In this document: positions 1 to 64,000 of the stretch, one piece after another
Layout: the number at the start of each line of letters is the position of its first letter
Position numbering within the stretch: the stretch's first letter is position 1
Assembly: GCF_000315055.1 (NCBI RefSeq)
Contig: NZ_BAER01000017.1
Coordinates: 1-64,000, forward strand
From: Paraglaciecola polaris LMG 21857
GTDB lineage: Bacteria > Pseudomonadota > Gammaproteobacteria > Enterobacterales > Alteromonadaceae
Reading direction: 5' to 3'
Length of the DNA stretch: 64,000 nt
Notes under the pieces: model-generated
Told to the model about the DNA's origin: nothing
The model's input: the letters and a program-made list of their open reading frames with translations, nothing else
Database searches by the model: none
Translations under genes and position numbers: made by a program

Positions 1-1
1 G

Positions 2-523
2 GGATTACTCAAGCTCGCCGGTATTTTTCTAACCTTATACGTTTTAGCGATGAATGTGGCGTTAGCCGAATCAATGGACCGAGCAACCCTTGAAAAACAG
101 GCCACACTCGCATTGGGCGGATATGACGCCACAACGTATTTCAATTTAAGCGGTGCCAAACAGGGTAACGATGCATTTCAGGCGGTTTATCACGGCAAAC
201 GTTACTTGTTTACGAGTGAAGAAAATCAACAAGAATTTGCTAACAACCCTACCCAATATTTACCTCAGTTTGGTGGCTTATGTGCACACTCTTTGGTCAT
301 GGAAAAAGAGGTCAGCGCCAACCCGGCTATTTACACGCTACAGCAAGGTAAATTGTACATGTTCGTTTCTGAAGAGGCTCGTACTCAGTGGTCCCAAGAC
401 ACCAGCAAGAACCTTATTGCTGCAAATAAACACTGGATGTTTGAATCAGAAAAGCGTCATGAGCAAATTGCGGCCAAAAAGCGTTGGAAAACAAACAATA
501 CGGTTAAGCTATTTAGTTTTTAA
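2..523 (+). CDS. Exported YHS-domain protein (5' end outside window)
   Basis: The reading frame is open from the first bases of the window, and the codons before the ATG at 50 encode a hydrophobic stretch (LKLAGIFLTLYVLA) that runs into ALAES. The ATG at 50 is therefore probably internal to a Sec signal peptide, and the true start lies before base 1. The mature part has the YHS pattern: GGYDATTYF, a small-residue loop, F..VYHGKRYLF.SEEN...F, PTQYLPQFGGLCA, then a GKLYMFVSEEA repeat. YHS proteins of this kind are small exported proteins often linked to metal handling, but no function is established here. The product looks complete at its C terminus. No neighbouring gene suggests a partner. Confidence 0.75.
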   Translation, partial: GLLKLAGIFLTLYVLAMNVALAESMDRATLEKQATLALGGYDATTYFNLSGAKQGNDAFQAVYHGKRYLFTSEENQQEFANNPTQYLPQFGGLCAHSLVMEKEVSANPAIYTLQQGKLYMFVSEEARTQWSQDTSKNLIAANKHWMFESEKRHEQIAAKKRWKTNNTVKLFSF

Positions 524-635
524 ACGGTTAACTATAACGCCATGTTTCAATACCTAATGAGCCCGGTAAGTTGCACGGTTGACGGTCGGTTACGGCTTAT
601 TAGGCGGGTCACCGTTTGGTTATGTATTCAGGCAT

Positions 636-658
636 AAAAAAGGAGCCAAAAGGCTCCT
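636..658 (-). terminator. Rho-independent terminator of the phosphoribosyltransferase gene
   Basis: AGGAGCC and GGCTCCT (641-658) form a 7-bp stem with an AAAA loop. On the minus strand it is followed by TTTTTT. It lies about 40 bp downstream of the phosphoribosyltransferase stop codon at 696. Confidence 0.85.
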
Positions 659-695
659 CAATATATACAGATTTTGCTGTAACAGATACGGCGAG

Positions 696-1253
696 TTAAA
701 CCAGAATGTCCCGCACGTTTGCTAGGTCTGTTTTGCCATTGATGATTTCGTCTGGCGTGAGGCCTGAAATTTCATGGGGGAAAACTAACCACTCTTCACT
801 TTCATGTACGTAGTAGTCCGGCACTATGTCAGTTTTATTATTTTTAGGTTTGTAATACGGGCACGCAATTCGCACATTTTTTGGCATATTCGCACGAGAA
901 AGCTTTTTGATCTGAGTGATCAGTGCATCCACACTGCGGCCTGAATCGAATACATCATCAACGATAAGCAAGTCATCTTCAGCATTGGCGTTTTCAATTA
1001 AATAATGTAAACCGTGAACCTTGATGGTTTTTGATTGCTGATCAATACCGTAATAAGACGAAGTACGTACAGCAATATGATCAGTTTCTACTTTTTTAAA
1101 GTCAAAGTACTCTTGCACTGCGATGCCGATGGGAGCACCACCGCGCCAAATACCAATGATGAACTGAGGGCGAAAGCCGTCTTCGTATACTTTTGATGCT
1201 AAGCGGAAGGAATCTTCTAATAACTGCTGAGCGGTGATAAATGTTTTTTCCAT
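696..1253 (-). CDS. Phosphoribosyltransferase (purine PRTase-like)
   Basis: A 185-residue type I phosphoribosyltransferase. Residues 37-41 (RGGAP) form the pyrophosphate loop, and residues 98-107 (VDDVFDSGRS) are the PRPP-binding signature with its two acidic residues. Members of this group transfer phosphoribose from PRPP to hypoxanthine, guanine or xanthine in cytosolic purine salvage, but the base specificity cannot be read from the sequence. It is a single-gene unit with its own terminator (636-658), and the ATG at 1253 gives the usual family length. The next gene upstream (lolC-like) is on the same strand but 155 bp away, so this gene is probably transcribed separately. Confidence 0.85.
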   Translation of the reverse strand: MEKTFITAQQLLEDSFRLASKVYEDGFRPQFIIGIWRGGAPIGIAVQEYFDFKKVETDHIAVRTSSYYGIDQQSKTIKVHGLHYLIENANAEDDLLIVDDVFDSGRSVDALITQIKKLSRANMPKNVRIACPYYKPKNNKTDIVPDYYVHESEEWLVFPHEISGLTPDEIINGKTDLANVRDILV

Positions 1254-1408
1254 CGAAAAACCCTTTAAAGCGTAAACTGCCGCGAATTGCGTAACCTAAC
1301 AATCCAACGGGCGAATATGAAATCATCGCCCATTATACACTGAAATAATCCAATATGAGACGAGGAATATTGCATATTTGTGACCAATTCAAGCACTTGC
1401 CTGTGAAT

Positions 1409-2620
1409 TCATTCGTATTTTAATGCACTGGCGGGGTCAACTTTTACCGCTCGATAAGCAGGGTAAATACTGGCAGCAAAACACAACAACAAAGAGAATA
1501 AAATGAGCATAGCAATTTGCTGCCAATGCATAATAATCGGTAAGCCCTCGCCCCCTGTTGCCGCCATAATGGGCACATTGAATAAACGGAGTAAATTGTT
1601 GAGCTGACTGACCAACAACAAGCCCCCTAACGCCCCAAATAAAGTCCCTTTGATGCCGTTATACAAACCGTTAAAGAGAAATACCTGCATAATGCGCCGA
1701 CGCGATAAGCCTTGGGTCAGCAAAATAGCGATATCGCCCTTTTTCTCGGTCACCACCATGACCAAAGCAGACACTATATTAAACGCTGCTACGGCAATAA
1801 TGAGTAGCAACATCAAGGACATCATGTTTTTTTCCATTTTGACCGCATCAAATAATGGTCCTTGGCGAGTGCGCCAATCATCGCTGGCAAGACCAAGCTG
1901 AGAAACACTATCAACCACCGTTTTGTACTCAAAGGGGTCGTGCAAAAATAGCCGAGTTTGAGCAATGCGACTCACTTTGTTGCGCATGAGTTTTGCGCTG
2001 TCATTGATGTTCATCAGAATCACTTTTGCATCAAGCTCTGAGCCCACATCAAATACCCCAACAACGGTGAACAAACGTTGACTAGGCATCTGCCCGAATG
2101 GCCCAAACACACTACCTTGGGCCGAAATGATTCTCGTCTGCTGCCCCACACGCAGGCCAATACGCGAGGCCAGAGCACGCCCGACAACAATCCCATAGCT
2201 ACCTGAAGTTAAGTCACTTATTTCCCCTACCAACATATTATTGGCGATAATGGAGTGCTGGGCGGTAATTTCAGGCTCTACGCCTTGGATCATAACCCCC
2301 TCTAAACTGCGCGCGGATTGGATCACGCCTTCAGATTCAATAAAATCGCTGGTCGCCACCACACCGGGCAACTGGGCAAGTGATGAAATGATCTCATCAC
2401 TTGCCCCTTGCGTATCGACGACGACATGGGGAGCTATGCCTAAAATTCGATCTTTTAAATCGCCTTCAAAACCGTTCATTACCGATAAAACGGTGATCAG
2501 AGACATCAAGCCAAGGGCAATACCAATGGCGGAAAAAGCGTTGATAAACGCAATAAAATGGTTACCTTTAGAAGATTTTGCGTAACGCAAACCGATAAAT
2601 GCGGAAACAGAGTGAAACAT
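1409..2620 (-). CDS. lolC: LolC/LolE-family lipoprotein-releasing permease
   Basis: A 403-residue inner-membrane permease of the LolCE/FtsX type. It has one N-terminal membrane segment (about residues 25-47, ending in VLSVMNGFEGDL), a large periplasmic domain (about 50-265) and three C-terminal membrane segments ending in PAYRAVKVDPASALKYE. In E. coli, LolCDE extracts outer-membrane lipoproteins from the inner membrane and hands them to LolA. The N terminus (FIGLRY, VLSVMNGFE) resembles LolC more than LolE. No lolD ATPase or second permease lies beside it: the flanking genes are a phosphoribosyltransferase and a divergent pilZ gene. It may work with subunits encoded elsewhere, or as a LolF-like single permease. 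The gene symbol is therefore tentative. Confidence 0.8.
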   Translation of the reverse strand: MFHSVSAFIGLRYAKSSKGNHFIAFINAFSAIGIALGLMSLITVLSVMNGFEGDLKDRILGIAPHVVVDTQGASDEIISSLAQLPGVVATSDFIESEGVIQSARSLEGVMIQGVEPEITAQHSIIANNMLVGEISDLTSGSYGIVVGRALASRIGLRVGQQTRIISAQGSVFGPFGQMPSQRLFTVVGVFDVGSELDAKVILMNINDSAKLMRNKVSRIAQTRLFLHDPFEYKTVVDSVSQLGLASDDWRTRQGPLFDAVKMEKNMMSLMLLLIIAVAAFNIVSALVMVVTEKKGDIAILLTQGLSRRRIMQVFLFNGLYNGIKGTLFGALGGLLLVSQLNNLLRLFNVPIMAATGGEGLPIIMHWQQIAMLILFSLLLCFAASIYPAYRAVKVDPASALKYE

Positions 2621-2916
2621 GCTAGCAATAGACTCTTAGCCAAGGGTTAGGGATAATTCAGCGATAACAATAACGGTGCAGAATAAACGTGGTAATAAAT
2701 AATCGCTTAACTCATGGTAAAGTAAAACGTTTTTTGAATAATACGCTCTGGTCATAGTGCAAACAAGGTTACAATGATTACCTAGGCATAACTCCTGATG
2801 AAGACACAGAGCAAATACAACGCCATTGGCGCATAAATGACCTTGCGTTGGGCGCAATGAATGGTTTAACCCTTAGCGTCAACATCAAGGGTTACGGAAT
2901 AAATAGCGGGGAAGAC

Positions 2917-3513
2917 ATGCACGGCTTAAGCCTTGAAGAAAAACAGCAGCAGTTCAATGAATTTTTTACCATAGAACATGCTATTCGGGTTAATTTCAAA
3001 GCGCTTGGACCGGACTTTGTGCTGCCTGACGTTGAAGATTTGGGCGAACATATGCCCTATGCGTTTCGCGTGGCAACTGAGGCAACGTCTATCGATGCTC
3101 AGGCATTGAAAGCACTGCGTAATATGGGTGAACACGCGGATGAATTAGCCAATTTTCTAAATGCTCAATCCCGTAAAATTGATCTCTTGATGTCCTTGGT
3201 ACTGCAACAGCAAGACGATCCCAGTGTAGCATTCGAGTCTTATAAATTTGGCGGTGGCGGCATAGTTGTAAAGTGCGACCAGCCTTATGCTGTCGAGCAA
3301 ACCATCGAGCTTAAGTTATTTTTAAAGGAAGAAGCGGCGGCTATCTTCTGTTACGGCGAAGTCATTAGTTGCGAAAGCATTGATGATAATTTTCACGTTT
3401 CACTTATTTACAACTGTATACGTGAAGAAGATCAAGATCTTCTCGTGCGAGCCAGTTTACATCTTCAAACCGCGCAGTTACGTAAACGCGCCAAGCAACA
3501 AAAGAACGACTGA
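2917..3513 (+). CDS. PilZ-like domain protein
   Basis: A predicted 198-residue cytosolic protein. I chose the ATG at 2917 because it is preceded by GCGGGGA at a suitable distance; an in-frame TTG at 2848 would add 23 residues without a good ribosome binding site. The C-terminal half (FGGGGIVV, a beta-rich stretch with GEVISCE, then FHVSLIYNCIREEDQDLL) has the order of a PilZ barrel, the domain that binds cyclic di-GMP. The canonical RxxxR motif is not obvious, so binding is uncertain. The N-terminal half looks helical. The stop is 5 bp before mfd, so the two genes are probably co-transcribed. Confidence 0.65.
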   Translation: MHGLSLEEKQQQFNEFFTIEHAIRVNFKALGPDFVLPDVEDLGEHMPYAFRVATEATSIDAQALKALRNMGEHADELANFLNAQSRKIDLLMSLVLQQQDDPSVAFESYKFGGGGIVVKCDQPYAVEQTIELKLFLKEEAAAIFCYGEVISCESIDDNFHVSLIYNCIREEDQDLLVRASLHLQTAQLRKRAKQQKND

Positions 3514-3518
3514 TTTAC

Positions 3519-6500
3519 ATGACAACAAGTATTTTTAATCCAACCTTAGCCAAAGGCCAAGGGGACGCTATTCACTGGGGAAACCTGCACGGTAGTAGTT
3601 TGGCGATGGCCATCGCAAATGCGGCGGGTAAAACCAAGGGGCCGATCCTATTGGTTACCGCAGACACCCCAAGTGCAATGAAATTAGAAAAAGAGTTGAG
3701 CTTTTTCTTGTTAGGTAAGAAGGTTCAAGTGCAGCTTTTCCCTGATTGGGAAACCCTACCCTACGATAACTTTTCTCCCCATCAGGATATTATTTCACAG
3801 CGTCTTGAGACCCTTTACCGTCTAACCCAAGCACAAAATAGCGTGTTTATCGTGCCCGTGAATACCTTGATGCTGCGCATGGCCCCGGTCGATTACTTGA
3901 GCAAGTATTTGCTGATTTTAAAAGTGAATCAGACCTTAGACATAGATGCATTTCGATTAAGTTTAGAGCGCGCAGGCTATCAACATGTAAATCAGGTCAT
4001 GGGCCATAGCGAATTTTCTATACGTGGCAGTATCATTGATTTATTCCCAATGGGCAGTCAGCAACCGTTTCGTATCGATTTGTTTGATAATGACGTAGAC
4101 AGTATTCGTTATTTCGATCCTGACAGCCAACGCTCGGGGGATAAAATTGATGAAATCAAATTATTACCCGCTCGTGAGTTCCCCACTGACAAAGACGGTA
4201 TCGCCTTATTTCGTCAACAGTATTTAGAAAGATTCGACCCCAGTAATGCCAAAGAGTCCCTGTATTACCAAGTAGGCAAAGGCATGATGCCAGGCGGCAT
4301 CGAGTACTATTTACCCTTGTTTTTTGCCCAAACCGCCACCTTATTTGATTACCTACATCCAGACACGTTATTGATGTTGCAAGGTGATTTAGGCTCTGCC
4401 TGCGAATTTTTCTGGACCGATGTGAATGAGCGTTATGAGCAACTTAGGTATAACCTGAGTCGGCCATTAATGGCACCCGCTGATCTATTTTTACGCCGCG
4501 AAGAGTTATTTGCCGCGTTAAAGAAATGGCCGCGGATCACCATAGATCACAGCGCCAAAGAACAAAAAGCCGGTGTCACCAATTTTGCCACCCGCACCAT
4601 TGGCGATATCGCCATTAAATCGCAGAATAAAGTCCCTTGGGCCACGCTGAAACAGCGCATAGCGGATTGGCAAAAAAGTGGTAGCAAAGTACTGTTTAGC
4701 GCCGAGTCACAAGGCCGCCGGGAAAGTCTGCTCGACTTACTGACCAAAGCGGGTATTAAGCCAAAAGCCTTCGATCATTTAGATGCCTTTCATAAAAGTA
4801 AAGAGCAGATAGGTATCACTATCGGGCTAGCAGAACACAGTTTTGTCCTGTTCGAAGATAATAACGAACTGGCATTCATCACAGAAACCGAGTTACTTGG
4901 GCACAAAATTAGCCAGCGCCGCCTGCGGGATAAAAGCCAAGCTACCGACGAAAACGCTATTATTCGCAACTTGGCTGAGCTCGCGATCGGTCAACCTGTG
5001 GTGCATTTAGACCACGGTGTGGGCCGCTACCTTGGCCTGCAAACGTTAGACGCCGGCGGGATCACCACAGAGTACCTGTCAATTGAATACGCCAAGCAAG
5101 CCAAATTATATGTGCCCGTTTCATCACTGTATTTAATTAGCCGCTACAGTGGCGGCGACCTCGAACAAGCTCCCCTGCATCATTTAGGCACAGAAACTTG
5201 GACTAAAGCCAAGCGTAAAGCCGCGGAACGTGTGCGTGATGTGGCAGCCCAGTTACTTGATGTGTATGCCAGACGTGCAGCCAAACCTGGTTATTCCTAC
5301 AAGATAGCCTGGGACGAATATCAAGCCTTTAGCGATAGTTTTCCATTTGAAGAAACCTTAGATCAGCAGCAGGCAATTAATGCTGTTATCCAAGATATGG
5401 GCAGTGGCAATGCCATGGACCGCTTAGTCTGTGGTGATGTGGGCTTTGGTAAAACCGAAGTGGCCATGCGCGCGGCCTTTATTGCTGCCAACCAAGGCAA
5501 ACAGGTGGCCATTTTGGTCCCCACCACCCTGCTTGCGCAACAACACTACGAAAACTTTAAAGACCGTTTCGCGGACTGGCCATTCAAAATTGAAGTGATG
5601 TCACGTTTTGCCAGCGCCAAAGATCAAAAAGGCGTGATGGGCGGCTTAGACGATGGCAAGGTCGACATCGTCATTGGCACCCATAAATTGCTGCAAAACG
5701 ATGTCAAATTTTCTGACTTAGGCTTGGTTGTAATTGATGAAGAGCACAGATTTGGAGTGCGCCAAAAAGAGAAGTTTAAAGCCCTGCGCTCTGATGTGGA
5801 TATTTTAACCTTGACCGCTACGCCGATACCACGAACGCTGAATATGGCGTTATCAGGCATGCGTGACTTATCGATTATTGCAACCCCACCCGCCAAGCGT
5901 TTAGCTATTAAAACCTTTGTTCAGCAGCGCAGTAAAGAACTGATCCGTGAAGCTATCATGCGGGAAATCCTGCGCGGTGGTCAGGTGTATTTCTTGCACA
6001 ACGAAGTGGAAAGCATTGAGCGCACAGCAGAAGAAATAGCCGAAATTATCCCAGAAGCCAGAGTAGCCATAGGCCATGGTCAAATGCGCGAGCGAGAACT
6101 CGAAAAAGTCATGGGTGATTTTTACCACCAGCGTCACAACGTGTTGGTCTGTACCACGATTATTGAAACCGGTATTGATGTGCCCTCGGCCAATACCATT
6201 ATTATGGATCGCGCCGATCATTTAGGGTTAGCACAATTGCATCAATTACGTGGGCGTGTAGGTCGTTCTCACCATCAAGCGTACGCATATTTATTAACCC
6301 CACATCCCAAGCGCATGACCAAAGATGCCATTAAACGACTCGATGCGATTTCATCAATGGAAGATTTGGGCGCGGGCTTTGCGCTGGCCACACACGATTT
6401 AGAAATTCGTGGTGCAGGTGAACTGCTTGGAGATGATCAGACAGGGCAAATCACCACCATAGGTTTTACCTTGTACATGGACATGCTTGAGCAAGCGGTT

Positions 6501-7001
6501 GAGGCGTTAAAAGAAGGCAAAGAGCCATCATTAGACGCCGCCTTGGCCAATCAAACTGAAATTGAACTGCGTGTACCGGCATTATTTCCGGACGATTACA
6601 TTAGTGATGTCAATACGCGTTTGTCTTTGTATAAAAAGCTCGCGAGCTGTAAAAATGAACGACAGATAAACGAGCTACAAATCGAACTCATTGACCGCTT
6701 TGGTTTACTACCAGATGCAGCGAAGAATATCGTCCAAATCAGCCTGATGAAGCTTGCTGCTAAGAAAATCGGTATCAGTAAAATTGAAGCTAATAATGCC
6801 GGCGGAGCCATCGAGTTTTCAGACAAAACCCAAATAGATCCAAGCTTTATCATTAAGCTTATCCAGTCTCAGCCACGTATTTATCGCCTGGAAGGGGCAA
6901 ACAAATTGAAATTTAATGTGCCAACAGAATCGGCCAGCGATAGACTGCAACTTATCCTGGATATGTTAAATGAATTTAGCCAGCAATTACGAGCCGCTTA
7001 A
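3519..7001 (+). CDS. mfd: Transcription-repair coupling factor Mfd
   Basis: A full-length 1160-residue Mfd. This DNA translocase removes RNA polymerase stalled at lesions and recruits UvrA. The N-terminal UvrB-like region includes FPDWETLPYDNFSPHQDIISQR. The RNA polymerase interaction domain lies near residues 490-560 (VVHLDHGVGRYLGLQTL). The translocase has Walker A GDVGFGKTE near residue 638, a DEEH box (VIDEEHRFG) near 738, the TATPIPRT motif, and QLRGRVGRS in the second RecA lobe. A C-terminal regulatory domain follows. It starts 5 bp after the PilZ gene and its TAA overlaps the ATG of the next gene by one base, which suggests a pilZ-mfd-csiV operon. Confidence 0.97.
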   Translation: MTTSIFNPTLAKGQGDAIHWGNLHGSSLAMAIANAAGKTKGPILLVTADTPSAMKLEKELSFFLLGKKVQVQLFPDWETLPYDNFSPHQDIISQRLETLYRLTQAQNSVFIVPVNTLMLRMAPVDYLSKYLLILKVNQTLDIDAFRLSLERAGYQHVNQVMGHSEFSIRGSIIDLFPMGSQQPFRIDLFDNDVDSIRYFDPDSQRSGDKIDEIKLLPAREFPTDKDGIALFRQQYLERFDPSNAKESLYYQVGKGMMPGGIEYYLPLFFAQTATLFDYLHPDTLLMLQGDLGSACEFFWTDVNERYEQLRYNLSRPLMAPADLFLRREELFAALKKWPRITIDHSAKEQKAGVTNFATRTIGDIAIKSQNKVPWATLKQRIADWQKSGSKVLFSAESQGRRESLLDLLTKAGIKPKAFDHLDAFHKSKEQIGITIGLAEHSFVLFEDNNELAFITETELLGHKISQRRLRDKSQATDENAIIRNLAELAIGQPVVHLDHGVGRYLGLQTLDAGGITTEYLSIEYAKQAKLYVPVSSLYLISRYSGGDLEQAPLHHLGTETWTKAKRKAAERVRDVAAQLLDVYARRAAKPGYSYKIAWDEYQAFSDSFPFEETLDQQQAINAVIQDMGSGNAMDRLVCGDVGFGKTEVAMRAAFIAANQGKQVAILVPTTLLAQQHYENFKDRFADWPFKIEVMSRFASAKDQKGVMGGLDDGKVDIVIGTHKLLQNDVKFSDLGLVVIDEEHRFGVRQKEKFKALRSDVDILTLTATPIPRTLNMALSGMRDLSIIATPPAKRLAIKTFVQQRSKELIREAIMREILRGGQVYFLHNEVESIERTAEEIAEIIPEARVAIGHGQMRERELEKVMGDFYHQRHNVLVCTTIIETGIDVPSANTIIMDRADHLGLAQLHQLRGRVGRSHHQAYAYLLTPHPKRMTKDAIKRLDAISSMEDLGAGFALATHDLEIRGAGELLGDDQTGQITTIGFTLYMDMLEQAVEALKEGKEPSLDAALANQTEIELRVPALFPDDYISDVNTRLSLYKKLASCKNERQINELQIELIDRFGLLPDAAKNIVQISLMKLAAKKIGISKIEANNAGGAIEFSDKTQIDPSFIIKLIQSQPRIYRLEGANKLKFNVPTESASDRLQLILDMLNEFSQQLRAA

Positions 7002-8437
7002 TGCCAAATATTTTTAGTCTTAGTTCTACGTCAATGCGCCCAAAAAATTCGCGGAAACGCCACTTCACCGCCTCATTTTTAGCGTTGAGCTGCACTCTAG
7101 GTGTTAGTACCGCTGCAAACGCCAATGACTGGTGGTTCGACGTGGAAGTCATTGTATTTAAACGTGATATAGCAACACAATCGATTGCTGAGAGTTTTGA
7201 CCATCAGGTACCAAAGTTCGCTTCACCTTCCGCTTTAGATTTGCTCAGTGACTATATTTCGCCGAATTTAACTTACGTCAGCGCCGGCTTGCCCGTATGT
7301 AGCACATCACAGGCAAGCACTGAAACGCATTCTGAGCAGCAAGGCGATAAAGCATTAACCTTAGCCAATGAGGTTTTCACTCAGGCGGATTTTTCACACT
7401 TTGATAATCAAACTGACGCGCTAACACCTGACGCGACTATTGTTCATGCTCAGTTAGACTCACTTGATAGCGTGAGTAATAAAGATGCCACGAGTGGCAC
7501 ACTAGATATTGACGGTGAAATGTATGACCAGCAAAATGCAGACAGCATCGATCCCCAATATACCATCACTGCACCTCAGTGGATAAATTGGCAGCTACCA
7601 AAAACACTGCCTTGTAGCTATGCAGAGGATCGAATTTTACTGGCAGGCCCTTATGATCATTTGATACCAGTATCCCAACCGACCGGTATGCCGCTGAATA
7701 TTGACGGCGTGGAATGGCCCAATCGCCAAAGCGCGTATTTATTGCCAAAATCAGCACAACAATTGGCTAAACTGGAAGAAAAAATTCGCTGGCAAAAAGA
7801 CCTAACACCGATACTACATGTTACATGGCGCCAGCCAGTGGTATTTGGTCGCGATAAAGCTCAACCGTTGAAATTGATAGCCGGGGAAAACTACGCTCTG
7901 GAGTTTGAGCAAGATGGCCAACGTAAAATAGAGAAGAGTAAAGAAGTGGCTCAAGACTCACGCTTTATGGCGCAAGAGCAAGCTCTCGTTAACGAGCCGG
8001 TAGGCTTATCGAATAACGCTTTATTTGCCCAGATAAACGCCGCTTTAAATTCACCGGAGCCAGCCCAAATTGTCGACTGGAGTCAATCAACTCATGATGA
8101 CACGGATACCAGCATTGACCCTGAAGACTTTACCCAAGCCGCTCAGCGTCCATTATGGCAACTGGAAGGCGACTTTAATGTTTACCTTGAGAATTTAGGC
8201 CGTACTCCTTATTTGCACATAGACAGTAACCTAGAGTTTCGCGCCCCTATTACCCTGCGCCTGCCCGGTGAAACCGACGTGAAACCCAATAACTTCTTAC
8301 AGAGTTTTCAATTTGATCAACTTCGTCGGGTTATTTCCAAGCAATTGCATTATTTTGATCACCCATTGTTTGGTGTAGTGGTGCAAATTCGTCGCTATGA
8401 GCCACCCAAGATCAGTGATGAAAAGCTGAGTGAGTAA
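7001..8437 (+). CDS. csiV: CsiV-family protein
   Basis: A 478-residue exported protein. After a basic N terminus and a hydrophobic signal segment ending in TAANAN, it starts with DWWFDVEVIVFKRD, the hallmark of the CsiV family. The C terminus (FNVYLENLGRTPYLHIDSNLEFR ... HYFDHPLFGVVVQIRRYEP) also fits. In Vibrio cholerae CsiV is a periplasmic peptidoglycan-binding protein needed for LpoA-dependent activation of PBP1A; the same role here is inferred. A middle region of about 150 residues is acidic and low in conservation. Its ATG overlaps the mfd stop (TAATG), and a strong hairpin terminator follows at 8472. Confidence 0.85.
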   Translation: MPNIFSLSSTSMRPKNSRKRHFTASFLALSCTLGVSTAANANDWWFDVEVIVFKRDIATQSIAESFDHQVPKFASPSALDLLSDYISPNLTYVSAGLPVCSTSQASTETHSEQQGDKALTLANEVFTQADFSHFDNQTDALTPDATIVHAQLDSLDSVSNKDATSGTLDIDGEMYDQQNADSIDPQYTITAPQWINWQLPKTLPCSYAEDRILLAGPYDHLIPVSQPTGMPLNIDGVEWPNRQSAYLLPKSAQQLAKLEEKIRWQKDLTPILHVTWRQPVVFGRDKAQPLKLIAGENYALEFEQDGQRKIEKSKEVAQDSRFMAQEQALVNEPVGLSNNALFAQINAALNSPEPAQIVDWSQSTHDDTDTSIDPEDFTQAAQRPLWQLEGDFNVYLENLGRTPYLHIDSNLEFRAPITLRLPGETDVKPNNFLQSFQFDQLRRVISKQLHYFDHPLFGVVVQIRRYEPPKISDEKLSE

Positions 8438-8471
8438 AGTACTGATTCAGTACTGGTTTTAAACAAACATT

Positions 8472-8498
8472 AAAAAGCGGCTAAATAGCCGCTTTTTT
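8472..8498. terminator. Bidirectional terminator between csiV and the TonB receptor gene
   Basis: AAAAAGCGGCTA and TAGCCGCTTTTT form a near-perfect stem with T runs on both strands. It serves csiV on the plus strand and the converging receptor gene on the minus strand. Confidence 0.85.
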
Positions 8499-8521
8499 GC
8501 ATGTATTAACCTAGGTTAATA

Positions 8522-11131
8522 CTAGAACACTGTATTCAATCGCATATAGTAGTAACCACCCTGCCAATCAACTATGTTGCTTGACCAGTAAACAGCACCA
8601 CAACATTCGTCACTGTTGTCGCTATCTGGGTATTCATCAAAGATATTACGTGCACCTGCAGCAATCGTTACATTTTCACTGATTTGGTAGCTCGCTTCTA
8701 AGTCGAAGAATACCGTTGGATCGTAATCTTGCTTAATCGTTGCATCTGAGTCGATAGCATTAGTATACGAACCGTATACGTTAGCACGTACCAGTAACGT
8801 CAGTGCATCGAAGCTATGCTTTGCCGAAGCTACACCGCGCCATTCTGGAATGGCATTTTCTAAATCAAATTGATCTTCAGCGTTCAAGAAATCTGATGCA
8901 TCCGAATCAATTTCTGTTTTGTTATAGTTAATAGAGGTACTGAGTACCGTATCACCCATGGTGTATGTCACCACAAAATCCATACCATTAGTGACCGTAT
9001 CAAACGCATTTTGGAAGTAGTTAACACCGCCAATCGTATTGGCGCCAGCCACACCAGCCGCTTCTAATTTAAGATAGTTGGCATATGCATCAGCATCTGT
9101 TTCATCCGTCGAAACATCTAAAGTAGATACCGCATAGAAACGATCTTCAAGTTCGATACGATAGAAATCTAACGTCACGTTCAAATCATCAATACTGCCT
9201 GTTACGCCCAAGCTATAGTTAAGTGATTTTTCAGGTTTAAGTGCTTCTGCACCTAATGCTTGACCCACAGCGCTTAATGCTGGGAACAAGCCCGTTGCAA
9301 CAGGTAAGCCATCCGGCAAACGCGTTGACACGTTGGTGGTACCTTGCTGACCAGGTGTAGGTGCTCTAAAACCCGTCCCCACTGAACCACGCATATTGAA
9401 TTCATCGGTAAGTGTGTATTTAAACGCAATTTTACCGACTAATTCAGAGCCGAAATCTGAATAATCTTCGTAACGCATAGCCGCTTGCAAGTATAAGTCT
9501 TCACTCACATCACTGCTCACATCACCGTAAATACCGTGCATATCACGTTCATATTTACCTGAGTATTCAGGAGAGTAACCAGGGAAACCGTTCGAGCCGA
9601 CACCGACAACTTGATACACAGGATCATCGCCATTGGCACAATCTAGTGTTGAGCCATTCGTTATGACCTCTAAGCCTGCTGCGGTTGCCGCACCATCAGC
9701 ACAAAATCCCCAAGGATCTGATGTTGCATAAGGGCCAGCAGAGTAAGACGTTTCATCCCCACCGGTTAGCTCATAGCTCTCTTCCATGTAGGTAGCACCG
9801 AACGCAAGAAGCACATCTGAATACAAACCAAAATCAAGATATTTGGTAAAATCTGCTGAGAACTGAGTTTCTTCATTGGTTAAATCACCTGGGCGAAATG
9901 AAGTAGGTGAATCAGCCCCTAACGACGGATTGATAGTATTTTTTAACGTGTATTTAATCTCGTTAGAGCCAAACCGACCACTGAAATCATAGGTAATGCC
10001 ATTGGCAAATTCGCCTTCTAAGCCACCGACTAATGAGAAATCAGTAATATCGCCAAAGAAGCGCGGGGTAAAACCACCCGGGAATTTTTCTAACGGGTTG
10101 TAAATTGAGCCGTCTTCTTGGCGTAAATCTTCAATGGTACCGTTACCTGGATAACGATAATAGAATGATGCATCACCTTCACTTTCTGAATAGTTACCGA
10201 AAGCGTAGAACTTCATATCATCATTAAATTCATAACCTGAGTTAAAAAACACCCGAGTAGCGGAGGTATTTGGCTGACCCCAAGGTTGAACCACGTTCTC
10301 GCCACCTAAATTTGCATTCGCCAAACCGGCAACAAAGTCAGGATCGCTTAAGTACGGATTAGCAGCGCCCCGAGGGTCGCTCGCGTCAGCACAAAACCAG
10401 TCTTCACAATATTGCTCACCACGATTGGTCGAATCTGAATCGGCGTATTCACCTGACAAGCTAAAGAAACCTTTGTCGCCTAGGGCAAAACCAATATTAC
10501 CGGTAATCGTTACTTGATCACCATCACCTTCATAATACTGACCACCTTCAACAGAAAAAGAGCCCCCTTCATCGTTATCTTTTAATACAAAGTTAATCAC
10601 CCCTGCAATGGCATCTGAACCGTATTGCGCAGCGGCGCCATCTCTTAACACCTCCACACCTTTAAGGGCAGAAGCCGGAATAGTCGCGATATCTGGCCCT
10701 TGGGTACCTGAACCACCGATTTGCACTAAGGCTGAGCGGTGACGGCGTTTTGAATTAACCAATACCAAAGTTTTATCCGTTGGCATACCACGTAAAGTCG
10801 CTGGGCGAATGAATGACGCACCATCTGAAATAGGTTGGCGTTGTAGTGAATATGACGGCACTAACGTTTTGAGGATGTCGTTGGTATCTGAAAAAGGCAC
10901 AGAGGCTAAATCGTCTTCACTGAGTACGTCTACAGGTACCGGTGAATCAGCTAATGAGCGAGGCGCGCCGCGAGAACCCGTTATAACAACTTTTTCGTAC
11001 GCTGCTGCAATTGCCGCTTCATCGGGTGTTTGTGTTTCTTGTGCCATTGCTGACGATAGCGCCACTGAACTAAATGCGCATGTCACCAAACCGGTTTTAA
11101 TTGCTTTGCTAAGTTTATTTTGCTTGAGCAT
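8522..11131 (-). CDS. TonB-dependent outer-membrane receptor (amine oxidase cluster)
   Basis: An 869-residue receptor. It has a Sec signal peptide (cleavage near SSAMAQ), a short TonB-box-like segment (YEKVVITGSRG), a plug domain (about residues 50-170, with LVLVNSKRRHRS and VEVLRDGAAAQYGSDAIAGVINFVLK), and a long beta-barrel ending in an aromatic residue (YYYMRLNTVF). It would carry a ligand across the outer membrane using TonB/ExbBD energy. The barrel is unusual in carrying paired cysteines (CEDWFC and DECCGAVYW). The gene is last in a same-strand run after an exported amine oxidase, a cytochrome c and an exported RidA. The ligand may therefore be the substrate of that system, although no substrate can be read from the sequence. 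Confidence 0.92.
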   Translation of the reverse strand: MLKQNKLSKAIKTGLVTCAFSSVALSSAMAQETQTPDEAAIAAAYEKVVITGSRGAPRSLADSPVPVDVLSEDDLASVPFSDTNDILKTLVPSYSLQRQPISDGASFIRPATLRGMPTDKTLVLVNSKRRHRSALVQIGGSGTQGPDIATIPASALKGVEVLRDGAAAQYGSDAIAGVINFVLKDNDEGGSFSVEGGQYYEGDGDQVTITGNIGFALGDKGFFSLSGEYADSDSTNRGEQYCEDWFCADASDPRGAANPYLSDPDFVAGLANANLGGENVVQPWGQPNTSATRVFFNSGYEFNDDMKFYAFGNYSESEGDASFYYRYPGNGTIEDLRQEDGSIYNPLEKFPGGFTPRFFGDITDFSLVGGLEGEFANGITYDFSGRFGSNEIKYTLKNTINPSLGADSPTSFRPGDLTNEETQFSADFTKYLDFGLYSDVLLAFGATYMEESYELTGGDETSYSAGPYATSDPWGFCADGAATAAGLEVITNGSTLDCANGDDPVYQVVGVGSNGFPGYSPEYSGKYERDMHGIYGDVSSDVSEDLYLQAAMRYEDYSDFGSELVGKIAFKYTLTDEFNMRGSVGTGFRAPTPGQQGTTNVSTRLPDGLPVATGLFPALSAVGQALGAEALKPEKSLNYSLGVTGSIDDLNVTLDFYRIELEDRFYAVSTLDVSTDETDADAYANYLKLEAAGVAGANTIGGVNYFQNAFDTVTNGMDFVVTYTMGDTVLSTSINYNKTEIDSDASDFLNAEDQFDLENAIPEWRGVASAKHSFDALTLLVRANVYGSYTNAIDSDATIKQDYDPTVFFDLEASYQISENVTIAAGARNIFDEYPDSDNSDECCGAVYWSSNIVDWQGGYYYMRLNTVF

Positions 11132-11241
11132 GTGTGTTCACCTTTTATTATTTTATAATTTTTGCGAGCTAATTAACTTGGCTAAATCCGTTATTGCACA
11201 ACCTGCTCATCCCGAGCAGGTCTCCTATTTACGTGGCTTTT

Positions 11242-11739
11242 TTACTCAGGCTTTGCCAGTACCACTTCGATTTCGATCAACATATTTGGACCACCAGCCA
11301 ACCCTGCAATTTGAAAGGCAGAACGTGACGGTTTATTAGGTTGCGCTTCAGTACCGAAATATTTTGTATAGGCTTTCATGAAGCCGCCAAAATCCATTTT
11401 TCCGTCCATGCTTGGGTCACCCACCAAGAAAACCTGCATTTTGACCACGTCGCCAAAATCAACACCTAAGTCTGTAAACGAGCCTTCGAGGCGCTTGAAC
11501 ACACTTAGCGCTTGGGTTTCGGTATCACCGTAATACTCACGACTGCCCTTTTCTGCTTCTGCATTGACAGGTCCTGGGGTCATACCTGCGTGAAAAATCA
11601 ATGTGGTATCAGGGGTGACTTCAACCGCACGAGAAATTGGAAATGGATTGTTGTTTGGCAATGCATGACGCGTCACATCGGCAAAACTGTTAGTGCTAAA
11701 TAATGCAGCTGCGGCGGTTAGTAATAAGTGTTTTTTCAT
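11242..11739 (-). CDS. Exported RidA/YjgF-family protein
   Basis: A 165-residue protein with a clear Sec signal peptide (KKHLLLTAAAALFSTNSFA, likely cleaved after residue 20), followed by a complete RidA/YER057c fold. The conserved block PSRSAFQIAGLAGG...LIEIEVVLA contains the family Arg (about residue 139) and Glu that position the imine substrate. RidA enzymes hydrolyse reactive enamines/imines to ketones plus ammonia and are normally cytosolic, so an exported copy is uncommon. It lies 18 bp downstream of the cytochrome c gene and about 110 bp upstream of the TonB receptor gene. The context suggests it hydrolyses the imine made by the neighbouring amine oxidase in the periplasm. That role is inference. 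Confidence 0.85.
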   Translation of the reverse strand: MKKHLLLTAAAALFSTNSFADVTRHALPNNNPFPISRAVEVTPDTTLIFHAGMTPGPVNAEAEKGSREYYGDTETQALSVFKRLEGSFTDLGVDFGDVVKMQVFLVGDPSMDGKMDFGGFMKAYTKYFGTEAQPNKPSRSAFQIAGLAGGPNMLIEIEVVLAKPE

Positions 11740-11757
11740 GTGTGTAACTCCTAAAGA

Positions 11758-12372
11758 TTAATTAAGTTGGCTGATATAAGCAGCAAGGTTTGCCGCATCA
11801 GGATCTGATTGCACCGTAGATACAGCGGCTTTCATTTGTTGTCCGTACACATCCGAGGGCTCTGTGCCGCGAATACCTGAACGAAAATGGTTTATTTGGG
11901 TCAGTAGGTACCAGTCGTTGATACCGTTTAAAGCAGGTGCTCCTATGGCTTTATTGCCAGACGCATCAGCACCATGGCAAGCTGCGCAGCCTTGATACAA
12001 GTTTTTACCCGCCTCGATATCGCCATGCACGGTGAGCTTGGGCGTTGGGGATTCAGTTTTACTTATCCAGGTGGCAATTGCGGAAATATCACCTGGGGTT
12101 AAATGTCTCACCATGGATTGCATTTCACTACCGGTCACATCACTGGAATGTGCACCACGCACGCCTTTTTTGAAGTTGCTTAATTGACGTTCGATATACC
12201 ATTTAGATAATCCGCCAAGTCTGGGCGCGCCGATATTGGCATTGCCTTTTAACTGACTACCGTGGCATACAGTGCAATATTCAAGACCTACTGGTGTAGG
12301 GATTTCAGATGCTTGCAACGTCCCCCCTGCACTGGCCAATAAAAGAATGAAAAGAGTAGACTTAAGCGACAT
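11758..12372 (-). CDS. Dihaem cytochrome c (c4 type)
   Basis: A 204-residue periplasmic electron carrier with a Sec signal peptide (SLKSTLFILLLASAGGTLQAS). It has two class I cytochrome domains, each with a haem site: CTVCH at residues 33-37 and CAACH at 129-133. Both repeats share GAPRLGG/GAPALNG followed by W-Y-x-x-x-Q, and possible axial methionines lie in SEMQSM and QQMKAA. I chose the ATG at 12372 because the signal peptide begins there; a start at 12387 would add five residues. The gene overlaps the end of the amine oxidase gene by 11 bp, which implies translational coupling. It probably accepts electrons from that flavoenzyme and passes them towards a terminal oxidase. Confidence 0.9.
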   Translation of the reverse strand: MSLKSTLFILLLASAGGTLQASEIPTPVGLEYCTVCHGSQLKGNANIGAPRLGGLSKWYIERQLSNFKKGVRGAHSSDVTGSEMQSMVRHLTPGDISAIATWISKTESPTPKLTVHGDIEAGKNLYQGCAACHGADASGNKAIGAPALNGINDWYLLTQINHFRSGIRGTEPSDVYGQQMKAAVSTVQSDPDAANLAAYISQLN

Positions 12373-13951
12373 GACTAGCTTCTCCACTTTTAGTGTTAGT
12401 ACTGACTAATCGATTAAATTGTTGCAGTGCTTGCTCGCTAGACGCTAACGCACCTTCTTGCCAACCACTGTGGTGACTTATCTGATCACCAATCATAAAA
12501 TGGCGCCCTTCAGGTTTTTGCAGTAAGGAATAATACTGATCGAAATCTTCTGGACTCATGCGCATGCCACAGCCCATTTGATGATTCATACGTGCCCACG
12601 GGATACTGATACCGTTCTCAATATACTTGCTGTAACCAGGGTGGATTTTCTCGGCATATAACGCACCAGCGGTCAGTCGCTCTGCTGGGGTCATTTTCTC
12701 AAACATGGCACCCACTTTAGGATCCCAAGTGTAAGCGCCAAGTAAAATGCCCTTTTGCGCATGGATATCGTGGGATGGATACCAAAGTTGACCAATGGGA
12801 TCCGTGGTATAACTGATGCCACCATAAATACCGTCACGCTCCCAAAAACGCTCACTCATTTGATAGGCTATTTTGAATAAATGCCCACGCTTAACACTGT
12901 CTAAGCCAGACTGATAAGTCGCTGAAAAGTTATTGTCGATACCGGCCATAAAATAGGCGGGAATATTGTTAAAGCAATAATCCGCTTGCACGGTATGCAA
13001 TTGGCCGCCCTGCTCGTATGTAACCTCAACTCCATTATCGCGGTTGTAAATTTTCTTCACTTGGGCATTCAATACCGGCTGGGTCTTTAAGTTACGCAAG
13101 AAGCCTTTAATCACACCGTCCATGCCGCCCACGGGCTCCATTAACGGTTCGCACCAATCGTAAAGCTCGGCCCCCATTAACCCGCCATACCAAAATTGAC
13201 TGTCGAGCATGGCCTTTAACTCAATGGGAGCATGGGGCTTAGGGAATTCCAGCATACGGTCTGTGGTCGACCCAGCACGCTCACTGCCAATGTATTTGCC
13301 ATTTTCAGTCAGATCGCCATAGGTCTGTGAAAACTTCATTAATTTGGCGACGTCATCTTCACTTAAGAGTTGATCATATTGATTATTTTCAGCCGACTTC
13401 CAAAGTAATTCAGACATCAAGCCACGTACATCTGTGTGGTACTCAATAATTCGCTTAGGCTTACCACCTAGAGAGTTGTCATCATGAAAATAAGCCATCT
13501 TGCTACTGTTGGCTTTGATCTGTAATGGCACATTCAGTGCTCTGCAATAGTGCAATATACGTCTGTGGTGGCCAGGAATACGCGCAGGGCCACAATTGAA
13601 AAATAAATTATCCTGTTTATCAAACTGGCAAATTTGAGGGTTACCCATTTCATCAATTTTATCGCCATTGCGCACAGTTAAGTTGCGTCCTCCAGGTCTA
13701 AATGATGCTTCTAAAATGGTGCAATGAATGCCCGCCTTTTCCAATTCTAAGGCGGTGGCAAGTCCAGCCACACCTGCACCTAAAATAAGTGCAGTGGGTT
13801 GCTCGCCGTTGGCTGCGGGTTTGATTTTAACCGGTCCAGCATAGTTATCATCAGGCATTAACCCCAGAGCTAAACTCGTTTTAAGTAATGCTGATGAACC
13901 ACCTGCTGCCCCTACGTAACTGAGAAATTGTCTTCGAGTAATATTTAGCAT
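12362..13951 (-). CDS. Tat-exported FAD-dependent amine oxidase/dehydrogenase
   Basis: A 529-residue flavoprotein of the monoamine oxidase/L-amino acid oxidase family. The N terminus has a twin-arginine signal (TRRQFLSYVG followed by a hydrophobic stretch), so it is probably exported folded with FAD bound. The dinucleotide-binding fold is at about residues 55-90 (GAGVAG, acidic residue in LEASFRPGGR). The C-terminal FAD/substrate block is MIGDQISHHSGWQEGALASSEQAL, as in family members. It would oxidise an amine or amino acid to an imine in the periplasm. Because a cytochrome c gene overlaps its 3' end, it may be a dehydrogenase that reduces cytochrome rather than an H2O2-producing oxidase. 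It is the first gene after the LysR-divergent promoter region; its substrate is unknown. Confidence 0.88.
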   Translation of the reverse strand: MLNITRRQFLSYVGAAGGSSALLKTSLALGLMPDDNYAGPVKIKPAANGEQPTALILGAGVAGLATALELEKAGIHCTILEASFRPGGRNLTVRNGDKIDEMGNPQICQFDKQDNLFFNCGPARIPGHHRRILHYCRALNVPLQIKANSSKMAYFHDDNSLGGKPKRIIEYHTDVRGLMSELLWKSAENNQYDQLLSEDDVAKLMKFSQTYGDLTENGKYIGSERAGSTTDRMLEFPKPHAPIELKAMLDSQFWYGGLMGAELYDWCEPLMEPVGGMDGVIKGFLRNLKTQPVLNAQVKKIYNRDNGVEVTYEQGGQLHTVQADYCFNNIPAYFMAGIDNNFSATYQSGLDSVKRGHLFKIAYQMSERFWERDGIYGGISYTTDPIGQLWYPSHDIHAQKGILLGAYTWDPKVGAMFEKMTPAERLTAGALYAEKIHPGYSKYIENGISIPWARMNHQMGCGMRMSPEDFDQYYSLLQKPEGRHFMIGDQISHHSGWQEGALASSEQALQQFNRLVSTNTKSGEASHVA

Positions 13952-14244
13952 AAGTGTTCTAACGTAAATCCTAATTAATCTTGAGGAAAGGTGGATAAAT
14001 CAGATATTTATGCTAGCGATACCGGTTGAATGACAGAACACACAATACTATTGTGCGGCCCCATATTTTTTTTATGGCCTATATTTTTAGTGGGCTACGT
14101 AGTAGGTAAGGAGAATATAAAAAGGTAATTTTCGGTTAATTCAACTTGGGCAATCAGTTTTACGGCATCAAATTTGCTTTTCGATGTTAAGAAAATGGTT
14201 AATCAAAATGACTTTGGCCGTAACAGCATATTTTTGGGTCGTGA

Positions 14245-15243
14245 ATGAACACAAAACAATTAGCGTATTTCTTATCGACTGCCGAGCAAGGAAGTATATC
14301 AGGAGCGGCAAAAACTTTAGACGTCGCACAACCTGCTATCAGTTTACAACTTGCGAATTTGGAGCATGAGCTCAAAATAAAATTGTTCGAGCGTAATTTT
14401 CGTGGCGTGGCGTTAACCTCAGCCGGAGAGCAATTCGAAGAACACGCTCGCCTTATTCTCAACCAGATCAACCAAGCTAAACTAGCACTCATTGGCCAAC
14501 AGACCCAATGCAAAGGCAAAGTTGTAGTGGGCCTGAGTCAGTCAATCTGTAATGTATTATCGATTCAATTGCAGACGGAATTAGAGCACCGTTTTGCCAA
14601 TGTAGAGTTAACGTTTCGTGTGGGGCCGTCTTATATGGTGGAAAACTGGTTTGCGGAACAGCAAATTGACATCGCCTTATGTTATAACGCCGAGCTCAAT
14701 AAAAATGCAGCCAATACCCTGCCCTTGTTAAGTGAGAATTTGTATTTGTACATCTCACCTCGCCCTAAAAATCCGAGTTACAGCGAACTGTCATTATTCG
14801 GGTCCATTCCGTTTGAATCGCTGCAAGACTATGAATTATTCATGCCTGATAAACGCGACGCGTTGCCAGAATTGCTCGTTGCACAAGCTGAAAAATTAGG
14901 TATTAAACTGAAAACCAGAAATGCCTTCGGTCAACTGATGACAACGCTGCACTATGTGTCCCAAGGTTTCGGTTTAGCCATCTATCCGTCATCAGCAACC
15001 TGCCACTTAGAGGCCTGTCAGCAAATTAGAGCGATTAATATTATTCAACCTGAGCTAAAACGAGATGTCTTTTTACGTTTGTCTGATCATCAACGGAAAA
15101 ATGCCGCTGTGGCTGCCGTGTTTGAACTGATCCGCGAAACCACCGCCAACCTGCATGCTGATCACAGTTGGCGGGGCACATTGCTCGATACCAAATATCG
15201 CCAATCATCCGTTATAAACGTAGAGTCTGCCGTCGCCGGGTAG
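14245..15243 (+). CDS. LysR-family transcriptional regulator
   Basis: A 332-residue regulator. It has an N-terminal winged helix-turn-helix (residues 1-60: QLAYFLSTAEQGSISGAAKTLDVAQPAIS, then LEHELKIKLFERN, LTSAGEQF) and a periplasmic-binding-protein-like effector domain. It is transcribed divergently from the amine oxidase-cytochrome c-RidA-TonB receptor run, with a 293-bp shared intergenic region. That is the classic arrangement for a LysR protein controlling its neighbours. The effector is likely to be the substrate of that pathway, but it is not known. The short run of T and A/T-rich sequence near 14060-14120 could hold the operator; I could not identify a convincing T-N11-A box. Confidence 0.92.
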   Translation: MNTKQLAYFLSTAEQGSISGAAKTLDVAQPAISLQLANLEHELKIKLFERNFRGVALTSAGEQFEEHARLILNQINQAKLALIGQQTQCKGKVVVGLSQSICNVLSIQLQTELEHRFANVELTFRVGPSYMVENWFAEQQIDIALCYNAELNKNAANTLPLLSENLYLYISPRPKNPSYSELSLFGSIPFESLQDYELFMPDKRDALPELLVAQAEKLGIKLKTRNAFGQLMTTLHYVSQGFGLAIYPSSATCHLEACQQIRAINIIQPELKRDVFLRLSDHQRKNAAVAAVFELIRETTANLHADHSWRGTLLDTKYRQSSVINVESAVAG

Positions 15244-15246
15244 ACG

Positions 15247-15265
15247 CCGGTAAGTGGATTACCGG
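15247..15265. terminator. Stem-loop between converging genes
   Basis: CCGGTAA and TTACCGG form a 7-bp perfect stem with a GTGGA loop just after the LysR stop. There is no strong T run, so its role as a terminator is uncertain. Confidence 0.35.
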
Positions 15266-15295
15266 TAATAAGATAAAAATGCAAAACGCGTATTA

Positions 15296-15622
15296 TTAAC
15301 GCATTATTTCCAATGCTTGTGTGCCTGTCATGCCGACTTCAACACCTAATATACTGGCCGCTTTAGACACAGCCAGTACGGGCTGAGTTAGCATGTCATC
15401 GTGATTGCGTACCCCGGATACAATGGCACAGGCTTCACCGGTTTTATCACAGGTATTCACGTCCACATAACCACAGGCCAGCAACCCTTTTTCACCTTGC
15501 GCCGTTAGCAATGGAAGTTGTAACTCGATACGCGCAAGCTTTAACGCCCCCCAATCAAAAGATTCGGCATACACATTCCCGCTAACGAATAAGCTTAACG
15601 CTATCCCAATGACTCTACCCAT
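15296..15622 (-). CDS. Exported DUF1805 (YunC-like) protein
   Basis: A 108-residue protein. Residues 1-19 form a short Sec-type signal (GRVIGIALSLFVSGNVYA). The rest matches the DUF1805/YunC pattern: a hydrophobic strand, KGLLACGYVDVNTCDKTGEACAIVSGV, DDML, then VSKAASILGVEVGMTGTQALEIM. The family is of unknown function and its members are usually short cytosolic proteins, so the signal peptide is notable. It is a monocistronic gene convergent with the LysR gene. No partner is evident. Confidence 0.7.
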   Translation of the reverse strand: MGRVIGIALSLFVSGNVYAESFDWGALKLARIELQLPLLTAQGEKGLLACGYVDVNTCDKTGEACAIVSGVRNHDDMLTQPVLAVSKAASILGVEVGMTGTQALEIMR

Positions 15623-15877
15623 TTATTGGCTCCTTAAATTGCCGTCATTAATACGCAATTGAGGTCATCTCAATGCTATCCGCTGTTAGGCAGTGCAGTA
15701 TTAATGCCACAGGGGCAGCGCAATATTTTTAAGACTTGTAGGGTAAGCGACTGATTTTATTGCACCAAATTAACGATACTAGCCAGTATATTGCACAAAA
15801 AGTACTCGTTTCGTTTTTCACTCTGGCCAAAATTGCCACATAACCTCAGGGGATGGTAGTTATTGTGAATAACGAAT

Positions 15878-17254
15878 TTAACTGAGTAAGCCAAAGCATA
15901 TTAGCCCGACGATAGTTGAAATTAAAAAGCTTAAAATAGCCCCTTCTTTGACCATGTCTTTTATCTCAACTTCACCCGTCCCATAAGCAATAGCATTAGG
16001 CGCTGTGGCAACAGGTAACATAAAGGCGCAACTTGCAGCCATCGCCGCAGGGATCATAAACAACGCAGGATCATTGCCCGATGACATAGCCGCAACCGCT
16101 AAAATAGGCATCAGCAAGGTAGCGGTTGCTGTGTTGCTGGTGATTTCAGTGAGGTAGGTCACAATTAAGCAAATGGCTAAAATAACCATGACTAAAGGTA
16201 GGCTTGTTAACCCCAGTAACCAATCCCCTAGAATTTGACTTAATCCCGATGCGCTAAATCCCTTGGCGAGAGCAATCCCGCCAGCAAACAATAGCAAAAT
16301 TCCCCATGGGATCGTTTTAGCTGTTTGCCAATCTAATAAGCGGTCGCCTTTACCATTTGGCACAATAAACATCACCACAGCAGCAGTAAGGGCAATGGTG
16401 CTGTCGCCTGCATATGGAACATCAAACCAAGTACTCCAACCACCAAACGGCTCATTGCGGGTTATCCAAGCTAACGCAGTTAAACCAAATACCCACAAGG
16501 TACGGGATTCTTCCTTACGCCAAGGGCCGAGTTTTGGCAGTTCGATGTCGTGCTCAAGGGTGACATTTCGGGTTAACCACAAGGCAATAATAGGTAGGCT
16601 AACGAGCACAACGGGTACACCGACCTTCATCCAGGCAAGGAACCCAAATTCCTGTCCGGTTTGCTCTTGATAGATACCGGCGAAGATTACATTGGGAGGA
16701 GTGCCAATTAAGGTCCCTAAGCCCCCCACGCTGGCAGAATAGGCAATGCCGAGGATCAGAGCCACTTTAAGTTTCGGGTTATCTACATGGGATAACACAG
16801 CTAAAGCCATGGGCAGAATAATCAACACGGTTGCGGTATTTGAAATCCACATACTGAGAAAACCCGTCGCCAACACAAACCCCATCACCAGACGCCTGCC
16901 GCTGCTTACTCCTACCATACGCACCATGTATACAGCCAAACGTTCATGAGCACCACTGCGCTCAAGCGCAGTGGAAAGCATAAATGCCCCCATGAGAAGC
17001 AAAATAACATGGCTACCTAACGCCGAAGCGGCAGTGCCATGATCAAGCACACCAAACAAGGGTAACAAAGCAAAGGGAATAATAGATGTAGCAGGAATAG
17101 GTAGCGCTTCACTTACCCACCACACCACAGTCAATAACGTAATTGCTGCCGTAATCGCAGGTAGATAGTCCAATTCATAATGACGCAAAAACGCGTAGAG
17201 TCCAATGGCAAGTATAGGGCCAATCAATATAAAGTGCTGACGCGCTAAGTGCAT
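15878..17254 (-). CDS. SLC13/DASS-family anion (dicarboxylate) symporter
   Basis: A 458-residue inner-membrane transporter with about eleven hydrophobic segments. It carries the two Ser-Asn-Thr signatures of the DASS family, SNTATVLIILPMA in the first half and SNTATATLLMPI in the second. In VcINDY and relatives these line the Na+ and carboxylate sites. Members import C4-dicarboxylates, citrate or sulphate with Na+; the substrate here cannot be told apart, though the SNT motifs favour a carboxylate. It begins with a basic residue-poor N terminus MHLARQHF and stands alone, with nagZ upstream on the same strand more than 120 bp away. Confidence 0.88.
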   Translation of the reverse strand: MHLARQHFILIGPILAIGLYAFLRHYELDYLPAITAAITLLTVVWWVSEALPIPATSIIPFALLPLFGVLDHGTAASALGSHVILLLMGAFMLSTALERSGAHERLAVYMVRMVGVSSGRRLVMGFVLATGFLSMWISNTATVLIILPMALAVLSHVDNPKLKVALILGIAYSASVGGLGTLIGTPPNVIFAGIYQEQTGQEFGFLAWMKVGVPVVLVSLPIIALWLTRNVTLEHDIELPKLGPWRKEESRTLWVFGLTALAWITRNEPFGGWSTWFDVPYAGDSTIALTAAVVMFIVPNGKGDRLLDWQTAKTIPWGILLLFAGGIALAKGFSASGLSQILGDWLLGLTSLPLVMVILAICLIVTYLTEITSNTATATLLMPILAVAAMSSGNDPALFMIPAAMAASCAFMLPVATAPNAIAYGTGEVEIKDMVKEGAILSFLISTIVGLICFGLLS

Positions 17255-17378
17255 TATGGTGAGTTCCCTATCGTTTTATCGCTAAAAAGTGCGTGCTAGC
17301 CGTTAGCTATATGTAAACGGCATATTAAGCTCGCGCGGGCATTCAACATAGATGAATGCCAAATTTGCTATCGGCAAT

Positions 17379-18389
17379 TTAATGGTAATATTCAGCTAAA
17401 CTGCGCTGTGCAAGAGTATATTCTTTGGTCTTTTTCAAAGCGTTAAAATCACCACAGGGTGCTTTGGCTAATTTAGCCAAGCGTGTATTAGTTGGCATAT
17501 TACTCGGTAAGTTATCTATAACCTGTGCCGCGGCGTCAGGGTTGTTGCACACTAAAATCATATCGCATCCTGCGTGCAGAGCGGCTTTGGCTCGAGCGGC
17601 AAAATCACCAATAAACGCTGCCCCTTGCATGGATAGATCATCCGAAAATATGACCCCATCAAAACCCATTTGTTTACGTAGGTAAGTCTGCAGCCACACT
17701 TTGGAAAAACCCGCTGGCATATCATCTACTTCTGGGTACACCACATGCGCTGGCATAATACCGTCTAACAGACCTTTGGCATGTAACTGAGTGAAAATAT
17801 ACATATCGAGCTCAGCAATTTGCTCTAGGCTGCGACCATCGATCGGCATCGCAATATGAGAATCTTCTTTAACATTGCCATGACCGGGAAAATGTTTCCC
17901 TGTGGCCTTCATACCGGCTCGGTGCATGCCAGTAATAAAATGACTGGCTAAATTAATGAGCGGTTCGGGTTGGGTATGAAACGAACGGTCGCCAATGACA
18001 TCGGACACGCCATTTAAATCAAGCACTGGGGCAAAACTAAGATCAATATCAAACGCCAAACACTCTGCCGCCATCAACCAACCAAAGGTGTCACAGTATT
18101 GTTCAGCCCTTGTCATGACTTCTGCGCTACGATTAAAGATATCGCCCATGGCCGGAATAGCACTAAAACCTTGACGGAAGCGTTGTACCCGCCCGCCTTC
18201 GTGATCCACACCAATTAGAATATTATTACGTGCTGATAAGCGAATTTGACCGATCAATTCAGCTAATTGTTTTTGATCATGATAGTTGCGGCTAAATAAG
18301 ATAACGCCGCCGACTAGGGGATGATCGAGTAACTCTTTATCGTCAGGTGTAAGTTCACAACCTGCGACATCTAACATTAATGGACCCAT
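17379..18389 (-). CDS. nagZ: Beta-N-acetylhexosaminidase NagZ
   Basis: A 336-residue family 3 glycoside hydrolase. It removes N-acetylglucosamine from 1,6-anhydro-muropeptides in the cytosol during peptidoglycan recycling. I chose the ATG at 18389 because the family starts MGPLMLDVAG at that point; an upstream in-frame ATG at 18422 would add 11 residues unlike the family. Key blocks are GVDHEGGRVQRFRQGF, KHFPGHGNVKEDSHIAMP (the conserved His loop) and GVIFSDDLSMQGA, which holds the nucleophilic Asp. The length fits proteobacterial NagZ. Confidence 0.94.
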   Translation of the reverse strand: MGPLMLDVAGCELTPDDKELLDHPLVGGVILFSRNYHDQKQLAELIGQIRLSARNNILIGVDHEGGRVQRFRQGFSAIPAMGDIFNRSAEVMTRAEQYCDTFGWLMAAECLAFDIDLSFAPVLDLNGVSDVIGDRSFHTQPEPLINLASHFITGMHRAGMKATGKHFPGHGNVKEDSHIAMPIDGRSLEQIAELDMYIFTQLHAKGLLDGIMPAHVVYPEVDDMPAGFSKVWLQTYLRKQMGFDGVIFSDDLSMQGAAFIGDFAARAKAALHAGCDMILVCNNPDAAAQVIDNLPSNMPTNTRLAKLAKAPCGDFNALKKTKEYTLAQRSLAEYYH

Positions 18390-18643
18390 GGAAAATCTTA
18401 TAACTTGTTGAATTAGATGCACTATAAGAGAACACAGAGAAGAAACAAAGGGTCAATACACACAATATGCAGATATTAACCATTCGGTCCCTGCCGATTG
18501 CGTTAAAAGAATGACCGCGCAATTAAATATTGAACACAAATCAATCGTTAGAAGGCATAGTAAAATCATAGACATAAAAAATTATGACTTTCACCACTGG
18601 GGATGATTATACTAACCCAAATGCGTTATTTTAATGAGTTACT

Positions 18644-19519
18644 ATGGGTTTTCACACCGTTGGATTGATAGGCAAACAAGCCCATCAGGGAGCCAATTTA
18701 AGCTTACAAGCACTGATTGTTTATCTTAAAAACAAGGACTGTCGGGTGATTGTGGAGCAAAGCTGCGCATCACAATTGAAAGGCAATGGATTTGAGATAG
18801 CGGATCTGAACACCATAGGTACCCAAGCAGACCTAGCGATTGTGGTAGGTGGCGACGGTAACATGCTGGGTGCGGCAAGAGTACTCGCTAAACATAACGT
18901 CGCTGTGGTGGGTATTAACCGGGGTAATCTAGGTTTTCTAACGGATATTAACCCGGATGATTTTGAACGCCAGCTAGACACCATATTCGACGGTGATTGC
19001 CAAACCGAGCAACGTTTTTTACTAGAGTTAGAAGTCTATCGAGGCGGAGAATTGCAAAGCACCAATTCTGCGGTAAATGAAGTCGTTATGCACCATGGCA
19101 AAGTCGCCCACATGATGGAGTTTGAAGTCTATCTAGACGAAAACTTTGTCTTTAGTCAGCGCTCTGATGGTCTCATTGTTGCCACACCAACAGGCTCTAC
19201 GGCGTATTCATTATCAGGCGGTGGACCAATACTCACCCCAAATTTAGATGCCCTCAGCTTAGTACCTATGTTTCCGCACACGTTAAGCGCCCGCCCAATA
19301 GTGGTCGATGCAAATAGTACTGTACGCATTAAAGTATCCCCGGAAAATAAAGATAATTTGCAAGTAAGTTGTGACAGTCACATTGTGCTTGCTGTACTGC
19401 CCGGCGATGAAATTATTATTCGCAAAAACCCAGCCAAGTTATCGCTAATTCACCCTAAAGATTACAATTATTTCAACGTGTTACGCACGAAACTCGGATG
19501 GGGTAGTAAACTCTACTAA
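18644..19519 (+). CDS. nadK: NAD kinase
   Basis: A 291-residue cytosolic NAD kinase that phosphorylates NAD+ to NADP+. The GGDGN motif is in [13 protein letters not shown] (about residues 66-78), followed by [13 protein letters not shown] and the conserved substrate block [22 protein letters not shown]. The length is nearly that of E. coli NadK (292). It precedes recN and bamE, the same order as in enterobacteria. The 95-bp gap before recN contains LexA-like boxes, so recN also has its own promoter. Confidence 0.96.
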
Positions 19520-19567
19520 TATCCTGCGGTAGAATAAATTTTAAGCGATCACTAGACAGCCGTAAAA

Positions 19568-19606
19568 ATATGTATATATTTACAGTTACTGTATATATAA
19601 ACATGT
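19568..19606 (+). promoter_or_regulatory. Two adjacent LexA (SOS) boxes upstream of recN
   Basis: Box 1 (19568-19587) matches the 20-base gammaproteobacterial LexA consensus at about 15 positions, with ATGT-N8-ACAG. Box 2 (19587-19606) matches at about 16, with CTGT-N8-ACAT. Both cover the region immediately before the recN start at 19614. Multiple LexA boxes at recN are known in E. coli, which supports SOS control. Confidence 0.75.
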
Positions 19607-19613
19607 GTTGCGT

Positions 19614-21287
19614 ATGTTACTTCATCTATCAATTCGTAATTTCGCGGTCGTTAAATCTTTAGACATCGATTTAGCCCAAGGTATGACGGCAGTAACCGGT
19701 GAAACCGGTGCTGGTAAGTCAATCTCAGTTGATGCATTAGGTTTGTGTCTAGGTGACAGAGCGGATGCTAGCTTTGTGCGCAGTGGCGCAAGTAAAGCTG
19801 AAATTTGCGCCACCTTTGACGTCAGTAATTTACCCCTTGCGCAGAAATGGCTCAAAGAGCAGGAATTAGACGATGGCAATGATTGCTTAATCAGACGTGT
19901 TATTTCCAGTGAAGGTCGCTCAAAAGCTTTTATAAATGGTTCATCTGTACCTTTGCAGCAACTTAAAAGCTTAGGGCAATATTTATTGAGCATTCATGGG
20001 CAACACGCTCATCAGCAAATACTAAAAGCCGATACGCAACGAGAACTACTGGATAACTTTGCCGAGCACCCTGCTCTTTTGGCAACGGTTGCAGATCATC
20101 ATACTGCCCTTCAGCAAAAGCAAAAACGCTACCGAGAATTATTAGCAGGCCAGCAGCAACGCGCAGACCGCTATCAACTGCTGTCTTATCAGGTGTCTGA
20201 ATTGGATGAGTTTGCGATTGGGGATGGCGAATTTTTTGAGCTAGAAATTGAGCATAAAAAACTCAGTAATAGCCAAACCTTATTAGAGCAAACGCAATTA
20301 AGTTTTTATCAACTTTACGAAGCGGATGATTTTAATGCGCTGTCAGCCGTACAACACAGTATTGAGCGTTTAACTGAGTTACAAGAGCACGACCCTACAT
20401 TGGGCCCAATTGTAACCTTGTTAAACGAAGCAAGCATACAAATCGATGAGGCTGCACAAGAGCTTAGGAATTACACTGAGCAATTAGAAATTGATCCTAT
20501 GAAAATGCAACAAGTCGAAGCGCGATATTCCCAAGCCTTAGACTTAGCCAGAAAGCATCAGGTTCAAGCGGAAGCGCTATATGCTTATCACAACAGTTTA
20601 GCCCAAGAGCTATCTCAGCTATCAGATGATGACGATCTTTTAGAAAGCATAAGAGATGAATTACTTGCACTTGAGAAGCAGTATTTTCTAAGTGCCGAGA
20701 AATTAAGTCAATCTAGGGTTAAGGCGGCGAGTAAATTAGCCAAACGAGTTGAAAGTGAAATCCATAAGATGAACATGGGTGACGCGATATTTAAAATAGA
20801 AGTGGAATATACCGCCCATAACGCCCCACAAAAATCAGGGTTGGATGGCATTCATTTTAAAGTATCAACCAACAAAGGCCAGGCACTCGATAAAATCGAG
20901 AAAGTGGTATCAGGTGGAGAGTTATCGCGCATTGGTTTAGCTATTCAAGTTATTAGCTCACACAGCAGTCAAGTCGCTACCATGATTTTTGATGAAGTTG
21001 ATACCGGGATTAGCGGTTCAACGGCTTCAGTGGTGGGTCACTTATTACGTAAATTAGGCGAAACATGCCAAGTAATTTGTGTGACGCATTTACCGCAAGT
21101 AGCAGCCCGAGCGCACAATCAAATGTTTGTCACTAAGTTCAGTGATAAGAAAACCACAGAAACCCATATGATTTCTTTACAAGAAAATGAACGAATTGCC
21201 GAGTTGGCACGTCTACTAGCAGGAGACAAATTGACAGATTCTGCGCTCGCCAACGCCAAAGAGTTACTACAAATCAGTAATTCTTAA
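19614..21287 (+). CDS. recN: DNA repair protein RecN
   Basis: A 557-residue SMC-like ATPase acting early in double-strand break repair. Walker A is GETGAGKS in the N-terminal head. A long coiled-coil region (about residues 150-370, rich in Gln, Glu and Leu) follows. The C-terminal head has the signature VSGGELSRIGLAIQVI and Walker B TMIFDEVDTGISG. The ATG at 19614 gives the usual MLLHLSIRNFAVV start; a GTG at 19605 is in frame but would overlap LexA box 2. The two LexA-like boxes upstream predict SOS induction. bamE follows after 113 bp. Confidence 0.96.
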   Translation: MLLHLSIRNFAVVKSLDIDLAQGMTAVTGETGAGKSISVDALGLCLGDRADASFVRSGASKAEICATFDVSNLPLAQKWLKEQELDDGNDCLIRRVISSEGRSKAFINGSSVPLQQLKSLGQYLLSIHGQHAHQQILKADTQRELLDNFAEHPALLATVADHHTALQQKQKRYRELLAGQQQRADRYQLLSYQVSELDEFAIGDGEFFELEIEHKKLSNSQTLLEQTQLSFYQLYEADDFNALSAVQHSIERLTELQEHDPTLGPIVTLLNEASIQIDEAAQELRNYTEQLEIDPMKMQQVEARYSQALDLARKHQVQAEALYAYHNSLAQELSQLSDDDDLLESIRDELLALEKQYFLSAEKLSQSRVKAASKLAKRVESEIHKMNMGDAIFKIEVEYTAHNAPQKSGLDGIHFKVSTNKGQALDKIEKVVSGGELSRIGLAIQVISSHSSQVATMIFDEVDTGISGSTASVVGHLLRKLGETCQVICVTHLPQVAARAHNQMFVTKFSDKKTTETHMISLQENERIAELARLLAGDKLTDSALANAKELLQISNS

Positions 21288-21400
21288 CAATTATGCATTG
21301 ATTAGGCTATCTTGGCTGAGTTAGGATGCTTCGCCTATCGACCTTTAGCGAAGTGCCTGTAGGGTCATTATTTACCTAACAGCTGAGATATTAAATAAGA

Positions 21401-21757
21401 ATGAAGTTTAGAAATTTATTGGTGGTAGTTGCCGCCGCTTTGATGTTGTCTGCTTGTGCTGACTGGATTTATCGAATTGACGTTCCTCAAGGTAACTTTT
21501 TGGACGAGCGAGATGTCAAAAAATTGCGTATCAACATGACAAAAGAGCAGGTCGAATACGTGCTTGGTAAGCCTGTTGTTGAAGACTCGTTTGATCACGA
21601 CACTTGGTACTACCTTTACCAAATGAAACGTGGCATGGCCAAGCGCGGAAAAGATTTTCGTAAGGAACTAAAAATTCACTTTTTAGATAATCATATTAAC
21701 AAAATCACGGGTGATTTTGAGTTGTCTGAAGACTTCAATACTCCCCTTGATGAGTAA
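21401..21757 (+). CDS. bamE: Outer-membrane assembly lipoprotein BamE
   Basis: A 118-residue lipoprotein of the BAM complex, which folds beta-barrels into the outer membrane. It has a lipoprotein signal with lipobox LSAC (Cys19), then the conserved DVKKLRINMTKEQVEYVLGKPVVEDSFDHDTWYYLYQ. The order nadK-recN-bamE is conserved with enterobacteria. The aspartate-containing ADW after the lipidated Cys is compatible with outer-membrane sorting. Confidence 0.95.
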   Translation: MKFRNLLVVVAAALMLSACADWIYRIDVPQGNFLDERDVKKLRINMTKEQVEYVLGKPVVEDSFDHDTWYYLYQMKRGMAKRGKDFRKELKIHFLDNHINKITGDFELSEDFNTPLDE

Positions 21758-21789
21758 TAACTGAACAAGTTAGTACCTTAATATCGATT

Positions 21790-21832
21790 GGCCTTTTCTG
21801 TTGTCTTCATCATGAATAATACAGAAAAGGCC
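21790..21832 (+). terminator. Long stem-loop after bamE
   Basis: GGCCTTTTCTGT and ACAGAAAAGGCC form a perfect 12-bp stem with a 19-base loop, 33 bp after the bamE stop. There is no uninterrupted T run after it, so it may be an RNA-stabilising hairpin or a weak terminator. Confidence 0.5.
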
Positions 21833-22172
21833 CCTTACCTTTTGTACGCACTATTTTCGTCCCTACGCCTGATTTATTCCCCGTCACTTCTATTGTCTGC
21901 TTAGTGAATGCTTATTTCGCTGACGCCAATCTTGAATTATATTTTCGTCTTTGATTTCCTCAGCCGTAATTTACTGGGTATTGTCATAAAAAGATCGGTA
22001 ATTCAGGCTAAAATTAGCCGAGTTGCTGATAGTTGTGGCATAATATGCGCCGAATTTTTCCTCAGTCTCGTCTCGCCCTTTTCAAAAGGCTGAAGTGCAT
22101 TAGCAACTTCAGATTAAGTGCATTCAGTAACTAGGAATAACACTTTTCACCTCAAATATTCGGAAGAAAACA
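21833..22172 (+). other. Intergenic region before the ABC-F gene
   Basis: No convincing gene was seen. It contains an inverted repeat CTGAAGT/ACTTCAG (about 22090-22112) within about 60 bp of the TTG start of the ABC-F gene, which could be part of its leader. A short open frame at 21908-22093 has no ribosome binding site or recognisable product. Confidence 0.4.
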
Positions 22173-23759
22173 TTGTTAACGACCGCAAACATCACTATGC
22201 AATTTGGCGAAAAGCCATTGTTCGAAAATGTATCAGTCAAATTTGGTAACGGAAATCGTTACGGCCTGATCGGCGCCAATGGCTGTGGTAAATCAACCTT
22301 CATGAAAATTTTAGGGGGAGATTTAGAGCAATCAGCCGGTAATGTATCCACTGATCCAGGGGAACGTATCGGTAAGCTGAAACAAGATCAATTTGCTTAC
22401 GAACAATACAGCGTCATTGATACAGTAGTGATGGGTCATAACGAGCTGTGGAAAGTAAAAGCAGAACGTGACGCAATTTATGCTAATCCAGACATGACGG
22501 AAGAAGATGGCATTCGCGTTGCAGATTTAGAATCCGAATTTGCTGAAATGGATGGATACACATCTGAAGCAAGAGCAGGTGAGTTACTGATTGGCGTTGG
22601 CATTCCCGTTGAACAGCATTACGGACCCATGAGTGAAATCGCTCCAGGCTGGAAACTACGTGTATTGCTTGCTCAAGTTATTTTCTCTGATCCTGACATC
22701 ATGTTGCTCGACGAACCAACCAATAACTTGGATATTAATACCATTCGCTGGCTTGAGGATGTCCTTAACGAGCGTAACTGCTCCATGATAATCATTTCCC
22801 ATGACCGTCACTTTTTAAACAGTGTATGCACCCACATGGCTGATTTAGATTACGGTGAAATTCGTCTTTTCCCAGGTAACTATGACGAATACATGACCGC
22901 ATCAACGCAAGCCCGAGAACGTTTGGTGTCTGATAATGCCAAGAAAAAAGCTCAAATAGCTGAACTACGCACCTTTGTAAGCCGTTTTTCTGCTAATGCA
23001 TCAAAATCTAAACAAGCTACGTCCCGTGCAAAGCAAATTGATAAGATCAAACTAGATGACATTAAGCCTTCTAGTCGACAAACACCTTTCATTCGTTTCG
23101 AACAAACCAAAAAGCTCCATCGTCTCGCGTTAGAAGTTACCGGCCTGAGCAAGTCGTATGACAAAGAGTTATATAACGGTTTAGATTTAATGGTAGAGGT
23201 AGGTGAGCGCATTGCGGTTATCGGTGAGAACGGTTTAGGTAAAACGACTTTATTAAAATGCTTAGTCGGCGATACTGATTTAACCGCGGGCGAAGTGAAA
23301 TGGTCTGAAAATTCTAACATTGGTTACTATGCTCAAGATCATGCCCATGAATTCGAAAAAGAAATGACGCTGATGGAATGGATGTATCAGTGGGCCCAGG
23401 AAGGGGATGACGAGCAAGTCATGCGCGGTACATTAGGTCGACTATTATTCTCACAAAATGAAATCACTAAGTCCGTAAAAGTGATCTCCGGGGGAGAGCA
23501 AGGAAGAATGATGTTTGGCAAACTAATGCTCCAACGTGCAAACATTTTGGTGATGGATGAGCCGACCAACCACATGGATATGGAGTCCATCGAATCATTA
23601 AACCTAGCACTAGAGAACTATGCAGGTACCCTTATCTTTGTCAGTCATGATCGCGAATTTGTATCCTCGGTTGCCACACGTATTATTGAAATTACGCCAA
23701 ATGGCATCGTTGATTTCCGCGGCAATTACGAAAGCTATTTAGAAAGTTTAGGGGCTTAA
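22173..23759 (+). CDS. ybiT: ABC-F ATPase, YbiT type
   Basis: A 528-residue cytosolic protein with two ATP-binding cassettes and no membrane segments. It has Walker A GANGCGKS (about residue 34) and GENGLGKT (about 352), Walker [14 protein letters not shown] and [12 protein letters not shown], and the ABC-F linker ([21 protein letters not shown]). ABC-F proteins bind the ribosomal E site and modulate translation; this one matches E. coli YbiT along its length. The start is the TTG at 22173, preceded by GGAAGA, and gives [12 protein letters not shown], equivalent to the YbiT N terminus. A strong terminator follows at 23790. Confidence 0.93.
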
Positions 23760-23789
23760 TTCCCCTACTTCCGCTTTACAGTGAGATAC

Positions 23790-23828
23790 AAAAAAGCCTG
23801 AATCACATAAATGTAATTCAGGCTTTTT
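23790..23828. terminator. Bidirectional terminator
   Basis: AAAAAAGCCTGAAT and ATTCAGGCTTTTTT form a 14-bp stem with A/T runs on both sides. It ends the ybiT gene and the convergent small gene at 23864. Confidence 0.88.
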
Positions 23829-23863
23829 TTGTCAAATTAGGGCACTTACACCCTTATTTTTGA

Positions 23864-24031
23864 TTAGGCGTTAACTAACCATTTTACAAATTGCTTAGCT
23901 TCATTTGCATTAGCAAATCTGGTATTTTGACGACCTTCTTTGTCGGCAAATGCCACGCTTTGTTTGTTTACAGAAATTGAATGCACTGGGTGCATGACAC
24001 GGATCTGCGAACCGTTATATAAATAAGACAT
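23864..24031 (-). CDS. Small conserved-looking protein of unknown function (55 aa)
   Basis: The ATG at 24031 is preceded by AAAGAGAG at about 8 bases, and the frame ends near a strong terminator, which together support a real gene. The product (start MSYLYNGSQIRVMHPVHS, end NEAKQFVKWLVNA) is soluble and mildly basic, with no signal or membrane segment. The pattern SVNKQSVAFADKEGRQNTRFANANEA looks like a small alpha/beta fold. I do not recognise a family and assign no function. Confidence 0.6.
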   Translation of the reverse strand: MSYLYNGSQIRVMHPVHSISVNKQSVAFADKEGRQNTRFANANEAKQFVKWLVNA

Positions 24032-24396
24032 AATAAAACTCTCTTTCAATAAGCGCGATAAATTTATCCCGCGAAATTCAACGAAGCTTCACTATAGATT
24101 TGACGATTACTTTGCGACTTTATATAAGTCTAGGAGTGATAAATAGCAAGCACATACTCGCTCATTCGCCGTTCAATAATTCAGCTTAATATTTTTGTTT
24201 TTTAAATGCTGGCTGACTGGATCAAGGTAAGACAAAACATTAACAAGCGACCGAAATGGTCACAATGCTTATAAATGCGGAGGATGATTTACAAGCAAGG
24301 CAGCACATTACAGTGTTTTAAAAATAAAGGCAATAGCTAATTTAGTAATATTTAATGCTATTATCGCACATCGGTTCTTTACCATTAGAAATATCT
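24032..24396. other. Intergenic region before the NYN-domain gene
   Basis: No gene was seen. It contains a sigma-70-like promoter on the plus strand (see 24100-24128) about 265 bp before the NYN-domain start, so a long leader or a short untranslated RNA is possible. Confidence 0.4.
24100..24128 (+). promoter_or_regulatory. Sigma-70-like promoter
   Basis: TTGACG at 24100-24105, a 17-base spacer and TATAAG at 24123-24128. It points toward the NYN-domain gene, about 265 bp further on. Confidence 0.45.
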
Positions 24397-24873
24397 ATGC
24401 CTACTAAAATTGCTGTCTTTGTAGACGTGCAGAATATCTATTACACCACTCGAGACGCATACAAAAAGCAATTTAATTATCGTACATTTTGGCAACACCT
24501 AAGTGCGCAAGGCGATATTATGATTGCCAATGCCTATGCGACAGAACGCCATGATACCCAGCAGCAAAAATTTCAAGCGGCACTGAAGCACATAGGTTTT
24601 AACGTAAAATTAAAACCCTTTATTCAGCGCAGCGATGGTTCCGCTAAAGGTGATTGGGATGTGGGGATCACCATAGATGTACTAGACGCCGCGGAGCAGG
24701 TAGATCGCGTTGTGTTGCTGTCAGGGGACGGCGATTTTGACCTACTTCTTAAAACAGTAAAAAACAAGCATGGGGTCGACACCCATGTGTATGGCGTCCC
24801 ATCTTTAACAGCAAACTCATTGGTGAACGCTTGTGATACGTTTGTCGAAATCGATAAATCATTGCTTCAGTAA
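24397..24873 (+). CDS. NYN-domain (LabA/DUF88-like) protein
   Basis: A 158-residue PIN-like protein. IAVFVDVQNIYY carries the first acidic metal-binding residue. DWDVGITIDVLDAA and VVLLSGDGDFDLLLKTV carry the others, in the order expected for NYN/LabA proteins, which are predicted metal-dependent RNases. I prefer the ATG at 24397 because the domain starts at once with PTKIAVF; an in-frame ATG at 24355 would add 14 residues of no recognisable type. It converges with the feoB fragment and has no obvious operon partner. Its RNA target is unknown. Confidence 0.82.
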   Translation: MPTKIAVFVDVQNIYYTTRDAYKKQFNYRTFWQHLSAQGDIMIANAYATERHDTQQQKFQAALKHIGFNVKLKPFIQRSDGSAKGDWDVGITIDVLDAAEQVDRVVLLSGDGDFDLLLKTVKNKHGVDTHVYGVPSLTANSLVNACDTFVEIDKSLLQ

Positions 24874-24952
24874 ACCTTTAAATACGCCAATAGGAGTCTA
24901 CCGATTGCCAACGACAGACCCCTTCACATTACCCCCATAGCAATATGATGAG

Positions 24953-26087
24953 TTAAAATAGATGTGAAACAATAAAGGCAAGGCTGTATGCCAGCATGCC
25001 ATAGCCCACAAACAACCCCCATGCAATATTTTTACTGCCTGTTTCGCCCTTAAGTGTCGCGACCGTGGCCACACATTGCAAGGCAACTACATAGAAAATC
25101 AGCAATCCTAGCCCTGCCCCAAGCGTAAGGCCATCAGCTTGGATATTGGCCGCTAGGCCTGCGATATTCTCGTCAGCGCCTTCAATACCAAATAGCGTAC
25201 CTAATGCGCCAACAAAAACCTCTCTCGCTAAGAATGAGACTAAAATTGCGACCCCATAACGCCAGTCTAATCCTAACGGTGCGAAAATCGGCTCGATCCA
25301 CTGCCCTATCATCGCTAAGTAAGAATCCTGCAGTGCATGCTCTGGGCTGGGAAAGTAGCCTAAAAACCATATGACCACAGAAACCACAAAAATAACCGGA
25401 CCCGCACGGCGAATAAACTGCTTCGCACTGGTGAGCACTCTTAACATCAAGGGCTTCCAGTGGGGTAAACGATAATTCGGTAGCTCTAGGATAAAGGGCA
25501 TTTCAGCCTTATCGCTGTCGCGATCAGTAAATTTATTGAGCAAAACGCTGACCGTAAGTGCGGTGAATATACCTAAGAAATACAGGACAAAAAATGCGCT
25601 GCCTTGAAGGCTAAACAAGCCACCGAGATAGGTAGTATCAGGGATAAGAACCGCTATAAGCAGCGCATAAACAGGTAAACGAGCAGAGCACGACATTAGT
25701 GGTATCGTCATCATGGTGATCAAACGCTTACGAGGCGACTCTATCGTTCTGGCCGCCATAATTGCAGGGATCGCACACGCATGCCCGGATAGGTATGGAA
25801 TAAAGCTGCGCCCTGATAGTCCAAAATAGCTTAGTGGTTTATGGCATATCAAAGCGGCTCTGGCTAAATAACCGCTGTCTTCCAGTAACCCTATGATAAA
25901 GGTCAGAACCATTATTTGCGGCACAAACACAAGGAATGAACCAAATCCACCAAATAACGCATCCTGTAAAAAATCGTTAACTATTCCAGGGCCAATGGAA
26001 GAAGTAACCACCTGGGCCAACAACCCAATCAAACTTTCAACGCCGTCCATTAGGGGGGTGGCCCAAGTAAATATACTTTGGAATAAT
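24953..26087 (-). pseudogene. feoB: feoB, 3' fragment (membrane channel), cut off by transposon
   Basis: The C-terminal membrane half of ferrous iron transporter FeoB: FVPQIMVLTFIIGLLEDSGYLARAA, SGHACAIPAIMAARTIESPRKR and MSCSARLPVYALL form the Gate cores, and AREVFVGALGTL follows. It is 365 residues from the first internal ATG at 26050, but feoB sequence continues upstream in frame (QSIFTWATPL) to the target duplication at 26080-26087. It then meets the transposon, where an in-frame TAG follows. The G domain is 14.7 kb away at 40797. No good ribosome binding site precedes the ATG at 26050. Joining the two fragments at the duplication gives an intact protein of about 605 residues. Confidence 0.95.
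26080..26087 (+). repeat. Target-site duplication, left copy
   Basis: GGAATAAT immediately before the left end of the transposon. The identical octamer is at 40797-40804. Eight bases is the size made by ISL3-family transposases. Confidence 0.93.
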
Positions 26088-26111
26088 GGCTATTTGCATT
26101 CTAGGGTTGGA
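26088..26111 (+). repeat. Left terminal inverted repeat of the transposon
   Basis: It begins GGCTATTTGCATTCTAG and ends GGTTGGA. It matches the reverse complement of 40773-40796 at 19 of 24 positions, with the first 11 and the last 7 identical. Confidence 0.92.
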
Positions 26112-26413
26112 ATTGCCTTTTTTAAATTCAATTCTTATTTCTAATACCTAGTGCTTGGTTGGTTGGATTTATCGAACTAAGTGTATGTTTCTTGCAGCTA
26201 TGGTCTGGTTGGTTTGAGTGCTTTTTTTCTAAAAATTGCTTGTGATATTATCTAATCTAATGAGTGAGTGGCATTGAGCCACCCTAGCTTAGCTTTCACG
26301 TGTATTTTTGAGGGACTTGTTGAACAAATAGTTGAACGTTCTCGGTACGCGTTGATCAGATCGTCGAGTCAAGCCGATTGTCAATGGCCATTAACACCGA
26401 TACCGTACACCAT

Positions 26414-27161
26414 AATGGGCAGTGTCAAATACCGAGTTAAAAACTGGTCTAAACACAATAAAGCCTTTAAATCTCGGAGCTCTGTAACTTTCTGGCGAGA
26501 AGAGAAAGCTACCGCTCAGTGGTAGCATGATCCACCGAACGGTGAAGATAAAGTTCCACGTCCCGCGGGTCCTGTAACGCACGTAGTTTTTGATGCTACG
26601 GGGCTGAAAGTTTTGGTGAAGGCGAATGGAAAGTCCACAAACACGCCTAGGAAAAGCGCCGTACCTGGCGTAAACGTTGAAAGCGAACAGGTAGTGTGCG
26701 AAGAAATCTCGCTAGTCAATGTTGGGGACAATGAGGTTCTCCCAACCATGCTAAAAAGATGGAGCGGCAAAAGTAGGCAACGTTGTCAGTGACGGAGCCT
26801 ACGACACACAAAATGCTACCGAGAAATCTCTCGTAAGAAGACAGTAACCCTATACCCCGGCGCCGCAATGTCAGGTACTGGTGTTGACAGCGTGGCAACT
26901 ATCCGAGAAACGACGCAGTTAAGTTTTTGAAGCAAGGGCAGTTGGCGCAATGGAAGCATGTGTCAGCAACAATTCTAAATGTCCGGACATTTTAAGTTGG
27001 TGTTGACACATGGCACCGTCTCACCACCAGCGCTCATTAGTGGAATCCGCGATGTGGCGATTCAAAAGCTACAACGCGCAGGTAGGAGAGGACTAGTGCG
27101 AGTAGCCGTACTTAATAAATCAACCCGCCTTGGGATGCCTGTGAGGGAAATGGCGCGCTAA
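26414..27161 (+). pseudogene. Decayed IS5-family transposase
   Basis: An ATG at 26414 begins MGSVKYRVKNWSKHNKAF..RSSVTFW.EE, the N terminus typical of IS5-group transposases. About 100 residues are then missing. The catalytic-core sequence resumes in changing frames: VVFDATGLKV, FGEGEWKVHKHA, ISLVNVGDNEVLPT, SDGAYDTQNA, and finally VAVLNKSTRLGMPVREMAR. At least four frameshifts, an in-frame stop after ATAQW and an internal deletion make it inactive. The order of blocks follows the family, so this is one decayed copy rather than several genes. Its terminal repeats could not be fixed; sequence resembling the IS leader begins near 26310. Confidence 0.8.
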
Positions 27162-27164
27162 CCC

Positions 27165-27476
27165 TATGAATAGGGAAAGGAGCCATTTTATCCTCGACAT
27201 TGATGCGATAAACAAGGCCATTAAATATTCTCATGAGGTTGAGAATATGCAAGAAGAAACTAAAAATAATCCTTATGCATTAATAGTTTGTACTGACCAA
27301 AAATTATTTTAGCTCAAACTATTGACCGACAAATATCTTGACCGATTATGTGGTTCACGCGGCACTTAGCAAATATTTACCGAAACCAAAGGTGGTGTGA
27401 GAAGTGCAAAGTGAAAAGGGCTTCGAAAGCCATTTGCGGTAAACAACCTTACAATTTAATAGAACGTAACTCCCAA
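27165..27476. other. Non-coding stretch inside the transposon
   Basis: A/T-rich sequence between the decayed IS5 copy and the deacylase gene. No reading frame with a supported start and no clear repeat was seen. Confidence 0.4.
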
Positions 27477-28028
27477 TTAGAAGGTATTACTCCAAGTTAA
27501 ACCGAAAAAATCGAGGCCATCATTAGGACTATCAATGTCTGCATTTGAATAGTGCACGTATGCCAGCGTTAATCGTGCATTTGAATAAGCCGAATACTGC
27601 CAACTTAACCCAATGCGGTCTTCAAACTGAAAACGCGTGGATAAACGTCGGTCGCCCAAGCGCGTGCCATCCAGATAACTGCCGCCAATACCGGCTTCCA
27701 CATACAGCGGACGAGGCCCATCGGTAAGCTGCCATGCCAACACTGGGCTAATCGTCAACGCAAAAACATTATCTGAACGGTCATTGGAGTTTTGCCAATT
27801 GTTTAACGCACCTTCAATATGCAGCTTTGGACCTCCCAACCACGTCCAATCCTCCAATATTGACAGCCGGATATCAGTAACCCGGTACCCAACGCGTGCA
27901 CCACGCAACTGATCCGTTGAGTACGAACCCGCCATATGCCACTCGTCCGCCTGTGCTGATGCTGAATTCATCAACCCCCAAAAACCAAAGACCATAGCCA
28001 CAATTAATGCCAAAAATCCTTTGCTCAT
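27477..28028 (-). CDS. PagL-like lipid A 3-O-deacylase
   Basis: A 183-residue outer-membrane beta-barrel protein. I chose the ATG at 28028 because it is preceded by GGAGGG and begins a Sec signal peptide (FLALIVAMVFGFWGLMNSASAQA). The strand pattern of alternating residues and the motif AYVHYSNADIDSPNDGLDFFGL near the C terminus match PagL, which removes the 3-O acyl chain of lipid A. In Pseudomonas PagL the catalytic residues are His, Ser two residues later and Glu 14 after the His. Here His and Ser are present and the third position is Asp. It ends in Phe, as outer-membrane proteins do. It is cargo of the transposon, divergent from the GST gene. Confidence 0.72.
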   Translation of the reverse strand: MSKGFLALIVAMVFGFWGLMNSASAQADEWHMAGSYSTDQLRGARVGYRVTDIRLSILEDWTWLGGPKLHIEGALNNWQNSNDRSDNVFALTISPVLAWQLTDGPRPLYVEAGIGGSYLDGTRLGDRRLSTRFQFEDRIGLSWQYSAYSNARLTLAYVHYSNADIDSPNDGLDFFGLTWSNTF

Positions 28029-28175
28029 GCACCCTCCACTTTGCCTACAATCCGGCAGAGCATTCCAAACCAGAGATGAAATTATATATACATACGTAAA
28101 TGTATGTAAATAGAACGGCAGCAACTACAACACGGTCTTCAACTCAAAATTGCCTGTGGGACTCCGTTTGACTCT

Positions 28176-28205
28176 TTGAAAGAAGCCAAAACGAGAGAAT
28201 ATAAT
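28176..28205 (+). promoter_or_regulatory. Sigma-70-like promoter of the GST-cupin-TetR-AKR cargo
   Basis: TTGAAA at 28176-28181, an 18-base spacer and a perfect TATAAT at 28200-28205. It is about 70 bp before the GST start codon and the only strong promoter seen before this co-directional run. Confidence 0.6.
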
Positions 28206-28277
28206 AGCTTCTTGTCTAACTACCTATCAGAAGGTAGAATAATCATCAAATGGTTATTAATCAATAAAGGTGTTCCA

Positions 28278-28898
28278 ATGAAAATTTATGAAACCACAGG
28301 GTTTCCGAACCCACTTCGCGTTCGCATCGCCCTTGCGGAAAAAGGTGCCACCAACAAAGTGATATTTGTCCCAGTAGATGTAATGGGTGGTGAACACAGA
28401 ACCAGTGCTTTCAAGGCAAAAAACCCTGATGCCACCGTACCATTATTAGAGCTGGACGATGGCACCTGCATTGCGCATTGTAATGCTATAACCGAATACT
28501 TGGACGGTATCTTTGACGGACCATCCCTTACAGGCACGTCATCTAAAGAGCGTGCAGTTATCGCGATGATGAATATTCGTGCTGAATCCGGATTGATGAA
28601 TGCGGTGGGCGCGTATTTTCACCACGCAACTCAGGGCCTAGGGCCCGATCTTGAGACATGGCAATGTCCTGACTGGGGTAGTAAGCAGAAAGAGGTCGCC
28701 CAGTTGACCATGACCTATCTCGACGGAGTACTCACAGAAAGTGACTTTGTCGCAGGTAATCGTTTCACGGTAGCGGATATCACAGCTTATGCTGGACTAG
28801 CATTTGCGGAGTTTGCCAAGGTTGAAATTCCCGAGAACCTACGCGCTCTTAGGGCCTGGCGTGACCGGGTAGCGGCCCGACCGTCGATTAATGGCTGA
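28278..28898 (+). CDS. Glutathione S-transferase
   Basis: A 206-residue cytosolic GST-fold protein. It has an N-terminal thioredoxin-like domain ([24 protein letters not shown] ... [25 protein letters not shown]) with the cis-Pro (VPLL) and the glutathione gamma-glutamyl site (here [11 protein letters not shown] rather than the usual ES). A helical C-terminal domain ends [18 protein letters not shown]. The ATG at 28278 follows AAAGG; a start at 28176 would run through the promoter. It is likely to conjugate or isomerise electrophiles; the substrate is unknown. It heads a run with a cupin, a TetR regulator and an aldo-keto reductase. Confidence 0.87.
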
Positions 28899-28945
28899 TA
28901 TTTGTATCTTATGGCTTGTCAGACAAATTAACAAAAGGACACAGC

Positions 28946-29614
28946 ATGGAAATAAATGCAGATTTCACAAAATCCGTAGTTATTGATACCGACCAGCTGC
29001 TATGGCGTCCTTCGCCAGTGAAGGGGGTCGAGCGTAGAATGTTGGATCGCATCGGTGACGAGGTGGCTCGTGCCACCAGTATTGTGCGTTATGCGCCAGG
29101 CAGCCAGTTCTCTGCGCATACTCACGATGGTGGCGAGGAATTCATCGTACTTGACGGGGTGTTTCAGGACGAGCACGGGGATTATCCCACGGGAACCTAT
29201 GTGCGGAATCCTCCGACGACATCTCATGTGCCCGGCTCTGCCGAGGGCTGTACAATTTTTGTCAAGCTCTGGCAGTTCGATCCTGAGGATCGAAATCAAT
29301 TCAAAAAAAACATGGAAGCGGAACTGAATGCGTCAGTGGAGGGGGTTGCCACCTCGCTCCTACATGAGGACGGGCGAGAAGCGGTGACATTCCACAAGCT
29401 TGACTCCGGCGCTACTTTGAATTCTAACGCAGTCGGCGGGATTGAGATGCTAATACTGGACGGCGAAGTCATGATAAACGATGATATATTGAGTAAGAAT
29501 GCTTGGCTGCGCCTACCCGAGGGAGAAGCGTTGTCAGCAAAAGCTGGGGGCCTTGGGGCGAAAATCTGGATGAAGACTGGGCACCTTCGGTTTGTCAGGG
29601 CCCCCGAGGTGTAA
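28946..29614 (+). CDS. ChrR-like cupin-domain protein
   Basis: A 222-residue protein. The first cupin half has [52 protein letters not shown]. It contains the HxH...E...H metal-ligand set seen in ChrR-type cupins. A second barrel follows with [16 protein letters not shown]. The start at 28946 follows AAAAGGAC. Such proteins act as metal-dependent sensors or enzymes in stress responses; the specific function is unknown. It lies 47 bp after the GST gene, in the same direction, and is probably co-transcribed. Confidence 0.8.
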
Positions 29615-29658
29615 TTGACCGGGGCCTAAACACTAACTACATCAACCATTAGATATTT

Positions 29659-30243
29659 ATGAACCGTGATACAAGAACAACCCTGCTTGACATCGCAGAG
29701 TACAACGCTCGGTCAAGGGGCTTTGATGGGTTTAGCTATGCCGATCTTGCTGTAGCCGTTGGCATTAGAAAGGCTTCCATTCATTATCATTTTCCGACTA
29801 AGGCGGATCTATCCGATCATCTGATCGTTCGGTATCACACCAGTTTGAAAGAACGCCTAGCTGAAATAGAGAACGACCATCTTAGCGCTGACGAACGTCT
29901 GATGGCTCTCATCAGATTATACCGAGAGGCACTGAATGGAGGCCAAACTGTCTGCCTTTGCGTTGCGTTTTCAATATGCCGAGAACGCATTTCCGAAAAG
30001 GTTGTGATACGGGTTGGTGCGGTTCGAGCAATGCTGCTGAAATGGATTAAAAGCAATTTTGAACTGGGTCTGAAAGACAGGTCCATTTCGCTCATTACTG
30101 CTCCCGAAGAAGAAGCCTGTGCGACATTAGCAATGTTGGAAGGAGCTCACCTAGCGGCTCGCACAGCACAAGACACGGCGCCGTTTGATGCTGCAATACA
30201 AATGTTGCTGGGTAGATGCCGACAAAGTGCTCGGAAAGAATAA
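29659..30243 (+). CDS. TetR-family transcriptional regulator
   Basis: A 194-residue regulator. The N-terminal TetR helix-turn-helix is at residues 6-55 (LLDIAEYNARSRGFDGFSYADLAVAVGIRKASIHYHFPTKADL), followed by a helical ligand-binding domain with a Cys-rich short segment (VCLCVAFSICRE). Its position between the cupin and aldo-keto reductase genes suggests that it controls this cluster. The hairpin CCCGAC/GTCGGG just downstream could be an operator. Ligand unknown. Confidence 0.9.
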   Translation: MNRDTRTTLLDIAEYNARSRGFDGFSYADLAVAVGIRKASIHYHFPTKADLSDHLIVRYHTSLKERLAEIENDHLSADERLMALIRLYREALNGGQTVCLCVAFSICRERISEKVVIRVGAVRAMLLKWIKSNFELGLKDRSISLITAPEEEACATLAMLEGAHLAARTAQDTAPFDAAIQMLLGRCRQSARKE

Positions 30244-30273
30244 TTGATTGACATCTGAGTTCTAATGAAAAGA

Positions 30274-30290
30274 CCCGACAATAAGTCGGG
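30274..30290. promoter_or_regulatory. Inverted repeat between TetR and aldo-keto reductase genes
   Basis: CCCGAC-AATAA-GTCGGG, a perfect 6-bp dyad 30 bp after the TetR stop and about 29 bp before the reductase start. It is a candidate operator for the TetR protein, or a weak terminator. Confidence 0.4.
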
Positions 30291-30318
30291 ACATTAACCT
30301 GTTATAAAGAGGTGTAAC

Positions 30319-31401
30319 ATGACCACTGATAAAATACCGAACTTCGAACAAAATCATATACGCTACAGAGCTCTCGGAAACTCCGGATTGATGGTCTCTG
30401 AACTCTGTCTTGGAACCATGACCTTTGGTGGTGACGAAGATATTTGGGGTCTAATTGGGCAACTGCGGCAGGAGCAAGCTGACGAGCTTGTAAGAATAGC
30501 CCTGCAGGCCGGCATCAACTTCATCGATACGGCTAATATTTATGGTCTCGGCGCTAGTGAGCTTATCGTCGGGCAATCCTTGAAAAACCTCGGAGTTCGC
30601 CGAGAGGATGTCGTTTTGGCGACCAAGGTGCTCGGCCCTATGGGCGAGGGGCCCAATGCCCGTGGAGCGTCCCGTGGCCACATCATGAACGAGTGCAAGG
30701 CAAGCCTAAGTCGTTTGCAAACTGACTATATCGACTTATACCAGATCCATGGCTTTGATCCGGCCACTCCAATCGAAGAAACGCTGGAGGCACTCAACAC
30801 CCTGGTACAACAGGGGTATGTGCGTTATGTAGGCTTGTCCAACTGGGCCGCTTGGCAGGTCATGAAGGCCATCGGTATTAGCCAGGCCCGAAATCTGTGC
30901 CCAGTGACTTCGCTGCAGGCCTACTATACCCTAGTTGGCCGCGAGCTGGAGCGGGAAGTTATCCCCATGCTATCGTCGGAAAAGGTAGGGTTGATGGTGT
31001 GGAGTCCACTAGCCGGTGGTTATCTTTCCGGCAAATACGAAGGTCCTGACGTGTCCGAGGAGAACCGTCGTGCCAAATTCGATTTTCCTCCAGTTAACCG
31101 TGAACGGGGCAGAGACATTATAAAAGTAATGCGTGAGGTGGCCGACGGAAAGCAGATTGACGGAGAACCGGTCAGTGTGGCTCAAATTGCACTAGCCTGG
31201 TTACTTCACCAAGAGTCTGTCTCCAGTATTATCGTTGGTGCCAAGCGACCAGAGCAGCTGAAAGCCAATATCCGGGCCGCACAGATCCGATTCTCTGATG
31301 ACGAGCGTAAAGCTCTGGACGAGGTGAGTCGTATACCGGAGGAGTACCCGGGCTGGATGATGGAAATGATGGCCGGGTACCGAAATTCTTCTAAGTTCTG
31401 A
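30319..31401 (+). CDS. Aldo/keto reductase
   Basis: A 360-residue NADPH-dependent oxidoreductase. The AKR tetrad is visible: Asp in FIDTANIYG (with the catalytic Tyr), Lys in VLATKV, and His in YQIHGFDPATPIEE. The NADP-binding C-terminal block is SIIVGAKRPEQLKANIRAA. It follows the TetR gene after about 75 bp, with a good start (GAGGTGTAACATG). AKRs of this type reduce aldehydes and ketones, so with the GST and cupin this looks like a detoxification set, which is an inference from context. The 68-bp tandem repeat begins within its last codons and includes its stop. Confidence 0.93.
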   Translation: MTTDKIPNFEQNHIRYRALGNSGLMVSELCLGTMTFGGDEDIWGLIGQLRQEQADELVRIALQAGINFIDTANIYGLGASELIVGQSLKNLGVRREDVVLATKVLGPMGEGPNARGASRGHIMNECKASLSRLQTDYIDLYQIHGFDPATPIEETLEALNTLVQQGYVRYVGLSNWAAWQVMKAIGISQARNLCPVTSLQAYYTLVGRELEREVIPMLSSEKVGLMVWSPLAGGYLSGKYEGPDVSEENRRAKFDFPPVNRERGRDIIKVMREVADGKQIDGEPVSVAQIALAWLLHQESVSSIIVGAKRPEQLKANIRAAQIRFSDDERKALDEVSRIPEEYPGWMMEMMAGYRNSSKF

Positions 31402-31527
31402 ATTCGATCGTGACCCTCTGCACACAATTCGCTGCGTCCTAGCGGCGCAGCGGTTCAATTAAGTTCTGAATTCGATCGTGACCCTCTGCACACAATTCGC
31501 TGCGTCCTAGCGGCGCAGCGGTTCAAT
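31393..31527 (+). repeat. 68-bp tandem duplication over the aldo-keto reductase stop codon
   Basis: Two adjacent copies (31393-31460 and 31461-31527) of a unit starting AAGTTCTGAATTCGATCG. They are identical except at the final base or two. Each copy contains the TGA context of the reductase and a GCTGCG/CGCAGC dyad that could form a weak terminator stem. Confidence 0.92.
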
Positions 31528-31576
31528 GATGAAAATCGTGAGCGACCAGAATTCGCAGTGTTCAGGATTGAAGCCC

Positions 31577-32068
31577 TTATGAGTCATGAAGTTCTTCTTG
31601 TTCGGCGGCGATTGTCGGGAGTAACAACTGAACCTGACCACTAGCGATCGGTTTGCTTTTATCGTTCTGCCAGCAGGTCACACTGACCAAGCTGGACCGC
31701 CTGCCTTGCCGAACAATTTCTGCGCTCGCGAAAGTCGATTGGGCCTTCGCGGAACGAAGATAGTTTACGTGGCTGTCGATGATACGCGGGCAACGTTTAT
31801 CTCTATCTTTGCTCTGTGCAGCCACCCGAGCGGTGAGTTCAATCAGGGCTCCAACTACACCTCCATGGAGGGCTGGTAGCATGAAGTTGCCAATCAGCGT
31901 TTCATTACACGGCAAGTAAACCAATACAACTGCATCACCGCACTGTACCTGAAGTCCAAGGTGCTGTGCGTAGGGAATACGCTCCAACAGAGCTTTCCAG
32001 TCAGCACATTTCTCCCTACTTTCTGCAGCGCGCGATCTTTGTTGTGCCAAATCATCTGTCTTACTCAT
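31577..32068 (-). CDS. PaaI-type hotdog thioesterase (second of a pair)
   Basis: A 163-residue hotdog-fold protein. LPALHGGVVGALIELTARVAA is the family helix with its conserved HGG, followed by DSHVNYLRSA and ASAEIVRQGRRSSLVSVTCWQNDKSKPIASGQVQLLL. These enzymes hydrolyse acyl- or aryl-CoA thioesters. Its ATG overlaps the stop of the upstream paralogue by 4 bp (ATGA), so the two are translationally coupled and may form a heteromer. Substrate unknown. It converges with the aldo-keto reductase gene. Confidence 0.82.
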   Translation of the reverse strand: MSKTDDLAQQRSRAAESREKCADWKALLERIPYAQHLGLQVQCGDAVVLVYLPCNETLIGNFMLPALHGGVVGALIELTARVAAQSKDRDKRCPRIIDSHVNYLRSAKAQSTFASAEIVRQGRRSSLVSVTCWQNDKSKPIASGQVQLLLPTIAAEQEELHDS

Positions 32069-32553
32069 ACGCTGTTCTTCTTTAATCCATTTGAGTGGAA
32101 TTGCTGTCCATGAGTGTTTCTCATGAAGGTGGCCTTTGCCGTAGCCAATAATTCGCTATCAGCCTCGCAGAAAATGTCGCAATCAATGAACGCGACCTGG
32201 TCTGTTAAATGACGACAGGTAGCTACAGCCAACAGGGCTCGGTCGCCGTTGGCAGGCCGCAAATAATCCATGCGCAGATCCAGCGTAGCAATGGGCATCA
32301 ACTCCATGGCCCCTGCAATTACGGCCAAGCCTCCGGCGGAGTCTGCCAGCGAATAAAGTAAGCTGGTGCAGATTTCTTTCGTATCCTCTTGCGCGAACAT
32401 CCATGACTGTGGAGTCAGACGCATACGGACCTGGTCTCGGTCTACCGAGACGACCTGAATGCCGAGAGCTCTAGCGTGAGGAACCTGCTCAGTGAACTGG
32501 CACGCAGCCGTAACAACATGACTGTGCTGGAGTCTGCTTAGCTCGTTCATCAA
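32065..32553 (-). CDS. Hotdog thioesterase (first of a pair)
   Basis: A 162-residue hotdog-fold protein, distantly similar in layout to its downstream neighbour. LLYSLADSAGGLAVIAGA occupies the position of the usual HGG helix, with an Asp-Ser-Ala-Gly-Gly in place of HGG. LDLRMDYLRPANGDR and ATCRHLTDQVAFIDCDIFCEADSELLATAKATFM follow. The start at 32553 gives a typical length. It overlaps the next thioesterase by 4 bp. Both are cargo genes of the transposon's left half. Confidence 0.78.
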   Translation of the reverse strand: MMNELSRLQHSHVVTAACQFTEQVPHARALGIQVVSVDRDQVRMRLTPQSWMFAQEDTKEICTSLLYSLADSAGGLAVIAGAMELMPIATLDLRMDYLRPANGDRALLAVATCRHLTDQVAFIDCDIFCEADSELLATAKATFMRNTHGQQFHSNGLKKNSV

Positions 32554-32653
32554 AGCTGCCCAGCTAGGTATGTATTTCTTGCAGGCGCGGAAGTTTTGGA
32601 GATCAGTTGAATTCTATAGGTCATGAAGATAGCGTTCTCTTGTGGATAACGTT

Positions 32654-32673
32654 GTTTACGGATTCTGGTTGAT
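32654..32673 (+). repeat. Possible degraded internal ISL3-type terminal repeat
   Basis: GTTTACGGATTCTGGTTGAT shares ATTCT and GGTTG with the outer left end (ATTCTAGGGTTGG), with a two-base gap. It reads inward toward tnpA, the orientation expected of a left end for an older, shorter element. The match is short. Confidence 0.3.
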
Positions 32674-32842
32674 TAACTGATCAAAAGTCAAACACTTTGT
32701 TGAACTAAACGGAATGGGACCGGCGCAATGGCGTACGGTCATTGCAACGAGCCTTACCGCAAGCTTATCGTCAAAATGCGTTGTAAACTGATCCTGAAAC
32801 GAGTTTCTAAGTTTGGCAATGTCCATGTGCTTTCATATTCTT

Positions 32843-34111
32843 TTAGTCGAGTTCACCGCTCTCTGCCTGCTTTAGCAACGTTGGAATATGCGGACCATAC
32901 TCGACCTTACCTCTGCCTGTACGGATGCCACTACCAACCTTGCGAGCTTCACCTGAATACAGCGTTTTTGCGCGAATGATGTCGTAACTGTAACCACGGC
33001 CGAGTCGGTTCGACATTTTTATCAAACCATTCAACCCTTCGGTATAAGCATTCGTGATAGGGAACGGTGCATCCCAGTACGCAAAAATATCGTGATAGTG
33101 GTTATGGACCGTTTTCACCAGCTTTTTGAAAGGCTCCATGCCATGAGGAGGGAGGCTGTTTTCCCAAGCTTCAAATGCGTTTTGCGCTTTTTGTTTGTCT
33201 GGCTCATCGTAGATCCCAAAAAAGCTTTCCTTGAAATCGTATGCTATTGCCAGCTCAGGAATAGCTTGGCGCACGACAGCCAACGCATTTTGCTCCGCAG
33301 GCGATAGATTCCCGGGTCGTTTAAGTGTAAGCCAGCGGATCGACTTTTTGACGTGAATGCGCTGCTCTCTACTCAATTGAGCTTGGTATTTTTTACGCTC
33401 CTCTTCTAACGCTTCTGAGGCCATCTTCACAACATGAAATTTGTCGATAACGAGCTTTGCGTTTGGCAGGTACTGGGAAAACGAACGTTTAAACGGTCGC
33501 CACATATCCGTACAAACCCATTCAACCTTTTCTCTGTCGGGGAGGTCTTTGAAGAAGGGCTTGAGGTGGTCTTGTGTACGGTGCTCCAGCATGTCAAAAA
33601 CGTTATTGGTTGCCAAGTTGGTAATGACACAACGATAACCACCTGCAAGGTTTACTTCATCAATTCCCATAATGATTGGGGTTTCATAGCGAACCGTTTG
33701 TTCGAGCTCCTGAATTAAATCGTGGGCGATATTTTTGACGGTATTAACGGCAACCCCTGTCTGGTCGGCCAAAGCGCGAAAGGTGGTACTCAGGCATTGC
33801 TGACGGATAACATCAACCAAACGCTTGGTAGCACGGCGCTTATCGTCGAGAAAGCTAAGTTCAGGCATGGCCATCTTGCCGCAGGATTCGCAGCGAAAAC
33901 GAGGTCGTTTAATTTCAAGTCGAACAGGCTCCATATACAAAGGCGTGTCAGAGAATTTATTGACGCGTGTACCGTGCTTGTGCATTGGGATATCGCAGGC
34001 GGTGCACATTGGCACGTCAATAACATCAGGCTCAGCCACTATAATTAGCGCTTTGCTTTCTTTGTACATATCTACTGGCTTAATGCCCGGCAAATTCAGC
34101 AAATCAAGCAT
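32843..34111 (-). CDS. tnpA: ISL3-family transposase
   Basis: A 422-residue DDE transposase. The N terminus has a zinc-finger-like pair (CTACDIPMH and CESCGKMAMP), then a helix-turn-helix (TTFRALADQTGVAVNTVKNI). Catalytic residues are suggested by GIDEVNLAGGYRCVI (first Asp), VCTDMWRPF (second Asp) and TNAYTEGLNGLIK (Glu), as in ISL3. The ATG at 34111 lies 4 bp after the hsdR stop; a TTG at 34114 is the alternative. Translation is therefore likely coupled to the restriction operon. No stop or frameshift is seen, so it may be active, and it is the best candidate for having moved the surrounding 14.7-kb element. Confidence 0.93.
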   Translation of the reverse strand: MLDLLNLPGIKPVDMYKESKALIIVAEPDVIDVPMCTACDIPMHKHGTRVNKFSDTPLYMEPVRLEIKRPRFRCESCGKMAMPELSFLDDKRRATKRLVDVIRQQCLSTTFRALADQTGVAVNTVKNIAHDLIQELEQTVRYETPIIMGIDEVNLAGGYRCVITNLATNNVFDMLEHRTQDHLKPFFKDLPDREKVEWVCTDMWRPFKRSFSQYLPNAKLVIDKFHVVKMASEALEEERKKYQAQLSREQRIHVKKSIRWLTLKRPGNLSPAEQNALAVVRQAIPELAIAYDFKESFFGIYDEPDKQKAQNAFEAWENSLPPHGMEPFKKLVKTVHNHYHDIFAYWDAPFPITNAYTEGLNGLIKMSNRLGRGYSYDIIRAKTLYSGEARKVGSGIRTGRGKVEYGPHIPTLLKQAESGELD

Positions 34112-34115
34112 CAAG

Positions 34116-37100
34116 CTAGTCCATGTCCAAATCTATGTTTTTGTTTTCACGCAGCATGTCATAGACAACATCGACGAGCGCAATCATGCCTTGGCGGTCT
34201 GACTTGAGAACCTGCGTGGCCAGCTTCTGGTGGCTCGATAAAGCACGAACGACCGCTTGTTGCACCGCTCCCGGAAGATTTCCCTTTAACGCCTGCTCTC
34301 GCGAGTTACTCTCGACCTGAGCCATAACAACATCGCTTTCACCTGCTATGGATTTTATCTGGTTGACGAATGCCACCTGATCTTGAATCGGTGTTGCTTC
34401 CCCAAAGAGGCTATTAAGCCTGTCGATGATCTCTTTAACGAACTTCGGCTTGTCGCCTGTCACGCCACCGCCGCCGGGGCCGACTGGTTTAAGTACGGGG
34501 GCATTACTATCTTCGTCAACAGCGTCGGAGCGGGCTTTGATATCAAACCCTGTCAGCACCAAGCCTGTTAAATCAACAGTTTCGGGCGCTTCATGCATTA
34601 TTCGCTTCTGAAGCAGCTTTGCAAAAGCCGCAAAATTCTCTAATTCAGGATCACCAAAGTCTATCAATTGCGCAATATAAGAATAGGTTCGACAAAAGCG
34701 CCCAAGGTCGGATTTAAAGCCCATTAACGTCTTAATTTGCTCTGCGTATTCCTCTTGATGGTGATCAGCAGACTTCATACCCGCTTCATCGCCTTTTGCG
34801 TGAGCCTTTTGGAAAGCGGCTTCCCATGTAGACATGCCATCACGAAGCATCTTCATTTTGTCGTTATAGAGGTTCGTCGCATCGCTGGTCGCTGCATACA
34901 GGGCTTTGTGCTGTGGTGATTTTGTGTGTGTAATATCCCGTATGGTTTTGAACCGAGCCTCTTTGAACGCGGCTAAGTCCTTTTCATCGTACAGGCTGTG
35001 TTCATCGAGGCGCTCTTTGATCTCATACACCACATTCAGATTCTGGATTTCATCAATTTTTGCCCCTTGGTCATAGGTCTCAAAAGCCATACGAACGTTC
35101 TCTGGGTCATTTACAAAGTCGATGATAAACACCTCATCCTTGCCCGGTGCCATGCGGTTAAGACGAGCGAAGGTCTGCACAATCTCTACGTGGTTGGCTA
35201 TTTTTTTATCCACATACATAGCGACCAACTTGGGTTGGTCAAAACCCGTTTGGAACTTATCGGCCACTAACATGACGCGATACTCGGGCCTGTCAAATGC
35301 AAAGCGTAAGTCTTGTCCCTGAGCGCTTGGGTTCATTGACGATTCGGTGAACTCTTCGTTTTCATCACAAACGAAAATGTCATCCCCCAACAACCCATCA
35401 TCTTGATGCATGACCTGTTTGCCCATCATCTTGCCTGAAAAGGCCACCAGTGAGTGAATGAAGCCATACTCACTGTGTTGCTCTATGTATCGGTCGAACG
35501 CCTTCTTATAGCGTATAGCGGCTGCACGAGAGCTGGTTACGACCATTGCCTTGGCTTTACCGTCAAGACGATGAGCAACGTTCTTCGTAAAGTGTTCAAT
35601 AATGAACTGAACTTTTTGGGTCACGTTGGTTGGATGCAACGCCATCCATTGCGCCAAAGCTCTTTTTGCAGCCTTTCCACTTACACGCTTACTGTCTTCA
35701 AGTTGTTTTGAGAGGTTAAACGCAGTTTGATAAGGCACGTAGCCTTTAAGCACGTCTAAGATAAACTTCTCTTCAATGGCTTGGCGCATGGTGTACTTGT
35801 GAAATGCAACCGGGGGATTGTCATCGGATACGGGCTGAGAGGGATCTTCTGGGCGGCCAAATAGCATCAATGTAGAGTGCTTTGGCGTACCAGTAAACGC
35901 AAAGTAACTGATATTGTCAGGACGAGCGCGTGATTTTTGTAATTGCTCCAGAATTTCGTCTACGGTCATCGTGGACATTTTTCCCTGACCACTCATGCCA
36001 AGGGCGGCTTGCAATTTAGCTGCGGTCGAGCCCGTTTGCGAATTGTGAGCCTCATCAATGATTACGGCAAAGTTTTTACCTTTCAGGGATTTGTCGGTAA
36101 TGATGGCTTCCATCGCATAGGGGAAGGTTTGAATCGTTACAACGACAATTGGCGTTCCAGCTAACAATGCTTCGGACAGTTGCTTACTTTTCGGCTTGGA
36201 AGACTTTTCTCTGTCTATCGCTGCAATAACCCCAAACTGATGGTCAATTTGCTTTACCGCATCCTGTAATTGGCCGTCCAGTACATTCCGGTCTGTCACG
36301 ATGATGACACTGTTAAATATCGCGTCACCATTATCTTCGCGCAGCTTCACTAAATCGTGCGCTGTCCATGAAATGGTACTTGTTTTTCCTGAGCCAGCAC
36401 TGTGATCAGCTAAATAGGTCATGCCAGCACCATTTTTGCGTGCATCGGCGAGCATGGCATTAACCGCTGTCCATTGGTGAAAACGTGGGAAAATAAGGGT
36501 TTCTTTCTTAGACCAGTTGCCTTGAATGTCCACCACATCCTTTTTTTCGACATACACAAAACTATGGAAAATACGCAGCCATGCATCGGGTTGGCAGACG
36601 TCTTCCCAAAAGTACGCAACCGGATACTCCTGCGTTCCGTCAGGTTTAATCTCTCCCGGAGGATTTCCGGCATGAATCGCGCCGTCTTCGTCTTTGCGGC
36701 CTTTGTTAAACGGCAAGAAAAAGGTGTTTTCACCTTCCAGCTTAGTTGCCATCATGATTTCGGAGTCGGACATTGCAAAATGCACGACAGCGCCCCGTTT
36801 AAAGGTTAGTAGTGGTTCTTTGCGCTTAGTTTTTGGGTCGAATGGCAAGCGGTCATTTCGATACTGATCCATAGCAGCTTCGGCAGATTGAGTAAAATCG
36901 GTTTTAAGTTCTACCGTGGCCACAGGAAGGCCATTGATGAACATCACCAAATCAATCGCAAACTCACGAGCAGGGTGATACTTCAACTCAGGCACTACAC
37001 GCAGTATATTGGCCTTGTAGCGGTTGGTCACGGCTTCGTTACGCTTGTCTTCAGGCGCGGTCTCGGTCATTTCAATCAGACCGCAGCCTGCAATAGAGAA

Positions 37101-37373
37101 GCCCTGACGTAATACATGCATGGTTCCATGCTGCTCAAGTGCCTTGCCTAGGCGCTCAATAAGAACAGATAGCGTTCTTGCTCCATTCAGGCGCTCAAGT
37201 TTGTCCCATTTATCCTGCTGGCCACTGCTTTTGATCCAGCTTTCAATGTCTTCAGGATACAAGGCCCGCTCGGTGTCGAAGTGCTTGGTCTCGCCCAACT
37301 TCCATCCCTGTTCGAGTAATCGCTCAACGATGTAGTGTTGAAAATGTTTTTCCTGATGCGCTGACGAATCCAT
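34116..37373 (-). CDS. hsdR: Type I restriction enzyme R (HsdR) subunit
   Basis: A 1085-residue motor and nuclease subunit. The N-terminal nuclease has the PD-(D/E)XK pattern (FAIDLVMFINGLPVATVELKTDF). The translocase has Walker A DHSAGSGKTS near residue 322, a DEAH box (IDEAHNSQTGS) near 439, the motif TGTPK, and QTFARLNRM in the second lobe. A C-terminal helical region would bind the methylase. It starts immediately after the hsdS stop and is followed at 4 bp by tnpA. It looks intact, but it needs an M2S core to work, and hsdM is frameshifted here. Confidence 0.95.
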   Translation of the reverse strand: MDSSAHQEKHFQHYIVERLLEQGWKLGETKHFDTERALYPEDIESWIKSSGQQDKWDKLERLNGARTLSVLIERLGKALEQHGTMHVLRQGFSIAGCGLIEMTETAPEDKRNEAVTNRYKANILRVVPELKYHPAREFAIDLVMFINGLPVATVELKTDFTQSAEAAMDQYRNDRLPFDPKTKRKEPLLTFKRGAVVHFAMSDSEIMMATKLEGENTFFLPFNKGRKDEDGAIHAGNPPGEIKPDGTQEYPVAYFWEDVCQPDAWLRIFHSFVYVEKKDVVDIQGNWSKKETLIFPRFHQWTAVNAMLADARKNGAGMTYLADHSAGSGKTSTISWTAHDLVKLREDNGDAIFNSVIIVTDRNVLDGQLQDAVKQIDHQFGVIAAIDREKSSKPKSKQLSEALLAGTPIVVVTIQTFPYAMEAIITDKSLKGKNFAVIIDEAHNSQTGSTAAKLQAALGMSGQGKMSTMTVDEILEQLQKSRARPDNISYFAFTGTPKHSTLMLFGRPEDPSQPVSDDNPPVAFHKYTMRQAIEEKFILDVLKGYVPYQTAFNLSKQLEDSKRVSGKAAKRALAQWMALHPTNVTQKVQFIIEHFTKNVAHRLDGKAKAMVVTSSRAAAIRYKKAFDRYIEQHSEYGFIHSLVAFSGKMMGKQVMHQDDGLLGDDIFVCDENEEFTESSMNPSAQGQDLRFAFDRPEYRVMLVADKFQTGFDQPKLVAMYVDKKIANHVEIVQTFARLNRMAPGKDEVFIIDFVNDPENVRMAFETYDQGAKIDEIQNLNVVYEIKERLDEHSLYDEKDLAAFKEARFKTIRDITHTKSPQHKALYAATSDATNLYNDKMKMLRDGMSTWEAAFQKAHAKGDEAGMKSADHHQEEYAEQIKTLMGFKSDLGRFCRTYSYIAQLIDFGDPELENFAAFAKLLQKRIMHEAPETVDLTGLVLTGFDIKARSDAVDEDSNAPVLKPVGPGGGGVTGDKPKFVKEIIDRLNSLFGEATPIQDQVAFVNQIKSIAGESDVVMAQVESNSREQALKGNLPGAVQQAVVRALSSHQKLATQVLKSDRQGMIALVDVVYDMLRENKNIDLDMD

Positions 37374-38684
37374 TTATTCTTCTCCTCGCAGATCAATTTG
37401 ACCAGTTACTGCGGCGGTAATAAAAGCGGCTCTGCGCTCAGTAAGTAGCGCAACGCTGTGTTGTGTTTTTTCAATAAGCGCATCAATTCTTGCTGTTTGC
37501 TGGTTCAGGTATTGTGCTATGCGCTTCTGCTCTTCTAACGGCGGTTTCGGTAATTTCACTTGTCGAAAATTGCCATAATTCAAATCTTGTCCATCGCGTA
37601 TAAAGCTGGATGTAGCCTGCAATCCTTGAATATAAGCGCTGGATTTAAAGAGATACGCGAAATAATCGACGTCCGCTTCATCAGAGGCTTTTAGAACAAC
37701 ATATGATGACCGGACACAGCCGCGAGCTTTTACTCTCTCTATACCACCTTGGAAGCTACGCATACTTATCACAAAATCATCGAGTTCAACGTGTTTGCGC
37801 TTTTCTAGGTTTTTAATGGCATGGGTAACTTGCCGATTCTCTAGTCGCTCATATTCGGATAAAGGTATAACGCCATATTTCTGAGTCGCAGACAAGTGTT
37901 GGTCATCTTCGCGGGCTGTTTCTTTGCTCTCAGCGAACAACCAAATACCCGGAACGACCTCCCAATGAGACGGCACTTGCTCAACCCACTTAATACCAGA
38001 CTCTTGGAGGTTCGCGTTTTTTACAATGCCTGTTGTAACACTATGGGTAATGAGCGCCTGTCGTTTTTCTTTTAACAGCTCGACAAATTTATTTTTTTTG
38101 GATACTAACTTATCGATACGTTCGATTTCTTTGTCGATTTCCGCAGATATTACAGCTTGCTCGTTGTAAGGCGGTATCGCAACCTTAAAAACTTGGAAAA
38201 GTTCTGACGGAACCCTCTTTAAACCCCCTGTGCCGGTCATCTCTGAAATGGCTATTCTTCTGAATTGGTCTTCTTGCAACCGATAATAAAGGAAGCGGGT
38301 GTTGATGCTGCTTTTAGCTCTTATTACATTTATTTCTGTAGAGCCAAAGCCTATCCGATTAGTTAAATCGGCCGCGACCGCGATGTTTCTGTTTTCGAAA
38401 CATGGTGTCACCTTCGCAATTAAAATGTCACCATCAGAAAAATAGCTATAGCCTTCATACACCTCATCGACTACTCGTATCTCATCCAAAACAATGGTGT
38501 CTGTTTTTAACTTCTCCATCGGCAAGAAAGAGCATAAGGCGTAACGTCTATTTGCAACGGCTGATTTCGTTGGATTTAAATCAAAGAGATATTTAAATCG
38601 CGTAACACTCCAATGTTTCGGAATTTCACCAAGCCAAGCAACATTAGATTCTTTAAAACGTGAATAGGTCGCATGGTACTTCAT
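37374..38684 (-). CDS. hsdS: Type I specificity subunit (HsdS)
   Basis: A 436-residue DNA-recognition subunit with two target-recognition domains in tandem. The first begins SNVAWLGEIPKHWSVTRF and ends at a conserved helix (IDKEIERIDKLVSKKNKFVELLKEKRQALI). The second begins GIKWVEQVPSHWEVV and ends in the matching helix (ARIDALIEKTQHSVALLTERRAAFI). The two halves set a bipartite target, which cannot be predicted here. Its ATG overlaps the hsdM stop by 4 bp. Confidence 0.93.
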   Translation of the reverse strand: MKYHATYSRFKESNVAWLGEIPKHWSVTRFKYLFDLNPTKSAVANRRYALCSFLPMEKLKTDTIVLDEIRVVDEVYEGYSYFSDGDILIAKVTPCFENRNIAVAADLTNRIGFGSTEINVIRAKSSINTRFLYYRLQEDQFRRIAISEMTGTGGLKRVPSELFQVFKVAIPPYNEQAVISAEIDKEIERIDKLVSKKNKFVELLKEKRQALITHSVTTGIVKNANLQESGIKWVEQVPSHWEVVPGIWLFAESKETAREDDQHLSATQKYGVIPLSEYERLENRQVTHAIKNLEKRKHVELDDFVISMRSFQGGIERVKARGCVRSSYVVLKASDEADVDYFAYLFKSSAYIQGLQATSSFIRDGQDLNYGNFRQVKLPKPPLEEQKRIAQYLNQQTARIDALIEKTQHSVALLTERRAAFITAAVTGQIDLRGEE

Positions 38685-40709
38685 TCTGTTGCCAACTCAG
38701 CTAAAAGAGCAGCTATCTCGGCCTCAACTTCTTTCAACTCTGTGTCAATATCACGCAACTTACGTGGTTGCTGATATTCATAGAAGAATCGGTTGAAGTT
38801 GATTTCATAGCCGACGCGACCAAGCTTCTTGTCTTTATTGTCGATAAAGCTTTCATCAATGTATGCATCAGGCACATGAGGAAGCACTTCACGAGCAAAA
38901 TACTCGTCAATGCTGTCCATGTAAGGAACGTTTTCATAATCAGTTAAGTCAGTATCGGCTATGAAATTACCTTTAGCATCCGTAACTGGTTCTGCGTCGG
39001 CATTCTTATGGCCAAACGCATCAACTAGCGCTGTAACGAATGCCTTTGGGGCTTTAAGTTTTAGCGCCTTTGCCTCTGGTGTTTTAGCTGTGTCTTTCGC
39101 AAAGCTATCTGCCCATTGGTACGGCAGCGTCTCGCCTGTAAACGGCTTTAGCGCGTTTAGCCAGAATGACTGGTGCTCAGCAGGTAACTTGCCCCATGCT
39201 GCTTCGTCTTGCAGACGTTTCAATCCTGCATCATCCAATTGAAGCTTCATTCGCAAAGGGCGCAGCACTTTAATGCGCCGATAACCAAAGGTACGGTAAT
39301 CCAGCATGCGAGATAGCTCATCATTTTCGCCCGCCGCATAGATTTCTAAAATTTGTCGCTGCTGGTCATCGCTTACGATTCGACGTTTGTTACCCTCGTT
39401 TTTAATGGGTGACCACAAGCTGGTTGCATTAATGAGCTGTACTTTCCCTTTGCGTTCATCCGCCTTTTTATTGGACAAGACCCATAAGTAGGTTGCTATG
39501 TTTGTACGGAAGAATATATCGGTTGGCAAAGCCACAATAGCTTCTACCAAATCTTTCTCTAAAAGCCACCGACGGATCTCTGATTCACCAGAGCCAGCGC
39601 CGCCATTAAATAGCGGGGAGCCGGATAGGACAATTGCCGCACGACCACCACCGTTATCTGGTAACTCTAACTTGCTAGCCAGATGCATAAGGAAAAGCAT
39701 TGAGCCGTCACTAATTTTGGGAAGGCCGGGACCAAAACGGCCTAGCTCACCTTTTTCGTGCTCACTCTCAACTGCCTTTTTATCCTTTTCCCACTTCTTG
39801 CCAAACGGTGGGTTGGATAAGCAATAGTGAAATCGCTCACCAGCAAACTGATCGTTAGACAAGGTACTGCCTTGGCGAATGTTCTTGGATAAGTCACGAC
39901 CGGGGTCGGACTCCAATCGACGAATTAGCATACCTGCTACACATACGGCATGCGTTTCAGGTTCTAGTTCTTGGCCATGAGGAACGAGCACAGGAGGGAT
40001 TTTTCCACTGCTCCCATACTCACTCACATGGTTCATGGCATCGGTCAGGAATCCACCAGTGCCGCAGGTCGGATCGTAAAGCGTGCGAATTAGACCGGGA
40101 CTGGCTTCAAAAAGGGCATCATCAGGATCAAGCAGGAGCGCTGTTGCTAAGTGAACAATGTCACGAGGTGTCATGAAATCCTCAGCGCCTTCGTTAACCT
40201 CTGCACCAAAGCGGCGGATCAAGTGTTCATAAATATTGCTCATCACTCGGTCTGGAACGGCGTCAGGGTGTAAGTCTATGCCCGCAAAGTTCTGGCAAAT
40301 CTTATATAGCAATCCAGCCTTTTCCAGCCTGATTATCGTGTTACCGAATTCAAACTCCTCAAAGATAGCTCGCGCATTATCAGAGAATAGCGCAATGTAA
40401 TCTTCGAGGTTACGCCGAGTCTTTGTACTACTCTAATGAATCGAGTGAATATTCCGAAGTATTGTAGAAGGGGTAGTTAGCTGTTGAACGAAGGATAGGG
40501 TCAAGCTCAACATCAGCCTCTTTGAATGAACGGTAAGCTTCTCGGACGGCTTCACGAGTCGGTTCAAGTGCGCACTCCAAACGACGCAATAACGTGAACG
40601 GCAAAATGATCTTGCCAAAATCCGTATGTTTAAAATCTCCCCACAGATCTTCTGCGTTCTTCCAAATAAAATCAGCTTGTGAAGCTGCCGATCCTGTAAA
40701 TTCCGTCAT
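38681..40709 (-). pseudogene. hsdM: Type I methyltransferase (HsdM), +1 frameshift
   Basis: The ATG at 40709 is preceded by TTGGAGG. The first 90 or so residues (MTEFTGSAASQADFIWKNAEDLWGDF to SEYSLDSLE) stop at a TAG near 40428. The other frame continues without a break in protein homology (STKTRRNLEDYIALFSDNARAIFEEFEFG, then LLYKICQNF) to the stop at 38681. Removing one base near 40432 gives LGSTKT and an intact protein of about 675 residues. The distal part carries the SAM-binding motif DPTCGTGGFL and the adenine-methylase motif SNPPFG. As read, no full methylase is made. This may be an inactivating mutation or a sequencing error; no long homopolymer lies at the site. Confidence 0.9.
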
Positions 40710-40772
40710 TTTGGCCTCCAACCACCTTTTGCACAAAAGAGAGTTGATTCCAGTTTAATTACTCAGATAGAA

Positions 40773-40796
40773 TCCAACCTTGTATTGCAAATAGCC
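40773..40796 (-). repeat. Right terminal inverted repeat of the transposon
   Basis: Read on the minus strand from 40796 it begins GGCTATTTGCAATAC and ends GGTTGGA, matching the left repeat at 19 of 24 positions. Confidence 0.92.
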
Positions 40797-40804
40797 GGAA
40801 TAAT
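40797..40804 (+). repeat. Target-site duplication, right copy
   Basis: GGAATAAT, identical to 26080-26087, directly beyond the right end of the transposon. Confidence 0.93.
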
Positions 40805-41614
40805 AAAAACATAATTCCAAAAAACGCGATACCACCCAAAACATTGTTCAGTAAAAAACTGTCAATGTGGTTCTGTTGTTTTAGGACGATATCAGCATGG
40901 ATACCATAACGCTTGGCGATCTGTCGACTGACATTAAATACACTGTCGTCTGCCGCTACACTTATAGTAGGGATATAATTTCGGGGTTGCGCAATGATCA
41001 CATTCAATGCCAGTTTAAATTCGTGCAGACCAATAAGTGTCTTGGCGGATAACGGAAAAACTGACGCACCTAAATCTTTTGCTAACTGTTCACAATCAAT
41101 TTGATGGCTAAAACGCTCAACCTCATCAATCATATTCAATGCGAAAACAAGGGCTTTATCATGTTGCTTGGCTAAGTCTCGCACTTGTAAACCAAATACC
41201 AAGCTACGTTCCAATCGCGTTGCGTCTAAGTTACACACAATCAGGCCAGTGTTATCGTCATGCATCGCTTCATGTATTTTTTCAACTGCGATTTCTTCAT
41301 CTCTGGATAAGGTACTGAGAGAATAGGCACCTGGAAAATCGATTAATTGATGATCTGAAAACTTTCCGCTTTTAAGTTCAACTGTCACACCTGGAAAGTT
41401 CGCTACTTTCTGACGCATTCCGGTTAACTGGTTAAACAGCAGGCTTTTTCCCGAATTCGGCTTACCGACTAAAATTATATTTTTCATTACATTACTTGAT
41501 TATATAGGCGCTAATCTGGCACCTGAAGAAAGAAGAAAAGGTTTATATCCACGCCTAAAGGCTGACAGAACGGTGAAGTAATTTGCTGTCAGGGCTGATA
41601 TTTAACAAGAGAGA

Positions 41615-41848
41615 TTAAGTAAGACCGCTGATAGCAACCTTATCGGCAATACTTTGTTCTAAGGTGTAAACGCAATCGCCAATTTGAACAACCAGCGGCC
41701 CACGTAATGGACTGCGCCTTAAACAACGAACCGATTGACCATCGGTCAGTCCCATTTCTAATAAACGATTCATCACAGCAGGCAGCAAAGAATGATCTAA
41801 ACCACTAATTAATGCAGATTTTTTTGCGGGGATATCCCAAAGTGTCAT
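41615..41848 (-). CDS. feoA: Ferrous iron transport protein FeoA
   Basis: A 77-residue SH3-like cytosolic protein that supports FeoB in Fe(II) uptake. NRLLEMGLTDGQSVRCLRRSPLRGPLVVQIGDCVYTL is the core FeoA pattern (LxxMGLxxGxxV...SPLxGPxxVxV). It precedes feoB by 127 bp and a Fur-like palindrome lies 24 bp upstream of its start. The gene looks intact, but its partner is interrupted by the transposon. Confidence 0.92.
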   Translation of the reverse strand: MTLWDIPAKKSALISGLDHSLLPAVMNRLLEMGLTDGQSVRCLRRSPLRGPLVVQIGDCVYTLEQSIADKVAISGLT

Positions 41849-41871
41849 TGCACCCTCACCGATTTAATACA

Positions 41872-41890
41872 AATGAAAACTATTTTCATT
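41872..41890 (-). promoter_or_regulatory. Probable Fur box upstream of feoA
   Basis: AATGAAAA-CTA-TTTTCATT is a 19-base palindrome, perfect apart from its three central bases and close to the ATGATAATNATTATCAT Fur pattern. Its position just before feoA fits iron repression. Confidence 0.7.
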
Positions 41891-41928
41891 AATAACATAA
41901 AATCAGCTTTGGGCGCAATGTGATTTCC

Positions 41929-43272
41929 TTAACTCACCTTCAGGTGGTCGGCAACCAAAAAGGCCATTTCTAGCACTTGATCTGCGTTTAAACGCGGGTC
42001 ACATTGGGTTTTGTAAGCTTGCGCTAAATCGTCATCGCTGATTTGATAGGCCCCACCAGTACATTCGGTAACATGTTGGCCAGTCATTTCTAGGTGAATA
42101 CCACCTGCGTGCGTACCTTCAGATCGGTGCGCAGCGAAAAACTGCTGGATCTCACGTAATATCGCGTCAAAATTACGGGTTTTATATCCGCTTGATGCTT
42201 TAAAGGTATTGCCGTGCATAGGATCTGAGCTCCATACGACATTGCGACCTTCTTGTTTCACGCGGCGCAACAAGGCCGGTAGTTTATCTTCAAGGTTGTC
42301 GGCACCCATACGTGTAATTAAGGTCAATCGGCCTGAGGTATTATCAGGATTCAAGGCATCAATTAATCGGATCAATTCATCCCCTTGCATACTCGGCCCA
42401 ACTTTCACACCAATGGGGTTATGGATCCCACGGAAAAATTCGATATGCGCATGGTCAAGTTGACGAGTGCGTTCACCAATCCACAACATATGCGCAGAGC
42501 AGTTGTACCACTTGTCCGTTAGCGTATCCACACGGGTCAATGCCTGCTCGTAGTTAAGCAACAATGCCTCATGAGACGTGTATAAGGTAGTCTCGTGCAG
42601 AGTTGGCGTGTTATTGGTATTGATACCCATAACATCCATGAACTCTAACGAATCTTGGATACGGCGAGCCACATCCTGATAACGCTCTTTAAGTGGATTG
42701 TTTTCAACGAATGCCATGTTCCAGCGATTCACTTGATGCAAATCCGCTAAACCGCCTTGAGCGAACGCGCGAAGTAAATTCAATGTTGACGCACTGCGAT
42801 GATATGCATCTAACATGCGCTGCGGATCAGGCATACGAGAAGCTTCAGTAAATTCAAAACTGTTGATGATGTCGCCGCGATAGCTAGGTAATGACACACC
42901 GTCTATGGTTTCTAAGTCCCCCGAGCGAGGCTTAGCATATTGCCCAGCCATGCGCGCAACCTTAGTGACTGGACAGCGACCAGCGAAGGTAAGTACGATC
43001 GCCATTTGTAAAATAACTTTGAAGGTATCACGAATTTTAGGGGCATTAAATTCATCAAAGGACTCAGCGCAATCACCTCCTTGCAACAAAAAGCCGTTAC
43101 CGTCAGCAACTTGGCCTAGCTCTTTAAACAATTGACGCGTTTCAGCGGCAAAAACAAGCGGCGGATAGGATTTAAGTTTCTGTTCAACATCACGTAAATG
43201 CTGCTGATTATGGTAAGTAGGTTGTTGCAATATTGGCTTTTGACGCCAACTATCAGGTTGCCATTGGCTCAC
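41929..43272 (-). CDS. Class II DAHP synthase (3-deoxy-7-phosphoheptulonate synthase)
   Basis: A 447-residue cytosolic enzyme of the plant/Mycobacterium (type II) family. It condenses PEP and erythrose 4-phosphate at the start of the shikimate pathway. Visible family blocks are [11 protein letters not shown] near residue 61, [56 protein letters not shown] and [18 protein letters not shown]. The length is normal for type II. It stands alone, downstream of the btuD gene on the same strand but more than 150 bp away. Confidence 0.95.
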
Positions 43273-43429
43273 AATGTGTCCTTAAAAAATAAAATATAAT
43301 GGGAAAAGGGAAATTAGTACACGAAACGAATGTTCTCAACTACGTTTCTGACGCATTATCATACCTGATATCTTGGCCTTTGAAATGCGCTCATGGCAAA
43401 GATCCGGGATAAAAAGCCATATTAACGCG

Positions 43430-44170
43430 TTAAACGAGATATGTTTGCAATATGCTATTACCTGCGAGGTCATTAAAACGACGGACTTGGCAATCAAAAA
43501 TATCACTTAATATATCAGGTGTCATAACCTCCTCAACCGGGCCGTGATATTCCACTTCCCCAGAGCGCATCAACCAGACACCGTCAGCGTATTGTGTGCA
43601 CACATTAAGATCATGTTCGCTCATTAGCACAATATTACCAATCTTCACCAGTTCTACCAGACAAGATAACAGCAGATGTTGATGGCGAAAATCTAATCCT
43701 TGACTGGGCTCGTCGAGCAATATCAGTCCCTGTCCCTGCTCTATCGCTGGCCAAATTTGTAATAACGCCCGGGCAATTTGCACACGACGACTTTCACCAC
43801 CAGATAAAGTAAGTAAGGACCGAGACATAAACGGCGCTATTTCAAGCGCATTTTCAAGCATGGTAGGCATAGTAATATCACGGGCAAAAAAGGTTAATGA
43901 CTCACGGACTGTAAGGGCAAAAACATGGCTTTGCTGTTGTTCTTGAAAACAACGGAAGGTTGCCATTTCAGTCATGGATATGTGCGCTGTATCACGTTGA
44001 TTTATGCACAATCGTCCAGCGTCGGCATTATCAAGACCTGCGATGACACGCAGTAAGCTCGACTTTCCTGCACCATTTGGGCCCAAAATTTGAATAAACT
44101 GACCAGGGTGAGCACAAACATTTATGCTATCTAACCGCTTAGCAAAGCTGAGGTTTTCAATGCTTAACAT
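43430..44170 (-). CDS. btuD: Vitamin B12 ABC transporter ATPase
   Basis: A 246-residue ABC ATPase. It has Walker A GPNGAGKSS (about residues 32-40), signature LSGGESRRVQIARALL, Walker B LILLDEPSQGLD and a switch His in LMSEHDL. It energises cobalamin import by BtuCD-F across the inner membrane. It starts about 7 bp after the btuC stop, so the two are coupled. The length matches BtuD. A different iron-siderophore-type substrate is possible, but FecCD-family permeases of this kind with a short ATPase usually transport B12. Confidence 0.85.
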   Translation of the reverse strand: MLSIENLSFAKRLDSINVCAHPGQFIQILGPNGAGKSSLLRVIAGLDNADAGRLCINQRDTAHISMTEMATFRCFQEQQQSHVFALTVRESLTFFARDITMPTMLENALEIAPFMSRSLLTLSGGESRRVQIARALLQIWPAIEQGQGLILLDEPSQGLDFRHQHLLLSCLVELVKIGNIVLMSEHDLNVCTQYADGVWLMRSGEVEYHGPVEEVMTPDILSDIFDCQVRRFNDLAGNSILQTYLV

Positions 44171-44177
44171 GACAGTC

Positions 44178-45179
44178 TTAACCCATCTGCCGATTCAAGC
44201 GCAGTATAGAATACAAAAATATCGGGCCACCTAACGTCGCGGTCAGCATGGAAACAGGTACACTTACCTCACCGACAGCGCGCCCCACTAACACGACGAC
44301 CATTAAAACAATGCCGCCCAGTAATCCAGAGGCAGGCAATATAAAACGATTATCATAGCCAAAAAAATTACGCAGCATATGGGGAACCAACAAGCCCACA
44401 AAAGCGATTGATCCCGCGATAGACACAGCTATCCCTACTACTAAGGCACAGACCAGTAACATCATTTTGTGAAATCGAGTAACATTCAACCCAGCCAATT
44501 GTGCACTACTGGCACCGAAATATAGCCAATTCAGCGCGCTACCCTGACGTACAAGCAACCCGAGTAAAATAAGCAAACTTGGCCCTGCAACCGTTAGTAC
44601 CTTCCAATCAGCTTGATTAACACTGCCCATCAGCCAAAACGTCATATTGCGCATAGTTTGCGCATCTGATAAAAAATGCAGCCAAGCAATCACAGCGCCA
44701 CTTAATGTAGAAATAGCAATACCAGCGAGAATAACGCCTGAATGCATCCCGGTTAAACGTTTAGAAATGAGATAAATTGCCGCAGTTGATAGTAACGCGC
44801 CTAAAAAGCAAAATACGGGTAACAGATATTGCACATATAAAAACGGTATTGCGCTGCCTAGTGTCAAGAACAATGCAGCAGCCAAGCTAGCCCCGCTACT
44901 TATACCAATAATTCCAGGATCGGCCAGTGGATTGCGTAACAATACTTGTAGCACAGCTGAACTCACCGCTAACCCAGCCCCGACGATAAACGCTGTTATG
45001 ACTAGGGGTACGCGTAGTTGCCATAGAATACGTTGTTCGACCACAGCTGAAGTCGTATTTGGGAACAAAGGATTATGCAAACCGCCAAACAAAACCCAGA
45101 TACTGCTTACTATCAAGGCGCTTAACAATATCAATAACCATATTTTTTGTTTGCGCTCGAGATTATTAGGGCCGGGCAA
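44178..45179 (-). CDS. btuC: Vitamin B12 ABC transporter permease
   Basis: A 333-residue inner-membrane protein of the FecCD/BtuC family with about ten membrane segments. It contains LRVPLVITAFIVGAGLAVSSAVLQVLLRNPLADPGIIGISSGA, the family's first signature, and FVGLLVPHMLR further on. It pairs with the downstream ATPase. No btuF or btuB is adjacent, and no cobalamin riboswitch was recognised upstream. Its first 14 bases overlap the end of the phosphatase gene. Confidence 0.86.
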   Translation of the reverse strand: MPGPNNLERKQKIWLLILLSALIVSSIWVLFGGLHNPLFPNTTSAVVEQRILWQLRVPLVITAFIVGAGLAVSSAVLQVLLRNPLADPGIIGISSGASLAAALFLTLGSAIPFLYVQYLLPVFCFLGALLSTAAIYLISKRLTGMHSGVILAGIAISTLSGAVIAWLHFLSDAQTMRNMTFWLMGSVNQADWKVLTVAGPSLLILLGLLVRQGSALNWLYFGASSAQLAGLNVTRFHKMMLLVCALVVGIAVSIAGSIAFVGLLVPHMLRNFFGYDNRFILPASGLLGGIVLMVVVLVGRAVGEVSVPVSMLTATLGGPIFLYSILRLNRQMG

Positions 45180-45663
45180 AACGTACCTTAATTTGCTCTA
45201 TCAAGCCATCAGATGCCAGTTCAATAAGATCCAGTACATATTCAAAGCCACGTTTACCACCGTAATATGGATCCGGTATTTCCATCTCTTGTGCATCACA
45301 GAAACTCATCATCAAGGCGATTTTTTGTTGGTACTCTTGGGGACAAATGTCTAACAAATTCCGTACATTGTCTTTATCCATGGCGACAACATAATCAAAA
45401 CGTTCAAAATCTCTGACCTCAACCTTGCGACACTTTATTTTTTTAAAGTCATAACCTCGCTCTTCTCCCACGGCTCTAGAGCGTTTGTCAGGAGATGTGC
45501 CAATATGTGCACCTAAGGTGCCTGCCGAATCTATGTGTATTGCTAAACCAGCATGTGCCGCTTTGTGACGAAATATCGCCTCTGCCGTGGGCGAACGGCA
45601 AATATTGCCTAAACAAACAAAAAGCACGGAGGTTAATTTTTTCTCTACTTTTTTTTCAAACAC
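45166..45663 (-). CDS. Low-molecular-weight protein tyrosine phosphatase
   Basis: A 165-residue cytosolic phosphatase. The P-loop CLGNICRS (CX5R with the active Cys and Arg) is near residue 17, and the general acid Asp is in DPYYGG near residue 130. These enzymes dephosphorylate tyrosine kinases of capsule/exopolysaccharide assembly or arsenate-like substrates. Here the gene overlaps btuC by 14 bp, a link to B12 uptake with no known reason. The start at 45663 has no strong ribosome binding site; an alternative in-frame start inside the first ten residues is possible. Confidence 0.9.
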   Translation of the reverse strand: MFEKKVEKKLTSVLFVCLGNICRSPTAEAIFRHKAAHAGLAIHIDSAGTLGAHIGTSPDKRSRAVGEERGYDFKKIKCRKVEVRDFERFDYVVAMDKDNVRNLLDICPQEYQQKIALMMSFCDAQEMEIPDPYYGGKRGFEYVLDLIELASDGLIEQIKVRFARP

Positions 45664-45872
45664 CTGGATAACTTCCGTCGATATGGTTAATAAATTGAAG
45701 AATCACCACTGTCACCATGTGCACAGGGATTATATTTCTGTAGTATTTAGCGCCTATTTCCTGTGTTATCAAACCAGATTTCGTTGTTAACGTATCCAAT
45801 TGATACGCTATATGTGATTATCTTTCCACAGTTGGTCGCTTTTTGGTAATCTAGGCAAATCTTGAGTTAAAT

Positions 45873-47018
45873 GTGTCTCATATGGATGAATCAATAAAGA
45901 TTACAACCGCTTGCCATCAAGTTCAGTGCCATGAATGTGCCTACCTGGTTGAGGTTCCGGCCCTTTATCATCGCCAGCGTGCACATTGCCCCCGATGCCA
46001 ATATGTTATCACAACCTATTATCAAAACATGACTCAAAAGCTGGTTGCCTTTTCAGTAGCGGCCCTGATTTTTATGGTCGCGGCACTTTGTTTTAAATTT
46101 TTATCCTTTAGTGCGAATGGGCAATATCACGCAATCAATATTATTAGTAGCATTGAGGTACTAGCAGAGAACAATTATCTGGTATTGGCTATGTTACAAA
46201 GCGCGGTCATTCTATTACTACCCGTGACCATTCTATTCTGTTTATTGTATTTATTAGTACCGGTTTTGTTTGGTAAGAAGCCTAAATATGCCGCTGTGCT
46301 GCTCAAAACCATATTTGCTTTACGCCCTTGGACCATGGTTGAAATATTCTTAGTTGCCGTATTGGTCAGCCTAGTGAAAATTATGTCTATGGCTGACATT
46401 GGAATCGGTATTTCGTTTTATGCATACGCTTTATTCGCTGTCTGTATGACCTGTACCTTAATGTATTTAGACAAACATCAACTGTATTTACTGACATCAT
46501 GTGAAATGCCAGATGCCCCTAAAAGACATTCGTCATCCCATAGCATTCAAACTACCTGGGCGTTATTAGTGACATCGATGCTATTTTATATCCCTGCGAA
46601 TACGTTGCCTATTATGCATACCGATATTTTAGGAGACGATCAACCTAGCACCATAATAGGCGGGGTGATAACCCTTTGGAAAATGGGCTCCTATCCCATT
46701 GCCGCCATTATCTTTATCGCCAGTGTGGTCGTCCCCGTCGCCAAACTCAGTATATTATGTTGGCTTAATTACTCTGTTCAAAGCCGTTACACTGGACGTA
46801 AAAAAACTCGTATGATCGGTTATCGACTAACAGAATTTATCGGGCGTTGGTCAATGATTGACGTCTTCGTAGTGGCTATCTTAGTTAGCCTCATTCAGCT
46901 AGGAAACATAATGAGTATCTACCCTGGCTACGCAGCTCTTGCATTTTGTGCAGTGGTTATTTTAACCATGATGGCGGCAATCTCATTTGACACAACTTTA
47001 ATTTGGAGCGACCGATAA
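45873..47018 (+). CDS. pqiA: PqiA (LetA-type) inner-membrane protein
   Basis: A 381-residue protein with two PqiA domains. A zinc-ribbon pair (CHQVQCHECAY and HCPRCQY) leads the first membrane block, and the second block begins near residue 225. Eight or so membrane segments are visible, with the family motifs LRPWTMVEIFLVAVLVSLVKI and GRWSMIDVFVVAILVSLIQLG. It is the inner-membrane partner of PqiB in lipid transport between membranes. The start is ambiguous: GTG at 45873 is weakly supported by an upstream GAG, and ATG at 45882 is in frame. It overlaps nothing and is followed by pqiB after 2 bp. Confidence 0.88.
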   Translation: MSHMDESIKITTACHQVQCHECAYLVEVPALYHRQRAHCPRCQYVITTYYQNMTQKLVAFSVAALIFMVAALCFKFLSFSANGQYHAINIISSIEVLAENNYLVLAMLQSAVILLLPVTILFCLLYLLVPVLFGKKPKYAAVLLKTIFALRPWTMVEIFLVAVLVSLVKIMSMADIGIGISFYAYALFAVCMTCTLMYLDKHQLYLLTSCEMPDAPKRHSSSHSIQTTWALLVTSMLFYIPANTLPIMHTDILGDDQPSTIIGGVITLWKMGSYPIAAIIFIASVVVPVAKLSILCWLNYSVQSRYTGRKKTRMIGYRLTEFIGRWSMIDVFVVAILVSLIQLGNIMSIYPGYAALAFCAVVILTMMAAISFDTTLIWSDR

Positions 47019-47020
47019 TC

Positions 47021-48686
47021 ATGTCTAACAATGGTGAGCCTGCTGAAATAAAAAATGTGAACAGCATTTCAAAAATATGGTTGGTACCTATTATAGCGAT
47101 CTGTATGGGTGCGTGGATGGTTTACCACCAATGGAGTAACCAAGGCCCATTAATCAGCATAGTGTTCGAAAACGCATCTGGATTAGAGGCAGGTAAAACC
47201 AAAATAAAGATGCATAACGTTGATATCGGCGAAGTGAAAACTATCGCCCTGACAGAGGACTTACAAAAGGTATTGGTCACTGCGCGCATGTCTGCCAACG
47301 CTGAAGGGCTGCTTCGAGAAAGCACTGAATTCTGGTCGGTAAATCCACGTATCTCACTCAACGGCATATCTGGACTCAACACATTGGTATCTGGTACGTA
47401 CATTAATATGTCTACTAACTTAGAAGGTGCTTCAATCCGTGATTTTGTTGCCCTATCGGCCCCTCCAATTACACCTAGCGGTACGCCTGGTCTACATGTA
47501 ACGTTAAACAGTAATGCCGAATTCGCCTTCAAAGAAGGCGACCCGGTGATATATAAAGGCCTAAAAGTAGGCGAATTTGAAAGCATTTACTTTAATTTTG
47601 ATGAACGCGTGGTGTATTACAACACCTTTATTCAGGCTCCTTATCATAAGCTAATTACGAGCAACACCAAGTTTTGGAATGCCAGTGGCGTGCAAATGGA
47701 ATTAGGCACCAACGGTGTGAAAGTAAAAAGCAGCAGTATCGAAACTTTAATCACGAATGGTGTTGCCTTTGGTGTCCCTGAGGGGTTGCCTCAAGGTGAA
47801 CGAGTCAGTGACCGATCATACTTTAATATTCACGACTCCTACGAGTCCGCTGCAGAAGAACGTTACAAAGCTGTCGCCAAATACGTGATCTTGGTCGATG
47901 ACACTGTACGTGGTCTGCATATAGGTGCTCCCGTTGAATATCGGGGTATCCAAGTGGGCAAAGTACTCGAAATTACCCCCCCCAAATAATAATCAACAAA
48001 AATGGTTAGACTCAGGCGTCGCTATCCCTGTCATTATTGGCATACAGCCAGGCCGTATAGAGCAAACTGACGACCAGGCCGGTATTGAACATATTCGCCA
48101 ACAAATGCGCATGTGGGTTGAAAATGGTTTTCGGGCTTCTTTACAAACTGGTAATTTATTAACCGGGGCGTTATTTGTTAACTTGGAGCAATACCCTAAT
48201 GTGGCATCCACTAAAATAGAACAATTTCAAGATTACGAGGTTATCCCAAGTATTTCTAATGAATTTTCGCAGATTACCGAAAAAGTCAGTGCCATTCTGG
48301 ACAACATCAACGATATGGATTTAGTCCAGTTCTCTGTTGCAGCCAACCAGATGATGGCCGACATCAGTGCTAGCGCCAATAGCATGAACAGCACAGCAGA
48401 CGACTTTGCAGGCACTTTACGGCAAATGGACGAACAACAGTTCAGTGTTAAATTAGCCGCGGCACTATCAGGTGTCGCGGAGTTGACCCAAGGCTTTGCT
48501 TCTGGCTCTAGAACAAATAACGAAATAAACGATACATTGAATACCTTGCAGCAACGCTTACGTGAATTACAACCTTTGCTGCTCGAGCTAAACCAAGCAC
48601 CTAATAGTTTAATTTTTGACAAACCACCTAAGCCCTATCGTCAACCAAATAGCGTGAACGATAATGCCCAGCAAGAGCATAAATAA
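47021..48686 (+). pseudogene. pqiB: PqiB (MCE-domain protein), frameshifted at a C8 tract
   Basis: A 554-residue MCE protein when read through. The N-terminal membrane anchor (ISKIWLVPIIAICMGAWMVY) is followed by MCE domains with FENASGLEAGKTKIKMHNVDIGEVK and FKEGDPVIYKGLKVGEF, then a third (DDTVRGLHIGAPVEYRGIQVGKVLEITPP). The frame ends in TAA at 47987 right after a run of eight C (47976-47983). With seven C it continues NNNQQKWLDSGVAIPVIIGIQPGRIE to the stop at 48686, with an alpha-helical C terminus. The protein would form a periplasmic tube between PqiA and PqiC. The ATG at 47021 is preferred over TTG 47003. The tract may be slippery. Confidence 0.9.
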
Positions 48687-48687
48687 T

Positions 48688-49266
48688 ATGAAACAGTTTA
48701 GCGTTTTCCTTCTGATCTTAGTATTGTGCGGATGCAGTTCAGCACCGCCCACAGGTCAGCAGATTTATCTACTTAACATTGACGCCCCACATTCCTCACC
48801 AGGGGGTAAAAATATTAAACAACTGGTTGTGGTGGAAAAAATACTGCTTGCTGAATACCTAAAGCGGCCAAATCTTGTGATGCAGGTAGACGGAAATCAA
48901 CTGTATTATTCAGACATTGACCTGTGGGCTGAAAACCTACAGACTGACATTCACAAAACTTTAACTGCTTGGTTAAATGACCGCGCCAAACACACTCGCT
49001 TTGTCGCTTACAACTCCCCGGAGGCAAGGCTCGACCTTAAACACCTAGTTGTCAGCATTGAGCACTTTATGCCTACTGATCAAGGCACTGTGGTTAGTAA
49101 TGGTCAATATTGGTGGGTCGAAAACAGCAAGATGGATAACCCTACGTCTCAAAACAGTTTTAGCTATGAATCAGCGCTAACGCAGAAAGGTTATAGTCAT
49201 AGTGTTTCACAACTAGCGCAACAACTAGCCCAACTGAGCACACAGATAATTAAAGACGTTGAGTAA
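48688..49266 (+). CDS. pqiC: PqiC-family outer-membrane lipoprotein
   Basis: A 192-residue lipoprotein. The signal (KQFSVFLLILVLCGC) gives a lipobox at LCGC with Cys16. The mature part has the PqiC/DUF330 pattern: IYLLNIDAP, QLVVVEKILLAEYLKRPNLVMQ, YSDIDLWAENLQTDIHKTLTAWL, RLDLKHLVVSIEHFMPTDQGTVVSNGQYWW. PqiC is the outer-membrane part of the PqiABC system. The ATG at 48688 starts directly after the pqiB stop; an in-frame ATG at 48664 would run before the signal. Confidence 0.86.
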   Translation: MKQFSVFLLILVLCGCSSAPPTGQQIYLLNIDAPHSSPGGKNIKQLVVVEKILLAEYLKRPNLVMQVDGNQLYYSDIDLWAENLQTDIHKTLTAWLNDRAKHTRFVAYNSPEARLDLKHLVVSIEHFMPTDQGTVVSNGQYWWVENSKMDNPTSQNSFSYESALTQKGYSHSVSQLAQQLAQLSTQIIKDVE

Positions 49267-49290
49267 GTAAAATAAGGATATGACACTGGT

Positions 49291-50403
49291 ATGTTTAACG
49301 TCAAAAAATTGATTTTTGAGTATTTAAATACTGGCACTAAGGTAAGTAACTCCCCAGCCGTAAGACAGCAAATTCAAGTCACCAATTTGTTTGGTTTTAT
49401 TGGCTATACCATCACCTTTATTCTCGGTATCAGTGCGTTACAGCGCAGTGATTTTTCCCATAACGAAGATCTCTATTTGGGTATCGTACTGCTCATTGCG
49501 AGCGTGCTTTTTTTCTTATCGCGGATTATCCTCAAGCACTTCCAGAGTAAAAACGGTTATACATTTTCTGCAAATTTAGTCACCTATGCCCTAATGGTAT
49601 TGATGCTCTATTTGGTCATCACAGGCGGCGTTAAAAGCACCGGCCCGTTGTGGATTTACATCGTTCCTCCGGTGGTTTTATTTTTTGGTGGTTTGAAACG
49701 AGGCTTAATTCATGTAGGCCTTTTCGCTGTGGCCGTCATTGTGGTTATGTGGTATCCAAACAATACAATGTTGTTGGCACATTATAGCGACGAATTTAAA
49801 TCACGTTTAATCTACTCATTTATAACAGTCGGCATGTTATTCGTATTTTACGAATATTCTCGCCAACGCTCATTTAAAATACTGCAAGAATTGAGTCAAC
49901 GTTTTGAAAAGCAAGCCCGCCTCGACCCACTTTCAGGATTACAGAACCGCCGAGGCATGTTAGAAAAGCTCGAATACGAGCATCAACGCACGCTTAGGCA
50001 CACAAAAAACATGACCATAATGATGTGTGACATAGATAACTTTAAGCGTGTTAATGACGAATTTGGTCATGACGCTGGTGATCAAGTCATTAAGGAAGTT
50101 GGACAGCTTTTTGCCAAAGGTTTACGCAAACAAGATACCGTTGCCCGTTGGGGCGGTGAAGAGTTTTTGTTTTTATTGCCCGAGACCACCCAAGAGCAGG
50201 CCTTTATCTTGGCTGAGAAGTTGCGTATTAAAGTTGCTGACAGCGAATACGTATTTGGTTCAACCCGATTATCTGTCACTGTGAGCATAGGTATATATCA
50301 AATGCACCCCCAAGATAGCCTAGACCATGCTATTAGTCGTGCCGATACCAATTTATATCGGGCGAAAACCCACGGCCGAAACTGTACAGTGAAAACGGAC
50401 TAA
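49291..50403 (+). CDS. Membrane diguanylate cyclase (GGDEF)
   Basis: A 370-residue protein with six hydrophobic segments (about residues 30-190) and a C-terminal GGDEF domain. The active-site motif is GGEEF in ARWGGEEFLFLLPE. The inhibitory RxxD site (RKQD) lies exactly five residues before it, as in feedback-controlled cyclases, and DPLSGLQNRRGM and CDIDNFKRVND are the conserved metal and base contacts. It makes cyclic di-GMP. The input domain does not match a sensor I can name. It follows pqiC by 24 bp. Confidence 0.92.
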   Translation: MFNVKKLIFEYLNTGTKVSNSPAVRQQIQVTNLFGFIGYTITFILGISALQRSDFSHNEDLYLGIVLLIASVLFFLSRIILKHFQSKNGYTFSANLVTYALMVLMLYLVITGGVKSTGPLWIYIVPPVVLFFGGLKRGLIHVGLFAVAVIVVMWYPNNTMLLAHYSDEFKSRLIYSFITVGMLFVFYEYSRQRSFKILQELSQRFEKQARLDPLSGLQNRRGMLEKLEYEHQRTLRHTKNMTIMMCDIDNFKRVNDEFGHDAGDQVIKEVGQLFAKGLRKQDTVARWGGEEFLFLLPETTQEQAFILAEKLRIKVADSEYVFGSTRLSVTVSIGIYQMHPQDSLDHAISRADTNLYRAKTHGRNCTVKTD

Positions 50404-50533
50404 CCCTAAGCGTTTCGTTAATAGATACCGGGCTTAGGTATTATCACTCATTCGGTTGCAAGCGAACTTAACGTAAAATCGACATTTATTTACACCGCCA
50501 ATCTTGGTTAATACTTTAAATAACACGAGACTC

Positions 50534-52321
50534 ATGCGTTCAAAACAACAGACTCAGATTGAAGATGTCACCTTTAATTGGCGTGTAGTACGTCAACTTT
50601 GGCCTTATTTACTGGAATTTAAAAGCCGAGTATTTCTTGCCATGTTGTGTCTCATTGCTGCTAAAGTTGCCAGTATCGGCCTACCCTTTATTCTCAAACA
50701 TGCGGTGGATACGCTCAATGCAAAAGACACCGAAAGCACACTCGTACTTGTCCCTTTTGCGCTTATCGCCGCCTATGGCTTGCTGCGTTTAGCCAATGTA
50801 CTATTCGGGGAAATACGCGATACCTTATTTGGGCGGGTAACCGAGCGCGCCATGCGACGGATCAGTTTGCAGGTTTTTGAGCATTTGCACAAACTCGATT
50901 TAGATTATCATTTAAACCGCCAAACCGGTGGCCTTTCCCGCGATATTGAGCGCGGTACAAGTGGCGTTAGTTTTCTAATGCGCTTTCTTGTGTTTAACAT
51001 CGTTCCTACTCTTCTTGAAATTATTGCCGTAGTGGGCGTGCTTTTTTATAACTATGGATGGAGCTTTGCATTCATCATTTTACTATCGGTTATTAGCTAC
51101 GTCGGGTTTTCAGTGAAAGCTACCCATTGGCGGACTGAATTTGTCAGGGCGGTCAATCAAGCTGATTCATTAAGTAACACTAGGGCAATTGATAGCCTGC
51201 TGAATTACGAAACCGTTAAATATTTTAATAATGAGCAATATGAAGCAAGCCGTTACGATGTAGCGTTAGCTGATTGGGAGGTTGCTCGGCGTAAAAACCG
51301 TCTTTCGTTATTTGCACTAAACGGCGGTCAAGCCACCATAATAGCGATTGCGATGACCAGCATGATGGCTGTCGCGGCATACTACGTTGCGAAAGGAACC
51401 ATGACCATTGGTGACTTTGTTTTAATCAACGCGTTTACCATGCAAATATTTATGCCACTAAATTTCCTCGGTTTTGTCTATCGCGAAATTCGTGGTGCGT
51501 TAGCCAATATTGAAAACCTATTTACATTGTTAAGCAAAGCACCATCAGTGTTGGATGATAAAGAGGCTGCCCCTCTTAACGTAAACAAGGGTAAAATACG
51601 GTTCGAGCAAATCAATTTCGGTTACGAACCCGACAGACAAATATTACACAATGTCAGTTTTGACGTTCCTGCGGGGAAAAAAGTGGCGATTGTAGGCCCA
51701 AGTGGCGCGGGTAAGTCCACTGTCATCAAACTATTATTTCGTTTTTACGAAGCGAATAGCGGAGAAATCTACATAGACGGGCAACCAATATCGAAAGTAA
51801 ATCAAGCGTCACTACGGGAGGCGATCGGAATTGTTCCCCAAGACACTGTCTTATTCAACGATAGTATTTTTGAGAATATTCGTTACGGTAAACCTAGCGC
51901 CAGTGATGATGAAGTAAATGATGCGATACGACACGCCCATTTATCACTATTCATCAATTCCCTGCCCAAAGGGAAAGACACGCAAGTCGGAGAGCGTGGC
52001 TTAAAGTTATCTGGCGGTGAAAAACAACGTGTTGCCATCGCTCGCACCATATTAAAAGGGGCGCCTATTTTACTGTTTGACGAAGCCACTTCATCCCTTG
52101 ATAGCCAATCTGAGCAGGCTATTCTCAGTGCATTCAGGGAAATCGCCATCGGCCATACCAGCCTCGTCATCGCTCATCGTCTCTCGACCATAGTAGATGC
52201 TGACAGTATCATAGTGCTCCAAGACGGTCGCGTAGTAGAACAAGGTGAACACCATAAATTATTGGCCCAAAAAGGCCCTTATTATCACCTGTGGAATACG
52301 CAACAAAAAGTGAACTCCTGA
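50534..52321 (+). CDS. ATM1/HMT1-type ABC exporter
   Basis: A 595-residue half-transporter. The six-helix membrane domain includes GLSRDIERGTSGVSFLMRFLVFNIVPTLLEI, characteristic of ATM1-type proteins. The ATPase has Walker A GPSGAGKST, Q-loop IGIVPQDTVLFNDSI, signature LSGGEKQRVAIARTIL and Walker B ILLFDEATSSLD. Members export glutathione conjugates, metal-glutathione complexes or polysulphides; the substrate here is unknown. I prefer the ATG at 50534 to a TTG at 50504. Its stop overlaps the start of the next gene by one base (TGATG). Confidence 0.93.
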   Translation: MRSKQQTQIEDVTFNWRVVRQLWPYLLEFKSRVFLAMLCLIAAKVASIGLPFILKHAVDTLNAKDTESTLVLVPFALIAAYGLLRLANVLFGEIRDTLFGRVTERAMRRISLQVFEHLHKLDLDYHLNRQTGGLSRDIERGTSGVSFLMRFLVFNIVPTLLEIIAVVGVLFYNYGWSFAFIILLSVISYVGFSVKATHWRTEFVRAVNQADSLSNTRAIDSLLNYETVKYFNNEQYEASRYDVALADWEVARRKNRLSLFALNGGQATIIAIAMTSMMAVAAYYVAKGTMTIGDFVLINAFTMQIFMPLNFLGFVYREIRGALANIENLFTLLSKAPSVLDDKEAAPLNVNKGKIRFEQINFGYEPDRQILHNVSFDVPAGKKVAIVGPSGAGKSTVIKLLFRFYEANSGEIYIDGQPISKVNQASLREAIGIVPQDTVLFNDSIFENIRYGKPSASDDEVNDAIRHAHLSLFINSLPKGKDTQVGERGLKLSGGEKQRVAIARTILKGAPILLFDEATSSLDSQSEQAILSAFREIAIGHTSLVIAHRLSTIVDADSIIVLQDGRVVEQGEHHKLLAQKGPYYHLWNTQQKVNS

Positions 52322-52539
52322 TGACTGAGCCCGCAAACCAATTGCTTATTGAGGCAATAAACCAAACCATGCCCTTTGGCAAATATGCCGGAAGAAAGCT
52401 ACTTGACCTGCCGGAACCTTATTTAGTTTGGTTCAGTCAACAGGGCTTTCCTGAGGGAAAGCTTGGGCAGCAATTGGCACTGATGCATGAAGTTAAGGTT
52501 AATGGACTAGAAACTATGCTCAAACCCTTATTGAGATGA
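52321..52539 (+). CDS. DUF3820 family protein
   Basis: A 72-residue cytosolic protein. INQTMPFGKYAGRKLLDLPEPYLVWFSQQGFPEGKLGQQLALMHEVKVNGLE matches the DUF3820 pattern (MPFGKYxGxxLxDLPxxYLxWF). Function unknown. It overlaps the ABC exporter stop by one base and the next gene by four, so the three are probably co-translated. Confidence 0.85.
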   Translation: MTEPANQLLIEAINQTMPFGKYAGRKLLDLPEPYLVWFSQQGFPEGKLGQQLALMHEVKVNGLETMLKPLLR

Positions 52540-52907
52540 TGAAACGCTCTTACTCACCCGCCTCACGGCGGCGTCAAAGCAATAACAGTGCCCAGCATGA
52601 TAATATCGACCGGCAAATTTTAGTCCTACACAAAGCAATGGCCTTAAAACTCATCGCCCGTTGTGATCTGCGCCAACAAGTTATCGAAACCATAGAGTCA
52701 CGTTACACTAACGGTCAACTGCGCCATGGCGGATACTTAGTCTGGAGTTGCTTAATGGAATATATTGCTGAACAACCTGACGTTTTTTTACAAGGTGTAT
52801 TGGCTGACACAGCGCAAATGCGAAAACTTCGCCGCAGAACCCCTTTTGTGAACGTATTAACTGAGCAAGAGCGCTTGCACACATTAAATACGAGCCTAAG
52901 CGAATAA
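52536..52907 (+). CDS. Hypothetical protein downstream of DUF3820
   Basis: A 123-residue basic protein, beginning MMKRSYSPASRRRQSNNS and containing a helical region (ILVLHKAMALKLIARCDLRQQVIETIESRYTNGQLRHGGYLVWSCLMEYI). I do not recognise the family. It overlaps the preceding gene by four bases (ATGA), which supports translation. No signal peptide or membrane segment. Confidence 0.7.
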   Translation: MMKRSYSPASRRRQSNNSAQHDNIDRQILVLHKAMALKLIARCDLRQQVIETIESRYTNGQLRHGGYLVWSCLMEYIAEQPDVFLQGVLADTAQMRKLRRRTPFVNVLTEQERLHTLNTSLSE

Positions 52908-53142
52908 ATTGCAGAGTCGATATTTAGCAAAATAAGCAAAATCGAAAGGAAGATGAAAGTATGGCCCAGGCATCATTACACATACTGCGCTAAAGGATAT
53001 TCCCACTGTTGAAATACGCAGCTTGTCTGATTGAAACCAACTCATCGTGCTGATTAAGATTAGATCTAAGCAAACAATATTCTCATGTTACTCGAAGTGT
53101 GAAATTAACCAATAACATGAGAGTTTTAGTTAGCTAAAACGA

Positions 53143-53166
53143 AAAAAGCACCCGAAGGTGCTTTTT
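53143..53166 (-). terminator. Terminator of the metY-rpsO operon
   Basis: AAAAAGCACC and GGTGCTTTTT form a 10-bp stem with a four-base loop 23 bp after the rpsO stop. On the minus strand it ends in a T run. A neighbouring GTTTTAG/CTAAAAC dyad lies at 53122-53139. Confidence 0.88.
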
Positions 53167-53188
53167 CTCAATCGTTTAAGACTGTCGA

Positions 53189-53458
53189 TTAACGACGTAG
53201 GCCTAAACGCTTGATTAGATCTTGATAACGCTCAACGTTTTTACCTTTAAGGTAATCAAGAAGTTTACGACGCTGGCTAACCATACGTAATAAACCACGA
53301 CGTGAGTGGTGATCTTTTTTATGGTCAGCAAAATGGCCTTGAAGCTTGTTGATGTTAGACGTCAACAATGCAACTTGAACTTCAGATGAACCAGTATCAC
53401 CTTCTTTTACGCCATAGTCAGCAATGATTGCTGCGGTTTCTTGAGTAGTTAGTGACAT
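53189..53458 (-). CDS. rpsO: 30S ribosomal protein S15
   Basis: The 89-residue S15 protein ([16 protein letters not shown] ... [20 protein letters not shown] ... [22 protein letters not shown]). It binds 16S rRNA in the platform of the small subunit. The ATG at 53458 is the conserved start; an upstream in-frame ATG at 53470 would add four residues. It is the last gene of the operon here: a terminator follows and no pnp lies downstream, unlike in E. coli. Confidence 0.97.
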
Positions 53459-53567
53459 AACTTTCTCCAAAATAAGAGCTAAAATACAGCAGGCCGATCA
53501 CTAATTCAGCCATGCCAAGGAGCGCGTATTATAGAGGTTAACTTCTATTTAGCAAGGGCAAATCCAG

Positions 53568-54521
53568 CTAAGCTGGTGAGTTAAATACCACGACTCGCTT
53601 AGGCGCGGCGTAATTGCTGTTATCAATCTCAGAAACGCCCAAAAACACATTGTCTTGAGTACAATAAGTCCGTACAAGTGTGCCGTGAGTAATCCTTGAT
53701 TCACTTTGGTATGTTACCGGCTGACCATGCAAAAACGAATCTCTTGCCTCGGGCGTCAAACTAACGCTAGGCAATGACTTAACAGCGCTGTCCATGGGGA
53801 TTAACAAGGGATCAAGAATATCTGTCAATGGGATCTGTTCAGCTTGGGCTTTTTCAAGCAATTCTTCAAGCATTTCAAAACTCACCATTTTATCGCTAGG
53901 ATAATCAGCCACTCTGGTGCGATGAAGTTTACTAACATAAGCACAGCAACCCAGTAGTTGTCCCAAGTCATCCACTAATGAGCGAATATAAGTGCCTTTA
54001 CTACAATGCACTTCCATATCCACTTCGTCACCCTCAAACCGGGTAATGCTAAGGGAAAATATAGTGATATCTCGCGCTTCACGCTCGATAACAATTCCTT
54101 GGCGCGCATAATGATAAAGCGGTTTCCCTTGGTGCTTTAAGGCAGAAAACATAGACGGCACTTGCTTAATAGGCCCTTTAAATGTCTCGCAAGCGTCATA
54201 TAATTGCTGCTCAGTTACATTCACTTCACGCGTATCCACCACCTCTCCGTCTGCATCAGAAGTAGTTGTTCGCACACCTAATTTAGCGGTGACTATATAG
54301 GTTTTATCCGCATCTAACAGGAATTGAGAAAACTTTGTCGCTTCGCCCAAGCAAACAGGCAGCATACCGGTGGCTAGTGGATCAAGCGCACCTGTGTGTC
54401 CGGCTTTAGCCGCTAAAAATGCCCGTTTAACTTTCTGTAACGCTTGGTTAGAAGATATTTCTAATGGTTTGTCTAGCAGTAGAATACCGTCTATTGCACG
54501 ACCTTTACGACGTCTAGCCAA
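53568..54521 (-). CDS. truB: tRNA pseudouridine-55 synthase
   Basis: A 317-residue enzyme that makes pseudouridine 55 in tRNA T-arms. The catalytic Asp is in [26 protein letters not shown] (about residue 48). [35 protein letters not shown] and a C-terminal PUA-like domain follow. It lies 3 bp after the rbfA stop and about 110 bp before rpsO. Confidence 0.96.
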
Positions 54522-54524
54522 TCC

Positions 54525-54938
54525 CTAGTCCTCTTGTTCTTCATCTAACGAACGACCCGCATTACGCGCGCGTTCTTTGTCTTTATTCAAGGTTTCGTCA
54601 ACGAGGTTAGTGATGCGAATACCTTCGCTTAACGAACCATCGCGCACAAATTTAATTGCCGGAACGGCGCGCATACGCATGCGACTGGCCAACAAGGTAC
54701 GTATATAGCCTTTATTTTCTTCTAGAATAGACAAGTAATTATCCATCACTTCCTCGTCATTCTCGAAGAAGGTCACATAAATTTTGGTATACGCTAAATC
54801 ACGAGACACCTCTACAGCAGAGACAGTTACCATGCCTAAGCGCGGATCCCGATTCTTAAATTCGTTCTGTAGAATACTGGCGATCTCTTTATGTATTTGC
54901 TGACCTACTCGGTCGGTGCGAGAGAATTCTCTTGCCAT
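54525..54938 (-). CDS. rbfA: Ribosome-binding factor A
   Basis: A 137-residue KH-fold protein required for 16S 5' end maturation and cold growth. Family blocks are RTDRVGQQIHKEIASILQNEFKNRDPRLGMVTVSAVEVSRDL, KIYVTF and RTLLASRMRMRAVPAIKF. An acidic tail (SLDEEQED) follows. It starts 107 bp after infB; a hairpin lies in that gap. Confidence 0.96.
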   Translation of the reverse strand: MAREFSRTDRVGQQIHKEIASILQNEFKNRDPRLGMVTVSAVEVSRDLAYTKIYVTFFENDEEVMDNYLSILEENKGYIRTLLASRMRMRAVPAIKFVRDGSLSEGIRITNLVDETLNKDKERARNAGRSLDEEQED

Positions 54939-54975
54939 TTCAATCTCCTAAAGCATTACTTAATGCTTTTGTTAA

Positions 54976-55001
54976 GACAAAACGGAGGCCTAAGCCTCCG
55001 T
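54976..55001 (-). terminator. Hairpin between infB and rbfA
   Basis: AAAACGGAGGC and GCCTCCGTTTT form an 11-bp stem with a CTAA loop and a short T run on the minus strand. It could partly terminate transcription inside the operon, lowering rbfA-truB-rpsO relative to infB. Confidence 0.6.
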
Positions 55002-55045
55002 TTTACTTCAATATTAATAATCAGCTAACAACAAGTGTTGGCGAA

Positions 55046-57646
55046 TTATAACTCACGCTTAACTTGAACGATTTCAAACACTTCAATTTGATCGCCCACT
55101 TTAACATCGTTGTAGTTCTTCACGCCGATACCACACTCAACCCCGTTACGTACTTCTTGTACGTCATCCTTGAAGCGTCTTAATGACTCAAGCTCGCCTT
55201 CATAGATAACCACGTTTTCACGTAGTACACGGATTGGGTTACTGCGCTTAATAAGCCCTTCGATAACCATACAGCCAGCAATTGCACCCAGTTTCGGTGA
55301 TTTAAACACATCACGTACTTCCGCCAAACCAATGATTTCTTGTTTGAATTCAGGGGCAAGCATACCGGTCATCGCCATCTTAACTTCATCAATCAAGCTA
55401 TAGATTACACTGTAATAACGTAGGTCAATCTCTTCCGTTTCAATAACACGTCTTGCACTTGCATCAGCACGTACGTTGAAACCAACAACGATAGCACTTG
55501 AAGCAGCGGCTAAGCTTGCGTCTGTTTCGGTAATACCACCAACTCCACTACCCACAATGTTCACTTTCACTTCGGAAGTAGACAGCTTGGTTAGTGAATC
55601 AGAAATGGCTTCTACTGAACCTTGAACATCCGCTTTAAGTACAATGTTAAGCTCGCTTACGTCGCCAGCTTCCATGTTAGCAAACATGTTTTCAAGCTTG
55701 GCTTTTTGCTGCTTAGCTAGTTTAATTTCACGTTGCTTAGTGTGACGCTTGGCTGCAACTTCTCGCGCTTTACGCTCATCCTGAACCACTAATGCATCTT
55801 CACCTGCTACCGGTACACCGGACAAACCGAGCACTTCAACTGGCGTTGACGGACCTGCAACAGTCACGTCTTGACCGTTTTCGTCACGCATAGCGCGAAC
55901 GCGGCCGTATTCAATACCACACAGCAGGATGTCACCCGCTTTCAGTTGACCTTCTTGGATCAATACTGAAGCCACCGGACCACGTCCTTTATCCAAACGA
56001 GATTCAATAACAATCCCTTTGGCAGAACCCGTAGGTGGTGCTTTTAAGTCTAACAATTCAGCTTGTAAGCTAATCGCTTCAAGTAAAGCGTCGATGCCTT
56101 CACCTGTTTTTGCCGAGACATTAACAAACTGGTGTTCACCGCCCCACTCTTCTGAAATCACTTCCAGTTGAGAGAGTTCAGTTTTAACTCGGTCTAAGTC
56201 TATGCCGTCTTTATCAATTTTGTTTACAGCAACAATCAAAGGTACACCTGCCGCTTTAGCATGTTGTACAGCTTCTTTTGTTTGTGGCATTACACCATCA
56301 TCTGCTGCTACCACTAATACAACGATATCCGTTGCTGTGGCGCCACGAGCACGCATAGCAGTAAACGCCGCGTGACCTGGGGTATCCAAAAAGGCGATAC
56401 GTCCGTTATCCGTTTCAACGCTGTAAGCACCAATGTGCTGCGTAATGCCACCGGCTTCGCCAGCTGCAACTTTCGCTCGACGAATGTAATCAAGCAATGA
56501 CGTTTTACCGTGATCTACGTGACCCATAATGGTGACAACAGGTGCGCGAGAGGCAAGCTCTGACGAAATATTGTCAGCCAACAATTCGTCTTCTAACGCA
56601 TTGTCGTTAACCAATTCATATTTGTGACCTAACTCTTCAACCACAACAACTGCGGTTTCTTGGTCAAGAACCTGGTTGATCGTAACCATTTCGCCCATTT
56701 TCATCATGGCTTTGATTACTGCGGTGGCTTTAATGGCCAACTTATTGGCTAAGTCACTTACTGTGATGGTTTCGCCCAGGCGAACAATACGTTCAACGGG
56801 CTGAGCAGGTTTGTTAAACGCATGTTTAAGATCTGACCCGGCATTACGTTTCGACTTTTTACGACGACGTCCGCCACGTTCAATTTTAATATCATCCGCA
56901 TCTTCTGCTTCTTGTGCATAACGGTTGCTATGTACATGCACTTCTTCTGCTTCTTGCTTCTTACGACGCTCTTCTTCTTCTTTCCAACGGCGTGAGTTTT
57001 CTTCAGTCAGTTTCAGTGCTTCTTCTGCCGCTTTTTTAGCATCTTCTTCAAGCTTGCGTTGTGCTTCTTGTTCTTGCTTCTTACGGATATTTTCCGCATC
57101 AGCACGGGCACGTTCTTGCTCTGCCTTTTCTTCAGGGCTCAGAGCTGACTCTTCTGCTTGACGTGCTTCGGCTTCTTTCTTAGCACGGGCAACACGTTCA
57201 GCTTCAGCTTTGGCTTTTGCTTCTGCGGCTTTCTTCGCTTTTTCTTCGGCGGCTTTCTTCGCTTCTTCAGCTTGTTGTTGCTCGGCTTCAAGCTTGGCTT
57301 GTTGCTCAGCTAACACACGGGCTGTTTCTTCTTCCGCTAAACGCGCTTCTTCCACGTCAGTGCGTTTAACGTACGTACGCTTCTTACGTACTTCAACCGT
57401 TACCGCTTTCGACTTACCCATATTAAGAGTACTAGTCGTTTTACGTTGTAATGTCATTCGCTTAGGCCCGTCAGAGCCCGTACCGCCATGTTGTTTGCTT
57501 AAATAATCCAACAGCTGACGTTTTTCATCTTCAGTCACGTTTTCATTTGCCGCTTTAACAATATCAGCATCTTTAAACTGCTTAACTAAGCGGTCAACCG
57601 AAGTGCCGATATCGGCGGCGAGTTTTTCAATGGATACTTCTGCCAT
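55046..57646 (-). CDS. infB: Translation initiation factor IF-2
   Basis: An 866-residue GTPase that brings fMet-tRNA to the 30S subunit. It has an IF2_N domain at about residues 1-55, then a highly charged Glu/Ala/Lys segment (about 110-250), a second IF2_N-like region, and the G domain (GHVDHGKTS near residue 373, DTPGHAA, NKID). Domains II-IV follow, with the C-terminal fMet-binding barrel ending [12 protein letters not shown]. It is 24 bp after nusA. The repetitive charged region is also the source of long antisense reading frames that are not genes. Confidence 0.97.
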
Positions 57647-57669
57647 ATTCGTAATTCCTCTTGGTGACC

Positions 57670-59163
57670 CTATTCTTCGTTAAACCAGACAATGTTTCGT
57701 GCAGCCATAATCAGCTGGCCAGCTTTCTCTTCATCTAGTTCTTCAATATCGCTGATCTCATCTACGCCTTGCTCCGCAAGTGCTTCAAGATCGGTAATGC
57801 CGCGACTTGCCAATGTATAGGCAAGATGGCGTTCCATACCGGCTAAACTTAATAGCTCTTCTTTTGGTTCAGAGGCTTCCAGTGTCTCTTCGTTTGCAAG
57901 CGCTTGCGTAGTTAACGCTGCGCGGGCTCTGCTACGTAGATCTTCAACGATATCTTCATCAAGTCCGTCAATTTCCAGTAGCTCATTAATAGGTACGTAA
58001 GCGATTTCTTCAAGAGTAGTAAACCCTTCATCAACCAATACCGCGGCAAATTCTTCGTCAATATCCAGTCCATTAACGAAAACCGCTAACACCTTAGAAT
58101 TTTCTTCATCGTGTTTATTATTCAGGTCTTCAACGGTCATTACATTTAGTTCCCAGCCAGTAAGCTGAGCGGCTAAACGCACGTTTTGACCACTACGACC
58201 GATAGCTTGCGCTAAGTTGTCTGCTTCAACGGCCACATCCATGGTGTGATTATCTTCATCCATCACAATCGATGCGACTTCCGCTGGTGCCATTGCGTTG
58301 ATGACGAACTGAGCAGGATTGTCATCCCACAACACGATATCAACCCGCTCACCGCTTAATTCGCCGCTAACAGCTTGAACACGTGAACCACGCATACCAA
58401 CACAAGCACCAACAGGATCAAGACGTTTGTCATTGGTTTTTACAGCGATTTTAGCCCGTGAACCAGGATCCCGTGCTGCCGCCTTAATTTCTAAGGTTTC
58501 TTCAGCAATCTCAGGCACTTCTAATCTGAATAACTCAACCAACATATCAGGATGGGTACGGCTAATAAATAACTGTGCGCCACGCGCTTCAGGACGAATA
58601 ACGTAAAGTAGGCCACGTACGCGATCACCTGGACGGAATGTTTCGCGAGGTAACATATCATCACGGTAGATAACGCCTTCAGCGTTATTACCTAAATCAA
58701 TAATGATATTATCGCGATTAACTTTTTTGACCGTACCGGTCACTAGTTCGCCGACACGTTCTTCGTATTCTGCCATCACTTGCGCACGTTCAGCTTCACG
58801 TACTTTTTGTACGATAACTTGCTTAGCGGTTTGTGTGGTTATACGGTCGAATTTAATCGATTCAACTTGATCTTCAACATAGTCACCTAGTTGAATATCG
58901 GGCTCATCAATTTGAGCGGCAGAAATGGTCATTTCTGCAAATGGGTTCTCTTGCTTTTGATCATCAGCGATAACCATCCAACGACGGAACGTGTCAAAAT
59001 CACCTGTTACACGGTCAATGGCGACCCGTACTTCGATTTCGCCTTCAGTCTTCTTTTTAGTTGCACTTGCAATGGCAAATTCTAACGCTTCAAATATTTT
59101 TTCTCTTGGAACTTGTTTTTCATTTGAAACGGCTTCCGCCACTAACAAAATTTCTTTATTCAT
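57670..59163 (-). CDS. nusA: Transcription termination/antitermination factor NusA
   Basis: A 497-residue RNA polymerase-associated factor. The N-terminal domain binds polymerase. An S1 domain ([23 protein letters not shown]) is followed by two KH domains ([31 protein letters not shown] and [33 protein letters not shown]). Two C-terminal acidic repeats ([17 protein letters not shown] and [20 protein letters not shown]) are present, as in E. coli NusA (495 residues). It is the second protein gene of the metY operon. Confidence 0.97.
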
Positions 59164-59211
59164 GATTGCCTCACTGATTATTCTTTAGCAAAAGCCTAAA
59201 TGGCCATTTAC

Positions 59212-59670
59212 TCAATCAAACGTTGGAACAACATTGCCTTTTTCAATATTGGCAAATGCCAATACGAACTCTTGATTGTCAACTTGAACAGTTAACATGC
59301 CATCAGATTCACTCAATAACTTTCCTTTGAAGTTACGTCTGTCTCCCATGGGCATTTTCAAGCGTAACGTGACAACTTCGCCAATCGAGTCGATATAATG
59401 TTGTAACTTAAATAATGGACGCTCCATGCCCGGTGAGGACACTTCTAAGTTGTATTCTGTATTAATAGGGTCTTCTACATCAAGTACAGCACTGACTTGA
59501 TGACTCACTTCTGCACAATGATCAACCGAAATACCATCTGGATGATCAATGTAAACGCGCATAGTGGAATGTACTCCAGCGCGAACAAACTCAATCCCCA
59601 CCATTTCAAAGCCGAGGGCTTCAACAGGTGCGGTCAACATTTCAGTTAATTTTTGCTCTAGTTGAGACAA
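59212..59670 (-). CDS. rimP: Ribosome maturation factor RimP
   Basis: A 152-residue 30S assembly factor. The frame is open further upstream, but that part is hydrophobic and unlike the family. A TTG at 59670 preceded by TTGGAGCG gives [27 protein letters not shown], the normal N terminus, so I chose it. [30 protein letters not shown] and [13 protein letters not shown] are family blocks. It is the first protein gene after the tRNA. Confidence 0.93.
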
Positions 59671-59740
59671 TATGCACGCTCCAAAAACGAAAAAAGGGCC
59701 ATAAGCCCAGAATAAATAAAAACAGATTAAAAAGGATAAC

Positions 59741-59768
59741 AAAAAGCCCCGTACAAGCGGGGCTTTTT
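59741..59768 (-). terminator. Terminator-like hairpin after tRNA-fMet
   Basis: AAAAAGCCCC and GGGGCTTTTT form a perfect 10-bp stem between the tRNA and rimP, with T runs. On the minus strand it follows the tRNA by about 60 bp and may partly terminate tRNA transcripts before rimP. Confidence 0.75.
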
Positions 59769-59830
59769 GTTTCTGGACCCTAGTCCACTATTCTTGCTGA
59801 AAATTGACTGGATGCCAAATTTTCAAAAAG

Positions 59831-59907
<77 letters not shown>

Positions 59908-60090
59908 CTTGAAATCTTTTTCGATATGCGTTCCGTGTACTTCGTACCGCGTCTCGAGTGGGGCGTATTATACATAGCTGATGGGATGACGCAAGCCTTG
60001 TGAAGCATAAATCACAAATTAATCGGTCGACCAAATAACGCTGTACATAATTCATACAAATCAGCCGGTTGCAAAAAATACATGACTTGA

Positions 60091-60396
60091 TTAAGACTGC
60101 AGCAGATCCATTTTGGTGGCTAATTTGAAATCCAATTCACTTAACCCACCCGCGTCGTGTGTGGTCAGCTTAACTTCGACTTTATTGTAGACATTAAACC
60201 ACTCAGGGTGGTGATTGAGCTTTTCCGCCCAGATAGCGACTTGGCTCATCCAGCCGAAAGCGCGAATGAAACTTTTGAACTTGAAGTCTTTCGCTAACTT
60301 TCCTTCAGTAATTTGCCATTGTTGCTCTGTTGGCAAATTCTGATTGAGCTCATTCAATTTTACCAAGCTTTCAGCATTCGTTAATTTATCCACCAT
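60091..60396 (-). CDS. phhB: Pterin-4a-carbinolamine dehydratase
   Basis: A 101-residue enzyme that dehydrates 4a-hydroxytetrahydrobiopterin to recycle pterin cofactor for phenylalanine hydroxylase. [68 protein letters not shown] contains the family's His-His-Pro-Glu-Trp motif. The ATG at 60396 is preferred; an in-frame ATG at 60426 would add 10 residues. No phhA is adjacent. Confidence 0.93.
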
Positions 60397-60508
60397 AAAA
60401 TCCTCATATTCACCGTTGGGAAGCATATAACTCTATGATGCCGTCAAACAGCAAGAATGAAAGTCAAATTACGATTTATCGACAAAAAATGCGGCTACTT
60501 TTGTTTAC

Positions 60509-60536
60509 AAAAAAACCTGCCGAAGCAGGTTTTTTT
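60509..60536 (-). terminator. Terminator of the second TonB receptor gene
   Basis: AAAAAAACCTGC and GCAGGTTTTTTT form a 12-bp stem with a CGAA loop, 17 bp after the receptor stop codon on the minus strand. Confidence 0.9.
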
Positions 60537-60552
60537 ATATAAAAGGTTAAGC

Positions 60553-63237
60553 TTAGAACTCGACGGCGAAGCGCGCGTAAATCTGACGACCTCTAGGGTC
60601 ATGCACCTTACTGTCGAAGCCACTGTTAGTGAATAACTGAGGAGGCTCTTCATCTGTAATATTGATACCACCAACTGACAACACATAGTTGTTCTGGGTA
60701 TCAAACATTGCACCTAAGTTAACATTGTACTGCACATCATAAGTTACGTGACTATCAACTTCTTTAAAGCCACCAGCAGTATCACAACCCCCCGTATTGA
60801 CTGTTCCATCGGAACAGTTTTGATCATCATCATAACTGCTAATATATCGAGCAAAGATATTCGCTGAGTGCGCACCAGATGACCAATTCAAGCCAAGGTT
60901 CAAACGCAATTCAGGTGATGACGTACCAATGTTCGTAAAGTTTCTACGCCCTGCCCCATCTACCTTCCCTGCTTGTGGGTCATCTAGTTCGTACTTTGTA
61001 ATGTAGGTCGCATTAATTGACGGAACAAACAAACCTGCATCCGTATCCATCTTGTAACTTGCCACAAAATCTAAACCAGAGGTTTCAAGAGAGCTGGCAT
61101 TGACATAAGTATTATTAACTTGTGTTAATGGTCCTGTGAGAGGGTCGCCAGCGCGCACAACGCGATCTGGATCACTTGGGTCTAAATTCAATACCGCTTG
61201 TGGGTTTTCTTGAATGATCAAGTCTTCAAACTCGAAGTTCCAATAATCAACCTCAATGGACACATCACTAATAGGCTCAAACGACACACCAATATTGTAC
61301 GCAGTTGACTCTTCTGGTTTTAAATCTTCATTACCTACTGTGCGCACTGCGGCAAAAGCGTTCGCACCGATAAGAGGATCAACCAGTTGTTGCAGTGAAG
61401 TTCCCCCACCATTTCGCAAGAATACCGTAGGTGCTCTGAATGACGTAGAGATCGAACCACGGAAAGACAACTCTTCACTGGCACGATAAGAGAAAGCCAC
61501 TTTAGGGTCTATGGTATCGCCAATTGAACCGCCGTAGTCTTCATAACGAACAGCCAACTGGATATCCAAATCATTAAAAACAGGCAAGGCCATTTCAGCG
61601 AAAACAGCCCAAACATCCAACGAACCGTCAAAATCTGGGTTACCGATAACAAAGGTAAAACTATCTTGGTTGGCTAATGCATCATAATCTTGACTTAACG
61701 ATTCGTCACGGTACTGCATGCCGAATGCTAAGCCTGCCGCTCCGCCGTCCATATCGAACACATCGAATGACATAAAGCCTTCATATACTTGTAAATCGGA
61801 TTTGGAGTCGATGGTCTCAAGTCCGGTAAACGAATCAATGACATATTGAGAGTTAGGGGCTGTGGTATATGAAGTGGCAAACGGATTAAAGTATTCGCAA
61901 TCGCCTTCACCTGCGGTTCCGGTTAACGGATTACATTGCCCACCGCCTAGACCATTTAAAGCAAGATTAAATTCTGTATCTAACACGTCAGGTACGCTGA
62001 AGAAAAAGTCATTGGTGGCATTGGTATAGCTCACTTCCCAAAAACCATGTTCTAACTCGCCTTGTAACGCAGTGTTAAAACGAAAGGTATCCGATTCAGT
62101 ATGCGCAAAATCAGGTGCTTTACCGTTACCCTCTGCACGGCCAAAAAAGGTTACGGCTTGACCAAACGGATTCTCAGGATGATCAGCAGGTACAACTGGG
62201 CCGGTTAATATAGGGAAACTTGGTGCGCCCCCCCGTGAAGCTCTGTTACGCGCGAAGCTGACTTCAGTAGTCCAGCTCATAGTGTCAGATACTTCGTATT
62301 CCGCTTTAACATAAGCATTTAGGCGTGATTCGTCCGGTACATATGAGTAATCTTTACCGAAGTCAAACATACACATACCCACATCTAAACCGGGTACTGT
62401 GCCTGGAGGAGCAAGTAAATTAGCGGCCCCGCCGAATTCTTCACAACCGTACGGGTCAATAAAAGGTGTTGCCCCGATGAAATAAGAACCAGGGTTACCC
62501 AAAGCACTGCTGTCATCTTGAGGTCGACTTAAACGACGATCTTTAATAAATAGTGGTGAACGATTGGTATAACTCACTGCCGCAATGATGCTACTTTTAT
62601 CATTACTGGTTCCCCATAAACCTTGCAACACATATTCTTTATTGTTGCCGTGGGCACCGTCTTGATAATCTGCGCTGAGTTTGACCCCTTCATAATTACG
62701 CTTGGTGATGAAGTTAACAACACCTGCTACTGCGTCTGAGCCATAAAGTGCAGAAGCACCATCTTTAATGATCTCCACTCTATCAATGGCAATCATAGGT
62801 ACCAACGAGCTGGTATCTACAAAGTTCAAACCGGCATTGGTGGGCTGCGACGTGACAACCTGACGTTTGTTATTCAACAATACCAAAGTTGAGGCAACGC
62901 CTAAACCACGTAAGTTGATGTTTGATGTGCCCGCTGTGGCATTTTGGGTAAAAGCATCCGGATTGTTTTCCGCTCCAGTATTAATCGTCAATGTCTGCGT
63001 GATATCGGCGATGTTTTTCGCACCTAATGCATCAATAGCAACACTATCAACAACAGACAGCGGTGACGGTGATTCAAAGTTTTCGCTGCGACGAACGAAA
63101 CTCCCTGTCACCATAATCATTTCGATATCTTCTTTTTTCTTTACGTCGGCTTCTTGGGCCAATACTGAAGGGGTAGCAAATAGAAATTGAGCGGAAATGG
63201 CCGCAGCTAAAGCACTGACTCGTGTTTTTATCTTCAT
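60553..63237 (-). CDS. TonB-dependent outer-membrane receptor
   Basis: An 894-residue receptor with a Sec signal peptide (cleavage near SVLAQ), a TonB-box-like IEMIMVTGSFVRR, and a plug with LRGLGVASTLVLLNNKRQVV and IDRVEIIKDGASALYGSDAVAGVVNF. A long barrel ends RGRQIYARFAVEF. Similar receptors in marine Alteromonadales are often fed by carbohydrates or small organic compounds, but no substrate can be assigned: neighbouring genes are a pterin dehydratase and a MaoC protein. No Fur-like box was convincing upstream. Confidence 0.92.
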   Translation of the reverse strand: MKIKTRVSALAAAISAQFLFATPSVLAQEADVKKKEDIEMIMVTGSFVRRSENFESPSPLSVVDSVAIDALGAKNIADITQTLTINTGAENNPDAFTQNATAGTSNINLRGLGVASTLVLLNNKRQVVTSQPTNAGLNFVDTSSLVPMIAIDRVEIIKDGASALYGSDAVAGVVNFITKRNYEGVKLSADYQDGAHGNNKEYVLQGLWGTSNDKSSIIAAVSYTNRSPLFIKDRRLSRPQDDSSALGNPGSYFIGATPFIDPYGCEEFGGAANLLAPPGTVPGLDVGMCMFDFGKDYSYVPDESRLNAYVKAEYEVSDTMSWTTEVSFARNRASRGGAPSFPILTGPVVPADHPENPFGQAVTFFGRAEGNGKAPDFAHTESDTFRFNTALQGELEHGFWEVSYTNATNDFFFSVPDVLDTEFNLALNGLGGGQCNPLTGTAGEGDCEYFNPFATSYTTAPNSQYVIDSFTGLETIDSKSDLQVYEGFMSFDVFDMDGGAAGLAFGMQYRDESLSQDYDALANQDSFTFVIGNPDFDGSLDVWAVFAEMALPVFNDLDIQLAVRYEDYGGSIGDTIDPKVAFSYRASEELSFRGSISTSFRAPTVFLRNGGGTSLQQLVDPLIGANAFAAVRTVGNEDLKPEESTAYNIGVSFEPISDVSIEVDYWNFEFEDLIIQENPQAVLNLDPSDPDRVVRAGDPLTGPLTQVNNTYVNASSLETSGLDFVASYKMDTDAGLFVPSINATYITKYELDDPQAGKVDGAGRRNFTNIGTSSPELRLNLGLNWSSGAHSANIFARYISSYDDDQNCSDGTVNTGGCDTAGGFKEVDSHVTYDVQYNVNLGAMFDTQNNYVLSVGGINITDEEPPQLFTNSGFDSKVHDPRGRQIYARFAVEF

Positions 63238-63518
63238 TGTGTGTTCTCGAGGTAATTATTAGATACAAATCGAGCGTGTAAACAACGGACTTACCAACCA
63301 CTCAGACCGCGCGTCAATATTGTCTAATAGTTATAATTCTTATCAGTAAGTGACTGATTCTCAGGCGCTAAACTAATGCGCCATAGTGATAGTAGGGGGG
63401 GAAAGAGGATATGTAAATGCAATGTTATTTATATGTGAACATTAACTCAAGTCATGGTCAGACCAGATGGCGTGAATTAGAGCAACCTCTTAGGTAAAAA
63501 GATTGCTCATACTAAAGT

Positions 63519-63965
63519 CTACCCGAGCAGCATCATTAAAAATGTACCCACCAAGGCAGGCTTATCACGGCCTTTAATATCAACTTGTGTATCGAAGCTA
63601 AAAAGCGTTCCCATTGCTTTACTTTCTTTTCTCGCCAATGTGGAAATGAAACGAATTTCGTCTTCCACCCTGACCGGCTCTAAGAAACGGATTTTATCTA
63701 CACCGTAATTTAAAACGGTTTGCGTACTGGAGTCGAGTTGTACCATACCGTAGAACGCTTCCGGCATAAGGGTGACACTTAGGTAACCGTGCGCAATCGT
63801 CGTTTTAAACGGGCTTTCTTTTTGACATCGCTCTACGTCTAAGTGTATCCACTGATGATCCCCCGTCGCCTCGGCAAACAAGTTAATCCGTGCTTGATCT
63901 ATCTTCATCCAATCGCTTGGTTCTAATTGCTCACCTACATCAAGTTGTAATAAATCTTTGGCCAT
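63519..63965 (-). CDS. MaoC-like (hotdog) hydratase
   Basis: A 148-residue hotdog protein of the MaoC/R-hydratase type. DQARINLFAEATGDHQWIHLDVERC is the active-site block with the conserved Asp and His, followed by SPFKTTIAHGYLSVTLMPEAF and NYGVDKIRFLEPVRVEDEIRF. Such enzymes hydrate trans-2-enoyl-CoA to (R)-3-hydroxyacyl-CoA. It lies near the window edge and its operon context upstream is not visible. Confidence 0.9.
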   Translation of the reverse strand: MAKDLLQLDVGEQLEPSDWMKIDQARINLFAEATGDHQWIHLDVERCQKESPFKTTIAHGYLSVTLMPEAFYGMVQLDSSTQTVLNYGVDKIRFLEPVRVEDEIRFISTLARKESKAMGTLFSFDTQVDIKGRDKPALVGTFLMMLLG

Positions 63966-64000
63966 CAGTGGCTCCTCGAATATGTAATTAATCTTTACGC

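Follow-up and report, generated by a model that had tools for sequence, protein, structure and literature searches.

A type I restriction-modification array ending in tnpA as the probable core of an ISKpn25-like ISL3 transposon in feoB

Introduction

The locus described here, in which a transposase gene directly follows a set of type I restriction-modification (R-M) genes, raises the question of whether these genes make up one mobile unit or are merely neighbours. It lies in a 64,000-nt stretch of Paraglaciecola polaris LMG 21857 (contig NZ_BAER01000017.1), referred to here as the window.

ISKpn25, which is spread on Klebsiella plasmids, has usually drawn notice only because it disrupts mgrB. 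It belongs to the ISL3 family, is 8,154 bp long and includes ORFs of 684, 438, 1085 and 422 aa (ISfinder data in PMC8796155); in Table 1a of that paper the ORF function labels appear to be shuffled relative to the coordinates, the first ORF (hsdM) being labelled transposase. Elsewhere, hsdM has been named as a passenger gene of ISKpn25 (PMC5142620), and several fresh 8,154-bp insertions flanked by 8-bp duplications were found in a trap plasmid in E. coli (PMC8768599). A preliminary description of the window knew of no described family with the order hsdM-hsdS-hsdR-tnpA; however, this order is already known from ISKpn25 (pKPN4, NC_009650), which shares the 4-nt gap between hsdR and tnpA and the sizes of HsdR (1085 aa) and TnpA (422 aa).

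Results

The array and the limits of the element

All four genes are on the minus strand (Table 1). The hsdR stop and the tnpA start are separated by 4 nt, and hsdS directly adjoins hsdR and shares 4 nt with hsdM. Between the hsdM ATG (40709) and the element end at 40796 the distance is 87 bp. The coordinates and Pfam matches bear out the gene order, the 4-nt gap, the abutting or overlapping hsd genes and the distance of hsdM from the right end that the preliminary description had given. The span it delimited, 34111-40709, holds the hsd genes but covers only part of the element, the other end of which is at 26088, and hsdM has the place assigned to it in the array but is not an intact gene, because it is frameshifted near 40432.

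Table 1. Features of the element and of the interrupted feoB gene (positions in the window)
Feature	Position	Strand	Evidence or remark
feoB, interrupted, 3' part	24953..26087	-	In frame with 5' part once element and one target-site duplication removed
Target-site duplication, left copy GGAATAAT	26080..26087	.	Identical to 40797-40804
Terminal inverted repeat, tnpA end GGCTATTTGCATTCTAGGGTTGGA	26088..26111	+	20/24 match with opposite end
Subterminal GGTTG array, tnpA end	26105..26211 (copies 26105, 26157/26161, 26207)	+	Offsets as in other tnpA ends
PagL-type lipid A 3-O-deacylase	27477..28028	-	Pfam PF09411 2.1e-31
Glutathione S-transferase	28278..28898	+	Pfam GST_N/GST_C
ChrR-like cupin protein	28946..29614	+	Pfam PF12973 5.1e-41
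TetR-family regulator	29659..30243	+	Pfam TetR_N 1e-7
Aldo/keto reductase	30319..31401	+	Pfam PF00248 5.6e-78
PaaI-type thioesterase	31577..32068	-	Pfam 4HBT
Second thioesterase	32065..32553	-	Pfam 4HBT
tnpA, ISL3-family DDE transposase, 422 aa	32843..34111 (ATG 34111)	-	Pfam DDE_Tnp_ISL3 PF01610 2.4e-59; PF13542 2e-11
hsdR, type I restriction subunit, 1085 aa, open	34116..37373	-	Pfam HSDR_N, SWI2_SNF2, T1R_D3-like
hsdS, specificity subunit, 436 aa	37374..38684	-	Pfam Methylase_S; 24-54 % identical to HsdS of relatives
hsdM, frameshifted, probable pseudogene	38681..40709 (ATG 40709)	-	HsdM_N, N6_Mtase in different frames
Lone remaining subterminal repeat TTTTGTGCAAAAGGTGGTTG	40719..40738	-	Directly before hsdM ribosome-binding site
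Terminal inverted repeat, hsdM end GGCTATTTGCAATACAAGGTTGGA	40773..40796	-	20/24 match with opposite end
Target-site duplication, right copy GGAATAAT	40797..40804	.	Identical to 26080-26087
feoB, interrupted, 5' part	40797..41487	-	Pfam FeoB_N 2.4e-43

The hsdM-end repeat GGCTATTTGCA is matched exactly at one further site in the window, inverted and at 26088, and this repeat match places the element at 26088-40796, a length of 14,709 bp (~14.7 kb). Both ends are flanked by the identical 8-bp target duplication GGAATAAT. When 26088-40796 and one GGAATAAT were excised in silico, a continuous open feoB frame was obtained, and the joined junction (600 bp) aligned as a single piece in six genomes of the same genus (593-598 columns, with 0-6 gap positions in all). 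The restored frame and the alignments through the junction therefore indicate that a 14,709-bp transposon was inserted in feoB. As read from the sequence, this iron-uptake gene is disrupted by an ISKpn25-like transposon, which has the DDE transposase, the inverted ends and the 8-bp duplication of the ISL3 family, together with the gene order, tight hsdR-tnpA junction, homologous TnpA and conserved ends of ISKpn25. Another 196 genomes were sampled from the family of the host, and their matches to TnpA were no more than 39 % identical, which points to import of the element from outside.

A composite structure, with two IS copies around the cargo, was considered and is ruled out by the single copy of tnpA in the genome and the single pair of element ends. 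Composite transposons with R-M systems between IS copies likewise mobilize R-M genes (PMC3031569), but here tnpA is within the R-M array itself and there is one pair of inverted-repeat ends.

Comparison with ISKpn25 and spread among relatives

In addition to the gene order, the window element shares with ISKpn25 the inverted-repeat ends, the 8-bp duplication and, in full at the tnpA end only, the subterminal GGTTG arrays, and the first 27 nt of the two tnpA ends are identical. The proteins are 88 % (TnpA), 90 % (HsdR), 83 % (HsdM) and 33 % (HsdS) identical, and TnpAs sharing ~88 % identity with the window TnpA are annotated as ISKpn25 in plasmid records. The window element differs in its length (14,709 bp compared to 8,154 bp), which includes ~6.6 kb of extra cargo, in the frameshift in hsdM and in a 46-bp deletion in the promoter region. 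Transposition activity has been demonstrated only for the relative ISKpn25 (PMC8768599).

The preliminary description had suggested seeking the hsdR-tnpA pair in other genomes. Far from being absent from all of them, the same adjacency was found at over 40 loci in genomes of several phyla. A scan for relatives yielded 79 loci; wherever TnpA is full-length and shares at least 54 % identity, hsdR lies just upstream, and no hsdR lies just upstream where TnpA is at most 41 % identical, with one exception (L056, below). In L039, hsdR is upstream of tnpA after a gap of 413 nt. Otherwise, the junctions are +4 nt in the closer half of the loci and -8 nt (an overlap) in most others, with rarer values (5, 8, 10, 2 and -4 nt) in a few. 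The hosts named in the records include Methylophaga, Pectobacterium, Pantoea, Marinobacter, Pseudomonas, Paenibacillus, Sulfobacillus, Acidithiobacillus, Acidocella, Acinetobacter and several MAGs, a list in which draft and MAG contigs may hold misassigned or contaminating sequence. Perfect 8-bp duplications flank 20 elements, including that in the window, and L056 is one more. Among 72,556 plasmid records, 554 include the ISKpn25 hsdR-tnpA junction over at least 80 % of the query and 553 a near-full tnpA. Together with the genome loci, these counts put the adjacency well beyond coincidence. Separately, the ISKpn25 tnpA query is matched only in part, at 95-99 % identity, by ~1,050 mostly Klebsiella plasmids, in what looks like a widespread relic. 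When 369 genomes were sampled across the class, strong TnpA hits came from two genomes, which also gave the closest HsdR hits, and no TnpA adjoined HsdRs that were at most 59 % identical.

The tight junctions in most relatives (+4 or -8 nt) and the lack of a terminator-like site in the hsdR-tnpA interval of the window make co-expression of the R-M genes and tnpA very likely, and to this extent the earlier proposal of one transcript stands. A promoter-like match within hsdR (34625-34597, 9/12) may be a real promoter and so counts against this, although matches of such quality occur at chance rate.

In a tree of HsdRs, those adjacent to tnpA fall mostly in one clade, with L132, which has no tnpA, nested near its base and L056 lying apart. 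Hence, a single origin appears likely. L056 combines a TnpA of only 37 % identity with hsdMSR alongside in an 8,848-bp element with its own inverted ends, the duplication ATAAGAAA and partly similar GTGTTGGAA repeats. It may be a deep-branching member of the clade, or the association may have arisen independently. When ISL3 relatives without hsdR were searched for inverted ends (those of L058-L087 that were tried), none were found by the criteria used.

End motif, repeat arrays and the hsdM promoter

Further copies of the end motif TGCA-N6-GGTTG lie inside the elements, with a fixed spacing at each end. Among the tnpA ends compared, GGTTG copies are found near +18, +74 and +119/120 from the end, and in most hsdM ends near +18, +74 and +120, or ~10 bp off. 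Copies 2 and 3 occur together in 27/27 tnpA ends and 23/29 hsdM ends and in at most one end in any of 1,000 shuffles, though the shuffles preserve base composition only and the ends compared are related by descent and not independent. At the hsdM end, the TGCA half-site is invariant, copy 2 is GGTTGA in 24/27 and starts the TTGA -35 box, and copy 3, which overlaps the ribosome-binding site, is GGTTGGAG in 22/26. Copy 2 of the tnpA end is GGTTGG in 25/26. The -10 matches are poor in several of the hsdM-end promoters. In the window, the array is complete at the tnpA end and short of one 46-bp period at the hsdM end.

Most simply, repeats common to both ends are candidate transposase-binding sites and, as these candidate sites lie over the hsd promoter, autorepression is predicted: TnpA would repress the hsdMSR-tnpA operon. 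Against this stands the reading that the hsdM-end repeats act in transposition alone, or that a host factor or an Hsd subunit binds them, with no control of R-M expression by TnpA. This is a strong competitor, somewhat short of an even chance, since the same repeats also occur at the tnpA end, which lacks an hsd promoter, and their primary role is therefore probably in transposition, but copies 2 and 3 at the hsdM end provide the -35 hexamer and overlap the ribosome-binding site, respectively, so that bound TnpA would be expected to block expression.

Cargo and the origin of the 14.7-kb form

The ~6.6 kb of metabolic cargo, which includes the seven genes from PagL to the second thioesterase in Table 1, lies between tnpA and the far end of the window element, and parts of it resemble Marinobacter plasmid clusters. 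Over 5,000 plasmid records have a match somewhere within 26088-32842, for the most part at 80-90 % identity. Just inside the tnpA end, 26338-27180 is degraded and by eye resembles a broken IS5-type transposase. The element in an Enterobacter hormaechei IncC plasmid (L008, NZ_CP133339; duplication CATTAAAC) likewise has the core array with cargo between tnpA and the far end, but is 11,417 bp long, with open R-M genes and a different cargo, namely a UvrD/GajB-like helicase and a protein that matches CoiA_N weakly. The Shewanella sp. LC6 plasmid pSX1_LC6 (L004, NZ_CP043903) is 98.4-99.9 % identical to the window over the cargo, tnpA and hsdR tail and has the same tnpA-end repeat, but it is cut inside hsdR and is without hsdM, hsdS and the other end. 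A ~67-bp stretch after the aldo/keto reductase gene (31393-31526) is present twice in tandem in the window and once in L004.

An element end ~149 bp past tnpA, as in ISKpn25, was looked for in the window and not found, the true tnpA-side end being 6.7 kb further on. The missing usual end, together with a diverged but complete tnpA end 6.7 kb away and the same cargo block on the Shewanella plasmid, would fit an origin in which the metabolic genes formerly lay between two ISKpn25-like copies that lost their inner ends. We regard this origin as possible but doubtful, as no intermediate was found and the same slot holds cargo in L008 and other relatives, so that cargo may be captured in another way.

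The tnpA-side slot or the hsdM-hsdS interval of relatives often includes defence-like genes: in addition to the helicase of L008, a ThsB-like TIR protein and a caspase (L010), RmrA-like and PIN proteins (L018), a GmrSD-type system (L040) and PDC-M32A (L031). The metabolic cargo of the window is an exception among the relatives examined. A weak PADLOC hit to pAgo in L042 was rejected, as Pfam gives an AlbA_2/HATPase protein. Large tnpA-side cargo proteins (596-1116 aa) with no Pfam match are encoded in L027 (12734-15979), L034 (10208-13984) and L053 (11330-14677), and these are possibly undescribed defence genes.

Co-evolution and selection

Pairwise identities of HsdM, HsdR and TnpA correlate closely (r 0.957-0.969), whereas those of HsdS correlate with the other three at r 0.33-0.39. 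In a sliding comparison of close ISKpn25 relatives, hsdM, hsdR and tnpA are mostly 86-99 % identical (tnpA of L008 is lower) and the HsdS target-recognition regions 35-51 %, with one sometimes swapped and the other kept. dN/dS is ~0.03-0.15 for hsdM, 0.01-0.06 for hsdR and mostly <0.12 for tnpA, for which very close pairs give higher values. Thus, the low dN/dS and the swapping in HsdS suggest that the R-M genes are maintained with changing specificity, as expected of a working defence. Some strongly supported splits conflict among the trees of the three genes, indicating recombination.

The preliminary description called the module host-addictive, but it is unlikely that the array stabilizes the element through post-segregational killing. 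Addiction of this kind has been reported for several type II R-M systems (PMC3031569), and hsdM and hsdR are under purifying selection, but the window copy is probably inactive and HsdS swapping fits a defence role at least as well. Type I R-M systems are generally considered to be weakly addictive, which also counts against it. That an IS landed by chance beside a resident type I locus, with no functional link, although reports of R-M genes on or close to mobile elements are common (PMC4176335), is already refuted by recurrence of the arrangement with intact duplications, by the enclosure of both parts within one pair of inverted ends and one duplication, by the same adjacency and spacing across many genera, by the co-divergence of HsdM, HsdR and TnpA, and by the empty feoB sites in the six same-genus genomes.

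Decay of the window copy

A functional type I R-M system has intact hsdM, hsdS and hsdR, but in the window hsdM is frameshifted. The frameshift leads to a stop at 40430-40428 and puts the N-terminal 93 aa (HsdM_N) out of frame with the N6_Mtase part; hsdM is open in those relatives in which it is fully sequenced, and the frameshift could be an assembly error. The leader before hsdM is 87 bp compared to 133 bp in ISKpn25, one 46-bp period that includes the -35 and -10 having gone. Aligned relatives have two repeat copies 46 bp apart with the promoter between them, and the loss of these 46 bp in the window looks as if it arose from recombination between repeat copies 2 and 3. The best remaining sigma-70-like match near the hsdM start (8/12) is inside hsdM. 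Because of the frameshift and the promoter loss, the R-M system of the window copy is predicted to be inactive, with both restriction and modification probably lost. If tnpA is expressed at all, this would have to be by read-through out of the interrupted feo operon, which is possible because feoB is read in the same direction.

Discussion

We conclude that the array is, with high probability, the core of an ISKpn25-like ISL3 unit transposon in feoB, with restriction most likely off in this copy and with an operon that TnpA is predicted to repress. In the family, hsdM, hsdS, hsdR and tnpA would be transcribed from one promoter beside the hsdM-end inverted repeat, with translation of tnpA coupled to that of hsdR, and the element, the parts of which are co-linear, would move as a self-contained unit of defence and transposition. 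TnpA bound to the end-motif repeats would repress the whole operon, and entry into a new host would be predicted to bring a burst of modification, restriction and transposition, followed by shut-down. The window copy represents the other outcome, in which the restriction genes decay and an intact transposase frame is kept, along with both inverted repeats.

What is new here are the end-motif copies at fixed spacing at both ends, those at the hsdM end supplying the -35 box and overlapping the ribosome-binding site. The open literature searched includes accounts of ISKpn25 and of mobile R-M systems in general, in which the clade and the overlap of repeats with the promoter are undescribed, though ISfinder, TnPedia and subscription papers may have them.

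The comparison suggests that the R-M genes of ISKpn25 are the conserved half of a widespread transposon and not incidental cargo. More tentatively, at close to an even chance but slightly below it, there is a widespread ISL3 clade in which a type I R-M system is an obligate part of the transposition operon and under TnpA repression, host entry releases both, and the cargo slots carry further genes for defence. The overlap of the repeats and the promoter offers a directly testable route to joint regulation of transposition and restriction. If this proposal is true, the spare slots with their further defence genes would make these ISL3 transposons small mobile defence islands.
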